In this document: piece after piece, positions 1 to 64,000 of the stretch
How positions within the stretch are numbered: the stretch's first letter is position 1
How the letters are laid out: every line of letters begins with the position of its first letter
Assembly (NCBI RefSeq): GCF_033100135.1
Contig: NZ_CP136920.1
Coordinates: forward strand, 806,001-870,000
DNA length: 64,000 nucleotides
DNA from: Rubellicoccus peritrichatus
GTDB taxonomy: Bacteria > Verrucomicrobiota > Verrucomicrobiia > Opitutales > Cerasicoccaceae
Reading direction: 5' to 3'
Position numbers and translations under genes: made by a program
The notes under the pieces: generated by a model
Database searches by the model: none
Told to the model about the DNA's origin: nothing
The model's input: the letters and a program-made list of their open reading frames with translations, nothing else

Positions 1-229
1 ATTTAAAATCTAAAGGATATCAAAAATAAATTCACAACATTTTGATTATCAAACATCAATAGATTTGAAACAATTTCAGCACAGATTACCGATGCCACAT
101 GACATCCAACAACTTAAGGGAAAGCAACTAGTAGCACACTTAGGCCCATTACTTTACTCATGTACATCATCAAAGAGCAACTAAACTTAAAGCAGTTAAA
201 AAGAACTACCTATTACAGGTTAACGCCCA

Positions 230-1348
230 TTAACTCTCGCTGAAATGTGGAAAATCCTCAAGCGTGAGCTTGAGGTCACGAGCAATAACCTGATGGACAA
301 GGTTTCCCTTATAGATATTCAAGCCCTTCTGGAGGATGGAATGTTGGCGCAAGGATTCACCAACGCCCAACCTTGCAATCGTCCGAACATAGTCGAAGGA
401 AACGTTCGTCAGCGCATAAGTGGCAGTACGAGCGACGACCCCAGGAATATTGCTGACGCAATAGTGAATGACACCATCGACAACATAACTCGGCTCAGCA
501 TGGCTTGTTGGATGGCAGGTTTCAATACAGCCTCCCTGATCAACAGCAATATCGATAACGACACTGCCGGGTTCCATTTGGGCAATCATTGAACGGGTCA
601 CCAGAACAGGAGCCCTTGATCCCGGAACCAATACGGTGCCAATGACGACATCGGAACTAACCACGGCTTTGAGAATATTATCCGGAGTCGACTGCAGGAC
701 AGTAATACACTCTCCGAACCTTTCAGCAAGTTCCTCCAGACGCGGGGCTGACACATCAATTGCAGTTACGTGCGCCCCCAAGCCGATTGCCACTTCGATT
801 GCATTGGTCCCGGCAGCACCACAGCCAATTACGGTCACTCGGCCCGATGGTGCACCCGAAACACCTCCCAGTAAAACACCCTTTCCTCCGTGGTCTTGTT
901 GCAAATACTGCGCCCCGACTTGTGCCGCCATTCTGCCCGCAACAACAGACATGGGCGTAAGCAAAGGAAGCAAACCGCCATCGTCCTGCATGGTTTCCAT
1001 CGCAATGTAAGTTGCGCCTGTTGCCAGCAACTGTTCCGTCAGCGCTTTATCCGCTGCCAAATGGAGAAAACCGAAAATGGTATGGTGGGGTTGATGAAGA
1101 GCAATTTCATCCTCCTGCGGTTCTTTTACTTTTAAAATCAGTTCTGCTCCATCGAAAACTCCTTGGGGACTATCAACAATCACCGCGCCAGCCGCTTCGT
1201 ACTCTTGGTCAGTAATGGCGATTCCGATTCCAGCATGCGTTTCAACAATCACCTGATGGCCGTCATCAACCAACTGCCTAACCCCGTCCGGGACCAGAGC
1301 CACACGATGCTCACTCTGTTTGGTTTCCCGTGGAACACCGACCTTCAT
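230..1348 (-). CDS. ald: Alanine dehydrogenase
   Basis: The enzyme catalyses NAD-dependent reversible deamination of L-alanine to pyruvate and ammonium in the cytoplasm, linking alanine use to carbon and nitrogen metabolism. The 372-residue length is typical of the family. The N-terminus MKVGVPRETKQSEHRVAL is the AlaDH/PNT signature, with an ILKVKEP motif near residue 73 and FGFLHLA near 93 carrying the expected active-site Lys and His. The Rossmann NAD loop is VIGCGAAG near 173. The ATG at 1348 is supported by a strong Shine-Dalgarno sequence 8 nt upstream, which is rare in this window. It is transcribed alone, downstream of crtI on the same strand, with 107 nt between them. The assignment is firm. 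Confidence 0.95.
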   Translation of the reverse strand: MKVGVPRETKQSEHRVALVPDGVRQLVDDGHQVIVETHAGIGIAITDQEYEAAGAVIVDSPQGVFDGAELILKVKEPQEDEIALHQPHHTIFGFLHLAADKALTEQLLATGATYIAMETMQDDGGLLPLLTPMSVVAGRMAAQVGAQYLQQDHGGKGVLLGGVSGAPSGRVTVIGCGAAGTNAIEVAIGLGAHVTAIDVSAPRLEELAERFGECITVLQSTPDNILKAVVSSDVVIGTVLVPGSRAPVLVTRSMIAQMEPGSVVIDIAVDQGGCIETCHPTSHAEPSYVVDGVIHYCVSNIPGVVARTATYALTNVSFDYVRTIARLGVGESLRQHSILQKGLNIYKGNLVHQVIARDLKLTLEDFPHFSES

Positions 1349-1356
1349 TCAGACTG

Positions 1357-1362
1357 ACCTCC
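1357..1362 (-). promoter_or_regulatory. Strong ribosome binding site of ald
   Basis: The minus strand reads GGAGGT, 8 nt before the ATG of the alanine dehydrogenase gene. This is a near-perfect Shine-Dalgarno sequence, whereas most genes here have none that can be recognised. It fixes the ald start. Confidence 0.7.
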
Positions 1363-1455
1363 ATTTTTCGGCATCTACGGATACTACCGGCACAGCCCTT
1401 TTTTCACAAGTATTCAGTTTAAAATCACTGAATCCTGCTCGCGCAAAAAAAAGCG

Positions 1456-3000
1456 TCACTGGATAAACCGGTCAAGCACCTTGGCGGATGATATCACACC
1501 CGGCATACCAGCACCCGGATGCGTTCCCGCACCAACAAAGTAAAGGTCTTCGACATCTTCACTACGATTATGCGGGCGGAACCAGGCACTTTGTGTCAAC
1601 AAGGGTTCAAACTGGAAAGCACTGCCCTGAAAAGCATCCAGACGATCGTGGAAATCCTGCGGAGTGAAAAGCAGCTTGCTGACAATGTGCTTTCGCAAAT
1701 CAGGCAATAGGTAATCCTTTTCCAATGAAGCAAAAATGCGATCGGCATATTCTTCCTTCAACCCGGCCCAGTCCTGACCACCACCAAGATGCGGAACCGG
1801 ACTTAAAACGTAAAAGCCATCACAACCCTCTGGCGCGAGACTTGGATCGGTCGCAGTTGGCCGGTGCAAGTAGAGTGAAAAATCCTCGGCTACGATTTTC
1901 TTATCAAAAATATCAGTTAGCAGCCCTTCATATCGTGGCCCCAGAACAATGCTGTGATGCGGAACATTGTCGTATTTGCGATCCGTCCCGAAGTAAGCCA
2001 CGAAAAGACTCATGGCATACTTCATCTTCTCCAGCTTGCGGTCCGTCCACTTGCGACGGTGCTCCGGCTTAACGAGCTTACGGTAAGTGTTGGCAACATC
2101 GCCGTTAGAGATAACGACATCGGCCGGAAAAAACTCTTCTTTGGTTTTAGAAAAGTGATAGCCCGATTCACGATCCGCAGTAAGGTCTTCTTCCTGACTA
2201 CCCAGGGCCACTCGAACCCCTTTGGCCTTTCCATTTTCAACCAATATTTCTTCCGCCCTCGCACCAAGGATAAGCGTGCCGCCAATGTCCTCAAACAGTT
2301 TTACCAACCCACGGATAAGCGCACCGGTTCCACCCATGGCGAAATGCACACCCCAGGTTTTCTCCAAATAGTGAATCATAGCGTAAATGGCGGAAGACCT
2401 CAGCGGGTTACCGCCGATGAGCAACGGCTCGAATGAAAAAACCTGCTGGAGGTTCGGATCTTTGATAAACTCGCCCACGCGCGAAAAGACTGCCTTATCA
2501 GCGCGAAGCTTTATCAAATCGGGAGCAACCTTGATCATCTCCCAAATGGAATGAAAGGAATGGTCGGCCAGATCGGTAAAGGCGCGGTCAAAGATGCGGC
2601 GACTATAATCCTGAAACCTGCGGTAACCTTCGACATCGGCGGGATTGAACTTGTGGATTTCCGCTTCCAGCTTTTCCTGCTCTCCGCGGTAATCAAAAAC
2701 ACGACCGTCATTGAAATATATGCGATAAAAAGGATCACATGGGACGATATCCACATAATCCTCGAGCTTTTTGCCCGCCACCTCAGCCAGCTCGTCGAGC
2801 ACAAATGGCACAGTCACAATCGTAGGACCGGCATCATAGGTAAAGCCCTGATCTTCGTAAACATAAGCCCGGCCACCAGGCTTGTCGCGCATTTCCAGCA
2901 GGGTCACCTCGTAACCCTTGGCCTGCGTCCGAATCGCGGCAGCGAGGCCACCAAAACCGCTGCCAATCACCACTGCCCTTTTCTTTCTACTGTCTCCCAT
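1456..3000 (-). CDS. crtI: Phytoene desaturase family (CrtI) carotenoid enzyme
   Basis: This is a FAD-dependent carotenoid desaturase of the CrtI type, which introduces double bonds into phytoene to give coloured carotenoids. The 514-residue protein starts with a dinucleotide-binding motif (VVIGSGFGGLAAA, residues 10-22) followed by LLEMRDKPGGRA. It ends with the family's C-terminal FAD motif, FVGAGTHPGAGMPGV, near residue 490. No phytoene synthase or other crt gene is in the window, so the exact substrate (phytoene, or an intermediate as in CrtD/CrtN relatives) cannot be decided. It is followed by ald, and the divergent Dps-like gene begins 101 nt away. Together with the photolyase operon it suggests a pigmented, light-exposed organism. 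Confidence 0.85.
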   Translation of the reverse strand: MGDSRKKRAVVIGSGFGGLAAAIRTQAKGYEVTLLEMRDKPGGRAYVYEDQGFTYDAGPTIVTVPFVLDELAEVAGKKLEDYVDIVPCDPFYRIYFNDGRVFDYRGEQEKLEAEIHKFNPADVEGYRRFQDYSRRIFDRAFTDLADHSFHSIWEMIKVAPDLIKLRADKAVFSRVGEFIKDPNLQQVFSFEPLLIGGNPLRSSAIYAMIHYLEKTWGVHFAMGGTGALIRGLVKLFEDIGGTLILGARAEEILVENGKAKGVRVALGSQEEDLTADRESGYHFSKTKEEFFPADVVISNGDVANTYRKLVKPEHRRKWTDRKLEKMKYAMSLFVAYFGTDRKYDNVPHHSIVLGPRYEGLLTDIFDKKIVAEDFSLYLHRPTATDPSLAPEGCDGFYVLSPVPHLGGGQDWAGLKEEYADRIFASLEKDYLLPDLRKHIVSKLLFTPQDFHDRLDAFQGSAFQFEPLLTQSAWFRPHNRSEDVEDLYFVGAGTHPGAGMPGVISSAKVLDRFIQ

Positions 3001-3101
3001 CTGCCAGCAGAATTATCACTTCACCATTTTTGGCAAGCTACTCCATGCAGTTTCTGTAAATACTTGATTTTGCTGAGTTTTCGACTACCTTGCTACGCGT
3101 T

Positions 3102-3566
3102 ATGCCCAAGCGTAAAAAAAGCCGACCTGATACCAATTCCATTGCGGAAACACTTCGCCCTGTTTTAGCAGACACCTACGCCCTGATGGCTCAGACTCAT
3201 TTGTGCCATTGGAACGTTGAGGGCCCAAGCTTCTTCGCACTGCATGCCGCCTTCGAAATGCAATATACGGAGCTTTTTCAGGCTTCCGACGAAATCGCTG
3301 AGCGCATCCGTGCCCTTGGCGATTACTCGCCAGGCGGATTGGAAAGTCTCGCCAGGATCGCCAATATGACAGAGCTTCCCGAGAAGGCCACGGCTGAAAA
3401 AATGGCGGCCAGCCTGATCGAAAATCACTCCAAACTGATCAAGGACGCAGCCAAGGCTCGTGAAATCGCCAGCGAAGCCGACGACAAGGAAACCGAGGAC
3501 CTCATGATTGCCCGGATTCAGGTCCACGAAAAGACAGTCTGGATGCTTAAGAGCTTCTTGAAGTAG
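3102..3566 (+). CDS. dps: Dps-family DNA-binding/ferritin-like protein
   Basis: A 154-residue miniferritin predicted to oxidise Fe(II) with hydrogen peroxide and store the iron in a dodecamer, protecting DNA. Family ferroxidase residues are visible in HLCHWNVEGPSFFALH (about residues 31-46), the following E and D positions, and DEIAERIRALG (about 60-70). The N-terminus MPKRKKSRPD is basic, as in Dps proteins that bind DNA. I chose the ATG at 3102; a TTG 12 nt upstream would add four residues. The gene converges on the renalase-like gene with a 14-nt gap that contains an inverted repeat. Assignment to Dps is firm; DNA binding is inferred from the charged N-terminal tail. Confidence 0.9.
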   Translation: MPKRKKSRPDTNSIAETLRPVLADTYALMAQTHLCHWNVEGPSFFALHAAFEMQYTELFQASDEIAERIRALGDYSPGGLESLARIANMTELPEKATAEKMAASLIENHSKLIKDAAKAREIASEADDKETEDLMIARIQVHEKTVWMLKSFLK

Positions 3567-3589
3567 TTTAGCCTGAACTTTTACTTCAA
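3558..3589. terminator. Possible bidirectional hairpin between convergent genes
   Basis: The 8-nt arms TTGAAGTA (3558-3565) and TACTTCAA (3582-3589) are perfectly complementary. They overlap the stop codons of both the Dps-like gene and the renalase-like gene. The stem is AT-rich and there is no long T-tract, so terminator activity is only a suggestion. Confidence 0.3.
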
Positions 3590-4546
3590 CACATCTGCTG
3601 CTGCCCAACCGGACAGCACCGCACCTTCGACGCGCTGCCCGCCAAAGGCATCTCCCGCCAGAACCAGGGCCGGTGATTTGCTGACAGTATAACAGCGTTC
3701 ATTTTCAACACGAAGTGGTTTACTATACCGCCAACCGTGGACTTGGAATTCGATGACACTGGACCCGAGCCAGGGCCCTGCGGCTTCGATTAATTCCCTG
3801 GCAACTTCCTGTCGATCGCGTTCCCAGTTATCCATGCTGAAATCCGCGCGCGCATGAATGGTAACTGCCGGCAATTCCGAAACGCCCTTCATCTGATTAT
3901 CAGCAATCCAGGCTACAGGGCCCTCTTCCGGTGAAAAATTTCCAGGCGATGGAACTCGTGACGGGCCATCCAGCACAGCCATGACAGCAAAGCAACGTTC
4001 ATATTGTATCGTCTCCAGATAAGCCCTGATGTCTGCTGCCAACTCCACACCACCCTCATCCAGAATAGTTAATGTCTGCGGCACCGGCGGGGTCATCAAA
4101 ACCGCATTGGCCGTAATACACTCACCATCCTCCAGTTCTGCGATCCAACGGGGTTCATTTTCATCCTGGCGTAATGATGCAATTCGCTTGCCAAGCAGCA
4201 AGTTGAGGCCATCTGCAAGCTGTTTGGCGATTCCCGTCATAGCCGGTTTGCCACGCCAGCGAGAATGCCCGTCCACTGAACCACAATACCACTCTTCCGC
4301 TACACCTGCGCTAACCCATTGCTTGATCAACTCGGCAAAGCGCGAATTCCTCACCGTCATAAACTGCGCACCATGATCAAACGTCGCCTTGCCGATACGA
4401 CGATTCGCAAGCCTGCCGCCAACTCCACGTCCTTTATCAATAACAAGCACATCGCGTCCCTGCTTCTTTAACTCAGATGCAGCCGCCAACCCGGACAGGC
4501 CTGCACCAACAATTAGGATATCGGTTGTGTGTTCAGAAATTTTCAT
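3581..4546 (-). CDS. Renalase-like FAD-dependent oxidoreductase
   Basis: This is a flavoprotein of the renalase-like amine oxidase family. It has a clear N-terminal Rossmann motif (ILIVGAGLSGLAAASEL, residues 11-27), then VIDKGRGVGGRLANRR and FDHGAQFMT. The C-terminus ends with LAGDAFGGQRVEGAVLSGW, the usual second FAD-contact motif. The 321-residue length fits the family. The substrate is unknown; bacterial renalase-like enzymes are associated with oxidation of aberrant NAD(P)H isomers, which is family knowledge and not visible here. It is the last gene of a three-gene operon, beginning 9 nt after the photolyase stop, which suggests a job connected with flavin chemistry or photodamage. Confidence 0.8.
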   Translation of the reverse strand: MKISEHTTDILIVGAGLSGLAAASELKKQGRDVLVIDKGRGVGGRLANRRIGKATFDHGAQFMTVRNSRFAELIKQWVSAGVAEEWYCGSVDGHSRWRGKPAMTGIAKQLADGLNLLLGKRIASLRQDENEPRWIAELEDGECITANAVLMTPPVPQTLTILDEGGVELAADIRAYLETIQYERCFAVMAVLDGPSRVPSPGNFSPEEGPVAWIADNQMKGVSELPAVTIHARADFSMDNWERDRQEVARELIEAAGPWLGSSVIEFQVHGWRYSKPLRVENERCYTVSKSPALVLAGDAFGGQRVEGAVLSGWAAADVLK

Positions 4547-4555
4547 AGTTGTATT

Positions 4556-6088
4556 TCAATGCTTTAAGCCTTCAAGAAATGCTTCAGAATCCTGCACAAT
4601 CTGCTTCAGCTTTTCTTCATCCATGCGCCCAAGTGTTCGGTAAGGCATACCCATACGTGGATTCGATTGCAGTCGTTCCTTGTTCCTGATTAGAAAGTTC
4701 CAGTAAAGATAATTGAAAGGGCAAGCCTTTGGGCCAAGTTTTATCTTTGGATCAAAGGCACAGTTCTTACAATAGTCTGACATACGATTGATGTATGAGC
4801 CTGAAGCAGCGTAGGGCTTTGATCCAAGAAAGCCACCATCGGCGTGAAGCACCATACCGTGTGTATTTGGAAGCTCGACCCATTCAAATGCATCTGCATA
4901 AACAATAAGGTACCATTCTTCAACCGCACTTGGTACCACTCCGGCAAGCAATGCAAAATTCCCCGTGATCATTAACCGCTGAATATGATGCGCGTAAGCA
5001 TTACGGTGTGTTGCCTCTATTGTCTGCTGTAAGCAATTCATATCGGTCTCACCAGTCCAGTAGAAATCGGGTAACGGGCGACTTGCTTCCAAAAAATTTG
5101 ATTTGGCGTAGTCTGGCATTTTCAACCAGTAAATACCGCGGACATACTCACGCCACCCAAGGATTTGACGAACAAACCCTTCGACTGCAGCAATCGGCGC
5201 CAAGCCATTTTTATAGGCATCCAAAGCAGCTTCACAAACCTCTCGAGGCTCGAGTAAACCAATGTTGATGTAAGGCGACAGAATAGAATGAAAGATAAAA
5301 TCTTCATCGGTCTTCATCGCATCCTGATAGTCTCCAAATGAAGGCAGCAAGTTTGATACAAAATAATCAAGTGCTTCGAGCGCTTCTTCTCGAGTTACCG
5401 CCCAGGCAAAAGAATCCAAATCCCCAAAATGATCTGAATAGTGTTTCTCAACCTGTATCATAACTTCCCTTGTGACAGCATCCTGACCAAAGCCACGTCG
5501 CTCTGGAATACGAACTGACCTGGGAATCGATTTACGGTTTTCCGTATCGTAATTCCACTGACCTCCTTCTGGTTTATCACCATCCATCAACCAGGCGTTC
5601 TTACGACGCATTTCCCGATAGAAAAATTCCATGCGCAGATTTTTGCGGCCTTCTGCCCAGTTCTCAAATTCTGCATGCGATGCCAGGAAGCGATCGTCCT
5701 CAAGGATCTCCACTGGTAATCCAAAGCGCTCTGCCCAACCGCGCATCATATTCCGGACACGCCATTCACCAGGCTCAGTGACAACCACACGGGCTGCTTT
5801 ATGTCGAAGAATAGCACGCCCAAGCTCATCACCAAAGGAACCCGTATTGCCTGTGTCATCAAGTTTTATGTAATCTACGGTAATTCCTTCGCTCCTGAGT
5901 GAATCTGCAAAATGACGCATGGCGGAAAGCACTAACACAATCTTTTGCTTGTGATGTTTGACGTAGGTGGCCTCATCATGAACTTCGACCATCACGACAA
6001 CATCATGCTCGAGATCCAAACCACGCAGAGAACTAAGCGAACGGCTCAACTGGTCACCTAGAACAAAACGTAACGTCTTGGATGCCAT
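4556..6088 (-). CDS. FeS-type photolyase/cryptochrome (deoxyribodipyrimidine photolyase-related)
   Basis: A 510-residue member of the FeS-BCP group of the cryptochrome/photolyase superfamily, whose characterised members repair (6-4) photoproducts or sense blue light. The N-terminal domain begins LRFVLGDQLS. The helical FAD domain includes ILGWREYVRGIYW and THRNAYAHHIQRLMI. Four cysteines fit the family's [4Fe-4S] ligands: one in DMNCLQQ, then the C-x2-C pair in DYCKNCAFD, then the Cys in GPKACPFNYLYW. The ATG at 6088 (MASKTLRFVLGD) lies 7 nt after the SDR stop; a start 42 nt upstream would overlap that gene and adds a non-conserved tail. Repair versus sensory role cannot be told from sequence. 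Confidence 0.9.
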   Translation of the reverse strand: MASKTLRFVLGDQLSRSLSSLRGLDLEHDVVVMVEVHDEATYVKHHKQKIVLVLSAMRHFADSLRSEGITVDYIKLDDTGNTGSFGDELGRAILRHKAARVVVTEPGEWRVRNMMRGWAERFGLPVEILEDDRFLASHAEFENWAEGRKNLRMEFFYREMRRKNAWLMDGDKPEGGQWNYDTENRKSIPRSVRIPERRGFGQDAVTREVMIQVEKHYSDHFGDLDSFAWAVTREEALEALDYFVSNLLPSFGDYQDAMKTDEDFIFHSILSPYINIGLLEPREVCEAALDAYKNGLAPIAAVEGFVRQILGWREYVRGIYWLKMPDYAKSNFLEASRPLPDFYWTGETDMNCLQQTIEATHRNAYAHHIQRLMITGNFALLAGVVPSAVEEWYLIVYADAFEWVELPNTHGMVLHADGGFLGSKPYAASGSYINRMSDYCKNCAFDPKIKLGPKACPFNYLYWNFLIRNKERLQSNPRMGMPYRTLGRMDEEKLKQIVQDSEAFLEGLKH

Positions 6089-6095
6089 AATACAT

Positions 6096-6827
6096 TTACC
6101 CTTTGGTCCGCAAAGTAGAGCGACCGCCATCCACGCTGATTATCTGACCCGTTATCCAATCGCTGTTTGGTGACAACAAGAAGGTCGCCAGCTTTGCGAC
6201 CTCCTCGGCACTACCAACACGCGGCAGGGCATGAAGACCTGCTATCCCCGCAGCAATTTTTTCATTCGATAGAATGCCTGCAGCCAATGGAGTATCTGTA
6301 AGCGAAGGAGCGATTGCATTGACCCGAATCTTTGGTGCCAGCTCCGCAGCAAGTGAAAGCGTCAGCCCATTCACAGCTCCTTTGGCCATGCTGATCGAGC
6401 TGTGAAACGTAAACCCCTGAAGCGCAGCCACACTCGAAAATAAAACCACAGACGCAGGATTTGAACTTTTTTTCAAAGCAGGCAACACCGACTTCACCGC
6501 TAAAGCAGCCCCCATTGCATTCACACGGAAATCATTAAGGAAGTCTGCTTCACCCAATCGAGCTAACCCGCCCAAGTTGATTGTTCCGGCAGCATAAACA
6601 AGTCCCTGCAAAGAATCCCCAACATCACTGGCAACCTGTTTAAATAAATCACAATCAGTAACATCTCCAACCGTGTAATCGGCATCGAGCTCATCGGCCA
6701 AATCAGATAATTTATCTTCATTACGCCCAACCAGATGAAGACAATAGCCATCTTCATTCAGAAGACGTGCCGTCGCTTCACCGATACCTCCGGCAGCACC
6801 GTAGATAAGAATTTTACCAGTCATCAT
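6096..6827 (-). CDS. SDR-family protein lacking the catalytic tyrosine
   Basis: A 243-residue short-chain dehydrogenase/reductase fold protein and the first gene of the photolyase operon. The cofactor loop is YGAAGGIGEATA (about residues 9-20), with later family motifs NAIAPSLTDTPL and ITGQIISVDGG. The place of the canonical YxxxK motif reads ISMAK, so the catalytic Tyr is Ile while Lys is kept; I checked this codon by codon. Either the reaction uses another acid/base residue or the protein binds a nucleotide without classic dehydrogenase activity. AGGAAAGG just upstream gives a usable ribosome binding site for ATG 6827 or 6824. The 7-nt spacing to the photolyase gene indicates co-transcription. 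Confidence 0.8.
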   Translation of the reverse strand: MMTGKILIYGAAGGIGEATARLLNEDGYCLHLVGRNEDKLSDLADELDADYTVGDVTDCDLFKQVASDVGDSLQGLVYAAGTINLGGLARLGEADFLNDFRVNAMGAALAVKSVLPALKKSSNPASVVLFSSVAALQGFTFHSSISMAKGAVNGLTLSLAAELAPKIRVNAIAPSLTDTPLAAGILSNEKIAAGIAGLHALPRVGSAEEVAKLATFLLSPNSDWITGQIISVDGGRSTLRTKG

Positions 6828-6937
6828 AGCCTTTCCTTTGCTTTAGCAGTTGCATGCAATCAAGCATGCCCAAACTTAGACAAAAAGCAAACGAGGCACC
6901 GAAAGTTATCGGGTTATTTTAAGAAAGGAGCGGGAGT

Positions 6938-9778
6938 TCACATGGAAGTTTCAGGTGCTTCCACCTCTGTACTTTCCGGCAAGACAACAACCGTAACCTG
7001 CTTGCCGGAGCCGATATATTCCTTGGCATAGTTGTTGAGCGTTTCCAGTGTGATCTCTGCATAAGCTGTAGGCAAACTCCGCGCATAATCAAACTGCTCC
7101 TCATGAATAGACAGTCCTGACAGGACACGGTTGAGCCAATAACTGTTATCACGGCGTAAGACTTCGACCTGATTCATCATCGGCTTGACTGAGCGCTCCA
7201 ACTCGTCACTGCTGATATTACCGGCGGCAAGTTTCTCTCCAATGCCTCCAATGATTTTGCCGACATCACTGGCTTTTTCCGGATCAGAAAAATTCAGAGC
7301 CATGAGGTATCCATAGTCATCATACGTTTCGCTCGGACTACTGACCGCGTATGGGCTGTAACCTTCGCCGAGCTTTTCCCGAACTTCCTTGCGCAAGCGA
7401 TCACGAAAGATAGCAGCAAGGAGATTGAGAGTGCGCGTCCGGTCGATATCCCAGAAGTCAGCAGTCGGCCAGAAAACAGCAGCAATGGCACGTGGGATTT
7501 GTGTTTCGTAAGACCATGTCTTTTCGATTGGCCCTGCTGGAAATTTAACACTGGCACGGGCTTCTGGATAAGCCTTTGGCTCTGCTGCTCTCTTTCCCAA
7601 AGCACCAAATGTCGAAGCGACATACTTTTTAGCCTGATCATAAGTGACATCTCCAACAATGCTGATCTCCAGATAACTTTTGTTCAAAGGCTCTTCGAGC
7701 CAGGCTTTAACTTCGTCGAGTGTTCTACTCATCAGAATATCCTGTGCAGGAAAGCCAAAGCGATAACTACCTCCGGCAAGAAAGCGCCGAACTTTATCGC
7801 GATAGACACCTTCAGCCGTATGATCGAGCTGGATGTACATTTGCTCGAACTCTTTCTTTGCGAGACGGGCCGCCTCGGGGCGATAGCCCGGCGCCGTCAA
7901 ATATGCGGCCAGAAGCTGCAGCTGGAGTTCCAGGTCGTCTGCATTTGTTCCACCAGCGAGATAAAAAGACTCCGAACCAACACTGAAGGATACGCCGACA
8001 ACACGGCCGGCCGTGATACGTTGAATCTCATCGAAACTATGTTTCTCCAAGCCACCCTGAATGAAGGTTGCCCCGGCGAACATCGCAATTCCGTCCAAAT
8101 CCTTCGGCATGGCCAGATCACCACCTCCAAAGCGAACGGTAACGACGACCTGACCGGCTTCGTAATCCGTTTGTTTGAAGTTGAAGTGGAGGCCATTTTC
8201 AAACTCGACCTGATGAATACCGAGATCTTCCGCGAAGCTTTCTTTTGCAACCTTACCGGCCGAACCAAAATCAGTGTAACCAAACGGAGCAGTTTCCTGC
8301 GCTTCGGGAGGAGTGACTTCAACGGTTGCACTCTTGGCAAATGCTTCGGCTATTTTAGCATCAGCATTTTCGAGTTCAAGATTGCCGCTGACAAAAAGAA
8401 TGCGGTCATTGGCGGACCAGCTTTCACGAAAAGCCTTGAGGACTTGCTTTGTGGTGAGCTTACCCATCGCCTCTTCGGCAATTTTCAAATCTTCTTCCGG
8501 CGAAGTAAACACCCGCTCGTCCGAGATAGATGAGACCAGCGATGAAGATAAACCAACCGAACGACGCGTCGGCGCTTCACGAACGGCCTGTTGATAGCCT
8601 TGCAGCAGATTGGCTTTGGCTTCAGCCAGTTCGGCATCCGTGAAACCATACTGAAGTGCTTTGCGTAATTGCTGTTCTCCAACCGAAAGCGCTTTCTCCC
8701 AGTTTTCCGGAGTGGTTGTCAGCTCCACCTCGGCAACATCCACATACTTGAGGAAATCAAACGAGGCGGCAGAGCCTTCGGAAAAAGGCGCGTTTTCCTC
8801 CTTGCTCAAAATATCAAGACGACGGCTGACAATACGATTGGCGATCGCGGCCTCAAGATCTTCGATCCGGTTGGCGCGGTTATCCGGACGATCCTTGTAT
8901 TGGGACATGGCCATGATGGAAATAGTCGTGGCCGGTGATTCCGGCTCACTGTGCAGTTTGGCGATGACTCCACGCTCAGGAATCGTCCCCAGGTCAGGGT
9001 CGGCTTTGGGCACAGGATTGGTCGGAAGATCAGTGAAATAGCTTTTGATCAATTCAACCATGGCTTCCGGCTCTACTGCACCAGTGGCGACAACCGCCAT
9101 GCGGTCGGTCGTATACCAGTCGTTGTAAAATGCCACAAACTCAGAACGTGGGGCATTCTCGATCACGTCCACTTCCCCAATGGGTAACCTTTGCGAAACG
9201 AGTGAATAAGGAAAAAGAAAATCAAACCATGCCTCAATGGTGCGGTAGTGTGCAGAATCCCGAGATCTTTTTTCAGAGAGGATAACACCGCGCTCGCGAT
9301 CAATTTCACTTTGAAGCAAAAGCAAGCCACCGGCATAATCGCGCATAACCTGCAGGCCCTCGCGCAGCATGCTTTCGTCGTTTTTCGGCAGCTCCAGCTT
9401 GTAAACCGTCTCATCGAAGCCTGTATGCGCATTAGTATGGGCGCCAAAGCCCATTCCCAGGCGTTGCAGGTACTCGACCAGCTCTCCCGGCGGATAATTC
9501 TCACTGCCATTAAAAGCCATGTGTTCCAGAAAATGCGCCAGGCCAGCCTGCGCATCCGTCTCCATGAGCGAACCAGCATCCACGAAAAGTCGGAGGCTGA
9601 CACGGTCGGGAGGCTCATTGTTTGGCATCACCGCATAACGGACTCCATTATCCAGAACTCCCCAAACCACAGTGTCGTCTGCTGGTAAGTCGCTGGATTC
9701 ATGTGCGAATTGAGCCTGAATCACAGCCGGGACCAGGAAAAGTAACGATAAAAAACAAGATAATCGCATTGGTGACAT
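6938..9778 (-). CDS. M16 family zinc metalloprotease, exported
   Basis: A 946-residue pitrilysin/insulinase-type peptidase with two M16 halves. The signal peptide (about residues 1-22, ending VIQAQ) predicts export to the periplasm. The zinc-binding inverted motif HFLEH is at residues 82-86, and the third ligand is probably Glu162 in DRERGVILSE, the usual spacing. The first half is therefore the active one, and the second half supplies the closing domain. Overall it resembles PqqL-like proteases, which degrade peptides in the periplasm; the natural substrate is unknown. It stands alone, with the waaA gene diverging from its 5' side. ATG 9778 and ATG 9769 are both acceptable starts. Confidence 0.92.
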   Translation of the reverse strand: MSPMRLSCFLSLLFLVPAVIQAQFAHESSDLPADDTVVWGVLDNGVRYAVMPNNEPPDRVSLRLFVDAGSLMETDAQAGLAHFLEHMAFNGSENYPPGELVEYLQRLGMGFGAHTNAHTGFDETVYKLELPKNDESMLREGLQVMRDYAGGLLLLQSEIDRERGVILSEKRSRDSAHYRTIEAWFDFLFPYSLVSQRLPIGEVDVIENAPRSEFVAFYNDWYTTDRMAVVATGAVEPEAMVELIKSYFTDLPTNPVPKADPDLGTIPERGVIAKLHSEPESPATTISIMAMSQYKDRPDNRANRIEDLEAAIANRIVSRRLDILSKEENAPFSEGSAASFDFLKYVDVAEVELTTTPENWEKALSVGEQQLRKALQYGFTDAELAEAKANLLQGYQQAVREAPTRRSVGLSSSLVSSISDERVFTSPEEDLKIAEEAMGKLTTKQVLKAFRESWSANDRILFVSGNLELENADAKIAEAFAKSATVEVTPPEAQETAPFGYTDFGSAGKVAKESFAEDLGIHQVEFENGLHFNFKQTDYEAGQVVVTVRFGGGDLAMPKDLDGIAMFAGATFIQGGLEKHSFDEIQRITAGRVVGVSFSVGSESFYLAGGTNADDLELQLQLLAAYLTAPGYRPEAARLAKKEFEQMYIQLDHTAEGVYRDKVRRFLAGGSYRFGFPAQDILMSRTLDEVKAWLEEPLNKSYLEISIVGDVTYDQAKKYVASTFGALGKRAAEPKAYPEARASVKFPAGPIEKTWSYETQIPRAIAAVFWPTADFWDIDRTRTLNLLAAIFRDRLRKEVREKLGEGYSPYAVSSPSETYDDYGYLMALNFSDPEKASDVGKIIGGIGEKLAAGNISSDELERSVKPMMNQVEVLRRDNSYWLNRVLSGLSIHEEQFDYARSLPTAYAEITLETLNNYAKEYIGSGKQVTVVVLPESTEVEAPETSM

Positions 9779-9799
9779 TAATTATAGTGAGAAAACAAA

Positions 9800-9817
9800 A
9801 GTGAGAAGGCAGAAGTG
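9800..9817 (+). repeat. 18-bp dispersed repeat, copy 1
   Basis: The 18 nt at 9800-9817 occur again, reverse-complemented, at 13,214-13,231. Both lie in gaps upstream of plus-strand genes, surrounded by further degenerate versions of the same AAGTGAGAAG / CTTCTCAC theme. Confidence 0.5.
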
Positions 9818-9955
9818 ATTTCCATATTTGAAAACTAAAGCGTTGCTGGGATTTTGGGCATTTGGAATCTTACATTCTTCACTTTGAGCTTACGCCTGCT
9901 TACTGAAACTTAATAACTATATGAATCGTCCGAGGAATAATTGTTCCCCTACAGC

Positions 9956-11272
9956 ATGATTTGGTTCTATCGACTGCTTTTCTTGCCCGTGCTGCTACTC
10001 AGCCTGCCATACTACGGCTGGCGTATGATCAAACGCGGGGGCTACAGGCATGACTTCCATCACCGTTTTGGGCTGATTGATCGACCTCCACCAAAGAGAA
10101 AAGGAGTGACCCGCATCTGGATTCAGGCAGTCAGCGTCGGAGAATTGAAGGCGATTGGCCCTATATTGGAGATGCTGGATCACCTTGGCGATATTGAGAT
10201 TGTCCTGACAACCACCACGAGCACGGGTTATGAGCTGGCGAGGAAGGCCTATGCAAGCTCCCTCCTGAAGATCGGCATCTTCCCGATCGACTTCCTGCCA
10301 TTCAGCCGGAGTGCGTGGAGGCGACTTGATCCGGATCTCGCAATCTTGATGGAGAGTGAGATGTGGCCGGAACATCTGAAGCAGGCAGCAAAGCGGAAAG
10401 TGCCCGTTGTCCTGATTAATGGTCGCCTTTCAGACCGATCATATCGGCGTTATAAGAAACTTCCCACTGTAACCAGAAAATTACTGCGGCAAGTCACACG
10501 CATTATGACGGCAACCGACCAGGATCGACAGCGTTTTGAGGATTTGGGAGCTCTGCCGGAAAATATCATTTGCACAGGAAACCTTAAATTTGACGTCACC
10601 ATCGATCCCCTCCTAAACCCTAGCGAACGTGATGGGTTGATAGAGGAAATGAACCTGGCGAGCAATATCAAGGAAACGCGTTCCCCGCTTCGGCCACCAC
10701 TTATCATACTGGGATCATCGACCTGGCCTGGGGAAGAAGCCATGCTTCTATCATTTCTGGAAGAAGCATTGCATGCAGGTATCAACTGCCGGCTCTTACT
10801 AGTCCCCAGGCATGCCGAAAGGCGCGGCGAGATCAAAAGCCTGCTGGAGAAGCAGGATCGCCATTGGCATTTACGATCCACCAACAGCAAGCCGACCAAA
10901 GCGGTACGCATTTATGTCGGAGACACCACTGGCGAATTGGCTTACCTAAGCCAGATCGCAGATATTGCCTTTGTTGGCAAAAGCCTTCCGCCCAATGAAG
11001 GTGGTCAAACGCCAATCGAGGCTGCGGCACTTTCAATTCCAATAGTGTATGGCCCCAATATGGGGAATTTCCGTCAGATTTGCACCTCTCTTGAGAATTC
11101 TGGTGCTGCCTTGCGTGCGGAGAATGAGTCTGATGCCAAACGGCTGCTCCTCAGCTTACTCCAAAATCGAAAAAAACGTGAAAAGATGGCCAGTGCAGCT
11201 CGAGAATGGCATAAGAAAAATAGAGGTGCAACAGTCCGAACAGTGACAGAGCTTCAGCATTTTCTTCATTAA
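9956..11272 (+). CDS. waaA: 3-deoxy-D-manno-octulosonic acid (Kdo) transferase
   Basis: This inner-membrane GT30 glycosyltransferase transfers Kdo from CMP-Kdo to the lipid A precursor, starting the LPS core. The N-terminal membrane anchor is FYRLLFLPVLLLSLPYYGW. Next comes the family block IWIQAVSVGELKA (about residues 52-64) with its catalytic Glu, then LTTTTSTGYELA, MESEMWPE and INGRLSDRSYRRY. The CMP-Kdo half contains ILGSSTWPGEE, LVPRHAERR and a GGQTPIEAA motif near the C-terminus. The 438-residue length is normal. ATG 9956 is preferred; a TTG 15 nt upstream adds five residues. It shows that the organism makes LPS with Kdo. Confidence 0.92.
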   Translation: MIWFYRLLFLPVLLLSLPYYGWRMIKRGGYRHDFHHRFGLIDRPPPKRKGVTRIWIQAVSVGELKAIGPILEMLDHLGDIEIVLTTTTSTGYELARKAYASSLLKIGIFPIDFLPFSRSAWRRLDPDLAILMESEMWPEHLKQAAKRKVPVVLINGRLSDRSYRRYKKLPTVTRKLLRQVTRIMTATDQDRQRFEDLGALPENIICTGNLKFDVTIDPLLNPSERDGLIEEMNLASNIKETRSPLRPPLIILGSSTWPGEEAMLLSFLEEALHAGINCRLLLVPRHAERRGEIKSLLEKQDRHWHLRSTNSKPTKAVRIYVGDTTGELAYLSQIADIAFVGKSLPPNEGGQTPIEAAALSIPIVYGPNMGNFRQICTSLENSGAALRAENESDAKRLLLSLLQNRKKREKMASAAREWHKKNRGATVRTVTELQHFLH

Positions 11273-11378
11273 TGCCCGATCAATGAATTCAGGTATATGC
11301 TTCATTTCTGCGACTTGACATGCAGCTTTGCGTTATAGATGATTAAGGGTTCTTAATAATGCCCCAATAATTTAGTGT

Positions 11379-12257
11379 ATGGCGCGTAAAAGCAGGAAGT
11401 ACATCACAATTCTAGGCCATCGGTTTCTGAAAACTGATTTCTTTAAATGGGTGATATGTGTCGTGATCTTCATCACGGTAATTGCCGCTTCATGGATCCT
11501 CTTTACATTGTATTCGACTCAAAGGCGAAAGGAAGTCTTGGCTGAACAAGCACGGATGGAAGTCACTGTTGAAGAAGAGATCCCTGTATCCGTCGGGCCA
11601 GCCCAACCATCGAGGCTCGATTTACTGGTAAAAAAGCAACTCAAAGCTGTTGGATATGCAGGGGGCGAATCGATCATCGTGAATGGCCAGATCATCCAAG
11701 GTGAAGAGGTCCGCGAATTTGAAGACTTTTGGTCTCCTCCCAACAAAATGAGACGTGAACTATCAAGTAATGGTCAGATTGCAGAAGTTCTAATCTACGA
11801 CGGTAAGGAGTTCTGGAAAGTGACACCCGAAAACAAAGTAAACATTACGGATACGTCTGATGCCGCTCTTTTCAATGTAGAGACGACATTGTACGAACCG
11901 CTCGCCCAGTACTCCAAAAATCAAAAGCACTACCGGCTGCTCTTCGATGAAGAATTCGGCGGCCGAAATAACAAGGTCATTGGCTATCGACTGCCTGGAG
12001 AGATAGAAGTGCGCCATTTCTTCGATGATGAAGAGCTTTTCGAAGTGAGACGATTAGCCTGGCTGGTTGGTGAAAAAGACGGGCAACGAGACATTCGATT
12101 TGAAAAGCATGAAGCAGTTAATGGACGGGCCATTCCTCGCATCATCACGTTCATTTCAAAAGGTAAAGCTGTCCAAATCATTAAGATTAGAGAAGTAACC
12201 ATTCAGGACAGCTTACCTGACTCGACTTTCGAACCGGTCTTATCGCTCAATAACTAA
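11379..12257 (+). CDS. Membrane-anchored protein, possible LolA-like fold
   Basis: This 292-residue protein has a basic N-terminus, a single transmembrane helix (about residues 24-46) and a long extracytoplasmic part, so it probably sits in the inner membrane facing the periplasm. The outer part has alternating beta-type segments (IIVNGQIIQGEEV, VLIYDGKEFWKV, PRIITFISKGKAV) and ends IQDSLPDSTFEP. This order resembles LolA/outer-membrane lipoprotein-sorting folds, but I see no diagnostic motif. It follows waaA by 106 nt on the same strand, so a cell-envelope role is plausible. Its stop codon overlaps that of the convergent trpA by 4 nt. Function unknown. Confidence 0.7.
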   Translation: MARKSRKYITILGHRFLKTDFFKWVICVVIFITVIAASWILFTLYSTQRRKEVLAEQARMEVTVEEEIPVSVGPAQPSRLDLLVKKQLKAVGYAGGESIIVNGQIIQGEEVREFEDFWSPPNKMRRELSSNGQIAEVLIYDGKEFWKVTPENKVNITDTSDAALFNVETTLYEPLAQYSKNQKHYRLLFDEEFGGRNNKVIGYRLPGEIEVRHFFDDEELFEVRRLAWLVGEKDGQRDIRFEKHEAVNGRAIPRIITFISKGKAVQIIKIREVTIQDSLPDSTFEPVLSLNN

Positions 12258-13066
12258 GAGCGAGCAAGCCCACTGCGAAGAGTCGTAATCTTGTCACGCA
12301 AGGCAGTAACCCCTGCTTCGTGATTATCCAAATTAGCTGCGAGGCAGTTAACAATACTACTGCCGACGACAACACCATCGGCAACTTCAGCAACCGCACT
12401 GACATGCTCGGGCTTGGATATCCCAAAGCCCACAACCAAGGGCGAATTCGATGTACTACGGATCTCTTCGATTCTTTCTTTCAGGTCATCCGCCAGAGAT
12501 GCACGCTCTCCCGTGACACCTGTTCGGGAAACGTAGTAAAGGAAACCAGTAGTCGCTTTGCTGATAAGCTCCATGCGCGATTTCGGAGTTGTCGGCGCGA
12601 TGATGAACACCGTTTTTAAATCCACTTCCGCGCAAGCCTGAGAAAAAGTGCCTGCTTCCTCCGGAGGTAAATCCAGGGTCAAGATTCCATCCACACCAGC
12701 ATCCTTAATCATCTTGGCGTACGCTTTTTCACCATGCGCAAAGACCAGATTATAGTATGTGTAAAAAACAATAGGCACATCGCTGAACTTTCTGATTTCA
12801 CGAACCAAATTCAGGACTCCTTCATGGGTCATTCCCGATTCCAAAGCGCGTTGGGCGGCCAACTGATTGGTCAACCCATCTGCCAATGGATCAGAAAAGG
12901 GCACACCAAGCTCAAGGATATCCGTCCCTGCTTCAATAGCCGCCTTACAAGCCTTCAGCGAAGTGTCAAAATTCGGATCGCCTGCACAAAGGTAGGTTAC
13001 GAAAAGTGATGTTCCCGCTTCTTTTCCGTTGGCAAAGGCTTTTTCAATGCGATTGGTTGTGCTCAT
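12254..13066 (-). CDS. trpA: Tryptophan synthase alpha subunit
   Basis: TrpA cleaves indole-3-glycerol phosphate to indole and glyceraldehyde 3-phosphate, and the indole is channelled to TrpB. The 270-residue TIM barrel has the family blocks FVTYLCAGDPNF (about residues 22-33), ILELGVPFSDPLADG (about 50-64, with catalytic Glu and Asp), GVDGILTLDLPPEE (about 124-137) and VVGFGISKPEHV (about 210-221). No trpB or other trp gene is adjacent, so trpA stands apart from the rest of the pathway here. The stop overlaps the stop of the convergent upstream gene. No leader-peptide attenuator is apparent. Confidence 0.95.
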   Translation of the reverse strand: MSTTNRIEKAFANGKEAGTSLFVTYLCAGDPNFDTSLKACKAAIEAGTDILELGVPFSDPLADGLTNQLAAQRALESGMTHEGVLNLVREIRKFSDVPIVFYTYYNLVFAHGEKAYAKMIKDAGVDGILTLDLPPEEAGTFSQACAEVDLKTVFIIAPTTPKSRMELISKATTGFLYYVSRTGVTGERASLADDLKERIEEIRSTSNSPLVVGFGISKPEHVSAVAEVADGVVVGSSIVNCLAANLDNHEAGVTALRDKITTLRSGLARS

Positions 13067-13213
13067 CAGATTTTGCCGATAGAGTAGCAGTGATAGCGGT
13101 CTTTCAATCTAATTTTCAATGTGAACAGTAAGAAGTGAAAACCAACAGCGTTACGAGCGTCGATTTATTAAGTCACTAAAGCCAAATGGCTGAACGAGAT
13201 TTGAACAAAAGAA

Positions 13214-13231
13214 CACTTCTGCCTTCTCACT
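13214..13231 (-). repeat. 18-bp dispersed repeat, copy 2
   Basis: This is the exact reverse complement of 9800-9817, in the gap between trpA and the mutarotase-like gene. Nearby sequence at about 13,120-13,140 is a degraded version in the opposite direction, so the gap has a loose inverted-repeat organisation. Confidence 0.5.
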
Positions 13232-13259
13232 GCCCGCTTCTCACTCTACAAGTAAACCC

Positions 13260-14180
13260 ATGGAAACCATCGAAGTGGAGGGGAAACAAATTCGAAAATG
13301 GAAAGTCGGCGCATCAACTTTCCTGGCTTGGCCGGAAGCGGGCTCACGCCTGATGAACTGGCATGTGCAGATGGCGGACGGCTCGATCAGGGATGTCATA
13401 CATTGGCCCGAGAATGCCAACTACGATGATATCGCCCACGTCCGTGGCGGAAATCCCGTGCTTTTTCCATTTTCCGCACGAACTTTCTGTGAAGGCGAAA
13501 TCGGTTTCTGGAAAGCACCCGATGGAATCCGTCGTCCAATGCAAATACATGGCTATGCCCGCGATGGTAAATTCGAACTGACATCCAGCAGTGAGAAGGG
13601 CTTCCTCGCGACATTCATCCCCTCGGATGCCTGTCGCGAAGCTTATCCTTATCAGTACAAGTTTTGCGTCCGTTATCGCTTTGAGGAGCTATCTTTCATC
13701 GTCGATTTCGAACTTAAGAACGAAGACGAGCAGCCCATTCCGTGGAGTGCCGGCCATCATTTCTACTTCTCTCTTCCTTGGCATGAAGAGCTCAGTCGCA
13801 AGGACTACCATGTCAATATTCCGGCGAAAAAGGCATTCAGACAAGATGTCGACGGTAAGCTTGTGCCTATAAAAGATTTCAAACAAGACTCCGGCTTCGA
13901 TGACCCGGCGATCTCAGATCTCATTCACTGCAAACTGAAACACAATGCAGTCATTCTTGGTCCAAAAAGCGGCGAAGAAGCGCTTGAAATACTTGTCGGT
14001 GAGCACACCGTTCCATCCCCCTGGACAACAGTCGTCACATGGACAATGGACGATGACAGCCCATTCTATTGCGTTGAACCATGGATGGGGCCACCCAACA
14101 GCCCGGAGCACAAACAAGGGCTACATTTTGTCGACCCTGGTAAAACCGAAGTCTTTTCGGTCAAGGTTGCGCTGGTGTAA
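13260..14180 (+). CDS. Aldose 1-epimerase / hexose-phosphate mutarotase-like protein
   Basis: This 306-residue protein of the galactose-mutarotase fold interconverts alpha and beta anomers of a sugar or sugar phosphate. Supporting blocks are GNPVLFPFSARTF (about residues 62-74), MQIHGYARDGKFEL (about 91-104, with a likely catalytic His), SAGHHFYFSLP (about 165-175, second His) and FYCVEPWMGPPNS near residue 280 with the catalytic Glu. The arrangement fits the D-hexose-6-phosphate mutarotase branch as well as general aldose epimerases. The substrate cannot be chosen from sequence. It converges on the RNase III-like gene, 6 nt between the stops. Confidence 0.8.
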   Translation: METIEVEGKQIRKWKVGASTFLAWPEAGSRLMNWHVQMADGSIRDVIHWPENANYDDIAHVRGGNPVLFPFSARTFCEGEIGFWKAPDGIRRPMQIHGYARDGKFELTSSSEKGFLATFIPSDACREAYPYQYKFCVRYRFEELSFIVDFELKNEDEQPIPWSAGHHFYFSLPWHEELSRKDYHVNIPAKKAFRQDVDGKLVPIKDFKQDSGFDDPAISDLIHCKLKHNAVILGPKSGEEALEILVGEHTVPSPWTTVVTWTMDDDSPFYCVEPWMGPPNSPEHKQGLHFVDPGKTEVFSVKVALV

Positions 14181-14186
14181 ATGAGA

Positions 14187-14486
14187 TTAGCGGCGTGTTC
14201 CTCGTAAACGATTCGCACGCTGCTTGAGGAACATGGGCAATAAGACTGACTCGATGTGCTTAAACGCAGCATCGAGTCCGTCGGTTTCGTGGATGCTACC
14301 AATCTCTGCCTCGATCGCAGTTGGTTGACCAAAGCAGGAAAGAAAATGGTTCGAGGTCATTTGCTTAAAAGCCTCGATACGTTCTCCTGGAGCAATATCA
14401 GACTGCTTCAGAATCCAACGCCTCGCATAAAGCGCAAGGACGGCATCACCAATCCATGCAAGCTCGCGCTTTTGCTGCTCAGTCAT
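14187..14486 (-). CDS. Compact RNase III-like (Mini-III type) protein
   Basis: A 99-residue protein that keeps both hallmark motifs of the RNase III catalytic fold in a very short frame. LAWIGDAVLALYARRWILK has the Asp of the first signature (Asp14 from ATG 14486). TAIEAEIGS has the Glu of the second (Glu59). The Ala in place of Glu before IGDA, and the Thr before EA, match Mini-RNase III more than classical RNase III. No double-stranded-RNA-binding domain is present. The motifs are about 45 residues apart, against roughly 85 in the Bacillus Mini-III I recall, so the middle helices are shortened. A TTG start at 14507 would overlap the cysN stop codon. It is last in the cysC-D-N run. Confidence 0.6.
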   Translation of the reverse strand: MTEQQKRELAWIGDAVLALYARRWILKQSDIAPGERIEAFKQMTSNHFLSCFGQPTAIEAEIGSIHETDGLDAAFKHIESVLLPMFLKQRANRLRGTRR

Positions 14487-14503
14487 GTATCTTGCGAACT
14501 TAA

Positions 14504-15778
14504 TCAAATAATCATGCCCGCGGCAACAGTCTCGTTGGTGAACTCGTCAATCAGGACAAAGCTGCCAGTCTGACGATTCTTACGATAACTGTCATAGTGC
14601 AAAGGAGCAGATGTGCGTAGGCTGATCCGGCCAATGTCATTGAGGGAAAGCTCCAGATCGTCTTCGATCTTATGCAAAGTGTTAATATTAATCTTGTAAC
14701 GTACTTCCCTGACAATGGCCTTCACTTCCTTGGTCGTGTGGCGCAGGACATATTTACCGCGGCCAGCCAACTTCTGTTTTTCAGAAAACCAGCATACCAT
14801 CGCATTGATGTCCTGACCGGACTCCGGTTGATTGTTTGGTTTGGCAATCATATCACCGCGACTGAGATCAATCTCACGGTCAAGTGTGATGGCGACAGAC
14901 ATTGGGTTAAACGCTTCTTCGACCTCGCCATTCATTGTATGAATGGCCTTGATCTTGGCGTTGAAACCGGAAGGCAGAACAGTGACATCATCGCCGGGCT
15001 TGAATACACCACCCGCAATACGACCACCATAGCCACGAAAGTCATGCCACTCATCACTGTGCGGGCGGATAACCCACTGAACCGGAAAACGCGGATCAAT
15101 ATGATTAGAGTCTGAACCGATATAAACCGTTTCAAGATGATAGAGCAAAGTAGGTCCACCATACCAATCCATATTGGTCGACTTATCCACGACATTGTCT
15201 CCCTTCAGGGCACTGATCGGAATGAATGTCACCTCCACCACACTCTCAAGGCGAGATGCGAAGTCCTTAAAGTCATCAACGATGCTATTGTATGTATCTT
15301 CGCTCCAGTCAACGAGGTCCATCTTGTTCACGCAGACCACAAGATGCTGAATACGCAATAGAGACGCAATGAAAGCATGGCGGCAAGTTTGCTCAATAAC
15401 ACCTTTGCGCGCATCAACCAGGATGATTGCGAGATTCGCAGTGGATGCCCCGGTCACCATGTTCCGGGTGTACTGAATATGACCTGGTGTATCTGCGATG
15501 ATAAACTTGCGCTTCGGGGTCGCGAAATAGCGATAGGCCACATCAATCGTTATGCCCTGCTCACGCTCGGCCCGTAAACCATCCGTCAAGAGCGCGAGGT
15601 TAACATGCTCATCGCCACGTTGCTTTGATGTATTCTCAACTGCTTCAAGTTGGTCTTCGAAAATGTTTTTGCTATCGTAAAGCAAACGCCCAATGAGGGT
15701 GCTCTTGCCATCGTCGACACTGCCCGCCGTTGTAAAGCGGAGCAAGTCCATGTCCAGGTAGCCTCTATCTTCTTTCAT
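14504..15778 (-). CDS. cysN: Sulfate adenylyltransferase subunit 1 (GTPase)
   Basis: CysN is the GTPase subunit of ATP sulfurylase. With CysD it makes adenosine 5'-phosphosulfate from ATP and sulfate, driven by GTP hydrolysis. The EF-Tu-like G domain shows GSVDDGKSTLIGRLL (P-loop, about residues 19-33), the switch region around EREQGITIDVAYRYF, DTPGHIQYTRNM (G3, about 96-107) and NKMDLVDW (G4, about 151). Beta-barrel domains follow. At 424 residues it is the stand-alone form without a fused CysC kinase, in agreement with the separate cysC upstream. It follows cysD by 46 nt. Confidence 0.95.
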   Translation of the reverse strand: MKEDRGYLDMDLLRFTTAGSVDDGKSTLIGRLLYDSKNIFEDQLEAVENTSKQRGDEHVNLALLTDGLRAEREQGITIDVAYRYFATPKRKFIIADTPGHIQYTRNMVTGASTANLAIILVDARKGVIEQTCRHAFIASLLRIQHLVVCVNKMDLVDWSEDTYNSIVDDFKDFASRLESVVEVTFIPISALKGDNVVDKSTNMDWYGGPTLLYHLETVYIGSDSNHIDPRFPVQWVIRPHSDEWHDFRGYGGRIAGGVFKPGDDVTVLPSGFNAKIKAIHTMNGEVEEAFNPMSVAITLDREIDLSRGDMIAKPNNQPESGQDINAMVCWFSEKQKLAGRGKYVLRHTTKEVKAIVREVRYKININTLHKIEDDLELSLNDIGRISLRTSAPLHYDSYRKNRQTGSFVLIDEFTNETVAAGMII

Positions 15779-15824
15779 GTCTGAAAATCTAAAAAGTGAA
15801 AATTATTGTGAAACAGAAGCCTGA

Positions 15825-16739
15825 TTAAAAGTACCCTTGCTTCTTACGGTCTTCCATTGCGGTCTCGGAGCGCTTATCATCGGCACGACCTCCACGTTCA
15901 GTCTGACGCGCCGCAGCAACCTCCTCAATAATATCATCAAGGCTTGATGCCGTAGACTGCACTGCACCGGTGCAGGTGGCATCACCGATCGTGCGGAAAC
16001 GAACGACTTCCTTGCGCAAGGTAGGCTCTTCTTCAGGGAGAAGCGAAATGAAATCCGTCTTGGCCAGAATCGTACCATCGCGATCAAAGACTTCACGTTC
16101 ATCTGCAAAGTACAAACTGGGCAGCGGTATTTCTTCCTGTTTTATGTATTGCCAGATGTCCATCTCCGTCCAGTTAGACAGAGGAAAAACACGGAAGTGC
16201 TCACCAGGGAGTTTGCGGCCATTGAAAATGTTCCACAGTTCTGGCCGCTGATTCTTCGGATCCCATTGGCCAAACTCATCGCGGTGCGAGAAAAAACGCT
16301 CTTTGGCTCGGGCCTTTTCTTCGTCACGACGTCCGCCACCAAGGGCAGCATCAAAACCATGTTCTTCAACAGCATCCAGCAGCGTAACCGTTTGAAGTCC
16401 GTTGCGACTTGCCTTTGGTCCCTTTTCTTCGATGACCCGGCCTTTGTCGATCGACTCCTGAACAGAAGCGACAACTAATCGAGCTTCGATCTTTGCGACA
16501 AATTCGTCGCGATATGTCATGGTCTCTTCAAAGTTATGGCCAGTATCGACATGCATCAGCGGGAAAGGCATCTTGGCAGGCCAGAACGCCTTGCGTGCCA
16601 ACCAAGCCATGACAATTGAATCCTTACCTCCGGAAAAAAGCAGGACTGGTTTTTCGAACTGTGCCGCGAACTCCCGCAGCACAAAGATAGACTCCGACTC
16701 TAACTGTCGGAGGTGGTTGATCTGATATGCGTGGTGCAT
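15825..16739 (-). CDS. cysD: Sulfate adenylyltransferase subunit 2
   Basis: CysD is the catalytic adenylyl-transferring subunit of ATP sulfurylase. It has the PP-loop motif LLFSGGKDSIVMAWLA (about residues 34-49), then PFPLMHVDTGHNFEE. Conserved downstream blocks are GGGRRDEEKARAKER (about 135-149) and FPLSNWTEMDIWQYI (about 185-199). The 304-residue length is normal and the C-terminus ends with the typical basic GYF tail. It lies 46 nt after cysC and 46 nt before cysN, so all three are probably co-transcribed. Confidence 0.95.
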   Translation of the reverse strand: MHHAYQINHLRQLESESIFVLREFAAQFEKPVLLFSGGKDSIVMAWLARKAFWPAKMPFPLMHVDTGHNFEETMTYRDEFVAKIEARLVVASVQESIDKGRVIEEKGPKASRNGLQTVTLLDAVEEHGFDAALGGGRRDEEKARAKERFFSHRDEFGQWDPKNQRPELWNIFNGRKLPGEHFRVFPLSNWTEMDIWQYIKQEEIPLPSLYFADEREVFDRDGTILAKTDFISLLPEEEPTLRKEVVRFRTIGDATCTGAVQSTASSLDDIIEEVAAARQTERGGRADDKRSETAMEDRKKQGYF

Positions 16740-16785
16740 GTTAATGAAATGGGTGTTGCCGTGTTTCGGTCAAAAGCCTGATGGA

Positions 16786-17391
16786 TCAGCTTTCTTTTAC
16801 TTTGGTCAAAACAAGAGGCAGTAGTTGGTTTATAGATGCTTCAAGACTCAATGTTTCAGTATCAATCAGAACATCAGGAGAGGCTGGTTCTTCAAAGCCG
16901 GAGTCCTTACCGGTGAAATGTTTCACCTGGCCAGCGTTAACCTTTTGATAAAGCCCCTTGGGGTCACGTGCCTGGCATGTCTCGTAACTGGCCTTAACGT
17001 AAACATCAGTGAAATCATCTTTTCCGATGATTTCGCGAGCCATGGAACGCAATTCCTTTTTGGGGCAAATAAAAGCGGTTAACGTGACAACACCGGCGTG
17101 AGCGAAGAGCTTTGCAACTTCGGCTATCCGGCGGATGTTCTCTTTTCGGTCTTCATCCGAGAAACCGAGGTCAGCGTTCAAACCACTGCGAATGTTGTCT
17201 CCATCAAGAAGCTGACAGTGCAGCCCCTGCTGATGCAATTGACGCTCCAAAGCAATTGCCAGCGTGCTTTTACCAGAGCCTGATAAACCATAGAGCCAAA
17301 ACACATGCCCACGCTGACCAAGTTGCTCCTCTCGAGAGGAACGTGGCAGCATGCGCTTGAATTCAGGATATATGTTGTCTGCGGAAGCCAT
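16786..17391 (-). CDS. cysC: Adenylylsulfate (APS) kinase
   Basis: CysC phosphorylates APS at the 3' position, giving PAPS, the sulfate donor for PAPS reductase or for sulfotransferases. The 201-residue protein shows WLYGLSGSGKSTLAIAL (P-loop, about residues 33-49), LLDGDNIRSGLNADLGFS (about 59-76) with the family's DGD motif, and FICPKKELR. It heads the cysC-cysD-cysN run. No PAPS reductase, sulfite reductase or sulfate transporter is present in the window, so use of PAPS for reduction or for sulfation cannot be decided. Confidence 0.95.
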   Translation of the reverse strand: MASADNIYPEFKRMLPRSSREEQLGQRGHVFWLYGLSGSGKSTLAIALERQLHQQGLHCQLLDGDNIRSGLNADLGFSDEDRKENIRRIAEVAKLFAHAGVVTLTAFICPKKELRSMAREIIGKDDFTDVYVKASYETCQARDPKGLYQKVNAGQVKHFTGKDSGFEEPASPDVLIDTETLSLEASINQLLPLVLTKVKES

Positions 17392-17530
17392 TAAGACGAG
17401 TTGAAGGGGCGTAACAGAATCACAATTAATGGCAAGGGCAAGCTTATTTTTACTATCTTACCCAACAAACCAAAGATAAAAGAAAATCCACGAATCAAAT
17501 ACAATGACATCAACCCTGAAACACATGAAA

Positions 17531-18025
17531 TCAGCAGCGCTCAAAAATGCACTTACTGAAACTGACCCCGGCATCTTCAACGTCGACACGCGATACTTCG
17601 ATCGGGAAATGCGTCCTCCAATCTTCTGGGAAGAAAGTATCTCCCTCAAATTCCTGATGTATTAAGGAAATATAGAGTCGATTCGCGATGGGCATCGTTG
17701 CCCTATAAACCCCGACTCCTCCACAAATCCAAATTGGACCGGGAAAAGACGAAGCGTTTCCCAACTCAATGGCTTCTTCAATCGAACCTGTCATCCTGAA
17801 GCCTGGCATTGCCAGATCTTTCTGACTCGTAACCGCAATCATATCGCGACCGGATAAGCCCACACCAAATTCTTCAGCACAAATTCTTCCCATGACCATA
17901 ACACCACCGGCTGTTGTATTAACAAAGTAATCCCATTCTGCAGGAATACGCCAGGGCAGCTTTCGGTCCTGCCCAATAACTCCGTTTTTAGCGACAGCGA
18001 CAATCTGATGTATAGGCTTATCCAT
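17531..18025 (-). CDS. folA: Dihydrofolate reductase
   Basis: DHFR reduces dihydrofolate to tetrahydrofolate with NADPH. The 164-residue protein starts HQIVAVAKNGVIGQDRKLPW with the conserved Trp; the proton-donating acidic residue is in RIPAEWDYF, and VMVMGRICAEEF follows. IWICGGVGVYRATM is the NADPH-contacting glycine block. The length is normal. It is separated by 14 nt from the upstream sensor kinase and by 139 nt from cysC, so it may be transcribed with the kinase. No thyA is adjacent. Confidence 0.93.
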   Translation of the reverse strand: MDKPIHQIVAVAKNGVIGQDRKLPWRIPAEWDYFVNTTAGGVMVMGRICAEEFGVGLSGRDMIAVTSQKDLAMPGFRMTGSIEEAIELGNASSFPGPIWICGGVGVYRATMPIANRLYISLIHQEFEGDTFFPEDWRTHFPIEVSRVDVEDAGVSFSKCIFERC

Positions 18026-18039
18026 TCTGCTATAGCTTC

Positions 18040-20088
18040 TTAGCCGTTTATTGGAGGGCGGGTTGGCGTTCGCTTCTTTCGAACTGGATGCGTTTCGCCA
18101 TTGGCTTCTACAATTGGTAAATTGAACGAAAAGACACTGCCCTCGCCCAGTTTACTCTCGACGTGAAGCTCGCCGCCATTGCGAACCACCAACTCGTAGC
18201 AAAGGAGCAGGCCAAAGCCAGTCCCCTTCTCTTTTTCGGTGCCTTCAGTTCTTTTTGAGCGCCCGGCGACAAACAGGCTTTCGACCTGCTTACTGTCCAT
18301 ACCGACTCCGGTATCTGCCACGCTCGTGATAATTTGATCCCCCTTGCGAATCGAGCTCACCGTCACACTGCCACCGCGCTCGGTAAACTTGATTGCGTTG
18401 GAGATTAAGTTACGAACGACTGTATTGATCATTTCCAAATCGGCATGAACGGCACAATCCGGCTCACAATCAGCAATTAAATCGATTTCCTTGTTCCGGG
18501 AATTAACGCTAAGCAGTGAGATATTGGCTTCCACAATGTCTTGTATAGCGAAGTCCTGAGGGTCACATTCAATCCGCCCCATTTGCAAACGTGACCAATC
18601 GAGTAAGTCCTCGAGCAGATTGAACAAATTCTTGCCGGCTTTATTCATTTCCGCTCCAAGCATTTTTAACTCTGAGGGAGAAAAAGCTTCCGAGTCTGTT
18701 GCCAGCATTTCGGTCAGTCCGAGAAAACCACTCAAAGGTCCCTTTAGATCATGCCCAATAATGCTAAAGAATTTGTCTTTATCACGATTCAGATTCTCCA
18801 ACTCTTCTTCGTAACGCTTTTGGGCAGAGATATCACGAACCATTGAAATAATGCGAAGCCCTTCGCCGGTTTCCACAACTCCCAGCCTAACCTCAACTGG
18901 AATCTCATTGCCATTCTTATGCTGATGCTTCGTGCGCAAACGAGAAATCTGTCCGGGTCTCAGCTTTTCCAGACCCTCCTTCAACTCATCATGCGTATAG
19001 CCGCAATCGACATCAAAAACCGTTAGCTTTGACATTTCCTCACGGCTATAACCGAGGGCATGAGCAGACTCATCATTGAACTCAAGAATTTTGCCCTCTC
19101 GATCAAAAACCGCAATAGGGTCGGCCGCAGCCTCCCGGATTAGAAACGCAAACTGCCGTTCACTCTCGTGACGCGCATATTCACTATCACTGACTAACCC
19201 TCGACTGCGCAGGTAATTCAAAAAGTAAAAAGTGGTTAAACTCAGTAAGACAACTGCAACAGTTTCAATCGCCCGCCGACGTATCCGATGGTGTTCGAGA
19301 ATTTTCTGCCAGCCACGGTCTACACCACTCAACATCCAATTACCGTCAGGCAAGCCAATACTAACGGATGTCGCCTTCTGACTGAGCACAGAAGCATCTC
19401 CAAAAATAATTTCTTCATTTGGACGCTTCGCTGGCTTAAAAGTGAGTGCAATGGCAACAGGATACTTTTCAGCAAGAAGTCCACTGGCCTCAATCGCACT
19501 TTCGATATCAAAGACCAAAATCACGTAGCCCCATAATACTTCAGTGTCTTCCGCTCCTTGCTCAGCATCAGGGACTCTCAGTTTTACGCGGATTGGTGTT
19601 CTGCTTAAAAGAATATCACGATCCGGAAGCAGATCACCAAAGTAGGTGCTGGGCGAAAGCTCACCATCCTGACCTATGCTGTAAAGCTGGTCTACGGGAC
19701 GGTCACCTAACCGCTCAAACTGCCAGGCTGGATAAACATGGCTGATCCTACTATCCTGCTCAAGCTGAACTCCTATCAGGCCACCGGATGCAACAGCGAG
19801 ATTTTGAGCAAGTGCTTCAAATTCTCTTTGTGTCAAATTCGGTTGCGCCTGGATGTAGCCTGCAATCGCTGCAGTGAGCTCAGTCTGCTTCTTCAGTTTG
19901 TTTTCAAGAACAGCTTCGATCTGATTGAGCTGCTCCAGTAACTCCACTTGAGCCTCTTCATCAAGTAGCCGCTCATCTGCTCGGTCAACTATGACTGCAA
20001 CAAAGGAAGCAGCAACGAAAGCCAAAGCAGTCAATAACCCGACCTTGGCTTTGCTGATGACAACCCGTCTCGGTAATTTGTTCACCAC
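18040..20088 (-). CDS. CHASE-PAS sensor histidine kinase
   Basis: A 682-residue membrane sensor kinase. The first transmembrane helix (about residues 15-35) is followed by a CHASE-type extracytoplasmic ligand domain (about 60-250), a second helix (about 274-293), a PAS/PAC domain (about 310-425), the HisKA domain with phospho-acceptor His446 in SIIGHDLKGPLSG, and an HATPase domain with ADTGVGMD and KGTGFGLLLCYELV. No response regulator is adjacent, so its partner lies elsewhere. The start is GTG at 20088 in two tandem GTG codons. The divergent DJ-1/PfpI gene starts 121 nt away. The ligand is unknown; CHASE domains bind small molecules. Confidence 0.9.
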   Translation of the reverse strand: MVNKLPRRVVISKAKVGLLTALAFVAASFVAVIVDRADERLLDEEAQVELLEQLNQIEAVLENKLKKQTELTAAIAGYIQAQPNLTQREFEALAQNLAVASGGLIGVQLEQDSRISHVYPAWQFERLGDRPVDQLYSIGQDGELSPSTYFGDLLPDRDILLSRTPIRVKLRVPDAEQGAEDTEVLWGYVILVFDIESAIEASGLLAEKYPVAIALTFKPAKRPNEEIIFGDASVLSQKATSVSIGLPDGNWMLSGVDRGWQKILEHHRIRRRAIETVAVVLLSLTTFYFLNYLRSRGLVSDSEYARHESERQFAFLIREAAADPIAVFDREGKILEFNDESAHALGYSREEMSKLTVFDVDCGYTHDELKEGLEKLRPGQISRLRTKHQHKNGNEIPVEVRLGVVETGEGLRIISMVRDISAQKRYEEELENLNRDKDKFFSIIGHDLKGPLSGFLGLTEMLATDSEAFSPSELKMLGAEMNKAGKNLFNLLEDLLDWSRLQMGRIECDPQDFAIQDIVEANISLLSVNSRNKEIDLIADCEPDCAVHADLEMINTVVRNLISNAIKFTERGGSVTVSSIRKGDQIITSVADTGVGMDSKQVESLFVAGRSKRTEGTEKEKGTGFGLLLCYELVVRNGGELHVESKLGEGSVFSFNLPIVEANGETHPVRKKRTPTRPPING

Positions 20089-20208
20089 TGTGTTTTAGCA
20101 AAGGCTACCACAGGTTCAGGTTCAAGCTATAGTTCCCTGACAGAACAATAAGGCTACATCCTGCTCAAGGTCTTGACTGTTCGACAATGAAGCAGTCATC
20201 CTGCAAAC

Positions 20209-20841
20209 ATGCGCTTGGGGTTTTTGGTATTTAATGGTGTTGAAGAGCTTGACCTAACGGGACCATGGGAACTCGTTGGTGAGCTAAAGAAGCGCGGTAA
20301 GATCACAGATGCATTCATGATCAGCCCAACAATGGAAAGACTGACATGCGCAAAGCAAATGCAGCTGGTCCCCCACCACTCCTACGAGAACTGTCCGTCC
20401 TTCGATGTTCTGATCGTTCCAGGGGGTGAAGGTCGAAGGCGAGAAGTCGATAACCCAGAGACAATTCAGTTTATCAAAGACAAAGCATCAAAGTGCCAGG
20501 CGGTTCTTTCAGTCTGCACAGGAGCGTTTCTGCTGGAAAAAGCCGGACTCCTCGAAAATGTAAAAGCAACGACTCACTGGTCAGCCATCGAAGAACTTCG
20601 AGCACTTGGAGTTACCGTGGTCGAAGACCGCTTTATCAATAATGGCCCAATCTGGACCTCAGCAGGTGTCTCAGCAGGCATTGACATGATCCTTGCATTT
20701 ATCGCTGAAAAACTGGGACCAGAAACTGCTGGCGAGGCTCAGCTTTATGCCGAATATTTTCCCGATGGGACAGTGTATGGCGAGCCTTGGCAAAAACCGG
20801 AAGTCTCTCAATACATCAAATCCCTATCAGCCCAAAGTTGA
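20209..20841 (+). CDS. DJ-1/PfpI superfamily protein
   Basis: A 210-residue single-domain protein of the DJ-1/PfpI class I amidotransferase-like fold. The N-terminus LGFLVFNGVEELDLTGPWE is the GlxA/isonitrile-hydratase style start with the conserved acidic residue. The nucleophile elbow is VLSVCTGAFLLEKAGLL (about residues 100-116) with the reactive Cys, followed by ATTHWSAIEELRALG. This pattern fits the isonitrile hydratase (InhA)-like or GlxA N-domain subgroup. There is no AraC DNA-binding domain, so it is an enzyme and not a transcription factor. The substrate is unknown. It diverges from the sensor kinase and is followed 44 nt later by a glycosyltransferase. Confidence 0.85.
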   Translation: MRLGFLVFNGVEELDLTGPWELVGELKKRGKITDAFMISPTMERLTCAKQMQLVPHHSYENCPSFDVLIVPGGEGRRREVDNPETIQFIKDKASKCQAVLSVCTGAFLLEKAGLLENVKATTHWSAIEELRALGVTVVEDRFINNGPIWTSAGVSAGIDMILAFIAEKLGPETAGEAQLYAEYFPDGTVYGEPWQKPEVSQYIKSLSAQS

Positions 20842-20885
20842 CCCCTACCACAATCTGCGACGATCGGCTCAATTAGTCTTGCTCC

Positions 20886-22016
20886 ATGAAAGTCCTGCTT
20901 TACTCCCCAGTTTTTTGGCCATCTGTCGGCGGAGTTGAAGCGATTACGGAAACACTTGGTATAGAAATGACTACAGCTGGCATCGACTGCTATGTCGTCA
21001 CTGAAACCGAGTCTGAAGAACAGCGTGAATATCCCTTCAGAGTGATTCGGAAGCCCACCATTGCAGAGCGCTTTCGTCTCACGTCCTGGTGTGACATTAT
21101 TCACAGCAACAGCGCCAGCGTCGCAATGTGGCCATATGCAGAGTTACTGAGAAAGCCTTTTATCTGGACGCATAACGGCTATCAGGCCGCTTGCATTGAC
21201 GGATTGGGCTGGGAGGCCGGAAAACCAGCCCCAATTGCTCCAATTCCATCGTTTTGGCACCACTGGAAAGTAAATGGTGCGAAAAGCGCTTTGATTGGAG
21301 GCCTAAAGCTGGTAGTCAGGCGACATGTCGCCCTCAACCATGTTGCACTGAATATACCCGCTACGCGCTGGGTCGATAAGCGCTTAGCTCTCCCAAGATC
21401 AGTCCAAGCCTATACTCCTTATCCAAATAAGAACTTTTTATCACCAACCGGCGACACCAATGCTTCTTCAGTTGATTTTCTGTATGTCGGTCGTCTGGTG
21501 ACTGAAAAAGGCGTAAACACTCTAATCGAGGCACTCGCGCTTCTTTCCAAGGCCCAGGGCTCACAGCCAACACTTCGCATTGTAGGCGGAGGTCCGGAAA
21601 AAGATGATCTGGAATCACTAGCGCAAGAGCTCAAAGTCAGAAATCAAATAGAGTTTACAGGTCCATTAAGCGGTGATGCTCTGAGGAAGGCCATATCAGA
21701 AGCGGCAATAGCCATCGTACCATCAATCTGGGAAGAACCAATGGGAGGGGTCACCCTGGAGCTATTATCAGCCGGAAAATGCCTTATCGTTTCAGAAAAA
21801 GGCGGCCATGCTGAAGTCTGCGGAAAAGCAGCACTTACTTTCCTCAACGGAAACCCAGAAGCCCTTGCCAATCAAATGGATACACTAATAAATGACCCTG
21901 AACAGCAAACGGAACTAAGAAGCTTTGGCAAGGAAAAGCTCACCCAATTCTCCGCAAAAAGGCTAACAAACCGCTACATCCAAATCTATAACTCCGTAAT
22001 ACAAGAGGTGAGTTGA
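20886..22016 (+). CDS. Glycosyltransferase family 4 protein
   Basis: A 376-residue GT-B retaining glycosyltransferase of the GT4 type. The acceptor half starts VLLYSPVFWPSVGGVEAI with the conserved glycine-rich turn. The donor half contains FLYVGRLVTEKGVNTLIEAL (about residues 198-217), IVGGGPEKDDLE and the EX7E motif region WEEPMGGVTLELLSAGK (about 281-297). No signal or transmembrane segment is evident, so it probably works at the cytoplasmic face. The isolated position gives no clue to sugar or acceptor; the nearest envelope gene, waaA, is about 10 kb away. Confidence 0.88.
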   Translation: MKVLLYSPVFWPSVGGVEAITETLGIEMTTAGIDCYVVTETESEEQREYPFRVIRKPTIAERFRLTSWCDIIHSNSASVAMWPYAELLRKPFIWTHNGYQAACIDGLGWEAGKPAPIAPIPSFWHHWKVNGAKSALIGGLKLVVRRHVALNHVALNIPATRWVDKRLALPRSVQAYTPYPNKNFLSPTGDTNASSVDFLYVGRLVTEKGVNTLIEALALLSKAQGSQPTLRIVGGGPEKDDLESLAQELKVRNQIEFTGPLSGDALRKAISEAAIAIVPSIWEEPMGGVTLELLSAGKCLIVSEKGGHAEVCGKAALTFLNGNPEALANQMDTLINDPEQQTELRSFGKEKLTQFSAKRLTNRYIQIYNSVIQEVS

Positions 22017-22149
22017 AGAATCTGGGCCTAATGTTCATTATGATTCTCTAAAGGATTGTCAAAAGCACAACCACCATGATATGAATATGAATTCATTCCC
22101 TATAATAGAGAGGAATGTAAATACACTTTCATTCTTCGTACATATATAA

Positions 22150-22542
22150 ATGAGCAATTTTTTCCCCCATGAAAACGCCAAGGTTTATCAGCTAGCTTTG
22201 GAGTGGGTGATCTGGATCGATCCAGTCATCCGTGAGCTTCCCTCACAACTTCATACCAGAGCTGAGCTTGATCGCCTTGCCGCTTCAATGGTAGTCCAAA
22301 TTGCAGATGGTGTTGGCAAAAGTAATCCAAGTGATCGCGTAAAGGCTCTTGAAAGCGCAAAGAGTACTTGCTTGGCCAGTGCAGCAATTATCGATATTCT
22401 TGGTGCACGTAACCTGCTTGAACAAGGCGATATAGCGAACGCAAAAAAGAAGCTCAGCCAGATAGTGAGACTTTTGTCCGGTATGGTGCAATCTGCCAAC
22501 ACGAACGAAATCATCCGGAGTCGGCTCGGGGCAAGCGGTTGA
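22150..22542 (+). CDS. Four-helix-bundle protein (23S rRNA IVP-like)
   Basis: A 130-residue, almost entirely helical protein of the four-helix-bundle family that includes proteins encoded in 23S rRNA intervening sequences. Matching features are FFPHENAKVYQLALEWV at the N-terminus, LAASMVVQIADGVGKSN in helix 2, a helix with ALESAKSTCLASAAI, and a last helix ending QIVRLLSGMVQS. Here it stands alone between a glycosyltransferase and ppk1 and is not inside an rRNA gene. The biochemical function of the family is poorly known. No Shine-Dalgarno is visible; the leader is AT-rich. Confidence 0.75.
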   Translation: MSNFFPHENAKVYQLALEWVIWIDPVIRELPSQLHTRAELDRLAASMVVQIADGVGKSNPSDRVKALESAKSTCLASAAIIDILGARNLLEQGDIANAKKKLSQIVRLLSGMVQSANTNEIIRSRLGASG

Positions 22543-22651
22543 TGAACCAACTTCTTTAGTCACAAAAGACAAGAAAATGGGGTGCGAGACCCATAAATCC
22601 CTCTAGCTATGTAATTGCATTTGCGGTATTAAGGTAGAATCCTGAATCCAT

Positions 22652-24766
22652 ATGCCAGCAAAGAAAGCGATTAAGAAAACCCCAAAGAAGAAATCCCCTT
22701 ACTTCAATCGGGAACTGAGCTGGCTATCGTTCAATAGGCGCGTTCTCGACCTAGCCTTATCAAAATCACAGCCCCTTCTTGAGCGACTCAAATTCCTTTC
22801 GATCGTTACATCCAATTTGGACGAGTTTTTTGAAATTCGTGTCGCCGGACTGATCCAACAAGTTGAAGCTGGCGTAGTCCGAGCGGGCATTGACGGACTC
22901 GGGCCAAAAGAACAGTTACGCCGCATTCATGACATCACCAGCGCTCTGGTTAAAGATACTTACGAGTGTTGGAGAAACCAAATCGTTCCAAATCTAAAAG
23001 GAGAAGGCATAACCTTCAAACAGACCTCCGAGCTAACACGGAAAGAAAAAAGCTGGCTTGATGCCTATTTCCAAGAGCAGGTCTACCCTGTGCTGACGCC
23101 CATGGCAATCGACCCGGCACATCCTTTTCCGCAGCTAGCCAATAAATCACTGAACATTCTGCTCTGTATTGATGATCCAAGCTCGGATGAAGAAGAGTCA
23201 AAAATAGCAATCATACCGGTTCCGCGGATCCTTCCACGGGTCATCCAAATCGAAACAAGAGACGATTCCATTGTTTGTATCTTTCTTAGCGATCTCATCA
23301 AGATGTTCGTAAAGCGCCTGTTCCCAGGGTATAAAATCAAGGGAGCCTGGGCATTTCGCATCACCCGAAATAGCGATCTCTATATCGATGAAGAAGAAGT
23401 GGAGAACCTCCTGAAGACCATTGAGGAGGAGATACATAAAATGAGGCGAGGCGATCCCGTCCGCCTAGAAATCGAAGACCAGGTCGACAGCGATATTTTG
23501 GGGCGATTGCTCCAGGCAATCGAACTAAGCAAAGAGTATGTTTATCTCATCGACGGACCTATCAACCTGATGCGCCTGATGAGCGTTTACGGTATGATCG
23601 ATCGGCCGGACCTCAAAGACACATCCTTTCATCCATACACACCTCATCCGCTTGCTGTATCCAGCGATATCTTTCAAAGTATCAGCAAAGAGGATCATCT
23701 GCTCCATCACCCTTACGACTCATTTGGGCCGGTCGTCGAGTTTCTCAATACAGCTGCGCGAGACCCTCAGGTGTTTGCGATTAAACAGACGCTTTACCGA
23801 ACCAGTGGAGACTCTCCAATTATAAACGCACTCAAGCTGGCTTCTGAAAACGGTAAACAAGTCACAGCTCTAGTGGAACTAAAAGCACGATTCGATGAGT
23901 TGAACAATATTCAATGGGCCCGCGAACTTGAGGAGAAAGGCGTTCACGTTGTCTACGGACTTGTCGGCCTGAAAACCCATTGCAAAACCTGCCTCGTCGT
24001 CCGACGCGAAAATGACGGTTTACGACGTTACTGCCATCTCGGCACCGGTAACTACAATCCCAAAACTGCAAAAATCTATACAGACCTCAGCCTCTTTACA
24101 GCCAGCGAAGAAATCACCAGCGAAGTCGCTGATTTGTTTAACACACTGACAGGGTTTTCGCGAAAGCCTGAGTTCAAACATCTGCTCATCGCACCATTTA
24201 ATCTGCACGCGCAAATGCAGAAGTTAATCCAACGTGAGACCCGCAATGCCAAAGCTGGCAAGCCTGCCCGTATCATTGCCAAAACAAACAGTCTGATAGA
24301 AAAGGATACGATAGACAATCTCTACCAGGCTTCAAAAGCCGGGGTTAAAATCAACTGTATCGTCCGCGGCATATGTGGGCTTGTTCCCGGTGTGACTGGT
24401 CTTAGTGAAAACATAACAGTCCACAGTATCCTCGGACGTTTTCTCGAGCACAGCCGTATCTATTACTTTGAAAACACTGGAGGCGAACCTGAAGTCTACA
24501 TTGGTAGTGCCGACTGGATGCCACGAAACTTTTTCCGCCGCATAGAATGCGTTTTCCCAATCAAAGATCCGAAGCTGAAAGCAGAGATCATAGACAATAT
24601 CATTCCGGCAATGCTTCGGGACACAACCGCAACCCTCTTGAAGTCCAATGGTGCTTACCGCCAAGCAAGGCATCGCAATCAGGAAGCATTCTCTTCCCAG
24701 GATTTTTTCTTAGAACAAGCGGGCGAGCGTCAGGACAAAGACGAAGGATTATTGGCAGAAGGTTAA
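22652..24766 (+). CDS. ppk1: Polyphosphate kinase 1
   Basis: PPK1 polymerises the gamma phosphate of ATP into inorganic polyphosphate. The 704-residue protein has the N domain starting [19 protein letters not shown], with [14 protein letters not shown] shortly after, then the head domain, and two phospholipase-D-like catalytic domains. Active-site signatures include [16 protein letters not shown] (about residues 378-393), [15 protein letters not shown] and [11 protein letters not shown] with the autophosphorylated His. [13 protein letters not shown]-like sequence lies near the end ([16 protein letters not shown]). The lysine-rich N-terminal tail (about 15 residues) is a small extension. No exopolyphosphatase gene is adjacent. 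Confidence 0.96.
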
Positions 24767-24877
24767 ACAGGAGCATACTCCGCAGGGGATAAATCATGGC
24801 TCAAATCGTTTTTTCTGGCCATATGGCTCTCGTGTATATATCGCATTGCATTTATCAATATCAATCGCCACTTTATT

Positions 24878-25615
24878 ATGTATCGGCCACCATTCAGCGC
24901 TTTTATAAGTAAATATCAAAGGTCACCACAAAATCGCCTCTCCAGAAAAATTTCGCTGATAAGCGCACTCGCCTTGTCTGTGATTTTATCAGCAGTTATC
25001 GCTCAAGCGGAAATAGTGGAATTAACCAACAAGGATGGCCAAACCATACGTTGTAAGATCGAAGGGATGGACCTCGATTCATTAAAACTTAGAAAAGAGG
25101 ACGGCCGTTTATTCACCTATCCGATCGACAAACTCGACGACGCCTCCAAAAAAGTGGCGACATTACAAGTTCAGCGTATCTACACGCCGAGCCTGAACGT
25201 TACATCGCTAAGGAGTTCGAAGAGGGAGAGCAGTTATGTCAGTCTTAGTGGTGATAAGCACAGGCATGTATCAAAAAGCAGGACTTTTAAAATTGAAGTC
25301 AAAACATTCTGCCCGCTCGATACAAATGTCCGAGTCGAATGGTATTACTTTTCAGGTACTGGCAAATATTCGAGGTCTCATAAGCAAGGTGTAGTATCCT
25401 CTAACACAGAGCTCGAATTTGAAGCGACGCAATCAACGAGATGGCATGGGATCGACTACGACACGCGCGGCATGGGTAGAAGCATCGACTCAAGCTCTGG
25501 CTCCAAAAAACTGGATTTAGTGGTATTATTGAAACTCGACGACGGAAGCATCGTCAGAAAATATTCCACCAGTAAGTTCGCAGAAGACTACATTATGGAA
25601 AAATTTGGTAACTGA
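24878..25615 (+). CDS. Exported SHD1-like domain protein
   Basis: A 245-residue protein with a long N-region and a hydrophobic signal (about residues 27-44, ending IAQA), so it is probably exported. Residues 45-97 (IVELTNKDGQTIRCKIEG through the LDDASKKVATLQ helix) follow the pattern of SLA1 homology domain 1, a small beta fold frequent in Planctomycetes and Verrucomicrobia proteins. The remaining 150 residues are beta-rich without a known motif. It sits alone after ppk1 and converges on a pseudopilin gene with 29 nt between stops. Function unknown. Confidence 0.7.
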   Translation: MYRPPFSAFISKYQRSPQNRLSRKISLISALALSVILSAVIAQAEIVELTNKDGQTIRCKIEGMDLDSLKLRKEDGRLFTYPIDKLDDASKKVATLQVQRIYTPSLNVTSLRSSKRESSYVSLSGDKHRHVSKSRTFKIEVKTFCPLDTNVRVEWYYFSGTGKYSRSHKQGVVSSNTELEFEATQSTRWHGIDYDTRGMGRSIDSSSGSKKLDLVVLLKLDDGSIVRKYSTSKFAEDYIMEKFGN

Positions 25616-25644
25616 CAATTAAAGGCGGCTTTCGATTAAAGTGG

Positions 25645-26367
25645 TTAAGAGCCAGTCGTATGATGACTGTAATTTTTGGGATCACTCACCGCTTGCAGAA
25701 TTGACTCGCCATCCAGCACCTCGATGTGGCCATCAAAGAAAACAACGTTGCATTTCCCATGCCCATGCCGGTTGGGAGCAACCAAATCCAAGCTATCGCC
25801 ACGCATAAGCCAATCACGGCCGTCCATAAAAAGAGGCCTTCTGTCTGCATAAGTGATCTGAGAAAGATTGTAAAATCCTGCCCATCCCACAAGAGCACCA
25901 TCAGAATTACGCCGATCTAGATTAAATCTATAGTTATGCTCCGGAGTGCCAGGGTCCAAACCAGGCACAACATTCATTGCGTATCCCCAAAGCCAGGTCA
26001 GATTCGGGTTATAGTCCGGTTCTGACTTCCAACTGGGACATTCGCAAACTTCGGATGGTTTCTCCCAGGACTTGAGGTCATCGTCACCACCGAGATAAGG
26101 GCTGATAATTTGCGTCCAATGCACCGCCTTAGCATCGTGTTTGGCCACAGCGAGTTCACCATCATTATCATTTGCATAGAGCTGAATCGCAACATGCAGC
26201 TGCCTTAGGTTAGAAGCACAAGTCGTCGTTTGCGATTGCTCACGAACATTTCCCAGAACCGGCAATAATATTGCCACGAGCACGCCTGTAATCGCGACGA
26301 CAATGAGCAGCTCAACAAGGCTGAATCCCTTGTTTCTGAAATCTAAACTCATTGGCCGGCGCTTCAT
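25645..26367 (-). CDS. Pseudopilin with prepilin N-terminal methylation motif
   Basis: A 240-residue protein with a type IV pilin-like N-terminus: a short basic leader, the prepilin peptidase site GFSLVELLIVVA (cleaved after Gly, Glu at +5) and a 20-residue hydrophobic helix. The globular part contains ASNLRQLHVAIQLYANDNDGE and ends with an NVVFFDGHIEVLD motif, the DGH-type C-terminus abundant in Verrucomicrobia and Planctomycetes. No secretion or pilus assembly genes are nearby. It is therefore an orphan pseudopilin whose assembly machinery, if any, lies elsewhere. The start may be 26,367 or the ATG 15 nt further in. Confidence 0.85.
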   Translation of the reverse strand: MKRRPMSLDFRNKGFSLVELLIVVAITGVLVAILLPVLGNVREQSQTTTCASNLRQLHVAIQLYANDNDGELAVAKHDAKAVHWTQIISPYLGGDDDLKSWEKPSEVCECPSWKSEPDYNPNLTWLWGYAMNVVPGLDPGTPEHNYRFNLDRRNSDGALVGWAGFYNLSQITYADRRPLFMDGRDWLMRGDSLDLVAPNRHGHGKCNVVFFDGHIEVLDGESILQAVSDPKNYSHHTTGS

Positions 26368-26569
26368 TTTTCAAATACGCAAATATGCTCGAAGTCACAT
26401 AAGATGCCGAAGGAACCAGCAATATTCCCGGGGTAAATCTCAAAAAACGTCATACACAATCATCAGAGTAGCAGAAAACAGGCTCCTTGAGAAGATCAAT
26501 GATTACAAGTTATTGAAAGCGAAGTGTAAAAAGCTCTCTTTAGGATCTTATCGGGAAATATGCCTGATT

Positions 26570-27037
26570 TCATACATTGCTGCCAGATGTTTCGAGATGA
26601 GCGGTTTCTCCAAACAATAAATCAAAGCGTGATGCATGCTCGTAAGCGATCCTCCACTCTTCTCCACATTTGACGAAAGCGAATGTAACCATCAGGTCAA
26701 TATCCACAGATGAGACCTCCGCCAACTTTGGCTTTAGTATCATTTTCTGATGTGTGGCAACGACTGCTGAATCAAAACCAGTAAGCTGAATATCCACTGT
26801 AATGGGATAATTCTCAGCGACTTCAAAGGCGGCATAAAAGCCTCCATAAAAACTCATTAAAGCCTCACGCCCACGATAGATATCCTTTCCAGCGACCAGA
26901 ACTGCGCTTTCAAGTATCAGTGCCTCCATCCCTTCGATGTCAGCACTGACAAATCTCTCAAAGCTTAAATCCAGGGCGGCCCGTACTTCTTTTACAGTGT
27001 CTTCCTTTGAGATCATAGTAGTAGCTTTCGTTACCAA
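26570..27037 (-). CDS. SnoaL-like / NTF2-fold protein
   Basis: A 155-residue protein with the layout of the NTF2-like superfamily (SnoaL/SgcJ-type). It has an N-terminal helix with VRAALDLSFERFVSADIEGM, then ALILESAVLVAGKDIYRGREALMSFYGGF, then alternating strands ending FVKCGEEWRIAYEHAS. Such small proteins are cyclases, isomerases or association domains, and no catalytic residues single out one activity here. A second possible start (MISKED) lies seven codons in. No Shine-Dalgarno is evident. It stands alone between a pseudopilin and the ABC-F gene. Confidence 0.75.
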   Translation of the reverse strand: MVTKATTMISKEDTVKEVRAALDLSFERFVSADIEGMEALILESAVLVAGKDIYRGREALMSFYGGFYAAFEVAENYPITVDIQLTGFDSAVVATHQKMILKPKLAEVSSVDIDLMVTFAFVKCGEEWRIAYEHASRFDLLFGETAHLETSGSNV

Positions 27038-27167
27038 ATACGCTATCTACTCTCGAGCTGATCAGCAATATAATTTCATGCAGAATGCGATGCTCCCGAT
27101 TACGGCCAGAATGAAAACACCTTGCGAAATCACCCTAAGTCGTGGTTAGCAGCCAAACAGGTTACTT

Positions 27168-27268
27168 AAGGTAGGGCGCAGTCTCCAGACAAGCCGAACA
27201 CTGCCTCTGAGCATTGCTGCTTTTCTCTACAACAACGCTCGGCTTGTCTGGAGACTGCGCCCTACCTT
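27168..27268. repeat. Perfect 30-bp inverted repeat element with 41-nt loop
   Basis: The arms 27,168-27,197 and 27,239-27,268 are exact reverse complements over 30 bp (AAGGTAGGGCGCAGTCTCCA at the outer end), separated by 41 nt. One arm occurs again alone at 33,428-33,457. This is the layout of a REP/MITE-like palindromic intergenic element. It lies 58 nt beyond the end of the ABC-F gene and could also act as its transcription end, though no T-tract follows. Confidence 0.85.
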
Positions 27269-27326
27269 CCATCATACCACTCTATTATCTAACAAGATGG
27301 AAAATACGGAGGTTTGAAAACACCAC

Positions 27327-29120
27327 CTAGCCTTCGAGTGTTTCTTTCAGCTGCTCCAACTCTTCCCATCGCGAATATTTTGTAGCCAGAGAAGCTTCGA
27401 TCTCATGGATGCGAGCCTGAAACGTAGCCACCTGGTCCCCCTGGGACTGATACAAATTCGGATCGCCCAGCTTTTCGGTAATTTCAGCCTGCTCGGTTTC
27501 CAGGGCTTCAATCTCAGCCGGCAAAGCCTCCAATTCCCAGCGTTCACGATTGAGAAACTTGCGCGTCTTCGGTGGCTTACCGCTTTTTGTGGCGGCCACA
27601 GTCTTTGTAACCTTACCTGTATTTGCTGATGATGGCACTGCGCGGCGATTGAGGTAATCCGTATAACCACCGACAAACTGCCTGACCTCGCCCTTGCCTT
27701 CTAATATAAACAAATCCGTCACCACGTTGTCGATAAACGCTCGGTCATGGCTTACGAGAAGTAATGTTCCACCAAACTCGACCAGTCGGTTCTCCAGCAA
27801 CTCAAGTGTCTCCAGATCCAGATCATTGGTCGGTTCGTCCATGATCAGAAGATTAAATGGTCTGGTAAACAAGCGCGCCAGTAGAAGACGATTACGCTCA
27901 CCACCAGACAGTGCCTTGACCTTACCGCGAGCCTGTTCCGGATGAAAGAGAAAATCCTGTAAATAACCAATCACATGGCGTGACTGGCCGTTGAGCGAAA
28001 AGGTATCGCGTCCGTCCGCAATCGAATCCACAACCGTTTGTTCCGGATCAAGTGTTTCGCGGAGTTGGTCAAAGTAGGCGATCTCCAATCCGGTTCCATG
28101 TTTGACTGTACCCTCTTGAGGAGACAGTCGCCCAAGCAGGAGATTTAAAAGGGTACTCTTTCCAGCGCCATTCGGGCCAACGATGCCGATCTTATCTCCC
28201 CGTGTTATGACAGTGGAAAAATCACGAACAATCGGATTACTATTATAACCAAAAGAAACGCCTTCAGCCGCAATAACCTTTACGCCTGAGCGGTCGGCCT
28301 CTTCCACTGCCAACCGAACAGACCCCTGTCGCTCACGACGCTGGCGATGTTGATCGCGCATACTTTTTAGTGCGCGAACCCTGCCTTCGTTGCGGGTACG
28401 ACGTGCGAGAATCCCCTGGCGAATCCATGCTTCCTCCTTCGCCAGTTTCTTATCGAACTCAGCCCGGTTATGCGCCTCGGCAACAAGCCACTCCTCCTTC
28501 TTCTGAAGATACGTCTCGTAATTGTAACCCCAATCCGTGACCACCCCGCGCTCAAGATCAAGAATCCGCGTCGCAATCTTTTTGAGGAAAGCCCGGTCGT
28601 GCGTCACAAACAATAGGGCGCCAGGATACTTTGGCAGAAAGCGCTCCATCCAGCCAATCGATTCGATATCGAGGTGATTGGTTGGCTCGTCCAAGAGCAG
28701 AACATCAGGCTCCGGAGCAAGGCATCGACCGAGTAAAACCCGGCGTTTCATCCCGGCCGAAAGAGAGTCGAAGGCCTCCTCTCCATCAAATTCCAAATCG
28801 CGCAGCAGTCGATCCAGCCGCGCTTCACGCTCCCAGTCTTCAAGCCCATCCGGCAAATCCATGACGATTACTTCCGCGACCGTCCCATCGATTCCTTCAG
28901 GAACCTCCTGGGGCAAGTAAGCCACGCGCTCGTTGGCTGGAACATAAACCTCTCCACGATCCGGAGGAATAACATTACAGAGTACTTTCAGCAGCGAAGA
29001 CTTACCGGCACCATTGCGACCGACAATACAAACACGCTCCCCCGCATGCACCTCGAAAGATACGGATTCCAAAAGCGGTGGCCCTCCAAAGGCCAGATGT
29101 AAACTGCGTGCTGCCAGCAT
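27327..29120 (-). CDS. ABC-F family ATPase (Uup-like)
   Basis: A 597-residue soluble ATPase with two ABC domains and no transmembrane region, acting on ribosomes or nucleic acid structures. Walker A motifs are GRNGAGKSS (about residue 34) and GPNGAGKST (about 317). Signature motifs are SLSAGMKRR-like (DSLSAGMKRRV) and LSGGERNRL. Walker B segments are LLLDEPTNHLD and LIMDEPTNDLD. The C-terminal 90 residues form a coiled coil (EALPAEIEALETEQAEIT) as in Uup, which makes Uup-like more likely than EttA. It begins 84 nt after typA on the same strand, so two ribosome-associated NTPases are probably co-expressed. Confidence 0.92.
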   Translation of the reverse strand: MLAARSLHLAFGGPPLLESVSFEVHAGERVCIVGRNGAGKSSLLKVLCNVIPPDRGEVYVPANERVAYLPQEVPEGIDGTVAEVIVMDLPDGLEDWEREARLDRLLRDLEFDGEEAFDSLSAGMKRRVLLGRCLAPEPDVLLLDEPTNHLDIESIGWMERFLPKYPGALLFVTHDRAFLKKIATRILDLERGVVTDWGYNYETYLQKKEEWLVAEAHNRAEFDKKLAKEEAWIRQGILARRTRNEGRVRALKSMRDQHRQRRERQGSVRLAVEEADRSGVKVIAAEGVSFGYNSNPIVRDFSTVITRGDKIGIVGPNGAGKSTLLNLLLGRLSPQEGTVKHGTGLEIAYFDQLRETLDPEQTVVDSIADGRDTFSLNGQSRHVIGYLQDFLFHPEQARGKVKALSGGERNRLLLARLFTRPFNLLIMDEPTNDLDLETLELLENRLVEFGGTLLLVSHDRAFIDNVVTDLFILEGKGEVRQFVGGYTDYLNRRAVPSSANTGKVTKTVAATKSGKPPKTRKFLNRERWELEALPAEIEALETEQAEITEKLGDPNLYQSQGDQVATFQARIHEIEASLATKYSRWEELEQLKETLEG

Positions 29121-29204
29121 AAAAGCGGAGCAGACAAGGCTACAGCCTCAAAAATGTCCAGCGTTTATAGGATGCAAAACTAACCCGGATATTTCACGAA
29201 GGCG

Positions 29205-31040
29205 CTAAACCGCATCCACAGTGGCTGCCTTCTTTGATTCGCGCTTACGCTTTTCAAAATCAAGGATGCGCTTACGCAAGCGAAGGCTTTTCGGAGTAGC
29301 CTCAACAAATTCATCATCTGCGATGTATTCAATCGAACGCTCCAGCGAGAGTTTAATCGGAGGCGAAAGCTGGACACCCTTGCCTTCACCGGAAGACCGC
29401 ACATTGGAAAGCTGCTTTTCCTTGGTCGGATTAACCGGCAGGTCTTCGCGACGTGGATTTTCGCCCACAATCATCCCGGCATAAACCATTTCGCCAGCTG
29501 GAACAAAGAGTTTACCACGATCTTCGAGAAGATTCAGCGTATAAGCCGTGGTCACACCCTGCGCAATCGACACCAGCGTGCCGCTGGTCCGCGTGGTGAT
29601 CGGACCGGCAAATGGCGCATACTCTTTAAAGAGATGAGAGAAAACTGCGCGTCCGCTCGTCAGGTTGGTCAGCTCAAATTCCATTCCAATGATACCACGA
29701 GTCGGAATGTAAGCCTCGATTGTGGTGCTGTTGTTGTGCTGCACCATGTTCTCGACCTTGCCCTTACGCTCGGCCACGGCTTTGATCACGCCGCCCACAC
29801 ATTCGTCAGGCGTTTCCACCCAAAGTGTTTCAAATGGTTCCAGGCGCTTGCCCTCTTCGTCGCGCTTAAAAATAACCGTCGGACGCGATACCAGTACTTC
29901 GTAACCCTCACGGCGCATCGTCTCAACAAGCACTGCGATCTGCATGGCGCCACGAGCCTTAACCTGATAAACACCGCCCGCATCTCCTGGAGAAACTTGG
30001 ATCGAGATGTTACTCTTGGCTTCCTTTTCCAGACGCTCACCAACCTGACGCGATGTCACCAGCTTGCCCTCCTGGCCAGCCAGTGGGCCATCATTAACGG
30101 CCAGCTCCATGCTAATGGTCGGTGGGTCGATATCCACAAACGGCAGTGGCTCGCCTTCCGGATCGCCCAACAGGGTTTCACCAATATCCACATCTTCGAA
30201 ACCTGCCAGGCCGACAATATCTCCGGCAATACCTTGAGCCGCATCCGAAGAAGAAAGCCCTGTATAAGTGAAGAGGCGAGTCAGCTTGGCACGGACACGA
30301 CTACCATCACGACGCGCAACGTAAACAGTATCTCCAGGCGAAACCGTTCCAGACAAGATCTTGCCCACGGCAACTCGACCAACGTAGTCATCCCAGTCAA
30401 TATTGCTGACCAACATACGGAAGGGCTGGCCTTCCTCGATCTTTGGCGCAGGCACGTGCTCGAGCACGGTTTCGAAAAGTGGTATCATGTCCTTCGCTTC
30501 ATCCTCCAGTTCACGAACGGCAAAACCGTTTTTGGCCGAACCATAGAGAAAAGGTGCGTTGAACTGATCTTCAGTTGCCTCGAGTTCAAGAAATAACTCA
30601 AGCACCTTATCATGAACAGCTTCCGGATCAGAATTCGGACGATCCACCTTGTTAACGAAAACCACCGGATGCAGCCCTTCGGCCAAAGCCTTTTTCAAGA
30701 CAAAGCGGGTTTGCGCCTGAGGCCCTTCGTAGGCATCGACCAGCAGCAGCACCCCGTCAACCATCCGCATAACGCGCTCAACCTCAGCCCCGAAATCAGC
30801 GTGACCCGGTGTATCAACGATATTAATAATGTGATCCTGCCAGACAACAGAAGTGCTCTTGGCACGAATCGTAATCCCCTTCTCCCGCTCAAGATCCATG
30901 GAATCCATCATGCGGTCGGCAGTAGCCTGGTTCTCACGAAATGTTCCGCCCTGCTTCAGCAGTTCGTCCACGAGGGTTGTCTTCCCATGATCAACGTGGG
31001 CGATAATTGCGATGTTACGGATGTTTTTAGCTGAACTCAT
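29205..31040 (-). CDS. typA: Ribosome-associated GTPase TypA/BipA
   Basis: This translational GTPase of the EF-G/LepA superfamily helps ribosome assembly and stress adaptation. The 611-residue length is standard. The G domain has AHVDHGKTTLVDELL (about residues 14-28), EREKGITI (G2 region), DTPGHADFGAEVERV (G3, about 76-90) and NKVDRPNSDP (G4, about 130). The C-terminal TypA-specific part contains PTRGIIGMEFELTNLTSGRA and VRSSGEGKG. AAAGG lies about 10 nt before the ATG and can serve as a ribosome binding site. It is followed by the ABC-F gene. Confidence 0.96.
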   Translation of the reverse strand: MSSAKNIRNIAIIAHVDHGKTTLVDELLKQGGTFRENQATADRMMDSMDLEREKGITIRAKSTSVVWQDHIINIVDTPGHADFGAEVERVMRMVDGVLLLVDAYEGPQAQTRFVLKKALAEGLHPVVFVNKVDRPNSDPEAVHDKVLELFLELEATEDQFNAPFLYGSAKNGFAVRELEDEAKDMIPLFETVLEHVPAPKIEEGQPFRMLVSNIDWDDYVGRVAVGKILSGTVSPGDTVYVARRDGSRVRAKLTRLFTYTGLSSSDAAQGIAGDIVGLAGFEDVDIGETLLGDPEGEPLPFVDIDPPTISMELAVNDGPLAGQEGKLVTSRQVGERLEKEAKSNISIQVSPGDAGGVYQVKARGAMQIAVLVETMRREGYEVLVSRPTVIFKRDEEGKRLEPFETLWVETPDECVGGVIKAVAERKGKVENMVQHNNSTTIEAYIPTRGIIGMEFELTNLTSGRAVFSHLFKEYAPFAGPITTRTSGTLVSIAQGVTTAYTLNLLEDRGKLFVPAGEMVYAGMIVGENPRREDLPVNPTKEKQLSNVRSSGEGKGVQLSPPIKLSLERSIEYIADDEFVEATPKSLRLRKRILDFEKRKRESKKAATVDAV

Positions 31041-31356
31041 GCTATTGGCCTTTTTAAAAAAGAGCGCGCCATTCCGACAGATTTCTCGCTGCCGTCAATC
31101 CGAGAGTTCAAGGGATTTGGAAGCAAAACAGGTGATCAAAGAGTCATGGGTAGGTCCAATACTCATCCACAGGTGACGCAGATTTTCGCAGACTAATAAG
31201 CCTCTCAGATCTGACTGGCAGCGGCTAACCAGAGGAAACCTTTAGAACCTACGGATAAACAATGCTCTATCTTCCCTTTCGCTCTGTGGCAAAATCTGCC
31301 TCCTAATCTTGCATTGCAACTTGAAGGAATTCAGAAAATGACCCATTTTCCAGTCC
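31041..31356. other. Intergenic gap between divergent typA and sugar dehydrogenase genes
   Basis: This 316-nt gap must hold the promoters of two divergent genes. I see no convincing -35/-10 pair, no stable hairpin and no coding frame. The stretch around 31,155-31,195 resembles short dispersed intergenic sequence but has no second copy in this window. Confidence 0.4.
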
Positions 31357-32775
31357 ATGAATCGCCTGTTTTGCCTTGCCCTTACCCTTCTGATCACCAC
31401 TTGCCTGCTACACGGACAGAACCGCATTGGCACTGGCGGTGCGCTGAAGCTCTACGAGCAACACTGTGCCAGCTGCCATGGCAAAGAGCTGGAAGGCGGC
31501 TTGGGCGGACCACTTGTTGGCGACAACTGGGATTACGCAAAAGACTACGACGGCATGGCCGAATATATAGCCAAGGGAAATCCAGAGATGGGCATGCCCG
31601 GTTTTGGCGAAACCATTAGCGCCCCGGACATTCGCTCACTCGTGATCTTTATCCGCGAAATGAATGCCAAGGCCGAAGCCGCCGAACAGGCCAAAGCCGA
31701 AAGCCATAATGGTGTTTTCAAAACCGAGGTTGAGAGCTTTCGCGTGGAAAAAGTCGTAGGCGGACTAAGCATACCATGGTCGGTCGCCTTCATGCCCGAT
31801 GGACAACTATTGATTGCCGAAAGAGGCGGAGATCTGCGCTTTGCAAAAGATGGAAAACTCGCCAAACCCGTCAAAGGCACACCTGAAGTCTGGGCCCATG
31901 GGCAAGGCGGCCTGCTCGAAGTCGCACTGCATCCCGATTATAAAGAGAACGGCTGGATCTACCTCGGCTTCAGTGAAAAGGGAGACGAACAGCAGGGAGG
32001 CAGAGGCGAAGGCATAACCAAAATCGTACGCGGAAAAATCAAGAACAACCGCTGGACTGACGAAGAAGTCATCTTTGAGGTCCCACCAAAGTTCCATAAT
32101 GGCGCTGGCGTGCATTTCGGCACACGCTTTGTCTTCCAGGATGGTTATCTGTATTTCTCGATTGGAGACCGGGGGCGTCAAAACATGGCCCAGGATATCA
32201 CACGCCCCAACGGCAAGATACACCGGATCTATGACGATGGACGCATCCCAAAGGACAATCCATTCTACAATGAACCCGATGCCTACCAATCCATTTGGAC
32301 TTATGGTAATCGCAACCCACAAGGCCTCGATACTCATCCGGTAACTGGTGACATCTGGGAAGCCGAACATGGCCCGCGCGGTGGCGACGAGATCAATCTA
32401 ATCAAGAAAGGCATCAACTACGGATGGCCCGTCATCACCTATGGCATGAATTACAACGGCACACCAATCACCGACAAAACCCATGCACCAGGCATGGAGC
32501 AACCGGTCCTCTACTGGGTGCCATCCATCGCCGTCTGCGGAATTGATTTCTACGACGGTGATAAATTTCCCAATTGGAAGAACAACCTCTTTGCAGGTGG
32601 GCTTGCTTCAAAGGAGCTCCATCGCCTCGTCATCGAAGACGACAAAATCACCAAAGATGAAATCGTCCTCAAAGGCCTCGGACGCGTACGCGATGTAGCC
32701 TCCGGCCCCGACGGTTATCTATACCTCGTCCTCAATGGTCCCGACGAAATCGTTCGTCTGGAACCAGTGAAGTGA
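31357..32775 (+). CDS. Exported cytochrome c-PQQ-type sugar dehydrogenase fusion
   Basis: A 472-residue two-domain protein. After a signal peptide (about residues 1-20) comes a small cytochrome c domain with CASCH at residues 37-41 and a probable Met ligand in MGMPGFG (about 95-101). A six-bladed beta-propeller of the soluble glucose dehydrogenase/Asd family follows from about residue 130. Propeller motifs are IPWSVAFMPDGQLLIAERGG, NGAGVHFGTRFVF (with the active-site His), YGNRNPQGLD and AEHGPRGGDEINL. The substrate would be an aldose oxidised in the periplasm, electrons passing from PQQ to the attached haem. No PQQ synthesis gene is in the window. Confidence 0.88.
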   Translation: MNRLFCLALTLLITTCLLHGQNRIGTGGALKLYEQHCASCHGKELEGGLGGPLVGDNWDYAKDYDGMAEYIAKGNPEMGMPGFGETISAPDIRSLVIFIREMNAKAEAAEQAKAESHNGVFKTEVESFRVEKVVGGLSIPWSVAFMPDGQLLIAERGGDLRFAKDGKLAKPVKGTPEVWAHGQGGLLEVALHPDYKENGWIYLGFSEKGDEQQGGRGEGITKIVRGKIKNNRWTDEEVIFEVPPKFHNGAGVHFGTRFVFQDGYLYFSIGDRGRQNMAQDITRPNGKIHRIYDDGRIPKDNPFYNEPDAYQSIWTYGNRNPQGLDTHPVTGDIWEAEHGPRGGDEINLIKKGINYGWPVITYGMNYNGTPITDKTHAPGMEQPVLYWVPSIAVCGIDFYDGDKFPNWKNNLFAGGLASKELHRLVIEDDKITKDEIVLKGLGRVRDVASGPDGYLYLVLNGPDEIVRLEPVK

Positions 32776-32817
32776 TGGCTAGCCACGAAGACGCAAAAAA
32801 CGCACATCACGAAATTG

Positions 32818-32920
32818 GGTCACAAAGAACACGAAGAAAACACAAAGCACACTAAGCTGGAAATATCCTGCTTAGGAATTTCTTTGTGTGCTTCGCGCTC
32901 GCTTTGTGATCTTCGTGACC
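32818..32920. repeat. Long imperfect intergenic palindrome
   Basis: The arms 32,818-32,856 and 32,882-32,920 (39 nt each) are complementary at 30 of 39 positions, with outer ends GGTCAC and GTGACC and a 25-nt loop. The sequence is built from CACAAAG / CACGAAG-like words. It starts 42 nt after the sugar dehydrogenase stop and could fold in its mRNA 3' end. Confidence 0.65.
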
Positions 32921-33337
32921 AAAATATAGCATCACGTATTCAGCACTAAGCGCTCGGCCTTTTAAATCTGACTGTCAAAGAACGTTTACCGTCCGGTGAT
33001 AAGTCACTCGTAGAGTGCAACCTCCAGCTTTTGTTCGTCTAATCGTTTAAGACTTGGGTGGTCCCACACTTACGCACCTGGGCAAGCGTGGCTGATTTCT
33101 CGGAGCTATAAAAAGCTCCTGCAACGACAGCCCAAAAACCACTCGTGGAAAAGTCTTCCTCACATCAACCCGGTCCTTGATTTAGATACTGAATCGAGCT
33201 CGACTCTGCCGAAGCAGAATCGCGTGATGGAAAACCATTAATCACCATTCGTGTTTTCGGGAAGCGTTACTACGGCGGTTTGTATATTCGATGCGCATTC
33301 ATGCCGCCGATTATAACATACCCCAAAGATACGTCAA

Positions 33338-33418
33338 TTGATCGGCTTGATACACTTGATATGTTGGATCATTTGGATCATTGGGGTCCCTTTGATATAT
33401 TTGATATGTTTGATATAT
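33338..33418 (+). repeat. Nine-unit tandem nonamer repeat
   Basis: Nine consecutive 9-nt units of the type TTGATATGT run without gap: units 1-3 and 7-9 begin TTGAT, units 4-5 are both TGGATCATT, and unit 6 (GGGGTCCCT) is the most degenerate. The array ends 9 nt before the solo 30-bp repeat arm. The 3-codon periodicity is not under a recognisable gene. Confidence 0.75.
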
Positions 33419-33427
33419 TGGGTAAGA

Positions 33428-33457
33428 AAGGTAGGGCGCAGTCTCCAGACAAGCCGA
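33428..33457 (+). repeat. Solo arm of the 30-bp repeat
   Basis: These 30 nt are identical to the left arm at 27,168-27,197. No complementary right arm follows within the next 100 nt, so it is either a truncated copy or a separate half-element. Confidence 0.8.
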
Positions 33458-33584
33458 ACGTTACGCAAAACAACGAATTAGGCGGTTTAATCAGCGCAAC
33501 CTTAACATAACATGAATACATTATTAATGGCCTTAAAAGATGGTATGCGCTTTACTCTATAAACGGGCAAATACATGATACAGC

Positions 33585-35162
33585 ATGCTGAAATCAGTAT
33601 ATTTACCCCTTATAATTCTTACGATTACTACTTTGCAAAGCCATGCTCAACTATGGTCCGGGGTCAATGGTGAGACTGTGGGCTGGAAGCACTCTGATTG
33701 GTTTGGTTCTTTCTGGAGTCCAAGCCGAGAAAGCGGCTGGCTCTACCACGAGACGTTGGGTTGGCTTTATGCTGAAGGTGATTCTCAATCCGACATTGAA
33801 ATCTATACCACGGACCTTGCATGGCTTTATACTAATGAAAGTCTCTATCCCGTTTTCTACTCTTATAGTAAAGATGACTGGTTGAATTATGTCCCTGCAA
33901 CCAATCCGGATACTCCATACTGGTATAGTTATGGAGAAGGCGTTTTTGTTGAACGTTCCTCAGTGGCAATTACGATACAAGTGGCCGATCTGGCAGAATT
34001 GGCACAAGATGGAAACCATGATGCGCGACGTGAGTATTTCTGGACATACTGGGTTTATGTTACAGAAATTGTCGATGGAGGTATTCCACGCTTTGAGACA
34101 TGGTTTACCAGAGATGACGTATTCTCCGAAGATGGTGTCGACCTTGGGGCCAACTTGCACCAGCCGCGTCAGCATCAAAATCTGGATACAGACTCCAACG
34201 GAACACCCGGAAGCATCACCTCGCTCTTCTTTAATGAAGCACTGACCGATTACATTCGAAGCAATGAATTCTATTATGAACAAACCTTCATTGACTTGGT
34301 TGAAGAGTATAATGAAGAGGGACTTACCGGAATAGACCGCGCACTTGTTTTTCCAGAGAGTTCGATTGGCTTAAAACCTATCTGGTTCCCTATTTTAAAC
34401 AGGACGGACACCACTTACCGTATCATGCCAGTCTGGGATGGAGATCCGCAATACCCGGTAACAGACTCAACACCGGATGCAGTCAATCCACCACTTCCAA
34501 GTTCGGATAATAGCACCCTGGGTTTTAAAACGGCGGTACTGGTTGATGTCTCCGGCGATGAAATCAGTGATGGCACCACGGAAACTATTTCCTGGAATGG
34601 AGATGACGATTACGAAGCGGATGTGGTTTCCATCAATGACTTTTATTACCAAATTATCACAGAAGAAACTTTGGACGACGCATACAGTGCTCTTGAAGAT
34701 CAATACCCGGATCTTGCCGAAGAGCTTGCAGTCGGTGATTATTTAATGCTTGTCGGCATGCACCTGCTGCCGGAAGCCACACCAGTGACCTATGGCACCC
34801 TATGGTGGCACGATGATCCCGACTACGGCGAATATGCAAGTCTTCGGCCCGACTCAGTCACGGGCGTTTTTGCCAACTATGTTCTCGATGGGACTTTCCT
34901 CACCGATACCAATGACTCATATGAGTATGATGGCACTGGTAAGGTTGTATTTAATCCATATCTTGAAGCCTATAAAGCCGGTGGCGTTGCCTCGAACTGC
35001 GTTTTTTGTCATGTTCAGGCTGGCTATGGCTTTGAAGACCCCAGTCCGGCTCCAAGGACCGGTCTGGAAGATGCTTTCGACACCTTCAACGACAGTGTTG
35101 GATTCGGCGGCTGGTGGGTTTTGGTTTATGAAGTTATCTCAGCAGCCGACGATGATCAATAA
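33585..35162 (+). CDS. Exported WLY-module monohaem protein, tandem copy 1
   Basis: A 525-residue protein with a signal peptide (about residues 1-21). Residues 30-117 form a Trp/Tyr-rich module: SGWLYHETLGWLYAEG, then LAWLYTNESLYPVFY, then DDWLNYV and TPYWYSY. The larger C-terminal part has GLKPIWFPILN (about 262-272), IMPVWDGDPQYPV, GDYLMLVGMHLLPE (about 384-397), TLWWHDDPD, FNPYLEAYKAGGVASNC and one CxxCH haem site (Cys472, Cys475, His476). I recall similar WWHD / NPYLEA / SNCxxCH proteins in other bacteria without known function. It is predicted to be an exported c-type cytochrome; partner and substrate are unknown. It is the first of three tandem paralogues, 35 nt before the second. Confidence 0.85.
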   Translation: MLKSVYLPLIILTITTLQSHAQLWSGVNGETVGWKHSDWFGSFWSPSRESGWLYHETLGWLYAEGDSQSDIEIYTTDLAWLYTNESLYPVFYSYSKDDWLNYVPATNPDTPYWYSYGEGVFVERSSVAITIQVADLAELAQDGNHDARREYFWTYWVYVTEIVDGGIPRFETWFTRDDVFSEDGVDLGANLHQPRQHQNLDTDSNGTPGSITSLFFNEALTDYIRSNEFYYEQTFIDLVEEYNEEGLTGIDRALVFPESSIGLKPIWFPILNRTDTTYRIMPVWDGDPQYPVTDSTPDAVNPPLPSSDNSTLGFKTAVLVDVSGDEISDGTTETISWNGDDDYEADVVSINDFYYQIITEETLDDAYSALEDQYPDLAEELAVGDYLMLVGMHLLPEATPVTYGTLWWHDDPDYGEYASLRPDSVTGVFANYVLDGTFLTDTNDSYEYDGTGKVVFNPYLEAYKAGGVASNCVFCHVQAGYGFEDPSPAPRTGLEDAFDTFNDSVGFGGWWVLVYEVISAADDDQ

Positions 35163-35197
35163 TCATTATATTAAAATTTATTAAATAAATATAAACT

Positions 35198-36784
35198 ATG
35201 AAAAAAGCAAATTGCCTACCCCTGGCCCTACTCATATCTATTTTATCATGCTTGCAATGCCACGGTCAGCTATGGTCTGGAGTCAGTGGTGAGCCGGCAG
35301 GATGGAAACACTCTGAATGGTTTGGTTCTTTCTGGAGCCCGAGCCAGGAAAGCGGTTGGCTTTATCACGAAACATTGGGCTGGCTCTATGCCGAAGGTGA
35401 CTCTCAGTCCGACATTGAGATTTATACTACGGATCTGGTTTGGCTTTACACCAATGAAAGCCTCTACCCCGTTTTCTACTCTTATAGTAAAGATGACTGG
35501 TTGAATTATGTCCCTGCAACCAATCCGGATACTCCATACTGGTATAGTTATGGTGAAGGCGTTTTCGTTGAGCGCTCCTCAGTGGCAATTACGATACAAG
35601 TGGACGATCTGGGGGAATTGGCAGCAGAGGGAGACCATGATGCACGACGTCAGTATTTCTGGGCATACTGGGAGTATGTCACAGAAATTGTCGAAGGAGG
35701 GCTTCCGCGCTTCGAGACATGGTTTACAGGTGATGAAGTATTTTCCGAAGACGGTTTCAATCCTGGAGGCAACCTGCACCGACCACGCCAACATGAAAAT
35801 CTGGATCCAGACGTCGACGGAACCCCTGGAAGCATCACTTCGCTCTTCTTTAATGAAGCATTGACCGATTACATTCGGCGCAATGAATACTATTATGAGC
35901 AAACCTTCATTGATCTGGTTGACGAGTATAACGAAGAGGGACTGACTGGATTAGAACGTGTACTTGTCTTTCCGGTAAGTTCGATTGGCTTGAAACCTAT
36001 CTGGTTCCCCATATTAAACAGGACGGATACCACTTACCGCATCATGCCAGTCTGGGATGGAGATCCGCAATACCCGGTAACAGACGCAACCCCGGATGCA
36101 GTCAATCCACCGCTTCCAAGCTCGGATAATAGCATCCTGGGTTTTAAAACTGCTGTGCTTGTTGACGTATCCGGCGATGAAGTCAGTGATGGCACCACTG
36201 AAACAATCTCCTGGAATGGCGATGACAATTACGAAGCGGATGTAGTTTCCATCAATGATTTTTATTATCAGATCATCACTGAAGAAACATTATCCGACGC
36301 ATACAGTGCGCTTGAGGATCAATACCCCGATCTTGCTGAAGAGCTTGCAGTTGGTGATTATCTTATGCTTGTCGGCATGCACCTGCGGCCAGAAGCCGTA
36401 CCAGCGACCAATGGCACCGTATGGTGGCACAATAATCCCGACTACGGCGAGTATGCAAGTCTTCGACCCGACTCAGTCACGGGTGTCTTTGCCAACTATC
36501 TCCTCGATGCAATCTTCCTCATCGATTCCGATGACTCATATGAATATGACGGCACAGGTAAGGTTATATTTAATCCATATCTTGAAGCCTATAAAGCCGG
36601 TGGCGTCGCCTCGAACTGCTTTTTTTGTCATCTCCAGGCTGGATATGGTTTTGAAGATCCCAGCCCAGCTCCACGAACCAGCCCGGAAGATATATTTGAT
36701 ATTTTCAACGACGACAGCGTTGGATTCGCCGGCTGGTGGTCTTTTGTTTATGAGGTTATCTCAGCAGCCGACGATGATGAATGA
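35198..36784 (+). CDS. Exported WLY-module monohaem protein, tandem copy 2
   Basis: A 528-residue paralogue of the preceding gene, closely similar over the whole length. It keeps the signal peptide (ending HGQLW), the Trp/Tyr-rich module, the KPIWFPILN, TVWWHNNPD and FNPYLEAYKAGG blocks, and the haem motif CFFCH (Cys474, Cys477, His478). An 86-nt stretch (35,468-35,553) is identical to copy 1 (33,849-33,934), pointing to recent duplication or gene conversion. The 35-nt leader is nearly all A and T and has no Shine-Dalgarno sequence. The 52-nt gap to the third copy suggests a single transcript. Haem attachment is inferred from the motif. Confidence 0.85.
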   Translation: MKKANCLPLALLISILSCLQCHGQLWSGVSGEPAGWKHSEWFGSFWSPSQESGWLYHETLGWLYAEGDSQSDIEIYTTDLVWLYTNESLYPVFYSYSKDDWLNYVPATNPDTPYWYSYGEGVFVERSSVAITIQVDDLGELAAEGDHDARRQYFWAYWEYVTEIVEGGLPRFETWFTGDEVFSEDGFNPGGNLHRPRQHENLDPDVDGTPGSITSLFFNEALTDYIRRNEYYYEQTFIDLVDEYNEEGLTGLERVLVFPVSSIGLKPIWFPILNRTDTTYRIMPVWDGDPQYPVTDATPDAVNPPLPSSDNSILGFKTAVLVDVSGDEVSDGTTETISWNGDDNYEADVVSINDFYYQIITEETLSDAYSALEDQYPDLAEELAVGDYLMLVGMHLRPEAVPATNGTVWWHNNPDYGEYASLRPDSVTGVFANYLLDAIFLIDSDDSYEYDGTGKVIFNPYLEAYKAGGVASNCFFCHLQAGYGFEDPSPAPRTSPEDIFDIFNDDSVGFAGWWSFVYEVISAADDDE

Positions 36785-36836
36785 TCATTCGCGAAACCAT
36801 ATTCATATACAATAATATATTTATTTAATATATATC

Positions 36837-38432
36837 ATGAAAAAAGCAAGCTACCTAACTCTAATCCCACTCATCTCAACACTATCATGTTTACAAAGCC
36901 ATGCCCAACTCTGGTCCAACACAAGTGGTGAGCCTGCAGGATGGAAATACTCTGATTGGTTTGGTTTTTTCTGGAGCCCGAGCCAGGAAAGCGGATGGCT
37001 CTACCACGAAACATTGGGCTGGCTCTATGCTGAAGGTGATTCTCAGGCGGACATTGAGATTTATACTACGGACCTGGTGTGGCTTTATACCAACGAAAGT
37101 ATATATCCTGTTTTTTACTCCTATAGTAAAGATGACTGGCTCAATTATGTAACGGCGGACAATCCGGAAAACCCCTATTGGTATAGTTATAGTGAGGAAG
37201 TTTTTATTGCACGATCCACCCTGGCAATTGGCTTCGCAACCGCTGACTCATTGAGCTCAGGCGAAGATGGCAGTTTTGATGCGCAAAGAAGCTACTTCTG
37301 GCAACTCTGGACTTTCATAACTGAAGTGGATAATAATAATGTTCCTTTCTTTGAAACGTGGTTCACCCGAGACGAAGTATTTTCAGAAAGTGGTATTGAT
37401 TCTGGAGCAAACTTACATACGGCACGGCAAAATCAGTATGCAGACGCACGCAGCCATGGAGCCCCCGGAAGTATCACTTCATTGTTCTTTAATGAAGCGG
37501 CAGCTGATTTCATTCGGAGCAATCGCTACAACTATGAACAAACTTTTATCGACCTAAGTGAGCAGTATGAAGAGGAGAATGTGGCAATAAGTGACCGTAA
37601 TCTTAGCTTCCCGAGTAGTTCTATCGGGCTAAAACCCATCTGGTTTCCCATATTAAATCAGTCAGCGAGCACCTATCGTATTTTACCAGTATGGAACGGA
37701 GATCCACAATACCCAGTGACAGATGAAACACCCGACGCAACAAATCCTCCGCTTCCGAACTCGGACAATAGTATCCTTGGTTTCAAAACCGCTGTGCTTG
37801 TTGATGTATCTGGCGATGAAGTCAGCGATGATACCACTGAGACCATCTCGTGGAATGGCGATGATGATTACAGCGCAGACGTTGTCTCCATCAATGATTT
37901 CTATTATAAAGTAATTACAGAAGAAAGCCTGTCCGATGCCTATGATGCCCTTGAGGATCAGTATCCTGATATTGCAGAGGAGCTGGCAGTGGGCGATTAC
38001 CTCCTCCTAGTAGGGATGCATATGCTACCCCATGCAGAGTTGAAAACTTATAGTACACTCTGGTGGCATACAGATCCCGATGTCGGAAGGTATGCAAGCC
38101 TCAGACCAGACTCAGTCAAAGGTGTTTTCCGAAACTACATCATGGATGTCACATTTGATGTAGGCGATTCCAATGAGTACGATGGAACTGCTCATGTCAT
38201 ATTCAACCCATACCTTGAAGCCTATTCGGCAGGTGGTGTTGCTTCAAATTGTCTATACTGCCATTCATATGCAGCTTATGGTGCGTCAGTCCCCAGCCCT
38301 GCGCCTCGTGCAGAGGCCACGGCCAGTAGTGATGGTGATAGCGATAGTGATAGCGACAGTAGCACTGTCGGGTTAGATGGATGGTGGAGCTTAGAATTTG
38401 AAACGATCTCTGCCGACGATAGTGACGATTAA
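36837..38432 (+). CDS. Exported WLY-module monohaem protein, tandem copy 3
   Basis: The 531-residue third paralogue, more diverged than the first two in residues 120-260 but with the same order: signal peptide (ending SHAQLW), WLY module, GLKPIWFPILN, GDYLLLVGMHMLP, TLWWHTDPD, FNPYLEAYSAGGVASNC and CLYCH (Cys472, Cys475, His476). Unlike the others, it has a DSDSDSDSS low-complexity insertion before the final GWWSLEF segment, coded by a GATAGC/GATAGT hexamer run. The AT-rich leader again lacks a Shine-Dalgarno sequence. It converges on the TIGR03790 gene with 29 nt between the stops. Confidence 0.85.
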   Translation: MKKASYLTLIPLISTLSCLQSHAQLWSNTSGEPAGWKYSDWFGFFWSPSQESGWLYHETLGWLYAEGDSQADIEIYTTDLVWLYTNESIYPVFYSYSKDDWLNYVTADNPENPYWYSYSEEVFIARSTLAIGFATADSLSSGEDGSFDAQRSYFWQLWTFITEVDNNNVPFFETWFTRDEVFSESGIDSGANLHTARQNQYADARSHGAPGSITSLFFNEAAADFIRSNRYNYEQTFIDLSEQYEEENVAISDRNLSFPSSSIGLKPIWFPILNQSASTYRILPVWNGDPQYPVTDETPDATNPPLPNSDNSILGFKTAVLVDVSGDEVSDDTTETISWNGDDDYSADVVSINDFYYKVITEESLSDAYDALEDQYPDIAEELAVGDYLLLVGMHMLPHAELKTYSTLWWHTDPDVGRYASLRPDSVKGVFRNYIMDVTFDVGDSNEYDGTAHVIFNPYLEAYSAGGVASNCLYCHSYAAYGASVPSPAPRAEATASSDGDSDSDSDSSTVGLDGWWSLEFETISADDSDD

Positions 38433-38461
38433 TCCATTGGTCTACTTATCGCTCAGCAATC

Positions 38462-40093
38462 TTACTTTTTCTTCTTAGCAGCATCGCGCTCTTTGATCGC
38501 AGTAAGTTCTGCGCTCCATTCCTTGGCTTCCCTCCTTTGCCGCAAGGATTTGGCCCATTGGACACCCTTAGGATAGTAATCACGAATAGCACTCTCAGGG
38601 AGGCCGGAGATCGACAAGGCTTTCATGATTTTAAAAGCAAGTTCATGCTCGTTGATTCCCCATAGGAACTCTGCGACGTTGAAAGCCAATCCCTGCTGAT
38701 CCGGTGAGTATCTTGGAACCACTGCCGCCATGGAGAGAAATTTAACCGCTTCCGCATTATCGCCATCTTCACTGGACAGCTTCGCCAGCTCGAAGCCCAG
38801 GGCCAAACCAGGCGCAGAGTGGAACTCCTTTTTGCCATAGGCAAAGGCGAGGTTTTTTCCCTCCTGCAACCTCAGGCGGTTCATTTCACGAATGACGACA
38901 TACTGGCTAAGATCATCCGTAACATCTAATGATTCGAGCTGTGATTCCAGGCTAACCTTGAATGGCTGGTAAAGTGGGTCTCCCACGAAGATTGCCATCC
39001 AGCTCAAAACCGGTAACGCATAATAAGCGGCATCCCCTGCTGACATTCCATTGACCAGGGCCTCAACAAACCCCTGGGGCCGATGCGTCAGCTCCAGATA
39101 AGGCTCATAAACATTACCGACAGTTGCCGTCAGGCCCCGCGCAACCAATGGGCCGGTCCATCGCTTATGCATCATCCGGATCGATGTCGCGGAAAAACTA
39201 TGCAGATGCCAACCCAATGCGCCCGGAGGAAACTCAAAATTGCGCTCCTTGACGGGCCCTTGAATATCGGCCTTCCACCAACCAAAATAAAACGCCGGGG
39301 CGTCAAAACGCTCCTTATAACCAATCGCAGCCGGAGCGCGGTTCCAAGTGGATGGATAATCCAGGGCTTCCAAGCGCTTCCCGGCACTTTCGATCCATTC
39401 GTCGCCTTTCTGATGCGGACCGCCAAGGTCAATGTAAGCACGCCCTCTTAATCCCTTTTCTTCAGCCTCAATAGCTCGATCCACGAGAGCCATCGCATCT
39501 TCCATACTTGGCCCATCCAATCGTGCGACCTTGACGACTTGTTGAAGGGCAAGGGACGAGGGTTTGGCCTGTCCAAAAAGTGGATTGGGCACGAACCCAA
39601 TAGTTGGAGTCGCGGGAACGGCAAGCAATGAAAGTTCCGCATCAACCGCCCCCTGGTTGACCTTAAACTGCGCTTGAAGCTGATCGGTCTTGTCCCGGTC
39701 GAGTCTTGCCTTGTCATTGGATATCCGCAGCGGGATTCGGCAAACGACAAGAAAATCCATTCGATTGCCCAACGAGGCGACATTGAGCCGCCCGTCCGCA
39801 TCCTTTTGCTCACTGATTGAACCTTCAATCCAGTTCGCCTTGAAAAGCTCACGACGTAGTGGGTTAAAAATAGTCGAGACAAAGTCGTCCCAGGAAATGG
39901 TTTCCCCCTTTGAGCATTCAACCAGAAAGAGATTTTCTTTGGGAATACTTCGTGCCTTCAGGTAATGCTCAGCGATCTTGACCGAATCCGAATCCTTGGA
40001 GTTGGCCACGACAACAATCCTCTCCGGATCAAGCGCCAGAGCCGATGTAAAGGTTACACAGAAAAGAAATAAAAGATGAAGATGTTTCAGCAC
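38462..40093 (-). CDS. TIGR03790-family protein, exported
   Basis: A protein of about 543 residues matching the TIGR03790 family, of unknown function and known mainly from Verrucomicrobia, Planctomycetes and Acidobacteria. Typical features are the start RIVVVANSKDSDSVKIAEHYLKAR-like block (VVVANSKDSDSVKIAEHYL), RSIPKENLF, MDFLVVCRIPLRI and GLTATVGNVYEPYLELTH. The last 120 residues are helical, of TPR-like appearance. No ATG starts this frame; I prefer GTG 40,093 because it puts a signal peptide (LHLLFLFCVTFTSALA) at the N-terminus. GTG 40,144 would add 17 residues. It follows the NCS2 permease on the same strand. Confidence 0.75.
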   Translation of the reverse strand: MLKHLHLLFLFCVTFTSALALDPERIVVVANSKDSDSVKIAEHYLKARSIPKENLFLVECSKGETISWDDFVSTIFNPLRRELFKANWIEGSISEQKDADGRLNVASLGNRMDFLVVCRIPLRISNDKARLDRDKTDQLQAQFKVNQGAVDAELSLLAVPATPTIGFVPNPLFGQAKPSSLALQQVVKVARLDGPSMEDAMALVDRAIEAEEKGLRGRAYIDLGGPHQKGDEWIESAGKRLEALDYPSTWNRAPAAIGYKERFDAPAFYFGWWKADIQGPVKERNFEFPPGALGWHLHSFSATSIRMMHKRWTGPLVARGLTATVGNVYEPYLELTHRPQGFVEALVNGMSAGDAAYYALPVLSWMAIFVGDPLYQPFKVSLESQLESLDVTDDLSQYVVIREMNRLRLQEGKNLAFAYGKKEFHSAPGLALGFELAKLSSEDGDNAEAVKFLSMAAVVPRYSPDQQGLAFNVAEFLWGINEHELAFKIMKALSISGLPESAIRDYYPKGVQWAKSLRQRREAKEWSAELTAIKERDAAKKKK

Positions 40094-40175
40094 AGGATTG
40101 TTGTCATAAGCTGCTACGCGGCGGAGGCCAAGCAACAATTCCACTCACAAGCATAAGATGCCATCCGGATGCCAC

Positions 40176-41906
40176 TTAGATGCCACGGCTCTCGACGGAC
40201 ACGGCAAGAAAATCCCCATCATTGAAATGATGATGCTCAACGGATGCAGCAAGGGAGTTGAGAATGCGCAATGCAGCGTTCTGGCCAGTCCCGGCTGACT
40301 TCTCTGCCAATTCACCAATCGCGGCCTCAAGGTTCGCGGCAGTCGCTCCATAGGCGAATTCCAGTATCGCTTTGGATTCCTCAAAACGCAGGCTCAAGCT
40401 AAGCGCTTTATCCGTCTCATTGTTACCATCAAGAAGGAACATAACCGACTCTTCACCTACGAGTTGCAAGCGGCGGGTCGCATCTTCATCCCAACCCTGA
40501 GCCAATGCCCGCTCTTCTAAAAACTCATGGACTGAGCCGACAACACCGCTTCCCTTCCCAATTTTTAAAACGTTTGAGCGACCGCGACGCAGAGAGAAAA
40601 GCCAGCTAAGGACCAATGCTGTCAAACCGCCAGCAGTCATACCATTGTCCATCAGAGTATGCATCCATTCCGGCATCAGTGCCGGGAAAATTGCCTTACT
40701 TTGAAAAGCCGTCCCCATCCAGAACGAGATACCCACGATCAATCCATTTTCCGCGCTAAGGCCTCCGTTTGCGACCAAACGAATACCGCCAGCCGAAAAG
40801 AGAATCGCCAACAGGATGATAAGGTATGCACCAACAACCGGATTGGGTATAGCCTGCAGCAAGGCCGAGACCTTGGGAAAAAAGGCCAGGATCAGCAATA
40901 TCCCTCCTCCGTAAAGCGCAACGCGGCGTGCGGCAACCCCGGTAAACTCGACAAGACTGACACTGGTCGAATAAGTCGTGTTCGGAAGCGTCCCAAACAA
41001 GCCAGAAAGCAGATTTCCCACACCATCCGCGCGAAGCGCTCCCTGAACCGAACGAAAATCAATCGGTCTGCTGCCACGATGGCCACATCGTTGCATGCTG
41101 ACAGCATCCCCAAAGGTTTCAATCGCACCAACTACGGTCACGATGGCGAACGCAGGAAAAAGCGCCCAAAAACGACTATCAAAAGAGAGATCCATGCCTG
41201 GCCAACCAACCTGTGGAAAGCCAATCCAGGCAGCTGCCTTGATGCCACTGGTATCAAATAGTCCAAACGGAATCGCCGTCAACGTACCAGCAACAACACC
41301 GATTAGTGGCCCCCACAAGCGCCAGCGTTTGCTGCCAAAAATCGCAATCCCCACAATGGCGACGAAGGTAACGCCCGCTGTTAAAGCAGCAGGCATTCCC
41401 TCGGAGCCAGCAGGCACTTTAGTAAGCAAACCGGTGCAAACCGGAAAAACCGTCACGACAATCAGCATAACAATGACACCACCAACCGACGGTGTGATGA
41501 CGTTGCGGAACCATGACAAGCGCGCCGCCAGAGCCAGTTGAACCAGGGCGGAAGTCGCCGCCAACGTCGCCAACAGGGCCAACCCGCCACTCTCTACCGC
41601 TGCTGCACCAACCGCAATAAAGGCCCCGCTCGTCCCCATGAACAAGGGATAGCCTGATCCCCAACGGCCAATCGGCCTGGCCTGAAGACAGGTTGTCAGG
41701 CCACTGATGATGAAAGCGGCAAAGATAACCCAGCTGTTTTGCACTGCATCCGCGCCGGCGATGCGAAGTACAACGACAGGCGTTAGAGCGATGCCCGATA
41801 TGATCAGAGCAATAGCCTGGAATCCCAAAAAGAGTGACAATCCATGCGGCGGCGTTTCATCCGCAGCGTAAAGTAACTGATGATTCGTATTATCCTCTTC
41901 CTTCAT
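40176..41906 (-). CDS. NCS2 purine/pyrimidine permease with RsbW-like C-terminal domain
   Basis: A 576-residue protein. Residues 1-435 are a polytopic NCS2-type nucleobase/ascorbate transporter with about 12-14 membrane segments, including FGDAVSMQRCGHRG (about 265-278) and LFGTLPNTTYSTSVSLVEFTG (in part LPNTTYSTSVSL), the family's substrate region. Residues about 445-576 are a cytoplasmic domain resembling the anti-sigma factor/histidine-kinase-like ATPase fold: VHEFLEERALAQGWDED, LQLVGEESVMFLL and a final strand GDFLAVSVES. The Asn expected in the N-box is Phe, so ATP binding or catalysis is doubtful. The substrate is probably uracil or a purine; the tail may regulate transport. Confidence 0.82.
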   Translation of the reverse strand: MKEEDNTNHQLLYAADETPPHGLSLFLGFQAIALIISGIALTPVVVLRIAGADAVQNSWVIFAAFIISGLTTCLQARPIGRWGSGYPLFMGTSGAFIAVGAAAVESGGLALLATLAATSALVQLALAARLSWFRNVITPSVGGVIVMLIVVTVFPVCTGLLTKVPAGSEGMPAALTAGVTFVAIVGIAIFGSKRWRLWGPLIGVVAGTLTAIPFGLFDTSGIKAAAWIGFPQVGWPGMDLSFDSRFWALFPAFAIVTVVGAIETFGDAVSMQRCGHRGSRPIDFRSVQGALRADGVGNLLSGLFGTLPNTTYSTSVSLVEFTGVAARRVALYGGGILLILAFFPKVSALLQAIPNPVVGAYLIILLAILFSAGGIRLVANGGLSAENGLIVGISFWMGTAFQSKAIFPALMPEWMHTLMDNGMTAGGLTALVLSWLFSLRRGRSNVLKIGKGSGVVGSVHEFLEERALAQGWDEDATRRLQLVGEESVMFLLDGNNETDKALSLSLRFEESKAILEFAYGATAANLEAAIGELAEKSAGTGQNAALRILNSLAASVEHHHFNDGDFLAVSVESRGI

Positions 41907-42092
41907 GATACCTAGTGTTCATTAACGAATCCGCTATTGCCTCACAAGTCGCGTAATTCGTCCACTAATAATCCACTTGGTAATCAAAATAATTTCATGC
42001 AACGGAAAGAGACACAAAAAGTCGGTGCATCGGCCTTCTTAGCGTCTTAGCAAGAGAGTATGAATGTAAAAAGCCTGAGGAGCGGCAATAAC

Positions 42093-44801
42093 TTACACAA
42101 ACCGCTTTGCCTTAACAGCGAAAGCTCCCTGACGTTGCTTGTGCTCGACTGGAAATAGCGGTGTTTCCTGCGGACATGGAATACTCGGTGTTTTGAGCTG
42201 CGGGCCCGGCAAGCGCTTCGCATAGAGCTCATCTGTTTCAGTCAGGTAATAACTGTAAGCAACCGTGATTGGCTCCTGTGTTATTGCATCGAAGAAAGTC
42301 CGCGGATTATTTGTACCCTCAACATAATACAGCCAGCGTTCTTCATCCTGCCGCCATATAAAAGGGTAAGCTGAGGCTATCGTGTAGATCCATCCCAATT
42401 GCTGGTCGTAGAGCCAGTAGTTGCCATCAAAATCGCCACCACCTGCCGCATAGAGCCAACCGTGATTCACACTGTAAAGCCAACGAAACTCGCCAATGTA
42501 GAGTGGACCAAGAAATGTATTTACCCAATCAACACCGAGCGTTTCCGCGTTCCCCAAATAAGCTTGAGCCGGTGAAAGCTCGAAACGGGAGGCGTAGGCA
42601 GGCGCGTTCAGAGCGCCCCAGATAACATCCAGAAAACCAACTACCGGAATGTCGGCATCAATGACTTTCTTTTCAAAGGTTTTTAAGTCCAACTGCTGGC
42701 GCCAGAGTCCGGCATAGAGCATGCCAATGTTAATCTTCGTGGCATTGTCACCGTAGATGTTGAATGAAGTCATCCCACTGACAGGCGGAGGATCAAAAGA
42801 CTCCGTCACCATCCGTCCTATCATGGTGTAAGCACCTTGATCCGTCACCGGATTACCCAAAATGGGAGCCCAATAATCAAGATCGTCCTGATTGGGAACT
42901 TTCAAAAGCAGGAGACTATATATCGTCGTGGTAAAGATAGCTGGTAAGCGCTCAACAGTTCCAGCCTCTTCAAAGATGATCTCAAGTACGTTTTGCGCAA
43001 AAAGTTGGGTCACACGCCATACGCGATCATTCTCATTTTCGCTTCTCCATAAATCCGTAGCGTTGCTCAAGTCAGCATATGTCGGGGGAACTGCCTGCTG
43101 AGCTAAAACAGAGAACAGATTAAGAACGATGCCTGTATAAATGCCAGCTGTCGGAAAAATAGCCTCTTGATTCAGATAAGTCTGGTTACCATATATCTGA
43201 TCCTTGATGTACTCAGCACGGCGCAATGTTGTGTCTCCAAAAATACCTGCATTGATGTAACTGGCGCCCGCACTCAATTCAGCCGACGTCGGTGCACGGT
43301 AAAGCAGGTCCTGAAAAGTTTGCGCAACGAAATCATCGACGTTATTCAGCGGAGTCGCATTGGTATTGTAGAGCACAACATCGGCCGATGCAAAAAAGCC
43401 CAACGCTGTCGGAGCAGTAGGCATACTCAGAACAACGGCAAAATGAAGGTTTGTCGGAGCATCAAGCGAATCGATCAGTGTGATCGTGATTGTCTGCTCA
43501 AATTCATTTGCTCCGAAATCCAATGTGCCGGACTTCGCCACAAAATTCTCTCCCGCTACCGCAGTCCCGGAAACCGTTGCGTAGTCGACTGATGTACTAC
43601 TGCCAAGAGGCCCGAGTCGACGCACGGTTAAGGTAACTTCATTCGCATCATCCGCCACAGTCACTTGAGGTTCGGTAAACTCAATCTCAGGTGCACCGGT
43701 TCCGCTATCCTTAAAAAGCGTATATGAATCACGAAGGTTATTATCGATGTCGTAGTACAGCAGTGATAGCGTGTTCTCGTTGGCTTCGAGTAGTTGTGCT
43801 CCATAATCCTGCACACGCACCTTGCTACCTGGAACAATGTTTGAAGTTTCAAAACCAGACTCTGGCACAAAACCACCTGCGCCATTCACAATGTAAGTGA
43901 TCGTCGGGCTCGTCTTACCTGGATCGGCCTTGGCCATACGTTCGTAGTTATGCACATGACCAACCATAACAAGGTCTGCACCCCAGGCTTGAAAAGGCCA
44001 GCGCGCTACAGACTGCTCACCACCACCTGTGGCAGAAGTGTAAGGCGGTTCGTGAAAACAAACGATCTTCCACGCCGCTGTCGATGCAGCCAACTGAGCT
44101 TGAAGCCACTTGCCCTGAACACCATCTGCATCACGCCCATAGGGAGTTGCCGGGCAGTTATCGATCATGAAAAAATGAACGGCACCACGAACGAAATCAA
44201 AATAGCGAATAGTTGGTGTTTCGCTAAAATTCGAACCATCCGGGAGGGTCACATTGGTATTATAAAGATTGATTGGAGCCGATCCCTGAGTCAGGGCAGG
44301 CGTCAAGTAATCCAGGTAAGGTTGTGAGTTTGCGATGTTTGCAGTCGTCGGTTCTAAATCATTCGCAACATCAGCGTAGTCGTGATTCCCCAACACCGGA
44401 AAGAAGCGGTTGAACTTTGGTCCATCCGATGGATATGGATAGTCACCGCTATTGGGACTTGTGCCCTTTGGATAAATATAATCGCCAAAGTTTTTACCGA
44501 TATTGGCATCAATGGTTGAGGCCTGGCCTAACACGTAATTATTATCACCGAGAGATATAATAAAATCAGGATCCCAACTGACCATCATCGGTCCAACCCG
44601 GTCAACCGGGAAAAGACCATTTGCCGATGTTTCCCCAAAATCACCAATGATCGCAACACGAATGCTACCATTTGACACCGTTTGACCTCTGGCATTTTGA
44701 GCAAAGAAAACAGATAACGATCCCGAGGCAATACTCGCACCAGTTAACGAACCAACTTTGAGAAAATCACGGCGATTGAGAGCAGAAGTTTCATTTTTCA
44801 T
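42093..44801 (-). CDS. Tat-exported purple acid phosphatase-like protein with Calx-beta and WLY modules
   Basis: A 902-residue multi-domain secreted protein. A twin-arginine signal (NRRDFLKVGS) leads into a metallophosphoesterase of purple-acid-phosphatase type (about residues 45-310). Metal motifs are GDFG (53-56), GDNNY (85-89), GNHD (138-141), HEPPY (250-254) and GHVHNYER (281-288). A Calx-beta domain follows (about 370-475; SVDYATVSGTAVAGENF). A helical region resembling DUF4214 comes next (about 485-760; FVAQTFQDLLYRAP). The Trp/Tyr-rich WLY module is at about 765-840 (FRWLYSVNHGWLYAAG, WIYTIASAYPF, ERWLYYVEG). It is last in a minus-strand run beginning with the esterase gene. The substrate is some extracellular phosphate ester. 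Confidence 0.88.
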   Translation of the reverse strand: MKNETSALNRRDFLKVGSLTGASIASGSLSVFFAQNARGQTVSNGSIRVAIIGDFGETSANGLFPVDRVGPMMVSWDPDFIISLGDNNYVLGQASTIDANIGKNFGDYIYPKGTSPNSGDYPYPSDGPKFNRFFPVLGNHDYADVANDLEPTTANIANSQPYLDYLTPALTQGSAPINLYNTNVTLPDGSNFSETPTIRYFDFVRGAVHFFMIDNCPATPYGRDADGVQGKWLQAQLAASTAAWKIVCFHEPPYTSATGGGEQSVARWPFQAWGADLVMVGHVHNYERMAKADPGKTSPTITYIVNGAGGFVPESGFETSNIVPGSKVRVQDYGAQLLEANENTLSLLYYDIDNNLRDSYTLFKDSGTGAPEIEFTEPQVTVADDANEVTLTVRRLGPLGSSTSVDYATVSGTAVAGENFVAKSGTLDFGANEFEQTITITLIDSLDAPTNLHFAVVLSMPTAPTALGFFASADVVLYNTNATPLNNVDDFVAQTFQDLLYRAPTSAELSAGASYINAGIFGDTTLRRAEYIKDQIYGNQTYLNQEAIFPTAGIYTGIVLNLFSVLAQQAVPPTYADLSNATDLWRSENENDRVWRVTQLFAQNVLEIIFEEAGTVERLPAIFTTTIYSLLLLKVPNQDDLDYWAPILGNPVTDQGAYTMIGRMVTESFDPPPVSGMTSFNIYGDNATKINIGMLYAGLWRQQLDLKTFEKKVIDADIPVVGFLDVIWGALNAPAYASRFELSPAQAYLGNAETLGVDWVNTFLGPLYIGEFRWLYSVNHGWLYAAGGGDFDGNYWLYDQQLGWIYTIASAYPFIWRQDEERWLYYVEGTNNPRTFFDAITQEPITVAYSYYLTETDELYAKRLPGPQLKTPSIPCPQETPLFPVEHKQRQGAFAVKAKRFV

Positions 44802-44927
44802 ATAAAGAGGAGCAAATAATAAGAGGGTGTGGACTTAAGAGCCTAAGCTTTTCCTAATATTCCACGCAAGCTTCTCTTATCACAGAAAATAGGGCCATAC
44901 AGCCAATATCAGTCCAAGGGAAAGACT

Positions 44928-45761
44928 TCAGGACAGACCCAGAAAGCGCTGAACATTATCGGCCACCTGCTTCCTAAGCTCTTCTTCATTGTACTCCAGA
45001 CAATGCGCTGCAAGTCGATAGACAGAACCGATATTACCTGGATGATTAATGATTCTCTTTTCGTTTTCATCAAAGAGAGGATAGACAATCGACTCAATCG
45101 GAGGCGACATATCGGGGGCATCGGTCTCGATCAAAAGACGTTCAAGCGGGACTTTCCGAAAAGCCTCCAATTTCGCGCTTTTATCCTCTCTTGCAAAATA
45201 GCCACTGAAAGAAAAGTAGGCGCCCTGATCAACGAATGCGTCAACCATGTCAGCTGGTCCTCCGTAGGAGTGAAGTAAAAAGCCACACTTTGGTTTATGC
45301 ACGTCTCTAAGTACATCGTAAAGCGTGCCCCATGCTTTTAAGCAATGAATCGATAAGGGAAGATCTCTCTCGGCTGCAAGTTCCAGTTGCCAGAGAAATG
45401 CTCGCTTCTGAGCATCAAGATCATAGTCACGAATCCACTTGTCCAAACCACACTCACCAATGCCAGCCGGTTTGTTCAATTTATCTGCTTCATTCAAGTG
45501 ATGAATCAATGCGTTTTGCCAATCAGCTGGTGCTTCATTGACATACCAGGGATGGAGCCCGAAGGACGGAATCACAAATGAATAATCAACTGCCAACTGC
45601 AAAACGGCAGGCCAGTCTTCAGGGCGTGTCCCGTTGACTACGACACCCGCGACATGCTCCTCTTCGTAAACTTTAGATAACCCGGTGATGACTTCCTTTA
45701 GGCGCTCATCCTGCAAATGCAAATGCGCGTCATAGTAAGATAAATCATCACTAGACAACAT
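44928..45761 (-). CDS. TatD family metal-dependent hydrolase
   Basis: A 277-residue TIM-barrel hydrolase of the TatD family (DNase/3'-5' exonuclease-like). Metal ligands are visible in DAHLHLQDE (about residues 10-18), GIGECGLDKW (about 95-104), LSIHCLKAWG (about 135-144), GFLLHSYGG and IETDAPDMSPP (about 211-221). It starts 6 nt after the stop of the exported WLY protein, indicating co-transcription. Characterised relatives act on DNA ends and on D-tyrosyl-type substrates; which applies here is not visible. Confidence 0.9.
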   Translation of the reverse strand: MLSSDDLSYYDAHLHLQDERLKEVITGLSKVYEEEHVAGVVVNGTRPEDWPAVLQLAVDYSFVIPSFGLHPWYVNEAPADWQNALIHHLNEADKLNKPAGIGECGLDKWIRDYDLDAQKRAFLWQLELAAERDLPLSIHCLKAWGTLYDVLRDVHKPKCGFLLHSYGGPADMVDAFVDQGAYFSFSGYFAREDKSAKLEAFRKVPLERLLIETDAPDMSPPIESIVYPLFDENEKRIINHPGNIGSVYRLAAHCLEYNEEELRKQVADNVQRFLGLS

Positions 45762-45767
45762 ATTATA

Positions 45768-46778
45768 CTACCCCTCTTCTCCAATCGCACTCCACTGAAA
45801 AGTCACCGAATTGTAAACCCAGGGATACAGCTCCTGGTTGGTCCAGATCCAGGTGGCAGTACGATCGACCCACGCCCAAGCAGATTTTCGATCACCTTGA
45901 AAATACAACCAGCTCTGCATATCATCGCTCCAAACCCATGGAAAGGAATCCGTCCAAAGCGAACCAAACTCAAAACTCTCCTGCCAGCCACCACCCATAT
46001 CCCAAGTGTAGCCAAACATATTCCAGACCGGATTGTTGCCATCAAGAATCGGTAGAGGCTTGGGCTCAAAGTTTAAATCGGTTTCGGTGAGTTCGGAATA
46101 AACATACTCTTCAGTCTCAGGGTCAAATCCAGAGCCCTTTACTTCATATATCCCGGGAATAACCCAATAGGTATATTCCCAGCTAAATGTGCCAGGAGTA
46201 TAATAATCACCTTCTAGAATCCGTACGGTCTCTCCATTAAACCTTAACGCTGGTAAGCGACCAAATATCGTATCAATGACTTCAATCGATTCCAACACAC
46301 GTGTATGATCATATCGTGCAGTCCCATAAGGTTCAGAATCACCAACCAATTGATGCTTCACGACCCGATAGAAAGAATAAGGGACTCCCAGTTCAATCAC
46401 GGTTGGCGCAGACGTGTTGTCCAATAAGTTTTCATTATAATCAGGATCAGAATAATAGCGAGTGGCATAGGAACCGTCTTCCTTATTATGTGTCACCCAG
46501 CTATCCCGAAAGCCACGCCCCTCATCAATTGAAACGGTTAAGACAGACTCAGAGTCTCCTTTGGCCCGCCAATGCTCCTTGAACAAATATTTTTCTGAAT
46601 AGCCCGGATACCCATATGACTCCGCAAAGATCAAAGTGTTTCCCTTCGGAGACAGCTCAAAGCCAAAGTCATTTTCAAAACTCTGCGCAGACACAGGGCA
46701 GGTAAAGCCGAAAACCAACGTGACTAGCAGCCATGCTTTTATTAAACTCTTGAAGGAATGATTTGGCGGTGTATCCAT
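45768..46778 (-). CDS. Exported protein with C-terminal WLY module
   Basis: A 336-residue protein with an N-terminal signal (about residues 12-31, ending VSAQ). Residues 35-235 are beta-rich without a recognised family, containing SYGYPGYSEKYLFKEHWRA and LESIEVIDTIFGRLPALRF. Residues about 250-336 carry the Trp/Tyr-rich module in its W-W form: GSLWTDSFPWVWSDDMQSWLY, WAWVDRTATWIWTNQELYPWVY. The module ends the protein, as in many exported Verrucomicrobia proteins I recall. It lies 6 nt upstream of tatD-like and 46 nt after the aldo/keto reductase gene. Function unknown. Confidence 0.75.
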   Translation of the reverse strand: MDTPPNHSFKSLIKAWLLVTLVFGFTCPVSAQSFENDFGFELSPKGNTLIFAESYGYPGYSEKYLFKEHWRAKGDSESVLTVSIDEGRGFRDSWVTHNKEDGSYATRYYSDPDYNENLLDNTSAPTVIELGVPYSFYRVVKHQLVGDSEPYGTARYDHTRVLESIEVIDTIFGRLPALRFNGETVRILEGDYYTPGTFSWEYTYWVIPGIYEVKGSGFDPETEEYVYSELTETDLNFEPKPLPILDGNNPVWNMFGYTWDMGGGWQESFEFGSLWTDSFPWVWSDDMQSWLYFQGDRKSAWAWVDRTATWIWTNQELYPWVYNSVTFQWSAIGEEG

Positions 46779-46824
46779 TTGTCGCCGTGGAGATCACTGA
46801 CATTCATGCGTAGTGGCAATCATT

Positions 46825-47787
46825 TTATGGGTAGTATTTGAAAATATTTTGCTCTTTTGGGTAATGCACCATAGCCTCATTGGATATGGCAGTCATAGCA
46901 TCCAAGTCCTCATTGGGAATTGGATCTTTCAGTGCGACCACGTTCTCCTGAACCTGCTGGCCATTACGCGCTCCCACGATCACGCTCGAAATGCCGGGCT
47001 GCCGAGCAGCCCACTGAATTGCCAGATGCTGCAGTGGACGCTGATGCTTAACGGCTAACACCTTGAGCTTCTCTGTTGCCGCGTAAAGATGCGGCCAGAC
47101 ATCTTTTTGAAAAAACACTGTTTCCGGCCGAATGTCTCCTTTCGGAAAAGTCGGGGTTTGAGGAAACTTACCTGTTAATATTCCCTGCGCGATTGAGCTA
47201 TAAGTCACAACAGCAATATCGTGCTTAACGCAATATGGAATCAGCTCCTTTTCCGGGACCCGCCAGTAAAGGCTGTAGCCGAGTTGATGTACATCAATTG
47301 TCCCGACTTGAGAAAGCTGCTGCATTTGCTCGATGGAAAAATTGGATACTCCGATTTGACCAATCGTGCCTTTCTCACGTTCTTTCTCTAAGGCTTCCAT
47401 GCAGGGGCGCATATCAAGACCACAACGCGGCCAGTGAAGATAATAAAGATCGATGTGATCCGTCTGGAGATTCTCAAGACTATGATAGAGCGTATTAATC
47501 AACTTCTCTGGCTTCCTGTTCACATTGGCTTTAGTCGCGAGAAAGATCTCATCCCGTTTGCCATGCCTGAGGAACTCTCCACAAAGTCTTTCAGAGCGTC
47601 CGTTTCCATAACCAACCGCCGTGTCCCAATGCCTCAGTCCAAGATCCCATGCCTTCTGCATCGCGTCGATGGAATCAGCATCATCCTGGCCACCCCAATG
47701 ATCACCACCAAAGGCCCAACATCCCAATGCAAGCACAGGATAGGCGTCTTTCGAGTTAGCAATTTTGCGGAGGAATGTGTCAGACAT
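46825..47787 (-). CDS. Aldo/keto reductase
   Basis: A 320-residue NADPH-dependent (beta/alpha)8 oxidoreductase. The catalytic Asp and Tyr are in RHWDTAVGYGNGRSE (about residues 52-66), the Lys in FLATKANVN (about 81-89), and the His in LYYLHWPRCG (about 115-124). Cofactor-binding features are GQIGVSNFS, VVTYSSIAQGILTGK and VIVGARNGQQVQENV. It resembles the general 'auxiliary transport/voltage-gated K channel beta'-like AKR group active on small carbonyls. It follows the esterase gene by 20 nt and precedes the exported WLY protein. The physiological substrate is unknown. Confidence 0.92.
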   Translation of the reverse strand: MSDTFLRKIANSKDAYPVLALGCWAFGGDHWGGQDDADSIDAMQKAWDLGLRHWDTAVGYGNGRSERLCGEFLRHGKRDEIFLATKANVNRKPEKLINTLYHSLENLQTDHIDLYYLHWPRCGLDMRPCMEALEKEREKGTIGQIGVSNFSIEQMQQLSQVGTIDVHQLGYSLYWRVPEKELIPYCVKHDIAVVTYSSIAQGILTGKFPQTPTFPKGDIRPETVFFQKDVWPHLYAATEKLKVLAVKHQRPLQHLAIQWAARQPGISSVIVGARNGQQVQENVVALKDPIPNEDLDAMTAISNEAMVHYPKEQNIFKYYP

Positions 47788-47807
47788 TTTCCGCTATAAA
47801 CAAAACG

Positions 47808-48614
47808 CTAATTTCCTTTTTCGCGATCCTTAATGAACTCGACCAATATTGGGTAACCCGGCTTAACCATGGTTCCGTGATTATAACCATCAAGCTCGAT
47901 CAGTTCCACATTCCTGCCTAGTGATTCCTGCAGCATGCACCCAAAGAGAGCGTTCTCTTCATAGCGGCCGGGCAACTCCTTTTCCCTGTCACCTGTAATG
48001 AGCAAAAAATCAGGCGCATCACTGCGAATATGATAGAGCGGAGCAAAGTCATCAACAACCACTCTCGTTTTTGGCACACCTCGTTCTTTACGAACGGTGG
48101 AATGCGTAACAGTCTGGCCACTAAAGGGAATCACACCGGCAAGGTCATTGGCATCGAGATTATGAGCCTCGAGATAACTACGATCCAACCCAACCATGCT
48201 GACAAGATAACCACCCGCTGAATGTCCAGCGATATAGATTCTGTCAGGATCACCGCCATAGTCGGCAATATACTTAAATGTCCATGCCACAGCAGCTGCT
48301 GCATCTTCGATATAAGCCGGAGCCTTAACCTTTGGCGATAGGCGGTAGTTAACGGAAACCACTGCAATGCCTTGATCCTTGAGCTCATTGGGGAGATTTT
48401 TCTTACCACCTTTCAAACCGCCGCCATGAAACCAGACAATGGTAGGGAAACCTTCAATAGAGCTCGGGTAATAAACATCCAGTACACAACGCTCATTTTG
48501 ATAATCATCGCTCCCTGCGTCACGGTATTGAACATTTTTTGCAATTTCGTACTGTGCAAAAAGTGGTGTAAATAGGACTATGCCAGCCAGGAGGATTAAT
48601 GATAGTTTGCGCAT
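47808..48614 (-). CDS. Exported alpha/beta hydrolase (esterase/lipase-like)
   Basis: A 268-residue alpha/beta-hydrolase with a signal peptide (about residues 1-20, ending PLFAQ). The oxyanion-hole motif is VWFHGGGLKGGK (about 60-71), the nucleophile elbow GHSAGGYLV (about 130-138), and the catalytic His is probably in DGYNHGTMVKPG (about 242-253). The acid is likely Asp in LLITGDREKELPG. These fit the hormone-sensitive-lipase/BD-FAE-like carboxylesterase group, often attacking small acyl esters or acetylated sugars. It is the first gene of the minus-strand run ending with the phosphatase and diverges from clpB. Confidence 0.88.
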   Translation of the reverse strand: MRKLSLILLAGIVLFTPLFAQYEIAKNVQYRDAGSDDYQNERCVLDVYYPSSIEGFPTIVWFHGGGLKGGKKNLPNELKDQGIAVVSVNYRLSPKVKAPAYIEDAAAAVAWTFKYIADYGGDPDRIYIAGHSAGGYLVSMVGLDRSYLEAHNLDANDLAGVIPFSGQTVTHSTVRKERGVPKTRVVVDDFAPLYHIRSDAPDFLLITGDREKELPGRYEENALFGCMLQESLGRNVELIELDGYNHGTMVKPGYPILVEFIKDREKGN

Positions 48615-48932
48615 GAAAAATAGAATTTTTTATTAATGCAGCTCCTACCATCGTGAATGATCTTTTATGATTCAGGAATCAAAACCGCAAACGTAATAGC
48701 CTTTTCATTGATACCTCCATGTCAATGCTTTCCACCCTTGTGCCTCACGCTGATATTCAAAAATCACTGGCACATTCCATGTCACTAAAATGCGCCATTA
48801 TGGCTCTAATCTAAGAATAAAGATAATATTTAGAGTTGAAATAAAAACTTTAAATCATTGATTATAAACTTCTTAAACAAATCAAACCTCACTCTTCAGC
48901 ATTGGCACTAAAACTGCAAAAAAGTTCACTAT
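48615..48932. other. 318-nt divergent promoter region of esterase and clpB
   Basis: AT-rich DNA upstream of clpB without a coding frame. I find no CIRCE (TTAGCACTC-N9-GAGTGCTAA) element and no convincing heat-shock promoter. A TGGCAC-N5-CTGC sequence at 48,903-48,917 looks like a sigma-54 site but lies too close to the start codon. No Shine-Dalgarno precedes the clpB ATG. Confidence 0.4.
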
Positions 48933-51551
48933 ATGAATATAGACTTTAATCAATTTACAGAAAAAGCACGTGAAGCCGTCACTGAAGCACAGGCGGAGGC
49001 ACGGCGTCATAATCACCAGCAAATTGACGGATGGCATTTGCTATCCGCATTAATCAATCAGGAAGGCGGTATTGTCCCCTCCCTGCTTGAGAAACTGGAG
49101 ATCACACCGAACGCTGCAAGACTTTCACTGGAACGAGAGTTGGACAAACTCCCCTCCGTTCAAGGAAGTGCTGCCGCAAATCAGGTTTACATTACACAAA
49201 CACTGCAGGACGCCATCAACGACGCTGAAGCCGCTGCCAAAAAGCTCAAAGACGATTACATCAGCGTCGAACACCTCTTCATAGGTCTGGTGAAAACCAA
49301 GGACACCGCCTTGGCGAAGTTTTTCCAGAGCTTTGGCCTGGACGAAACAAAAGTCCTCTCTGCCTTGAAGCAAGTTCGTGGTAATCAACGCGTGACTTCT
49401 CAAAATCCTGAAGGCACTTATGAGGCGCTGAAAAAGTATGGCATCGACCTCGTGGAACAGGCCAAGTCAGGCAAACTTGATCCAGTAATTGGTCGCGACG
49501 ATGAAATCCGCCGAGTCATTCGCATTCTTTCACGCAAGACCAAGAACAATCCTGTTCTCATTGGTGAACCCGGTGTGGGTAAAACCGCCATCGTCGAGGG
49601 CCTGGCTCAACGCATTGTGCGCGGTGATGTTCCCGAAGGCCTGAAAGACAAGACTGTCTTCGCCCTTGATATGGCAAGCCTTGTTGCCGGGGCCAAGTTT
49701 CGCGGTGAATTTGAAGAACGCCTCAAGGCTGTCCTCAACGAAATCAAATCCAGCGAAGGACGCATCCTTTGCTTCATTGACGAACTGCACACCATCGTCG
49801 GAGCCGGTAAGGCGGACGGCGCCATGGATGCGGGCAACATGCTCAAACCCATGCTCGCTCGAGGTGAGTTGCGCTGTATCGGTGCAACCACGTTGAACGA
49901 ATATCGCCAGTACATTGAAAAAGATGCCGCTCTCGAACGGCGCTTCCAAACCGTCCTCGTTGATCAGCCGAATGTCGAAGATACCATTTCGATCCTGCGC
50001 GGATTGCGCGAACGTTTCGAACTGCATCATGGCGTTCGCATTCAGGATGCAGCTTTAGTCCAGGCCGCAACGCTCAGCCATCGCTACATTGCCGACCGGT
50101 TTTTGCCCGACAAGGCAATCGACCTCGTCGATGAAGCCTGTGCGCAAATTCGGACGGAAATGGATTCGATGCCGGCGGAGCTAGATAGTCTCAACCGTCG
50201 CGTCATGCAGCTGGAGATTGAAGAGCAGGCGCTCAATCAGGAAAAGGACAAGGCCTCAAAGCAGCGCCTGGAAACACTTCGCAAGGAACTGGCCGACACA
50301 CGTACCCAGGCTGACGCCTTGCGTGCCCGTTGGGACGCTGAAAAAGCAGAGCTGGGCAAAGCGCAAAAGGTACGCGAGGAAATTGAACAAATCCGTCAAC
50401 AGATGGAACAGGCCGAGCGGGATTACGACCTGCAAAAGCTGGCCGAGCTGCGTCATGGCAGGTTACCCGAGCTTGAGCAACAGCTCGTCGACCTTGAAGC
50501 CAAGGAGCACGAGCAGGTTGACGATGGCGAGGCCCTTGTCCGTGAGGAAGTCTCCCCCGAGGAGATCGCCGAAATCGTTGGTCGCTGGACAGGAATTCCG
50601 GTCAGTCGTCTGGTTGAAGGTGAAAAGGAAAAACTCCTTCACCTGGAAGACATCATGCACCAGCGTGTGATTGGTCAGGACGAAGCAGTCACTTTAGTCA
50701 GTGATGCGATTCTGCGCGCACGATCCGGCATCAAGGATCCACGACGTCCGATTGGCTCATTTCTTTTTCTTGGACCAACCGGCGTTGGTAAAACCGAACT
50801 GGCCAAAACACTCGCTGAAGCGCTTTTTGACAGTGAACAAAATATAGTACGACTCGACATGTCCGAGTACATGGAGAAGCACTCTGTCTCACGACTGGTT
50901 GGTGCGCCTCCGGGTTACATCGGATATGATGAAGGCGGACAGCTCACCGAAGCCGTTCGGCGCAAGCCCTACTCAGTCGTCCTCTTTGATGAAATAGAAA
51001 AGGCGCATCCCGATGTGTTCAATGCACTCCTTCAGATTCTTGACGATGGACACCTGACCGACTCACAAGGTCGAAACGTGAACTTTAAGAACACGGTCAT
51101 TATCATGACCTCAAACGTGGGTAGTCAGTATCTGCTCAATGCCGATATGAAATCGGATGGTAACAACGGAACGGACATTCCGGAATCAGTCAAGGAATCG
51201 GTATTGGCTGAGCTACGAGCGTCATTCCGGCCAGAGTTCCTCAATCGCATCGACGACATTGTGCTCTTCAAACCACTTGGTCTGGAGGAAATCACACGGA
51301 TTGTCGATTTGCTGGTGGCCGATCTGAACAAACGCCTCAGCGAGCGTCACATAAAAATCACTCTGGATGACAAGGCCCGGGAGTGGGCTGCCGAACGTGG
51401 TTATGATCCGGTTTATGGCGCACGTCCACTGAAGCGCTTTCTCCAAAAGCAATTGGAAACAAAGCTGGCCAAGAAGCTAATCGCAGGTGATGTCCCCGAA
51501 GGCACAGCATTGACAGTGACAACCGACGAGGAGCAACTGGTCATCGAATAG
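48933..51551 (+). CDS. clpB: ATP-dependent disaggregase ClpB
   Basis: This Hsp100 chaperone rescues aggregated proteins together with DnaK. The 872-residue protein begins with the double Clp-N domain (about 1-145), then AAA+ domain 1 with Walker [10 protein letters not shown] (about 208) and [12 protein letters not shown]. The ClpB-specific coiled-coil middle domain (about 405-525; [17 protein letters not shown]) follows. AAA+ domain 2 has [11 protein letters not shown] (about 610) and [12 protein letters not shown]. The middle domain separates it from ClpA/ClpC. The start [16 protein letters not shown] is canonical. Confidence 0.97.
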
Positions 51552-51574
51552 TTTATCGATACAGTTCGAAAGGT

Positions 51575-51611
51575 GGTGATTTCCGCATTGTAAGTCATTG
51601 CGGGAATCACC
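51575..51611 (+). terminator. Stem-loop 23 nt after clpB
   Basis: The arms GGTGATTTCCGCA (51,575-51,587) and TGCGGGAATCACC (51,599-51,611) form a 13-bp stem with one G-T pair and an 11-nt loop. The position fits a transcript end, but no T-tract follows, so it could instead stabilise the mRNA end or shape the leader of the next gene. Confidence 0.5.
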
Positions 51612-51655
51612 TACCCTGTCGCCGCGAACTGAAATGGAACCTCACACACCTGACT

Positions 51656-52669
51656 ATGAAATTTTTCTCAACGTGCTTACTTGCCGGACTGATTAGCCTG
51701 AGCCCATCGCTCAATGCTGCGGAATCTGATGGCGACTCCTTCGGCTTCATTTTTGAAAACGATATCTTTGGTGGTTCGGACAAGTACTACAGCAGCGGCC
51801 AGCAGCTCAACTTTTCCATGACCCTGGAATCAAGCTCGGACACCAGTGATCGCATTCAGTTTCTGGATCAAGACTGGTTGCCGTTTTATGGACGCCCCGG
51901 CGAGAGACGGGTCAACACCTTCACGTTCGGACAGCAAATCTATACGCCCGCGAATATCAGTATCGCCGCACCTCAACCTAACGATCGCCCATGGGCCGGC
52001 TGGCTGTATGGCAGTGCATTCTTTTCGAGAGCCAGTGAGGAATCTCTGACGACCTTTGGGGTCACTCTTGGCCTGGTCGGACCCGGCTCAGGCGCGGAAG
52101 ATGTGCAGAAATTCATCCACGAGCACATTACAGATTCTCCTGATCCAAAAGGCTGGGATAACCAGTTGAGTAATGAGCCTGGCATCATCCTGGCCTACCA
52201 GAAGACCTGGCGTATCGGAGCTGGTAATGCGGGTTCATTCGGCTGGGATGTCCTGCCCAATGCTGGTGCCGCAGTCGGCAATGTATACGTCCAGGCCAGT
52301 GGCGGCGGTATGTTTCGCTTCGGCTGGCGCCTGCCTCAGGACTTTGGCATAGGTGGCATCCGCCCCGGCTCTTCTACGACTCTGGCCCCGGACATATTAC
52401 CATTGCAAGACCCTGAAGGTTTCCGCTTTTACGGTTTCGCCGGCGGGCAGATCCTGGCAGTTGCGCACGATATTTTCCTCAATGGGAATACCTTCAAAGA
52501 CAGTGCCAGCATTTCAGCAAAACCCATCATCGGATACATACAGATCGGAGCAACACTGGCCTACGATAATTTCCGCTTCTCTTACCTTCAAAGATACTCA
52601 AGCAAAGAATTCAGAAACCAACCTAGCGGACAATGGCTGGGAGCAGTCACCGCAACGGTACAGTTTTAG
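51656..52669 (+). CDS. Outer-membrane LpxR-like lipid A deacylase (DUF2219)
   Basis: A 337-residue beta-barrel protein with a signal peptide (about residues 1-21). The N-terminus of the mature part has the family's FGFIFENDIFGGSDKYYSSGQQLNF pattern (seen as FENDIFGGSDKYYSSG), with DRPWAGWLYGS following. LpxR enzymes remove the 3'-acyloxyacyl chain of lipid A in a calcium-dependent way. The conserved Asn and Asp of the ENDxxxGxDxxYSxG block are present, as are SNEPGIILAYQKTWR and alternating C-terminal strands ending in Phe. It lies 104 nt after clpB and probably has its own promoter. Confidence 0.8.
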   Translation: MKFFSTCLLAGLISLSPSLNAAESDGDSFGFIFENDIFGGSDKYYSSGQQLNFSMTLESSSDTSDRIQFLDQDWLPFYGRPGERRVNTFTFGQQIYTPANISIAAPQPNDRPWAGWLYGSAFFSRASEESLTTFGVTLGLVGPGSGAEDVQKFIHEHITDSPDPKGWDNQLSNEPGIILAYQKTWRIGAGNAGSFGWDVLPNAGAAVGNVYVQASGGGMFRFGWRLPQDFGIGGIRPGSSTTLAPDILPLQDPEGFRFYGFAGGQILAVAHDIFLNGNTFKDSASISAKPIIGYIQIGATLAYDNFRFSYLQRYSSKEFRNQPSGQWLGAVTATVQF

Positions 52670-52688
52670 AATACAATCGTGAAACCCT

Positions 52689-53603
52689 TTATGTTTCATC
52701 AACATCATCCAACACCCCTGTGATCGCGACACCGAGAAGGAATGCCTGAGAGGTGTAATAAATCCAAACAAGAAAAACGACAAGTGTACTAGCGGCACCA
52801 TAAGCCGAAACAATGCCACTATGCTTTAAGTAAAGATTCAATAGCAGTCGACCAACTTCGAAAGTAAAAAGGATAAAGAGAACTCCGATCCACATGGACT
52901 TCCATGATGGCGCACGAACCGGCAGCATCCTGATGATAAGCACCGAGCCGACCACAATCAGGAGCCCGGCACTCAGATGACTGATCGCGATAGGCAGCCA
53001 GCTCAAGTCTCCAAAGTCAGGTAAAGGAATGGTACTCATCGCCATGATCACCCAGATGCCGAGCGCCATGACCAGTCCGGAACCAATAGTGAAAGTGACT
53101 GCATGAACGCGTCCGATGAGGCTGTTCTTAACTGCCTGCTTCATATCTGGGACATTCAACCCGAGGAGGCGATTAACACTGATACGCAACCGGACAAAAG
53201 TGAGAGAAGCCGCCCAAAGAAACATCACTCCTGTCAGGACGGTCGTGACCCAACCACCATCGACTTTTAAATGGTCGGTATTGACCAAGCCCAAAAGCGC
53301 TTTTGCTTCCTCCCCTGAAACAAATCCCTCAAGCCATTTTTGAGCTCCTTCCTGAGCACCGCTCGCACCAAGAAAATGTGAAGCTAACAGAACAGAAAAA
53401 ACAAGAATCGGAGCCAGCGAGAACATCGCATAAAACGATAACGCGGCAGACAGACCAAAGCCATCGGCCTGGACCCAATTTTGGATCACCTTCAAAGGGA
53501 TGCGCTTAAGGCCACTCACGGATGGCAAGGTGGAGACTTTTTCCACATCCGTCCAGCCCCGGATCACTTGTTTAATAAAAGCATCAACATAGCAGGTAAG
53601 CAA
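52689..53603 (-). CDS. YihY/virulence factor BrkB family membrane protein
   Basis: A 304-residue protein with about six transmembrane segments. The family pattern is visible in GFGLSAALSFYAMFSLAPILVF (in parts GFGLSAALSFYAMF and SLAPILVF, residues about 48-70) and in the C-terminal STLVVFLVWIYYTSQAFLLGV (seen as TLVVFLVWIYYTSQAF). The function of YihY proteins is unresolved; they are not RNase BN as once reported. No ATG exists near the 5' end, so it begins at TTG 53,603 or at an internal GTG such as 53,543. It converges on the LpxR-like gene and diverges from the PBP2 gene. Confidence 0.85.
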   Translation of the reverse strand: MLTCYVDAFIKQVIRGWTDVEKVSTLPSVSGLKRIPLKVIQNWVQADGFGLSAALSFYAMFSLAPILVFSVLLASHFLGASGAQEGAQKWLEGFVSGEEAKALLGLVNTDHLKVDGGWVTTVLTGVMFLWAASLTFVRLRISVNRLLGLNVPDMKQAVKNSLIGRVHAVTFTIGSGLVMALGIWVIMAMSTIPLPDFGDLSWLPIAISHLSAGLLIVVGSVLIIRMLPVRAPSWKSMWIGVLFILFTFEVGRLLLNLYLKHSGIVSAYGAASTLVVFLVWIYYTSQAFLLGVAITGVLDDVDET

Positions 53604-53699
53604 CTTTGCCCCTGCTATTCGGTTAAGAAAGCATGAAACATGAAAAGATTGGAACTCTGATCTCGAAAGCCCGGACTGATTCTATATAGTAATTAGACA

Positions 53700-55631
53700 A
53701 TGGGTTTGGTTCATCACTACCGGCAGTGGGAACCGCGCTTGAGACTGTTTTATGGTGTCATCGCGGGAATGTTTCTCGTGCTTGCCATCGGGCTGGCCTG
53801 GCGCCAGTTGATTATGCGCCCCGAGTACAAAGAAAAGGAGGATCGGCAAAACATGCGTCGCGTCATCCAGCCCGGCCCACGCGGCCGTATCCTTGACCGG
53901 CATGGTGAAGTGCTTGTTGATAATCGCCCCCGCTTTTCCGCAGTTGTCTCGTTGAAAGACCTTCGTGACGAATTTGAACGAGAGTACTCGAAACAGCTCA
54001 ATGAGAAACGGGAAGCGCACAAGGCGAGTGGCAGTGACAAGCCTTTCAAGTTTGACTGGGAAGAGCTGCGCTGGGAGTCACGCCAAGCCGTTTTACAAAA
54101 ACGCCTGGACAAGATTAATGAAATTCTGGGAACGGACGAAGAGCTGAGTGTTCGTGACCTGCAACGACACTTCTGGCATCGTCTGCTAATGCCATTCCCG
54201 CTGTTCAGCGATCTTACGGCAAACCAGTATGCGCAGCTGATCGAGCAACTGCCCCTTGGTTCGGATGTCTTTATTTATACGGATACCGCGAGATCTTACC
54301 CACATAATGACGCCGCAGCCCACACGCTGGGCTATGTCGTTTCAAAACGTGATCTCAAACAAACAGACGGCTTGCCCGGAGAGGACTTGAAGACATTCGC
54401 CTACAAGGGTGAAATCGGACGCAACGGCCTGGAACGCACTTTCGACGAACAACTTCAAGGCGAGTCCGGTGGTGAAATCTGGATCGTAGATCGCTTCCAG
54501 TTCCAATACGATAAACCCACTCTCGAAAAAGCGGCAAAGCAGGGAGAGGATCTCGTCACCAGCCTCGATATTAATATGCAGCTCGCAGCCGAAAAAGCAC
54601 TTGGGGACAAGACAGGTGCGGCTGTTGCTGTGGATGTCAAAACCGGAGAAATCATGGTTTTGGCCAGCAAGCCGGCCTACAACCTGAACGACCTTTCACC
54701 GTCCATTCCGCAAAGTGTTTTTAATGACATCGAAGCACGTGGTGCATGGCTGAATCGATCAGTCCAGGGGCTTTATCCTCCGGGCTCTACGTTTAAGATG
54801 ATCACAGCTATTGCTGCAATGCGCAACGGAGATCTAGAGTTCGACGACATCCTCGAATGCGGTACGCATTATCGCGTCGGACGACGCCTCTTCCCGGAAC
54901 ATAGTGGACGTGCTTTTGGGAATATCGCCCTCCCCTACGCACTACAAAAGAGCAGCAATACTTTCTTCTACCAGACTGGCCTCGATACGGGAATTGATAA
55001 CATAGCCAATGAGGCAAGGCGCTTTGGGCTGGATGAGCAAACCGGCATTCAACTACCGTTTGAAAGCAATCGTATGGTCGTCCCGGACAAAGCCTGGAAA
55101 AAAGAAACACAAGGCTTTGGCTGGGTTGGAGGCGATACCGCCAACGTTTCGATCGGCCAGGGCTATCTACTTGTCACACCATTGCAGATGGCGTCTTTTG
55201 CGGCGTCACTTGCCCGGGGCGAAACGCGGACAAAGCTCACGCTTTTGCACAATCCCGACCGTGGTGTCGTTGACCATGGAGGCGAAAAAATCGGCCTGAC
55301 CAAAGAAGAATATGGCGCCATAGTCCAGGGCATGGAAGCTGCCGTTGGCTGGGATGGAACAGCACGTTATGCAATGATTCCAGGTCACCGTCTGGCAGGA
55401 AAAACCGGTACGGCACAAGTAAAGAAAGATGGCAAGCCGCTTACCCTCGCCTGGTTCGTCGGTTTTGCGCCAGTTGAAGACCCGCAGGTCGCAGTTGCCA
55501 TCTGCGTCGAAGGAATGGTCGCTGGCGATAACTATGCCGGAGGAAAAACTGCCGCTCCAATCGCAAAAGCCATCTTTGAAGCTTACTTCGATCAGCTGCC
55601 AAGCAACGAGATAGTCGCCAACCTGCCATAA
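53700..55631 (+). CDS. mrdA: Penicillin-binding protein 2 (class B transpeptidase)
   Basis: PBP2 is the rod-system transpeptidase that crosslinks peptidoglycan during elongation. The 643-residue protein has an N-terminal transmembrane helix (about residues 17-38), the pedestal domain from GPRGRILDRHGEVLVDNRP, and the penicillin-binding domain with active-site motifs GLYPPGSTFKM (SxxK, about 363), KSSNTFFYQ (SxN) and AGKTGTAQ (KTG, about 565). No mreB, mreC, mreD or rodA is adjacent, in contrast to the usual rod cluster. The ferritin gene starts 50 nt later. The ATG has no visible Shine-Dalgarno. Confidence 0.93.
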   Translation: MGLVHHYRQWEPRLRLFYGVIAGMFLVLAIGLAWRQLIMRPEYKEKEDRQNMRRVIQPGPRGRILDRHGEVLVDNRPRFSAVVSLKDLRDEFEREYSKQLNEKREAHKASGSDKPFKFDWEELRWESRQAVLQKRLDKINEILGTDEELSVRDLQRHFWHRLLMPFPLFSDLTANQYAQLIEQLPLGSDVFIYTDTARSYPHNDAAAHTLGYVVSKRDLKQTDGLPGEDLKTFAYKGEIGRNGLERTFDEQLQGESGGEIWIVDRFQFQYDKPTLEKAAKQGEDLVTSLDINMQLAAEKALGDKTGAAVAVDVKTGEIMVLASKPAYNLNDLSPSIPQSVFNDIEARGAWLNRSVQGLYPPGSTFKMITAIAAMRNGDLEFDDILECGTHYRVGRRLFPEHSGRAFGNIALPYALQKSSNTFFYQTGLDTGIDNIANEARRFGLDEQTGIQLPFESNRMVVPDKAWKKETQGFGWVGGDTANVSIGQGYLLVTPLQMASFAASLARGETRTKLTLLHNPDRGVVDHGGEKIGLTKEEYGAIVQGMEAAVGWDGTARYAMIPGHRLAGKTGTAQVKKDGKPLTLAWFVGFAPVEDPQVAVAICVEGMVAGDNYAGGKTAAPIAKAIFEAYFDQLPSNEIVANLP

Positions 55632-55681
55632 GCTTAAAATCACCCTTGGCAAATACGCAAAATCAGGATTATCTGGAAGTT

Positions 55682-56179
55682 ATGAAGATTTCAGAAACCA
55701 TCCAAAGCGCCATTAATCAACAGATAGCTCACGAGCTGAATGCCTCATATCTCTACCTCGCCATGTCCGGCTGGTTTGATACGACAGTTTATTCAGGATT
55801 CTCCAAATGGATGCTGATGCAAAGCAATGAAGAGCGTGACCATGCCATGCGTTTCTTTAACTACCTTAACGACCGCAATGGTACTGTCGAGTTGCAGGCA
55901 ATCGACAAACCGGTGACTTCATTTGGAAACCCCTTGGCTGCATTCAAGCTCGCATTGGAGAGTGAAGAGAAGAATACGCGTTCTATCCATCAGCTTTACG
56001 ACATGGCCAACTCCGAAAAGGATTATGCGACCAAGCACTTCCTCAGTTGGTTTCTTCAGGAACAAGTCGAAGAAGAAAAGGCAGCCCAAGACTGGGTTGA
56101 TCGCCTTGAGATTGCCGGAGAGCACGTCAATGCCCTGATGCGCCTGGACGCACAGGCTGGTCAGAGAACCGGGGATTGA
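55682..56179 (+). CDS. ftnA: Ferritin (non-haem iron storage)
   Basis: A 165-residue classical bacterial ferritin that oxidises Fe(II) at a dinuclear centre and stores it in a 24-mer. Ferroxidase ligands are visible in NQQIAHELNASYLYLAM (first helix Glu), NEERDHAMRFFNYLN (Glu and His of helix 2), and QEQVEEEKAAQDW (Glu residues of helix 4). ATG 55,682 (MKISETIQS) is chosen because ferritins start there; a TTG 36 nt earlier gives a non-conserved extension. It is the second ferritin-fold iron protein in the window besides Dps. Confidence 0.93.
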   Translation: MKISETIQSAINQQIAHELNASYLYLAMSGWFDTTVYSGFSKWMLMQSNEERDHAMRFFNYLNDRNGTVELQAIDKPVTSFGNPLAAFKLALESEEKNTRSIHQLYDMANSEKDYATKHFLSWFLQEQVEEEKAAQDWVDRLEIAGEHVNALMRLDAQAGQRTGD

Positions 56180-56242
56180 GGGACCAACCAAGCTGGCAAC
56201 TTCCCCCTTGAAGCTCACTCAGATTCCACCCACACTTTCATA

Positions 56243-56698
56243 ATGAGAAATTTAGCCACTTGCCTTTTTTGTATCCTTACAAGTCTCCTCCTGTTAGGAT
56301 GCGGCAATTCCGACGAACCTGCTATTAAGGTCGACGAGGCCAAGGTCCCCAAACCAACTGACGAAAGCGGCAGCGTGCAACTAGCCAAACAGGATTTCAC
56401 CATTAAATTCTCTGCCCCCAGTCCTGCATGGTCTGTAAAAATCAGCGAAATATGGGTTGTGGGAGAAGAAATCTGGGTCATTTCAGATCTCTCAAAGAAG
56501 GATGGCATGGCTGCTCAGGTCATTACCGAGATCTCGGACTCAGTCACGGTAGAAGCACCAAAGATCGGTGTTGTCTATTACCTTGTTGGCCAAACAGGCG
56601 GATGGAAACCGGATGTACCTGGCGTTAAGTTGATTCTCAACAAGGATCAAATTGCAGCAGGACTCGAAAAAGGCTTTCAGATCTGGCCGAAAAGCTGA
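56243..56698 (+). CDS. Predicted lipoprotein of unknown function
   Basis: A 151-residue protein with a lipoprotein signal: hydrophobic residues 8-19 and a lipobox ending LLGC at Cys20, followed by Gly-Asn-Ser. It should be lipid-anchored in the periplasm or outer membrane. The mature part is beta-rich, with VKISEIWVVGEEIWVISDL and VGVVYYLVGQT-like strands (GVVYYLVGQTGGW). No family is recognised. It lies between ferritin and the DinG-type helicase, 22 nt before the latter, so the two may be co-transcribed. Confidence 0.7.
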   Translation: MRNLATCLFCILTSLLLLGCGNSDEPAIKVDEAKVPKPTDESGSVQLAKQDFTIKFSAPSPAWSVKISEIWVVGEEIWVISDLSKKDGMAAQVITEISDSVTVEAPKIGVVYYLVGQTGGWKPDVPGVKLILNKDQIAAGLEKGFQIWPKS

Positions 56699-56720
56699 CC
56701 TCAGCCTGGGCATTTAATCG

Positions 56721-58808
56721 ATGATCAACTTTGCCGAGGCCCCGTCTGGCCAATCGGACCCGGCGTTGGATATTGTTGCCCTCACGCAACAAATATTTGC
56801 AGAAGACGGCTGGCTCTGCTCAGCGCTTGAGCTGGAGCATCGCCCACAGCAGGAGGCAATGGCACTCTCATCGGCAGCCGCCTTTGCCAATAATGAGCCA
56901 TTGCTTTTTGAAGCCGGAACTGGCGTTGGAAAAAGCCTGGCCTATCTGATACCAGGCATACTTCAATCAGTTGTCAGCAAACGGCCATTCCTTGTCTCCT
57001 CGCATACGATCGCGTTACAGCAGCAAATTGAGAAGAAGGATCTCGCAATCTGCCGCCATCTTTTCTCCAGAGTCGAAGCCCTGAAGCCTTTCCGTGATTT
57101 TAAATTCAGCCTGCTGGTTGGAAGGGGCAATTACCTTTGCGGACACAGATTGGCTCGCGCGATTGAGACCAGAGTGGATTTGTTTGGAAATGCTCAAAGC
57201 GAGGAACTTGAGCGGATTGTTGACTGGGTTGGACAAACCAAGACAGGTATGCGGGAAGAGTTGCGCCCTTCTCCATCCATGGAAGTGTGGGACTGGGTCA
57301 ACGCCGATTCCAGTGCCTGCAACCGAAAACACTGCACTCCGGAAACCTGCTTTTTTCGCAGAGCTCAAGCCCAACGGGCCGAGGCTAATGTCATCATCGT
57401 TAACCATAGCCTGCTTTTCAGTTTGATTGCTGCAGGACTGTCACCCATGGGTGACTCACGTGGAGTGCTCTATACGAATGATTTTCTCGTTCTTGATGAA
57501 GCTCACACCATTCCTGACACCGCCACTGACCATTTTGGGATCAGTGTCAGTTCATTTGCGGTAGAGCGATTGCTCAAACGCCTCTATACCCATAAAGGGA
57601 AAAAGCCACGCGGGCTCATCGCCAAAATAGGTCGCCGTGATGACCAAATGGCAGTCCTCAAGGCACTGGCTGAAGCCGAAATCTTTTTTAACGATATTAG
57701 TCAGCGTATCCTTCGAAAAAATTCAGTCGTACGTTTGCATGAAGCGAATTGGGCCTCTCCGCAGATCGCCCGTCCGTTCAGCGATGTGATCCGTCGGCTG
57801 AAGATCATGGCCGATGATGACGGCAACAAGCAAGTTCGTGACGAACTGCGTGATCAGGCCAATCAACTCCACAAATACCTGATCGCGATCCATGAATGCA
57901 TCGAGTTGAAAGAAGAAGGCTGTGTCTACTGGTTGGAACGAGGCGGTCGCAAAGGCCAGCTTACCGTTCTCCGCTCTGCCCCAATTGAAATTGCCCCAGA
58001 GCTACGGACAACACTTTTTGAGCGCGATACTGGTGTCGTCTTAACCAGTGCAACCCTAACCAGTGCTGGTCGGATGGAGGCATTTCAGGAGCGAACGGGC
58101 GCCCACGGGCTTGAATCAGCGGTTGAAGCTTCTCCTTTCGACTATCAAAGCAAGTTGGAAATTTTCATCAGCAGTGATGCGCCACAGCCATCTGCCAGCC
58201 AGGGGCGACTCGATCTGGACTACCTCAGTGAAATGATCCGTTTCTGCTCATTGCAGGTCGAAGGGGGAACGCTTGTTCTATTCACCAGCTACTCCGACCT
58301 GGCCACAGTTGCAAGTGCCCTCAATGAGCCAATGCAGAAAGCTGGAAGGCTACTCTTATCTCAGGGAGGTGAACTCTCACGCTCTGAGCTGAAATCCGAC
58401 TTCATTGAAACTGGCAACGCCATCCTGCTTGGAACAGACAGCTTCTGGACCGGCTTCGACGTGCCAGGACCGGCGCTTTCCCAAGTCATTATGACGCGTT
58501 TGCCCTTTGACAATCCAGGCGACCCAATTCGCGAAGCCCGGGGAGAGGCCATCCAGCAAAAAGGAGGACAGCCATTCGCAGAAATGACGCTTCCCGAAGC
58601 AGTGATCCGATTCCGCCAGGGTGTTGGCCGACTGATTCGCTCCAACAGCGATTGTGGAATCCTAACGCTGCTGGACTCGCGTCTGTTGAACAAACCGTAT
58701 GGGAAGTGGTTTACAGAGAGCTTACCCAAGCATGAATTCACTGTATTAAACAAAAAGAACAGAAATGAAGCCTTTACCCCAGTCGCACATCGAATTTTTC
58801 GTAAATAA
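56721..58808 (+). CDS. dinG: DinG/XPD-type FeS DNA helicase
   Basis: A 695-residue superfamily 2 5'-3' DNA helicase. Walker A is FEAGTGVGKSLAYLIPG (about residues 63-79), the DEAH box is VLDEAHTIPD (about 258), and C-terminal motifs are ILLGTDSFWTGFDVPG (about 571) and FRQGVGRLIRS (about 634). Four cysteines between motifs I and II (LCGH, SACN, KHC and ETC) match the [4Fe-4S] cluster of DinG/XPD helicases. The role is in recombinational repair or removal of R-loops and G-quadruplexes, by family knowledge. The ORF is complete; no exonuclease domain is fused. Confidence 0.92.
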   Translation: MINFAEAPSGQSDPALDIVALTQQIFAEDGWLCSALELEHRPQQEAMALSSAAAFANNEPLLFEAGTGVGKSLAYLIPGILQSVVSKRPFLVSSHTIALQQQIEKKDLAICRHLFSRVEALKPFRDFKFSLLVGRGNYLCGHRLARAIETRVDLFGNAQSEELERIVDWVGQTKTGMREELRPSPSMEVWDWVNADSSACNRKHCTPETCFFRRAQAQRAEANVIIVNHSLLFSLIAAGLSPMGDSRGVLYTNDFLVLDEAHTIPDTATDHFGISVSSFAVERLLKRLYTHKGKKPRGLIAKIGRRDDQMAVLKALAEAEIFFNDISQRILRKNSVVRLHEANWASPQIARPFSDVIRRLKIMADDDGNKQVRDELRDQANQLHKYLIAIHECIELKEEGCVYWLERGGRKGQLTVLRSAPIEIAPELRTTLFERDTGVVLTSATLTSAGRMEAFQERTGAHGLESAVEASPFDYQSKLEIFISSDAPQPSASQGRLDLDYLSEMIRFCSLQVEGGTLVLFTSYSDLATVASALNEPMQKAGRLLLSQGGELSRSELKSDFIETGNAILLGTDSFWTGFDVPGPALSQVIMTRLPFDNPGDPIREARGEAIQQKGGQPFAEMTLPEAVIRFRQGVGRLIRSNSDCGILTLLDSRLLNKPYGKWFTESLPKHEFTVLNKKNRNEAFTPVAHRIFRK

Positions 58809-58903
58809 GGGGTCCATTCTCTATACCACTTTACTTTTAAGCCATTATGCCGTAAGACTATGTCAACTTTAGAATAGAAGATAGATCTTTGACCATTTAC
58901 CAG

Positions 58904-59635
58904 ATGCCTTCCTTACTTCAAGACCAACTCCGCGTGTTCGGCAAAACCGATCAAGGGTTGATGCGTAGCGATAATGAGGACAGCTTGTTCATCGACAGCA
59001 AACGCTCAGTTTTCGCCGTGGCAGATGGTCTGGGCGGCCTGCCCGAAGGCTCAATGGCAAGCGAACTCGCTGTCAAAACACTGGGAGATCACCTAAGGCA
59101 ATCCGATCCGAAAACACCATTGGATTTTAACAGCCTGTTTTTCAGCATCAACGAACGGGTTTTCCAAAAAGGACATCAGATCAGCTCCGAAATGGGGATT
59201 GGAACCACGCTTACCATTGCTCAGATTGAAGATAACCTGCTGCGAGTTGGCCATGTCGGTGACTCAGGATTGATCGTTTTTAACAGCCGCTCATGGCGCC
59301 AGGTCACCCACGATCACACCATGGCGCAGGAGATGCTGGATCGCCTTCTGCCAGGAGAACACGCTTTCATTCCCGAATATTTCTCTCATACATTGACCCG
59401 CTGCATCGGCCAGATGGCCCGAGTTGAGTCTGATTACTACGAATTTGAGCTCACTCTGGGAGACCGCATCCTGCTTTTCACCGATGGCGTGACTAAAACA
59501 ATGAATCTGGACGAAATCCACGACGAGATTCTCAAGGAAAACGATCCTGAGACATTCGTGACCCGAATCATTGATACAGGCAATGACCGCGGCGGGCCTG
59601 ACAATATTACCGCTATCGCTATTTACTGCGATTGA
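58904..59635 (+). CDS. PP2C-family serine/threonine phosphatase
   Basis: A 243-residue soluble PPM/PP2C phosphatase of the bacterial Stp type. Metal-binding and catalytic motifs are all there: DQGLMRSDNEDSLF (about residues 15-28), AVADGLGGLPEG (about 38-49), VGHVGDSGLIVF (about 113-124), LFTDGVTKTM (about 194-203) and GGPDNITAIAIY near the end. The ATG at 58,904 is used; a TTG 15 nt earlier is possible. No kinase gene is adjacent. A small TPR-like protein follows and may be translationally coupled. Confidence 0.92.
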   Translation: MPSLLQDQLRVFGKTDQGLMRSDNEDSLFIDSKRSVFAVADGLGGLPEGSMASELAVKTLGDHLRQSDPKTPLDFNSLFFSINERVFQKGHQISSEMGIGTTLTIAQIEDNLLRVGHVGDSGLIVFNSRSWRQVTHDHTMAQEMLDRLLPGEHAFIPEYFSHTLTRCIGQMARVESDYYEFELTLGDRILLFTDGVTKTMNLDEIHDEILKENDPETFVTRIIDTGNDRGGPDNITAIAIYCD

Positions 59636-59661
59636 GGCTGCATAGATTTCATCAAGCATCA

Positions 59662-59967
59662 ATGATTCCGGAAGTCCACAGACAGCGGTTCCAAAAGGAC
59701 CCGAACAATCCACTTTTTCGATTCAGCCTCGGGCAGGCACTTTTCAACGACGGACAGTTTGAGGAAGCAGCCGAGCACCTGACCTTTTGCTCAAACAGCC
59801 GTGACGACTGGATGCTGCCTAGAATACTCCTGGGCAAAGCACTCATCGAAACAGGCAACGATACAGAAGCCCGCCCGTATCTTGAAAAAGCTCTGGAGTT
59901 GGCAATTGCCCAACATCACGAAGACCCGGAAGCTGAAGTGCGGTCGTTGTTAAGCAATATGAACTAG
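59662..59967 (+). CDS. Small TPR-like protein
   Basis: A 101-residue all-helical protein resembling two to three tetratricopeptide repeats: LFRFSLGQALFNDGQFEEAAEHL, then MLPRILLGKALIETGNDTEARPYLEKAL. The 34-residue spacing and the Gly/Ala-Tyr-like positions fit TPR-type protein interaction. It begins shortly after the PP2C gene; with the TTG at 59,632 it would overlap it by 4 nt. Such a pair could mean that it is an accessory binding partner of the phosphatase, but this is inferred from position only. Confidence 0.65.
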   Translation: MIPEVHRQRFQKDPNNPLFRFSLGQALFNDGQFEEAAEHLTFCSNSRDDWMLPRILLGKALIETGNDTEARPYLEKALELAIAQHHEDPEAEVRSLLSNMN

Positions 59968-60047
59968 GTCGTGTTTTTCAAACCCTTGAATCGTTTGACC
60001 CAAGTTAAGACTTGGCAGCCGCATTATATGATGCATTACATCTCCAT

Positions 60048-60752
60048 ATGCTGAACCTCAGAAATCACCGCCCTGCCTTTTCACTCGTCGAACTACTTGT
60101 CTCTATATCGGTATTGGCGATACTTGGTGCCATCGCCATCAGCACGACCTTATCAGCCTTGGATAGTTCCAAAGCCACGGATGGTGTCAGCAAACTGAGA
60201 AGTATTGGGACTGCCATGAATCTTTATGCTGTGGATAATAGTGGCTATCTGCCTGGCAACGGATCAACCGGTCCGTTGTGGGAAGGACAACAGGCTACTT
60301 ATGATCCGAGTCGATCCGGACGGCTTGTCAGAGAATTAGCCCCCTATCTCGACTACCCGGAACTGGATACGAATTATTTGAACGAGGATTTCATTCCCAT
60401 CGCTTACTTCGATGCTGTTCCAGAATCCTCATTAGGCAGCTCACGTATTTATATCATGAACGAAATCGTGACCGTCAATGACATCGAGTACACACCTTTT
60501 GGCATTTCCGAAAACGCTTCCGAAGATGGGACGGCGAAAGCCGGCATGCAGCTAAACCAGGCAATTGAAACGTTCCCCACTGCATGGATGATGTCTGATG
60601 TCGACCAGCAACATCCCGAAACTGCCGGTGAAGGCTGGGCCTCAAGCACACCCAGTGAGCCTATCTACAGCGACTTTCGCAACGTCCTGTTCTTCGACGG
60701 ACGGGTTGAAGCCGTTTCAATCGATGACAATGAGTTTGCCTGGATCGATTGA
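60048..60752 (+). CDS. Pseudopilin with prepilin N-terminal methylation motif
   Basis: A 234-residue type IV pilin-like protein. The leader MLNLRNHRPA is followed by the cleavage/methylation motif AFSLVELLVSISVLAILG; Ala instead of Gly precedes the Phe, which is an uncommon but accepted variant. The body contains KLRSIGTAMNLYAVDNSGYLPG and the C-terminal NVLFFDGRVEAVS, the counterpart of the DGH motif. It is an orphan, like the one at 25.6 kb. Its stop codon directly abuts the stop of the convergent hybrid kinase within the palindrome TGATCA. Confidence 0.82.
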   Translation: MLNLRNHRPAFSLVELLVSISVLAILGAIAISTTLSALDSSKATDGVSKLRSIGTAMNLYAVDNSGYLPGNGSTGPLWEGQQATYDPSRSGRLVRELAPYLDYPELDTNYLNEDFIPIAYFDAVPESSLGSSRIYIMNEIVTVNDIEYTPFGISENASEDGTAKAGMQLNQAIETFPTAWMMSDVDQQHPETAGEGWASSTPSEPIYSDFRNVLFFDGRVEAVSIDDNEFAWID

Positions 60753-63551
60753 TCAAGAGGCCTGAGGAGTCCGAAGCACTGCTTTCAGGTCCTTCGGCTT
60801 AAATGGCTTGAAGAGAAAAGCATTCATACCCGCATCATGTGCGCGTTGCTGATCGTCTTGCATGACCGCAGCAGTTAAAGCGATAATCCACGGTTTATCA
60901 GCATCTCCACCTTGTGCCCGTATGCAGCGGGTTGCTTCGATGCCATCCATGACCGGCATTTGCACGTCCATCAGTATCACATCGAAATCCTTGAGGCGCG
61001 CAGCCTCGACAGCTTCAGCCCCATTACTCACAATTTCAGCAGAAAAGCCCATCTGTGATAGCATGAGTTTAGCCACACGCTGATTCACCTGGTTATCTTC
61101 AGCAAGCAGGATGGACAAAGTGCTTTGAGCGACCCCGTTTTCGGAATGATTGCTTGGAGGGTCTTCATTGCCGACATCACAATCCGAAGTCAGGCTGTCC
61201 GCTATTGTTTCCAATAGGCGCCGCGGCCGAACAGGCTTATGTAGAAATCCAGCAAAATCCTTGGAGTCCGACTGGACACCCATTGAACTCAACAAAACCA
61301 GTGGAATCGACGCCAAACCTTTGCTATGGTGAATGCTTTCAGCCAATGTTTCGCCGTTCATTCCCGGCATCAACATGTCCAGAATCACTAGGTCAAATGG
61401 TTCGGACCGGCAAAGGCGCAATGCCTCTTCACTTGATTGACAAACAGCGACCCGAATGCCCCAACTCGTCAATTGGGATTCAATGATCCGCAAATTAGTG
61501 ATGTTATCATCAACAACTAAAATTTGTTTATTTTTAACAATATTAATTTGCTGATCATAATCGTCAGGCACTGCCTGATGAGATTCAACAACTGGTATCG
61601 TCACCACGAATTCTGATCCAATGCCCTCTTCACTGTTCAGCGTAATAGTCCCACCCATGGCTTGCGTCAGACGCTTGGTAATCGCAAGGCCCAGGCCAGT
61701 TCCGCCAAACCTTCGTGTAGTCGAAGCATCCGCTTGAGAGAATGGCGTAAATAAATCGGCCTGCTGCTCAATTGGGATACCGATACCAGTATCTTGTACT
61801 GACAAAACCAACACAAGCCCTCCGTCATCATTTTTACGACTATGTATCTTGACTTCAACCTTACCCGACTCAGTAAATTTCACTGCATTACCGATCAAAT
61901 TGACGAGTATCTGGCGAAGCCGTGTCACATCCCCCAGGATCAACCGTGGAACACTGTCACAGATATGATAAACCAATTCGAGGCCTTTCTCGAAAGCACG
62001 ATAAGACAATACATCGACTGCTTCTTCAACAAATTCCCGGACAACAATCGTTTCTGTTTCGAACTCAATGCGCCCCGCTTCAATCTTGGAATAATCGAGA
62101 ATGTCATTGATGATTGAAAGCAGCGCGTTGCCTGAGGTCTTGATTGTCTCAACATACTCACGCTGATCGTCACGAAGTCCTGATTGCTCAAGGATGCCTG
62201 TCATACCAATCACCCCGTTCATCGGAGTCCGAATCTCATGACTCATCATAGCCAGGAAAGCATCCTTGGCGCGACTCGCACGCTCAGCTTGGTCCTTGGC
62301 CAGTTCCAGACGTTCCAAAGCTTCAATCTTTTCGGTGGTTTCAGTTTCAATCGCAATAAACTGCTCAAGCGCCCCTGAATCGTCAAAAACAGGAGTCGCT
62401 TCAATATCCACCCAGTAACGGCGACCTGATTTGGAATAGTTGATAATCTCGACCTTGAAGGGTTTTGCTTCGCGCACTCTGGCTCGCATCAACTCTATGA
62501 CCTTTGGGTCAGACTCCGGACCTTGGAGAAAGTCACCGGGACGTTTTCCGATAACTTCATCCAGCTTGTATTCTGTGATCTCTTCAAAAGCATTATTCAC
62601 CCAAACCAGGTTACCCTTGGAATCTGTAATGATAACACCAGTTGTGGTTTTCGAAGCGACTAGTGACAGCCGTTTCAGCGCTGCTTCCGATTCCTTGCGT
62701 GGTGTAATATCGGTATGTGTCCCAAGCATTCGCCTGGGCTTTCCATCTTCGTAAAAGGCTTTACCGCGGGATTGGATCCAGCGCCAACCACCATCTTTGT
62801 GACGCATCCGGAATTCTATGTTATAATCCCGAATCTTACCATTCAGATAATTGCCAATTTCATCAAGGGATGGTTGATAGTCATCTGGATGAACAAGCTG
62901 ACTCCAGGTATCCAGTTTATTTGGCCAAGAACCTGGCTCATAACCAAGCATTGAAAGCCACAAATCAGAATAAATCACCTCATCAGTTTCCAGATCCCAA
63001 TCCCAGATCCCAGCAGCCGATCCAGTAATAGCAAGCTGCCAGCGCTCTTCGCTTTCCCGTAATGCAATACTGGCACGCTCGCTTTCATCGATATCCTGAA
63101 AAACCCCAGCCAGTTTTGCCACCTTTCCATGCTCAAAAACCGCATGGCCGTTTGCGCGAACCCAAATCCGTTCGCCCTTAACAGTATTCAACTGAAGCTT
63201 CAAATCATAGGGAGTGCCTTCCTTGATCGCTTTTTCAACCGCCTCTTTGATAACCGGGCGATGCTCGGGGACATAATAATTGATCGCCTCCTCGACAGGA
63301 ACTGGCATGCCAGGCTCCAGGCCATGAATACGGTAGGTCTCATCTGACCAAAAGACCTTCATCGACGACAAATCCAGCTCCCAACTGCCCGTCCGGCTGA
63401 TTCGCTGGGATTCCGAAAGCACCTCTTTGGCCTGCTGGAGTGCCAATTCCGTCCGACGACTCTCGTATAAGCCTTTGCGCAGACGTACAATCTCCCTTTC
63501 GGCCTCGTCCAGCCTTTCACGGAGATTATCGTCCTGAGGGGGTTGTTTCAT
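60753..63551 (-). CDS. Hybrid sensor histidine kinase with three PAS and two receiver domains
   Basis: A soluble-looking hybrid kinase of 932 residues from ATG 63,551. It has an N-terminal coiled coil (about residues 5-50), three PAS/PAC units (about 50-160, 165-285, 295-410; the third with VNNAFEEITEYKLDEVIG like LOV/PAS signal domains), HisKA with His438 in MMSHEIRTPMNG, HATPase with VQDTGIGI and GGTGLGLAI, and two REC domains (LVILDMLMPG and VILMDVQMPV carrying the phospho-Asp). No transmembrane helix or HPt domain is present. An upstream start at 63,611 adds 20 non-conserved residues. The output partner is unknown. It diverges from the phosphohexomutase gene. Confidence 0.9.
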   Translation of the reverse strand: MKQPPQDDNLRERLDEAEREIVRLRKGLYESRRTELALQQAKEVLSESQRISRTGSWELDLSSMKVFWSDETYRIHGLEPGMPVPVEEAINYYVPEHRPVIKEAVEKAIKEGTPYDLKLQLNTVKGERIWVRANGHAVFEHGKVAKLAGVFQDIDESERASIALRESEERWQLAITGSAAGIWDWDLETDEVIYSDLWLSMLGYEPGSWPNKLDTWSQLVHPDDYQPSLDEIGNYLNGKIRDYNIEFRMRHKDGGWRWIQSRGKAFYEDGKPRRMLGTHTDITPRKESEAALKRLSLVASKTTTGVIITDSKGNLVWVNNAFEEITEYKLDEVIGKRPGDFLQGPESDPKVIELMRARVREAKPFKVEIINYSKSGRRYWVDIEATPVFDDSGALEQFIAIETETTEKIEALERLELAKDQAERASRAKDAFLAMMSHEIRTPMNGVIGMTGILEQSGLRDDQREYVETIKTSGNALLSIINDILDYSKIEAGRIEFETETIVVREFVEEAVDVLSYRAFEKGLELVYHICDSVPRLILGDVTRLRQILVNLIGNAVKFTESGKVEVKIHSRKNDDGGLVLVLSVQDTGIGIPIEQQADLFTPFSQADASTTRRFGGTGLGLAITKRLTQAMGGTITLNSEEGIGSEFVVTIPVVESHQAVPDDYDQQINIVKNKQILVVDDNITNLRIIESQLTSWGIRVAVCQSSEEALRLCRSEPFDLVILDMLMPGMNGETLAESIHHSKGLASIPLVLLSSMGVQSDSKDFAGFLHKPVRPRRLLETIADSLTSDCDVGNEDPPSNHSENGVAQSTLSILLAEDNQVNQRVAKLMLSQMGFSAEIVSNGAEAVEAARLKDFDVILMDVQMPVMDGIEATRCIRAQGGDADKPWIIALTAAVMQDDQQRAHDAGMNAFLFKPFKPKDLKAVLRTPQAS

Positions 63552-63629
63552 CGATTGATGATTATCAATAACGTGAAAGTTACAAATTAAAGGTTTCCTC
63601 CCTGATATCAAGTGGTTAAACCCGTCTCC

Positions 63630-64000
63630 ATGGCTATTACAGAAGCAATAAAGTCAGCAGGTGAACGCGGTGAACTGATGGAAACCGCAGTCATAAACCT
63701 TGAGCAATGGCTCAACGGTAGTTTTCTGCCAGAATGGGCAAGAAAAGCCATTACAGAGCTTGTTGAGGCCGGTGAATGGGGTGAGTTGAACGAACGCTTT
63801 TATAAAGACATGAAGTTCGGCACAGGCGGCATTCGTGGCCGTACGATCGGGCAAACAACACCACCCAGCGAACAAGGGAAATCCACCCCAGAAGGCGCAC
63901 CGGAACATCCTGCCGTCGGGACAAATGTGCTCAATGACTTTCTTGTCATTCGCGCTACGATGGGGCTTTTTCGCCACTGCAAGCAGCACCTGGCTGATGA
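63630..64000 (+). CDS. Phosphohexomutase (phosphoglucomutase/phosphomannomutase), 5' part
   Basis: An open frame runs from ATG 63,630 past the window edge (123 codons visible). It encodes MAITEAIKSAGERGELM, then WGELNERFYKDMKFGTGGIRG, the typical phospho-sugar mutase N-terminus with the FGTGGIRGR metal/sugar motif, then NDFLVIRATMGLF. The family interconverts hexose 1- and 6-phosphates through a phosphoserine. Glucose or mannose specificity lies in the missing part. It diverges from the hybrid kinase, 78 nt between the starts. Confidence 0.85.
   Translation, partial: MAITEAIKSAGERGELMETAVINLEQWLNGSFLPEWARKAITELVEAGEWGELNERFYKDMKFGTGGIRGRTIGQTTPPSEQGKSTPEGAPEHPAVGTNVLNDFLVIRATMGLFRHCKQHLAD

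Follow-up and report, generated by a model that had tools for sequence, protein, structure and literature searches.

Five exported proteins encoded between positions 33,585 and 46,778 of a 64,000-nt stretch of the Rubellicoccus peritrichatus genome (the window; NZ_CP136920.1, positions 806,001 to 870,000, numbered here from its first letter) share an aromatic module of about 95 residues, which stands at the N-terminal end of three CxxCH proteins, towards the C-end of a phosphatase and at the extreme C-terminus of a protein without known domain (Table 1). A first-pass annotation of the letters alone had noticed this Trp/Tyr-rich module, could not assign it to a named domain, and suggested a cell-surface, matrix or secretion-targeting function on the grounds that the attached domains are unrelated yet all exported. 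We therefore sought to determine whether the shared module is real, how far it extends beyond this region, and whether that suggestion could be supported.

Table 1 Features of the module-bearing region in window coordinates. E values of module copies are from a profile search of the genome.
Positions	Strand	Feature	Evidence
33585..35162	+	Carrier 1, exported protein with one CxxCH	ORF; no Pfam or NCBIfam family at E<=10
33669..33959	+	Module copy 1, N-terminal, just after the signal peptide of carrier 1	E 2.0e-28; copy is a row of the profile
33681..33719	+	Predicted hairpin 1 of copy 1	Model strands 8-12 and 16-20
33738..33776	+	Predicted hairpin 2 of copy 1 (around GWLYHETLGWLYA)	Model strands 27-30 and 34-39
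33792..33836	+	Predicted hairpin 3 of copy 1	Model strands 45-50 and 54-59
33852..33893	+	Predicted hairpin 4 of copy 1 (YP, then W-L-x-Y)	Model strands 65-68 and 73-78
33918..33953	+	Predicted hairpin 5 of copy 1	Model strands 87-90 and 95-98
35198..36784	+	Carrier 2, tandem paralogue of carrier 1	ORF; Cytochrome_CBB3 below cut-off, E 0.022
35291..35578	+	Module copy 2, N-terminal	E 5.2e-28
36837..38432	+	Carrier 3, tandem paralogue of carrier 1	ORF
36927..37217	+	Module copy 3, N-terminal	E 1.9e-27
42093..44801	-	Carrier 4, Metallophos + Calx-beta protein with a Tat-type N-terminus (NRRDFLK)	Metallophos E 7.2e-12; Calx-beta E 7.6e-14; TIGR01409 16.0 bits, just under its cut-off of 16.7; Tat-like pattern
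42258..42542	-	Module copy 4, towards the C-end of the phosphatase, with a 54-aa tail behind it	E 5.8e-27; copy is a row of the profile
45768..46778	-	Carrier 5, exported protein without known domain	ORF; no Pfam or NCBIfam family at E<=10
45774..45998	-	Module copy 5, extreme C-terminus; by alignment it stops before hairpin 5	E 1.3e-10; copy is not part of the profile

A multi-copy module family in one genome

All five copies were confirmed, and their residue positions agree with those of the first-pass annotation within about 12 residues. Copies 2 and 3 are near-copies of copy 1 (94% and 80-81% identical), whereas the E value of copy 5 is unbiased because that copy did not enter the profile. 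A 54-aa query taken from copy 1 alone found copy 4 at E 4.4e-6 and copy 5 at E 0.054, and it found 49 places in its own genome at E<=10, 33 of them below 0.01. A profile built from 23 own-genome copies found 70 matches at E<=1, of which the 64 with E<=1e-3 were retained as copies. The module is thus not a feature of one 13-kb region, since these copies lie round a 5.8-Mb genome, and the region itself holds three independent carriers rather than five because carriers 1 to 3 are one tandem-duplicated gene. The haem label given to these three proteins rests on one CxxCH per protein, seen by eye, and the only Pfam support is the sub-threshold match in carrier 2.

To evaluate whether such matches could arise by chance, we scored 1500 composition-keeping shuffles of module segments with a sister profile. 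The shuffles reached at most 8.6 bits, compared with 19.7-103 bits for 30 carriers, 24 of which had trained that profile, and with 19.7-89 bits for the six untrained ones. Together with the absence of a match in 281 of 288 genomes of the phylum, these results rejected chance or low complexity as an explanation.

Predicted fold and sequence pattern

The commonest residues of the module read G-W-x-x-S-x-W-[FL]-G-x-F, P-W-[IVL]-Y-H-E-x-L-G-W-[LMF]-Y, W-[LF]-Y-x-x-x-x-L-G-W-[LVI]-[WFY]-T, Y-P-x-[LFI]-Y-S-x(5)-W-[LI]-[YF]-[YF] and R-x-F-[YF]-N-x-x-T-x-x-W-[FI]. The profile repeats within itself: the stretch WIYHETLGWLYA in hairpin 2 returns 20 columns later as WLYSLDLGWLWT in hairpin 3, with a score of 12.75 against at most 8.27 in 500 column permutations, and hairpins 2 and 4 also match (10.33). 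AlphaFold2 modelling of window positions 33660-33962 with 11 sequences predicted ten strands in five beta-hairpins (pLDDT 80.2, pTM 0.71), while a model of the copy from an Opitutia MAG (L091), made with the same sequences and another first row, was weaker (pLDDT 64, pTM 0.53, nine strands) and also all beta. Foldseek (best E 0.44 and 1.1) and VIA-align (best Z 3.1, rmsd 7.7, 91 aligned, and best Z 3.6, rmsd 3.1, 62 aligned) found no convincing relative for the two models, which shows neither a new nor a known fold. Some copies are short: the viral copies described below, copy 5 of the window and those of one other genome stop before hairpin 5 by alignment.

No Pfam, NCBIfam or PDB sequence family covered the module above threshold. 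Among 23 copies scanned against Pfam no family came near its cut-off (best E 0.01), the NCBIfam scan of the five window carriers named no type IX tail family, and the best PDB sequence hit (E 0.61) was taken as chance. No paper about this domain was found among the titles and abstract openings screened, in a literature search that left out preprints and most subscription journals. The 64 copies average 26% Trp/Tyr/Phe and are all net acidic (-1 to -19, mean -9), and none of the 64 has a 19-aa stretch of mean hydropathy >=1.6.

The module sits at the ends of unrelated exported proteins

Each of the 64 own-genome carriers has a single copy. Of these copies, 46 end within 15 aa of the ORF end, 13 begin within 60 aa of the ORF start, behind the signal peptide, and 5 are elsewhere, among them that of the window phosphatase. 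In 60 best-match loci of 16 other genomes, examined with wider limits of 30 and 80 aa, 47 copies are C-terminal, 6 N-terminal and 7 other, one of these starting at residue 81. We also asked whether the N-terminal copies have a single origin, and a tree of 62 of the 64 copies (those under 70 aa were left out) required 8 changes, although only 12 of its 59 inner branches are well supported and these force just 1. The copies are old, with a median end branch of 1.11 changes per column, yet the aromatic positions stay.

A loose signal-peptide rule, which is only a heuristic, was met by 57-58 of 64 carriers against 15 of 40 other window ORFs under the same limits, and a stricter hydropathy limit gave 44-45 of 64 against 10 of 40. 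Of the six carriers that miss the loose rule, five have a hydrophobic N-terminus by eye and one is cut off by the locus end. The window phosphatase has a Tat-type N-terminus and most other carriers a Sec-type one (by eye), so the module is not tied to one inner-membrane route. These observations, together with the lack of a Pfam match, supported the suggestion of the first-pass annotation.

The carriers are otherwise unrelated. The 63 carriers scanned (one, cut off by its locus at 3359 aa, exceeded our length limit of 2600 aa) matched 58 Pfam families, at most 3 carriers each, although several of the 58 are overlapping models of one domain (Ig, LRR, Cu-oxidase) and not every carrier has a match. 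A carbohydrate-binding module that brings enzymes to food polysaccharides outside the cell would agree with the aromatic, predicted beta-only module and with its presence on some hydrolases (Cellulase GH5 in 1 of 63 carriers). This reading is improbable, as the carriers also include multicopper oxidases, a MauG-type peroxidase, a cyclophilin, LRR and Ig proteins, phosphatases and CxxCH proteins, and as the module stands where PEP-CTERM stands on DUF4465 (see below). Equally improbable is a docking domain for a protein scaffold (dockerin-like) or a self-associating matrix-building domain: one compact copy per protein and hairpins with regular aromatic rows would fit, and one carrier of an Opitutia MAG (L091) also has a cohesin-like and a PKD-like part by eye, but no dockerin or cohesin is among the 25 of 58 carrier families listed and no partner domain was identified.

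The position of the module also bears on a third alternative, an export signal, in which a dedicated outer-membrane machine recognises the folded domain in the periplasm and carries the protein out, as the type IX machine does with its C-terminal domains. The predominance of C-terminal copies, the carriers with Sec-type and, in one case, Tat-type N-termini, which would place its action after the inner membrane, and the multi-copy, patchy distribution agree with this reading, and an abundant C-terminal domain on exported proteins could equally be a secretion signal. However, 13 of 64 own copies are N-terminal, no T9SS tail family matched the 23 copies in Pfam, and SprA_N had no match in 12 genomes, although it had none in the control genomes either, so that its absence is not shown. 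We consider an export signal less likely than retention, but more likely than the two preceding alternatives.

Patchy distribution across the order

In an even draw of 288 genomes of the phylum 7 carry the module, whereas in 372 genomes of the order 87 do, 72 of them with 4 or more copies, these copy numbers being lower bounds because about 13 candidates were scored per genome. Fully scored genomes hold 18 to 56 copies (10 genomes chosen as rich) or 1 to 55 copies (6 genomes). Within the window's own family, one genome besides this one has many copies (G378, 52), two have 1 and six have none. Matches are mostly but not only in one order, as they also occur in two other families of the phylum, in a Syntrophobacteraceae MAG that is outside the phylum by its title and possibly a binning error, and in three viral contigs.

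The three IMG/VR contigs (184, 122 and 47 kb) encode a protein with a signal-peptide-like N-terminus and a metalloprotease-like HExxH part (Peptidase_M64 below its cut-off, E 0.004-0.025) that ends in the module. On one contig a neighbour matches phage tail-fibre families and on another a phage protease family. Two further viral-contig scans found nothing and one found the same three contigs again, while a search of annotated phages gave no match for the viral metalloprotease and a search of plasmids gave no match for one copy.

The module and PEP-CTERM-type tails on homologous proteins

Considering that PEP-CTERM is the known tail with this kind of distribution (PMC1569441), we asked whether the module stands where PEP-CTERM stands on a homologous protein. 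DUF4465 occurs once in each of 17 of 64 genomes. Twelve of these proteins end in what by eye is a PEP-CTERM-type helix and basic tail (one with PEA for PEP), 4 end in the module (the own genome, G378 and two further genomes, G413 and G367; E 3.4e-29 to 1.5e-10 among 17 sequences, with only the own copy having trained the profile), and 1 (genome G350) ends in a degenerate W-rich stretch that the profile does not recognise. On the tree of the shared domain, the module label (G350 included) needs 4 changes (bootstrap 3-4), but well-supported branches force only 1, the label shows no clustering (194 of 500 shuffles as low), and one row is very long. The tails of genome G404 (PEP) and G350 (W-rich) differ within one genus. 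These results indicated that the two tails appear to do interchangeable work on at least one protein family, which is direct support for a sorting or anchoring role.

A second family, choice_anch_I (PF22494), found in 11 of 64 genomes, was less clear: PEP-CTERM is at 3 of the ends seen, 5 carry no recognised tail, the own genome's 1935-aa protein carries the module, and 3 loci are cut off before the end. At genome level the two tails neither require nor exclude each other. Ten module-bearing genomes of one family (f62) have 0-1 PF07589 matches each, the four single matches having E 0.011-0.072, although this is not proof of absence because PF07589 finds only part of all PEP-CTERM (22% of the TIGR02595 set in PMC1569441). 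In contrast, the own genome has at least 82 matches, a lower bound as 110 of 161 candidates were scored, module-bearing genomes of another family (f5) have 0-78, and some module-free genomes have 0-3. Exosortase homologues (PF09721) were found in 60 of 64 genomes whatever their module status, and of the four without, one (G367) has the module and three do not, so their presence gives no information on dependence.

Proposed role in surface retention

These cumulative results suggested that the module is a small domain, predicted to fold as five beta-hairpins, attached to one end of proteins exported by Sec or Tat, and that after export it probably keeps the protein at the cell surface or in the extracellular matrix as an alternative to PEP-CTERM tails in Opitutia-type bacteria. 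We hold this reading with moderate confidence. Surface retention and action after inner-membrane export are inferred, as is the most likely mode of action, non-covalent binding of a surface polysaccharide or matrix component through the rows of Trp and Tyr, and the predicted fold has no relative that points to glycan binding. We prefer this reading to recognition by a dedicated transporter because a fifth of the copies are N-terminal, because the module looks like a compact domain rather than a peptide tail, and because phages use it; use of both ends fits a binding domain better than a directional signal. A phage would gain from a host's surface-retention domain if the domain works by itself, which is speculation. 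It remains possible, though tentative, that the module represents an undescribed surface-display system that does not use the PEP-CTERM helix, is swapped for PEP-CTERM tails on homologous proteins, works from either end of the protein, and was taken up by large aquatic phages to display a secreted metalloprotease. If the proposed role is right, one domain model would mark a good part of the surface proteome of many bacteria of one order, with tens of proteins per genome, some without any known domain, and would show that a folded domain can stand in for the exosortase tag.

Comparison with known systems

The module appears to work like a surface-sorting tag, but by the tests made it is not PEP-CTERM, not a known type IX tail and not a choline-binding repeat. 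It shares with PEP-CTERM/exosortase sorting (TIGR02595, PF07589, PF09721) the presence of many copies in some genomes and none in most, on diverse proteins with signal peptides and near the C-end (PMC1569441), as well as its place on DUF4465. It differs in being a predicted folded beta domain of about 95 aa without a hydrophobic helix or basic tail, in standing also at the N-terminus, and in occurring in genomes with 0-1 PF07589 matches. Only 2 of 46 C-terminal copies have a basic pair in the last 12 aa, and the ends of the 18 carriers whose module is not within 15 aa of the C-end show no PEP-CTERM by eye.

Type IX secretion C-terminal domains (TIGR04183, PF18962) appear to resemble it as folded beta domains of similar size at the C-end of many exported proteins of one genome, but the 23 copies scanned gave no match to such a family at E<=10 in Pfam, and the position of the module is not strictly C-terminal. 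Choline- and cell-wall-binding repeats (PF01473) probably use aromatic beta-hairpin repeats of about 20 aa for non-covalent anchoring, yet the repeat models likewise gave no match at E<=10 among the 23 copies, and the module is present as one unit of about five predicted hairpins per protein, in bacteria that by kinship should have an outer membrane. The OCRE domain (PF17780), which seems to have a similar aromatic beta-hairpin pattern, gave a weak match to 4 of 23 copies (best E 0.01), but the one member shown scored 11.5 bits against a cut-off of 24.7, and OCRE probably belongs to eukaryotic splicing factors.

Module copies in other genomes and on viral contigs

Three large viral contigs were found to encode a secreted metalloprotease-like protein ending in the module, and on two of them a neighbour matches phage tail-fibre families (locus L094) or phage protease families (locus L093). 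We also found a protein with a C-terminal module in a Syntrophobacteraceae MAG (locus L092), which lies outside the phylum by its title (transfer or a binning error). In an Opitutia MAG (locus L091), inspection by eye suggested that one protein combines a cohesin-like part, a PKD-like part and a C-terminal module. In addition, a distant family of the phylum, represented by genome G023, has a shorter, very Trp-rich variant in which about 60 aa were matched, with five of its seven copies on one contig, contig 45 (loci L070, L074, L078, L082 and L090).

Locations of module-bearing proteins and related features
Feature	Sequence	Position
Secreted metalloprotease-like protein ending in the module	viral contig, L093	2798-4207
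Secreted metalloprotease-like protein ending in the module	viral contig, L094	2849-4207
Secreted metalloprotease-like protein ending in the module	viral contig, L095	1939-3357
Protein with a C-terminal module	Syntrophobacteraceae MAG, L092	2567-4282
Protein with cohesin-like and PKD-like parts (by eye) and a C-terminal module	Opitutia MAG, L091	265-1266
Three tandem CxxCH proteins with N-terminal modules	window	33585-38432
Fourth protein with a similar N-terminal module and a similar C-end	genome	5605138
Tail behind the module of the phosphatase	window	42093-42257
Region with eight module copies	genome	765544-851998

Module copies in and around the window

A profile search of the genome showed that eight module copies lie within 87 kb, three of which (765544, 778243 and 783441) are upstream of the window (genome 806001-870000). 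The N-terminal module of the fourth protein, which resembles those of the three tandem CxxCH proteins, is 69% identical over the query. The phosphatase carries a 54-aa tail behind its module, rich in Pro and Lys/Arg at its end, unlike most C-terminal copies.
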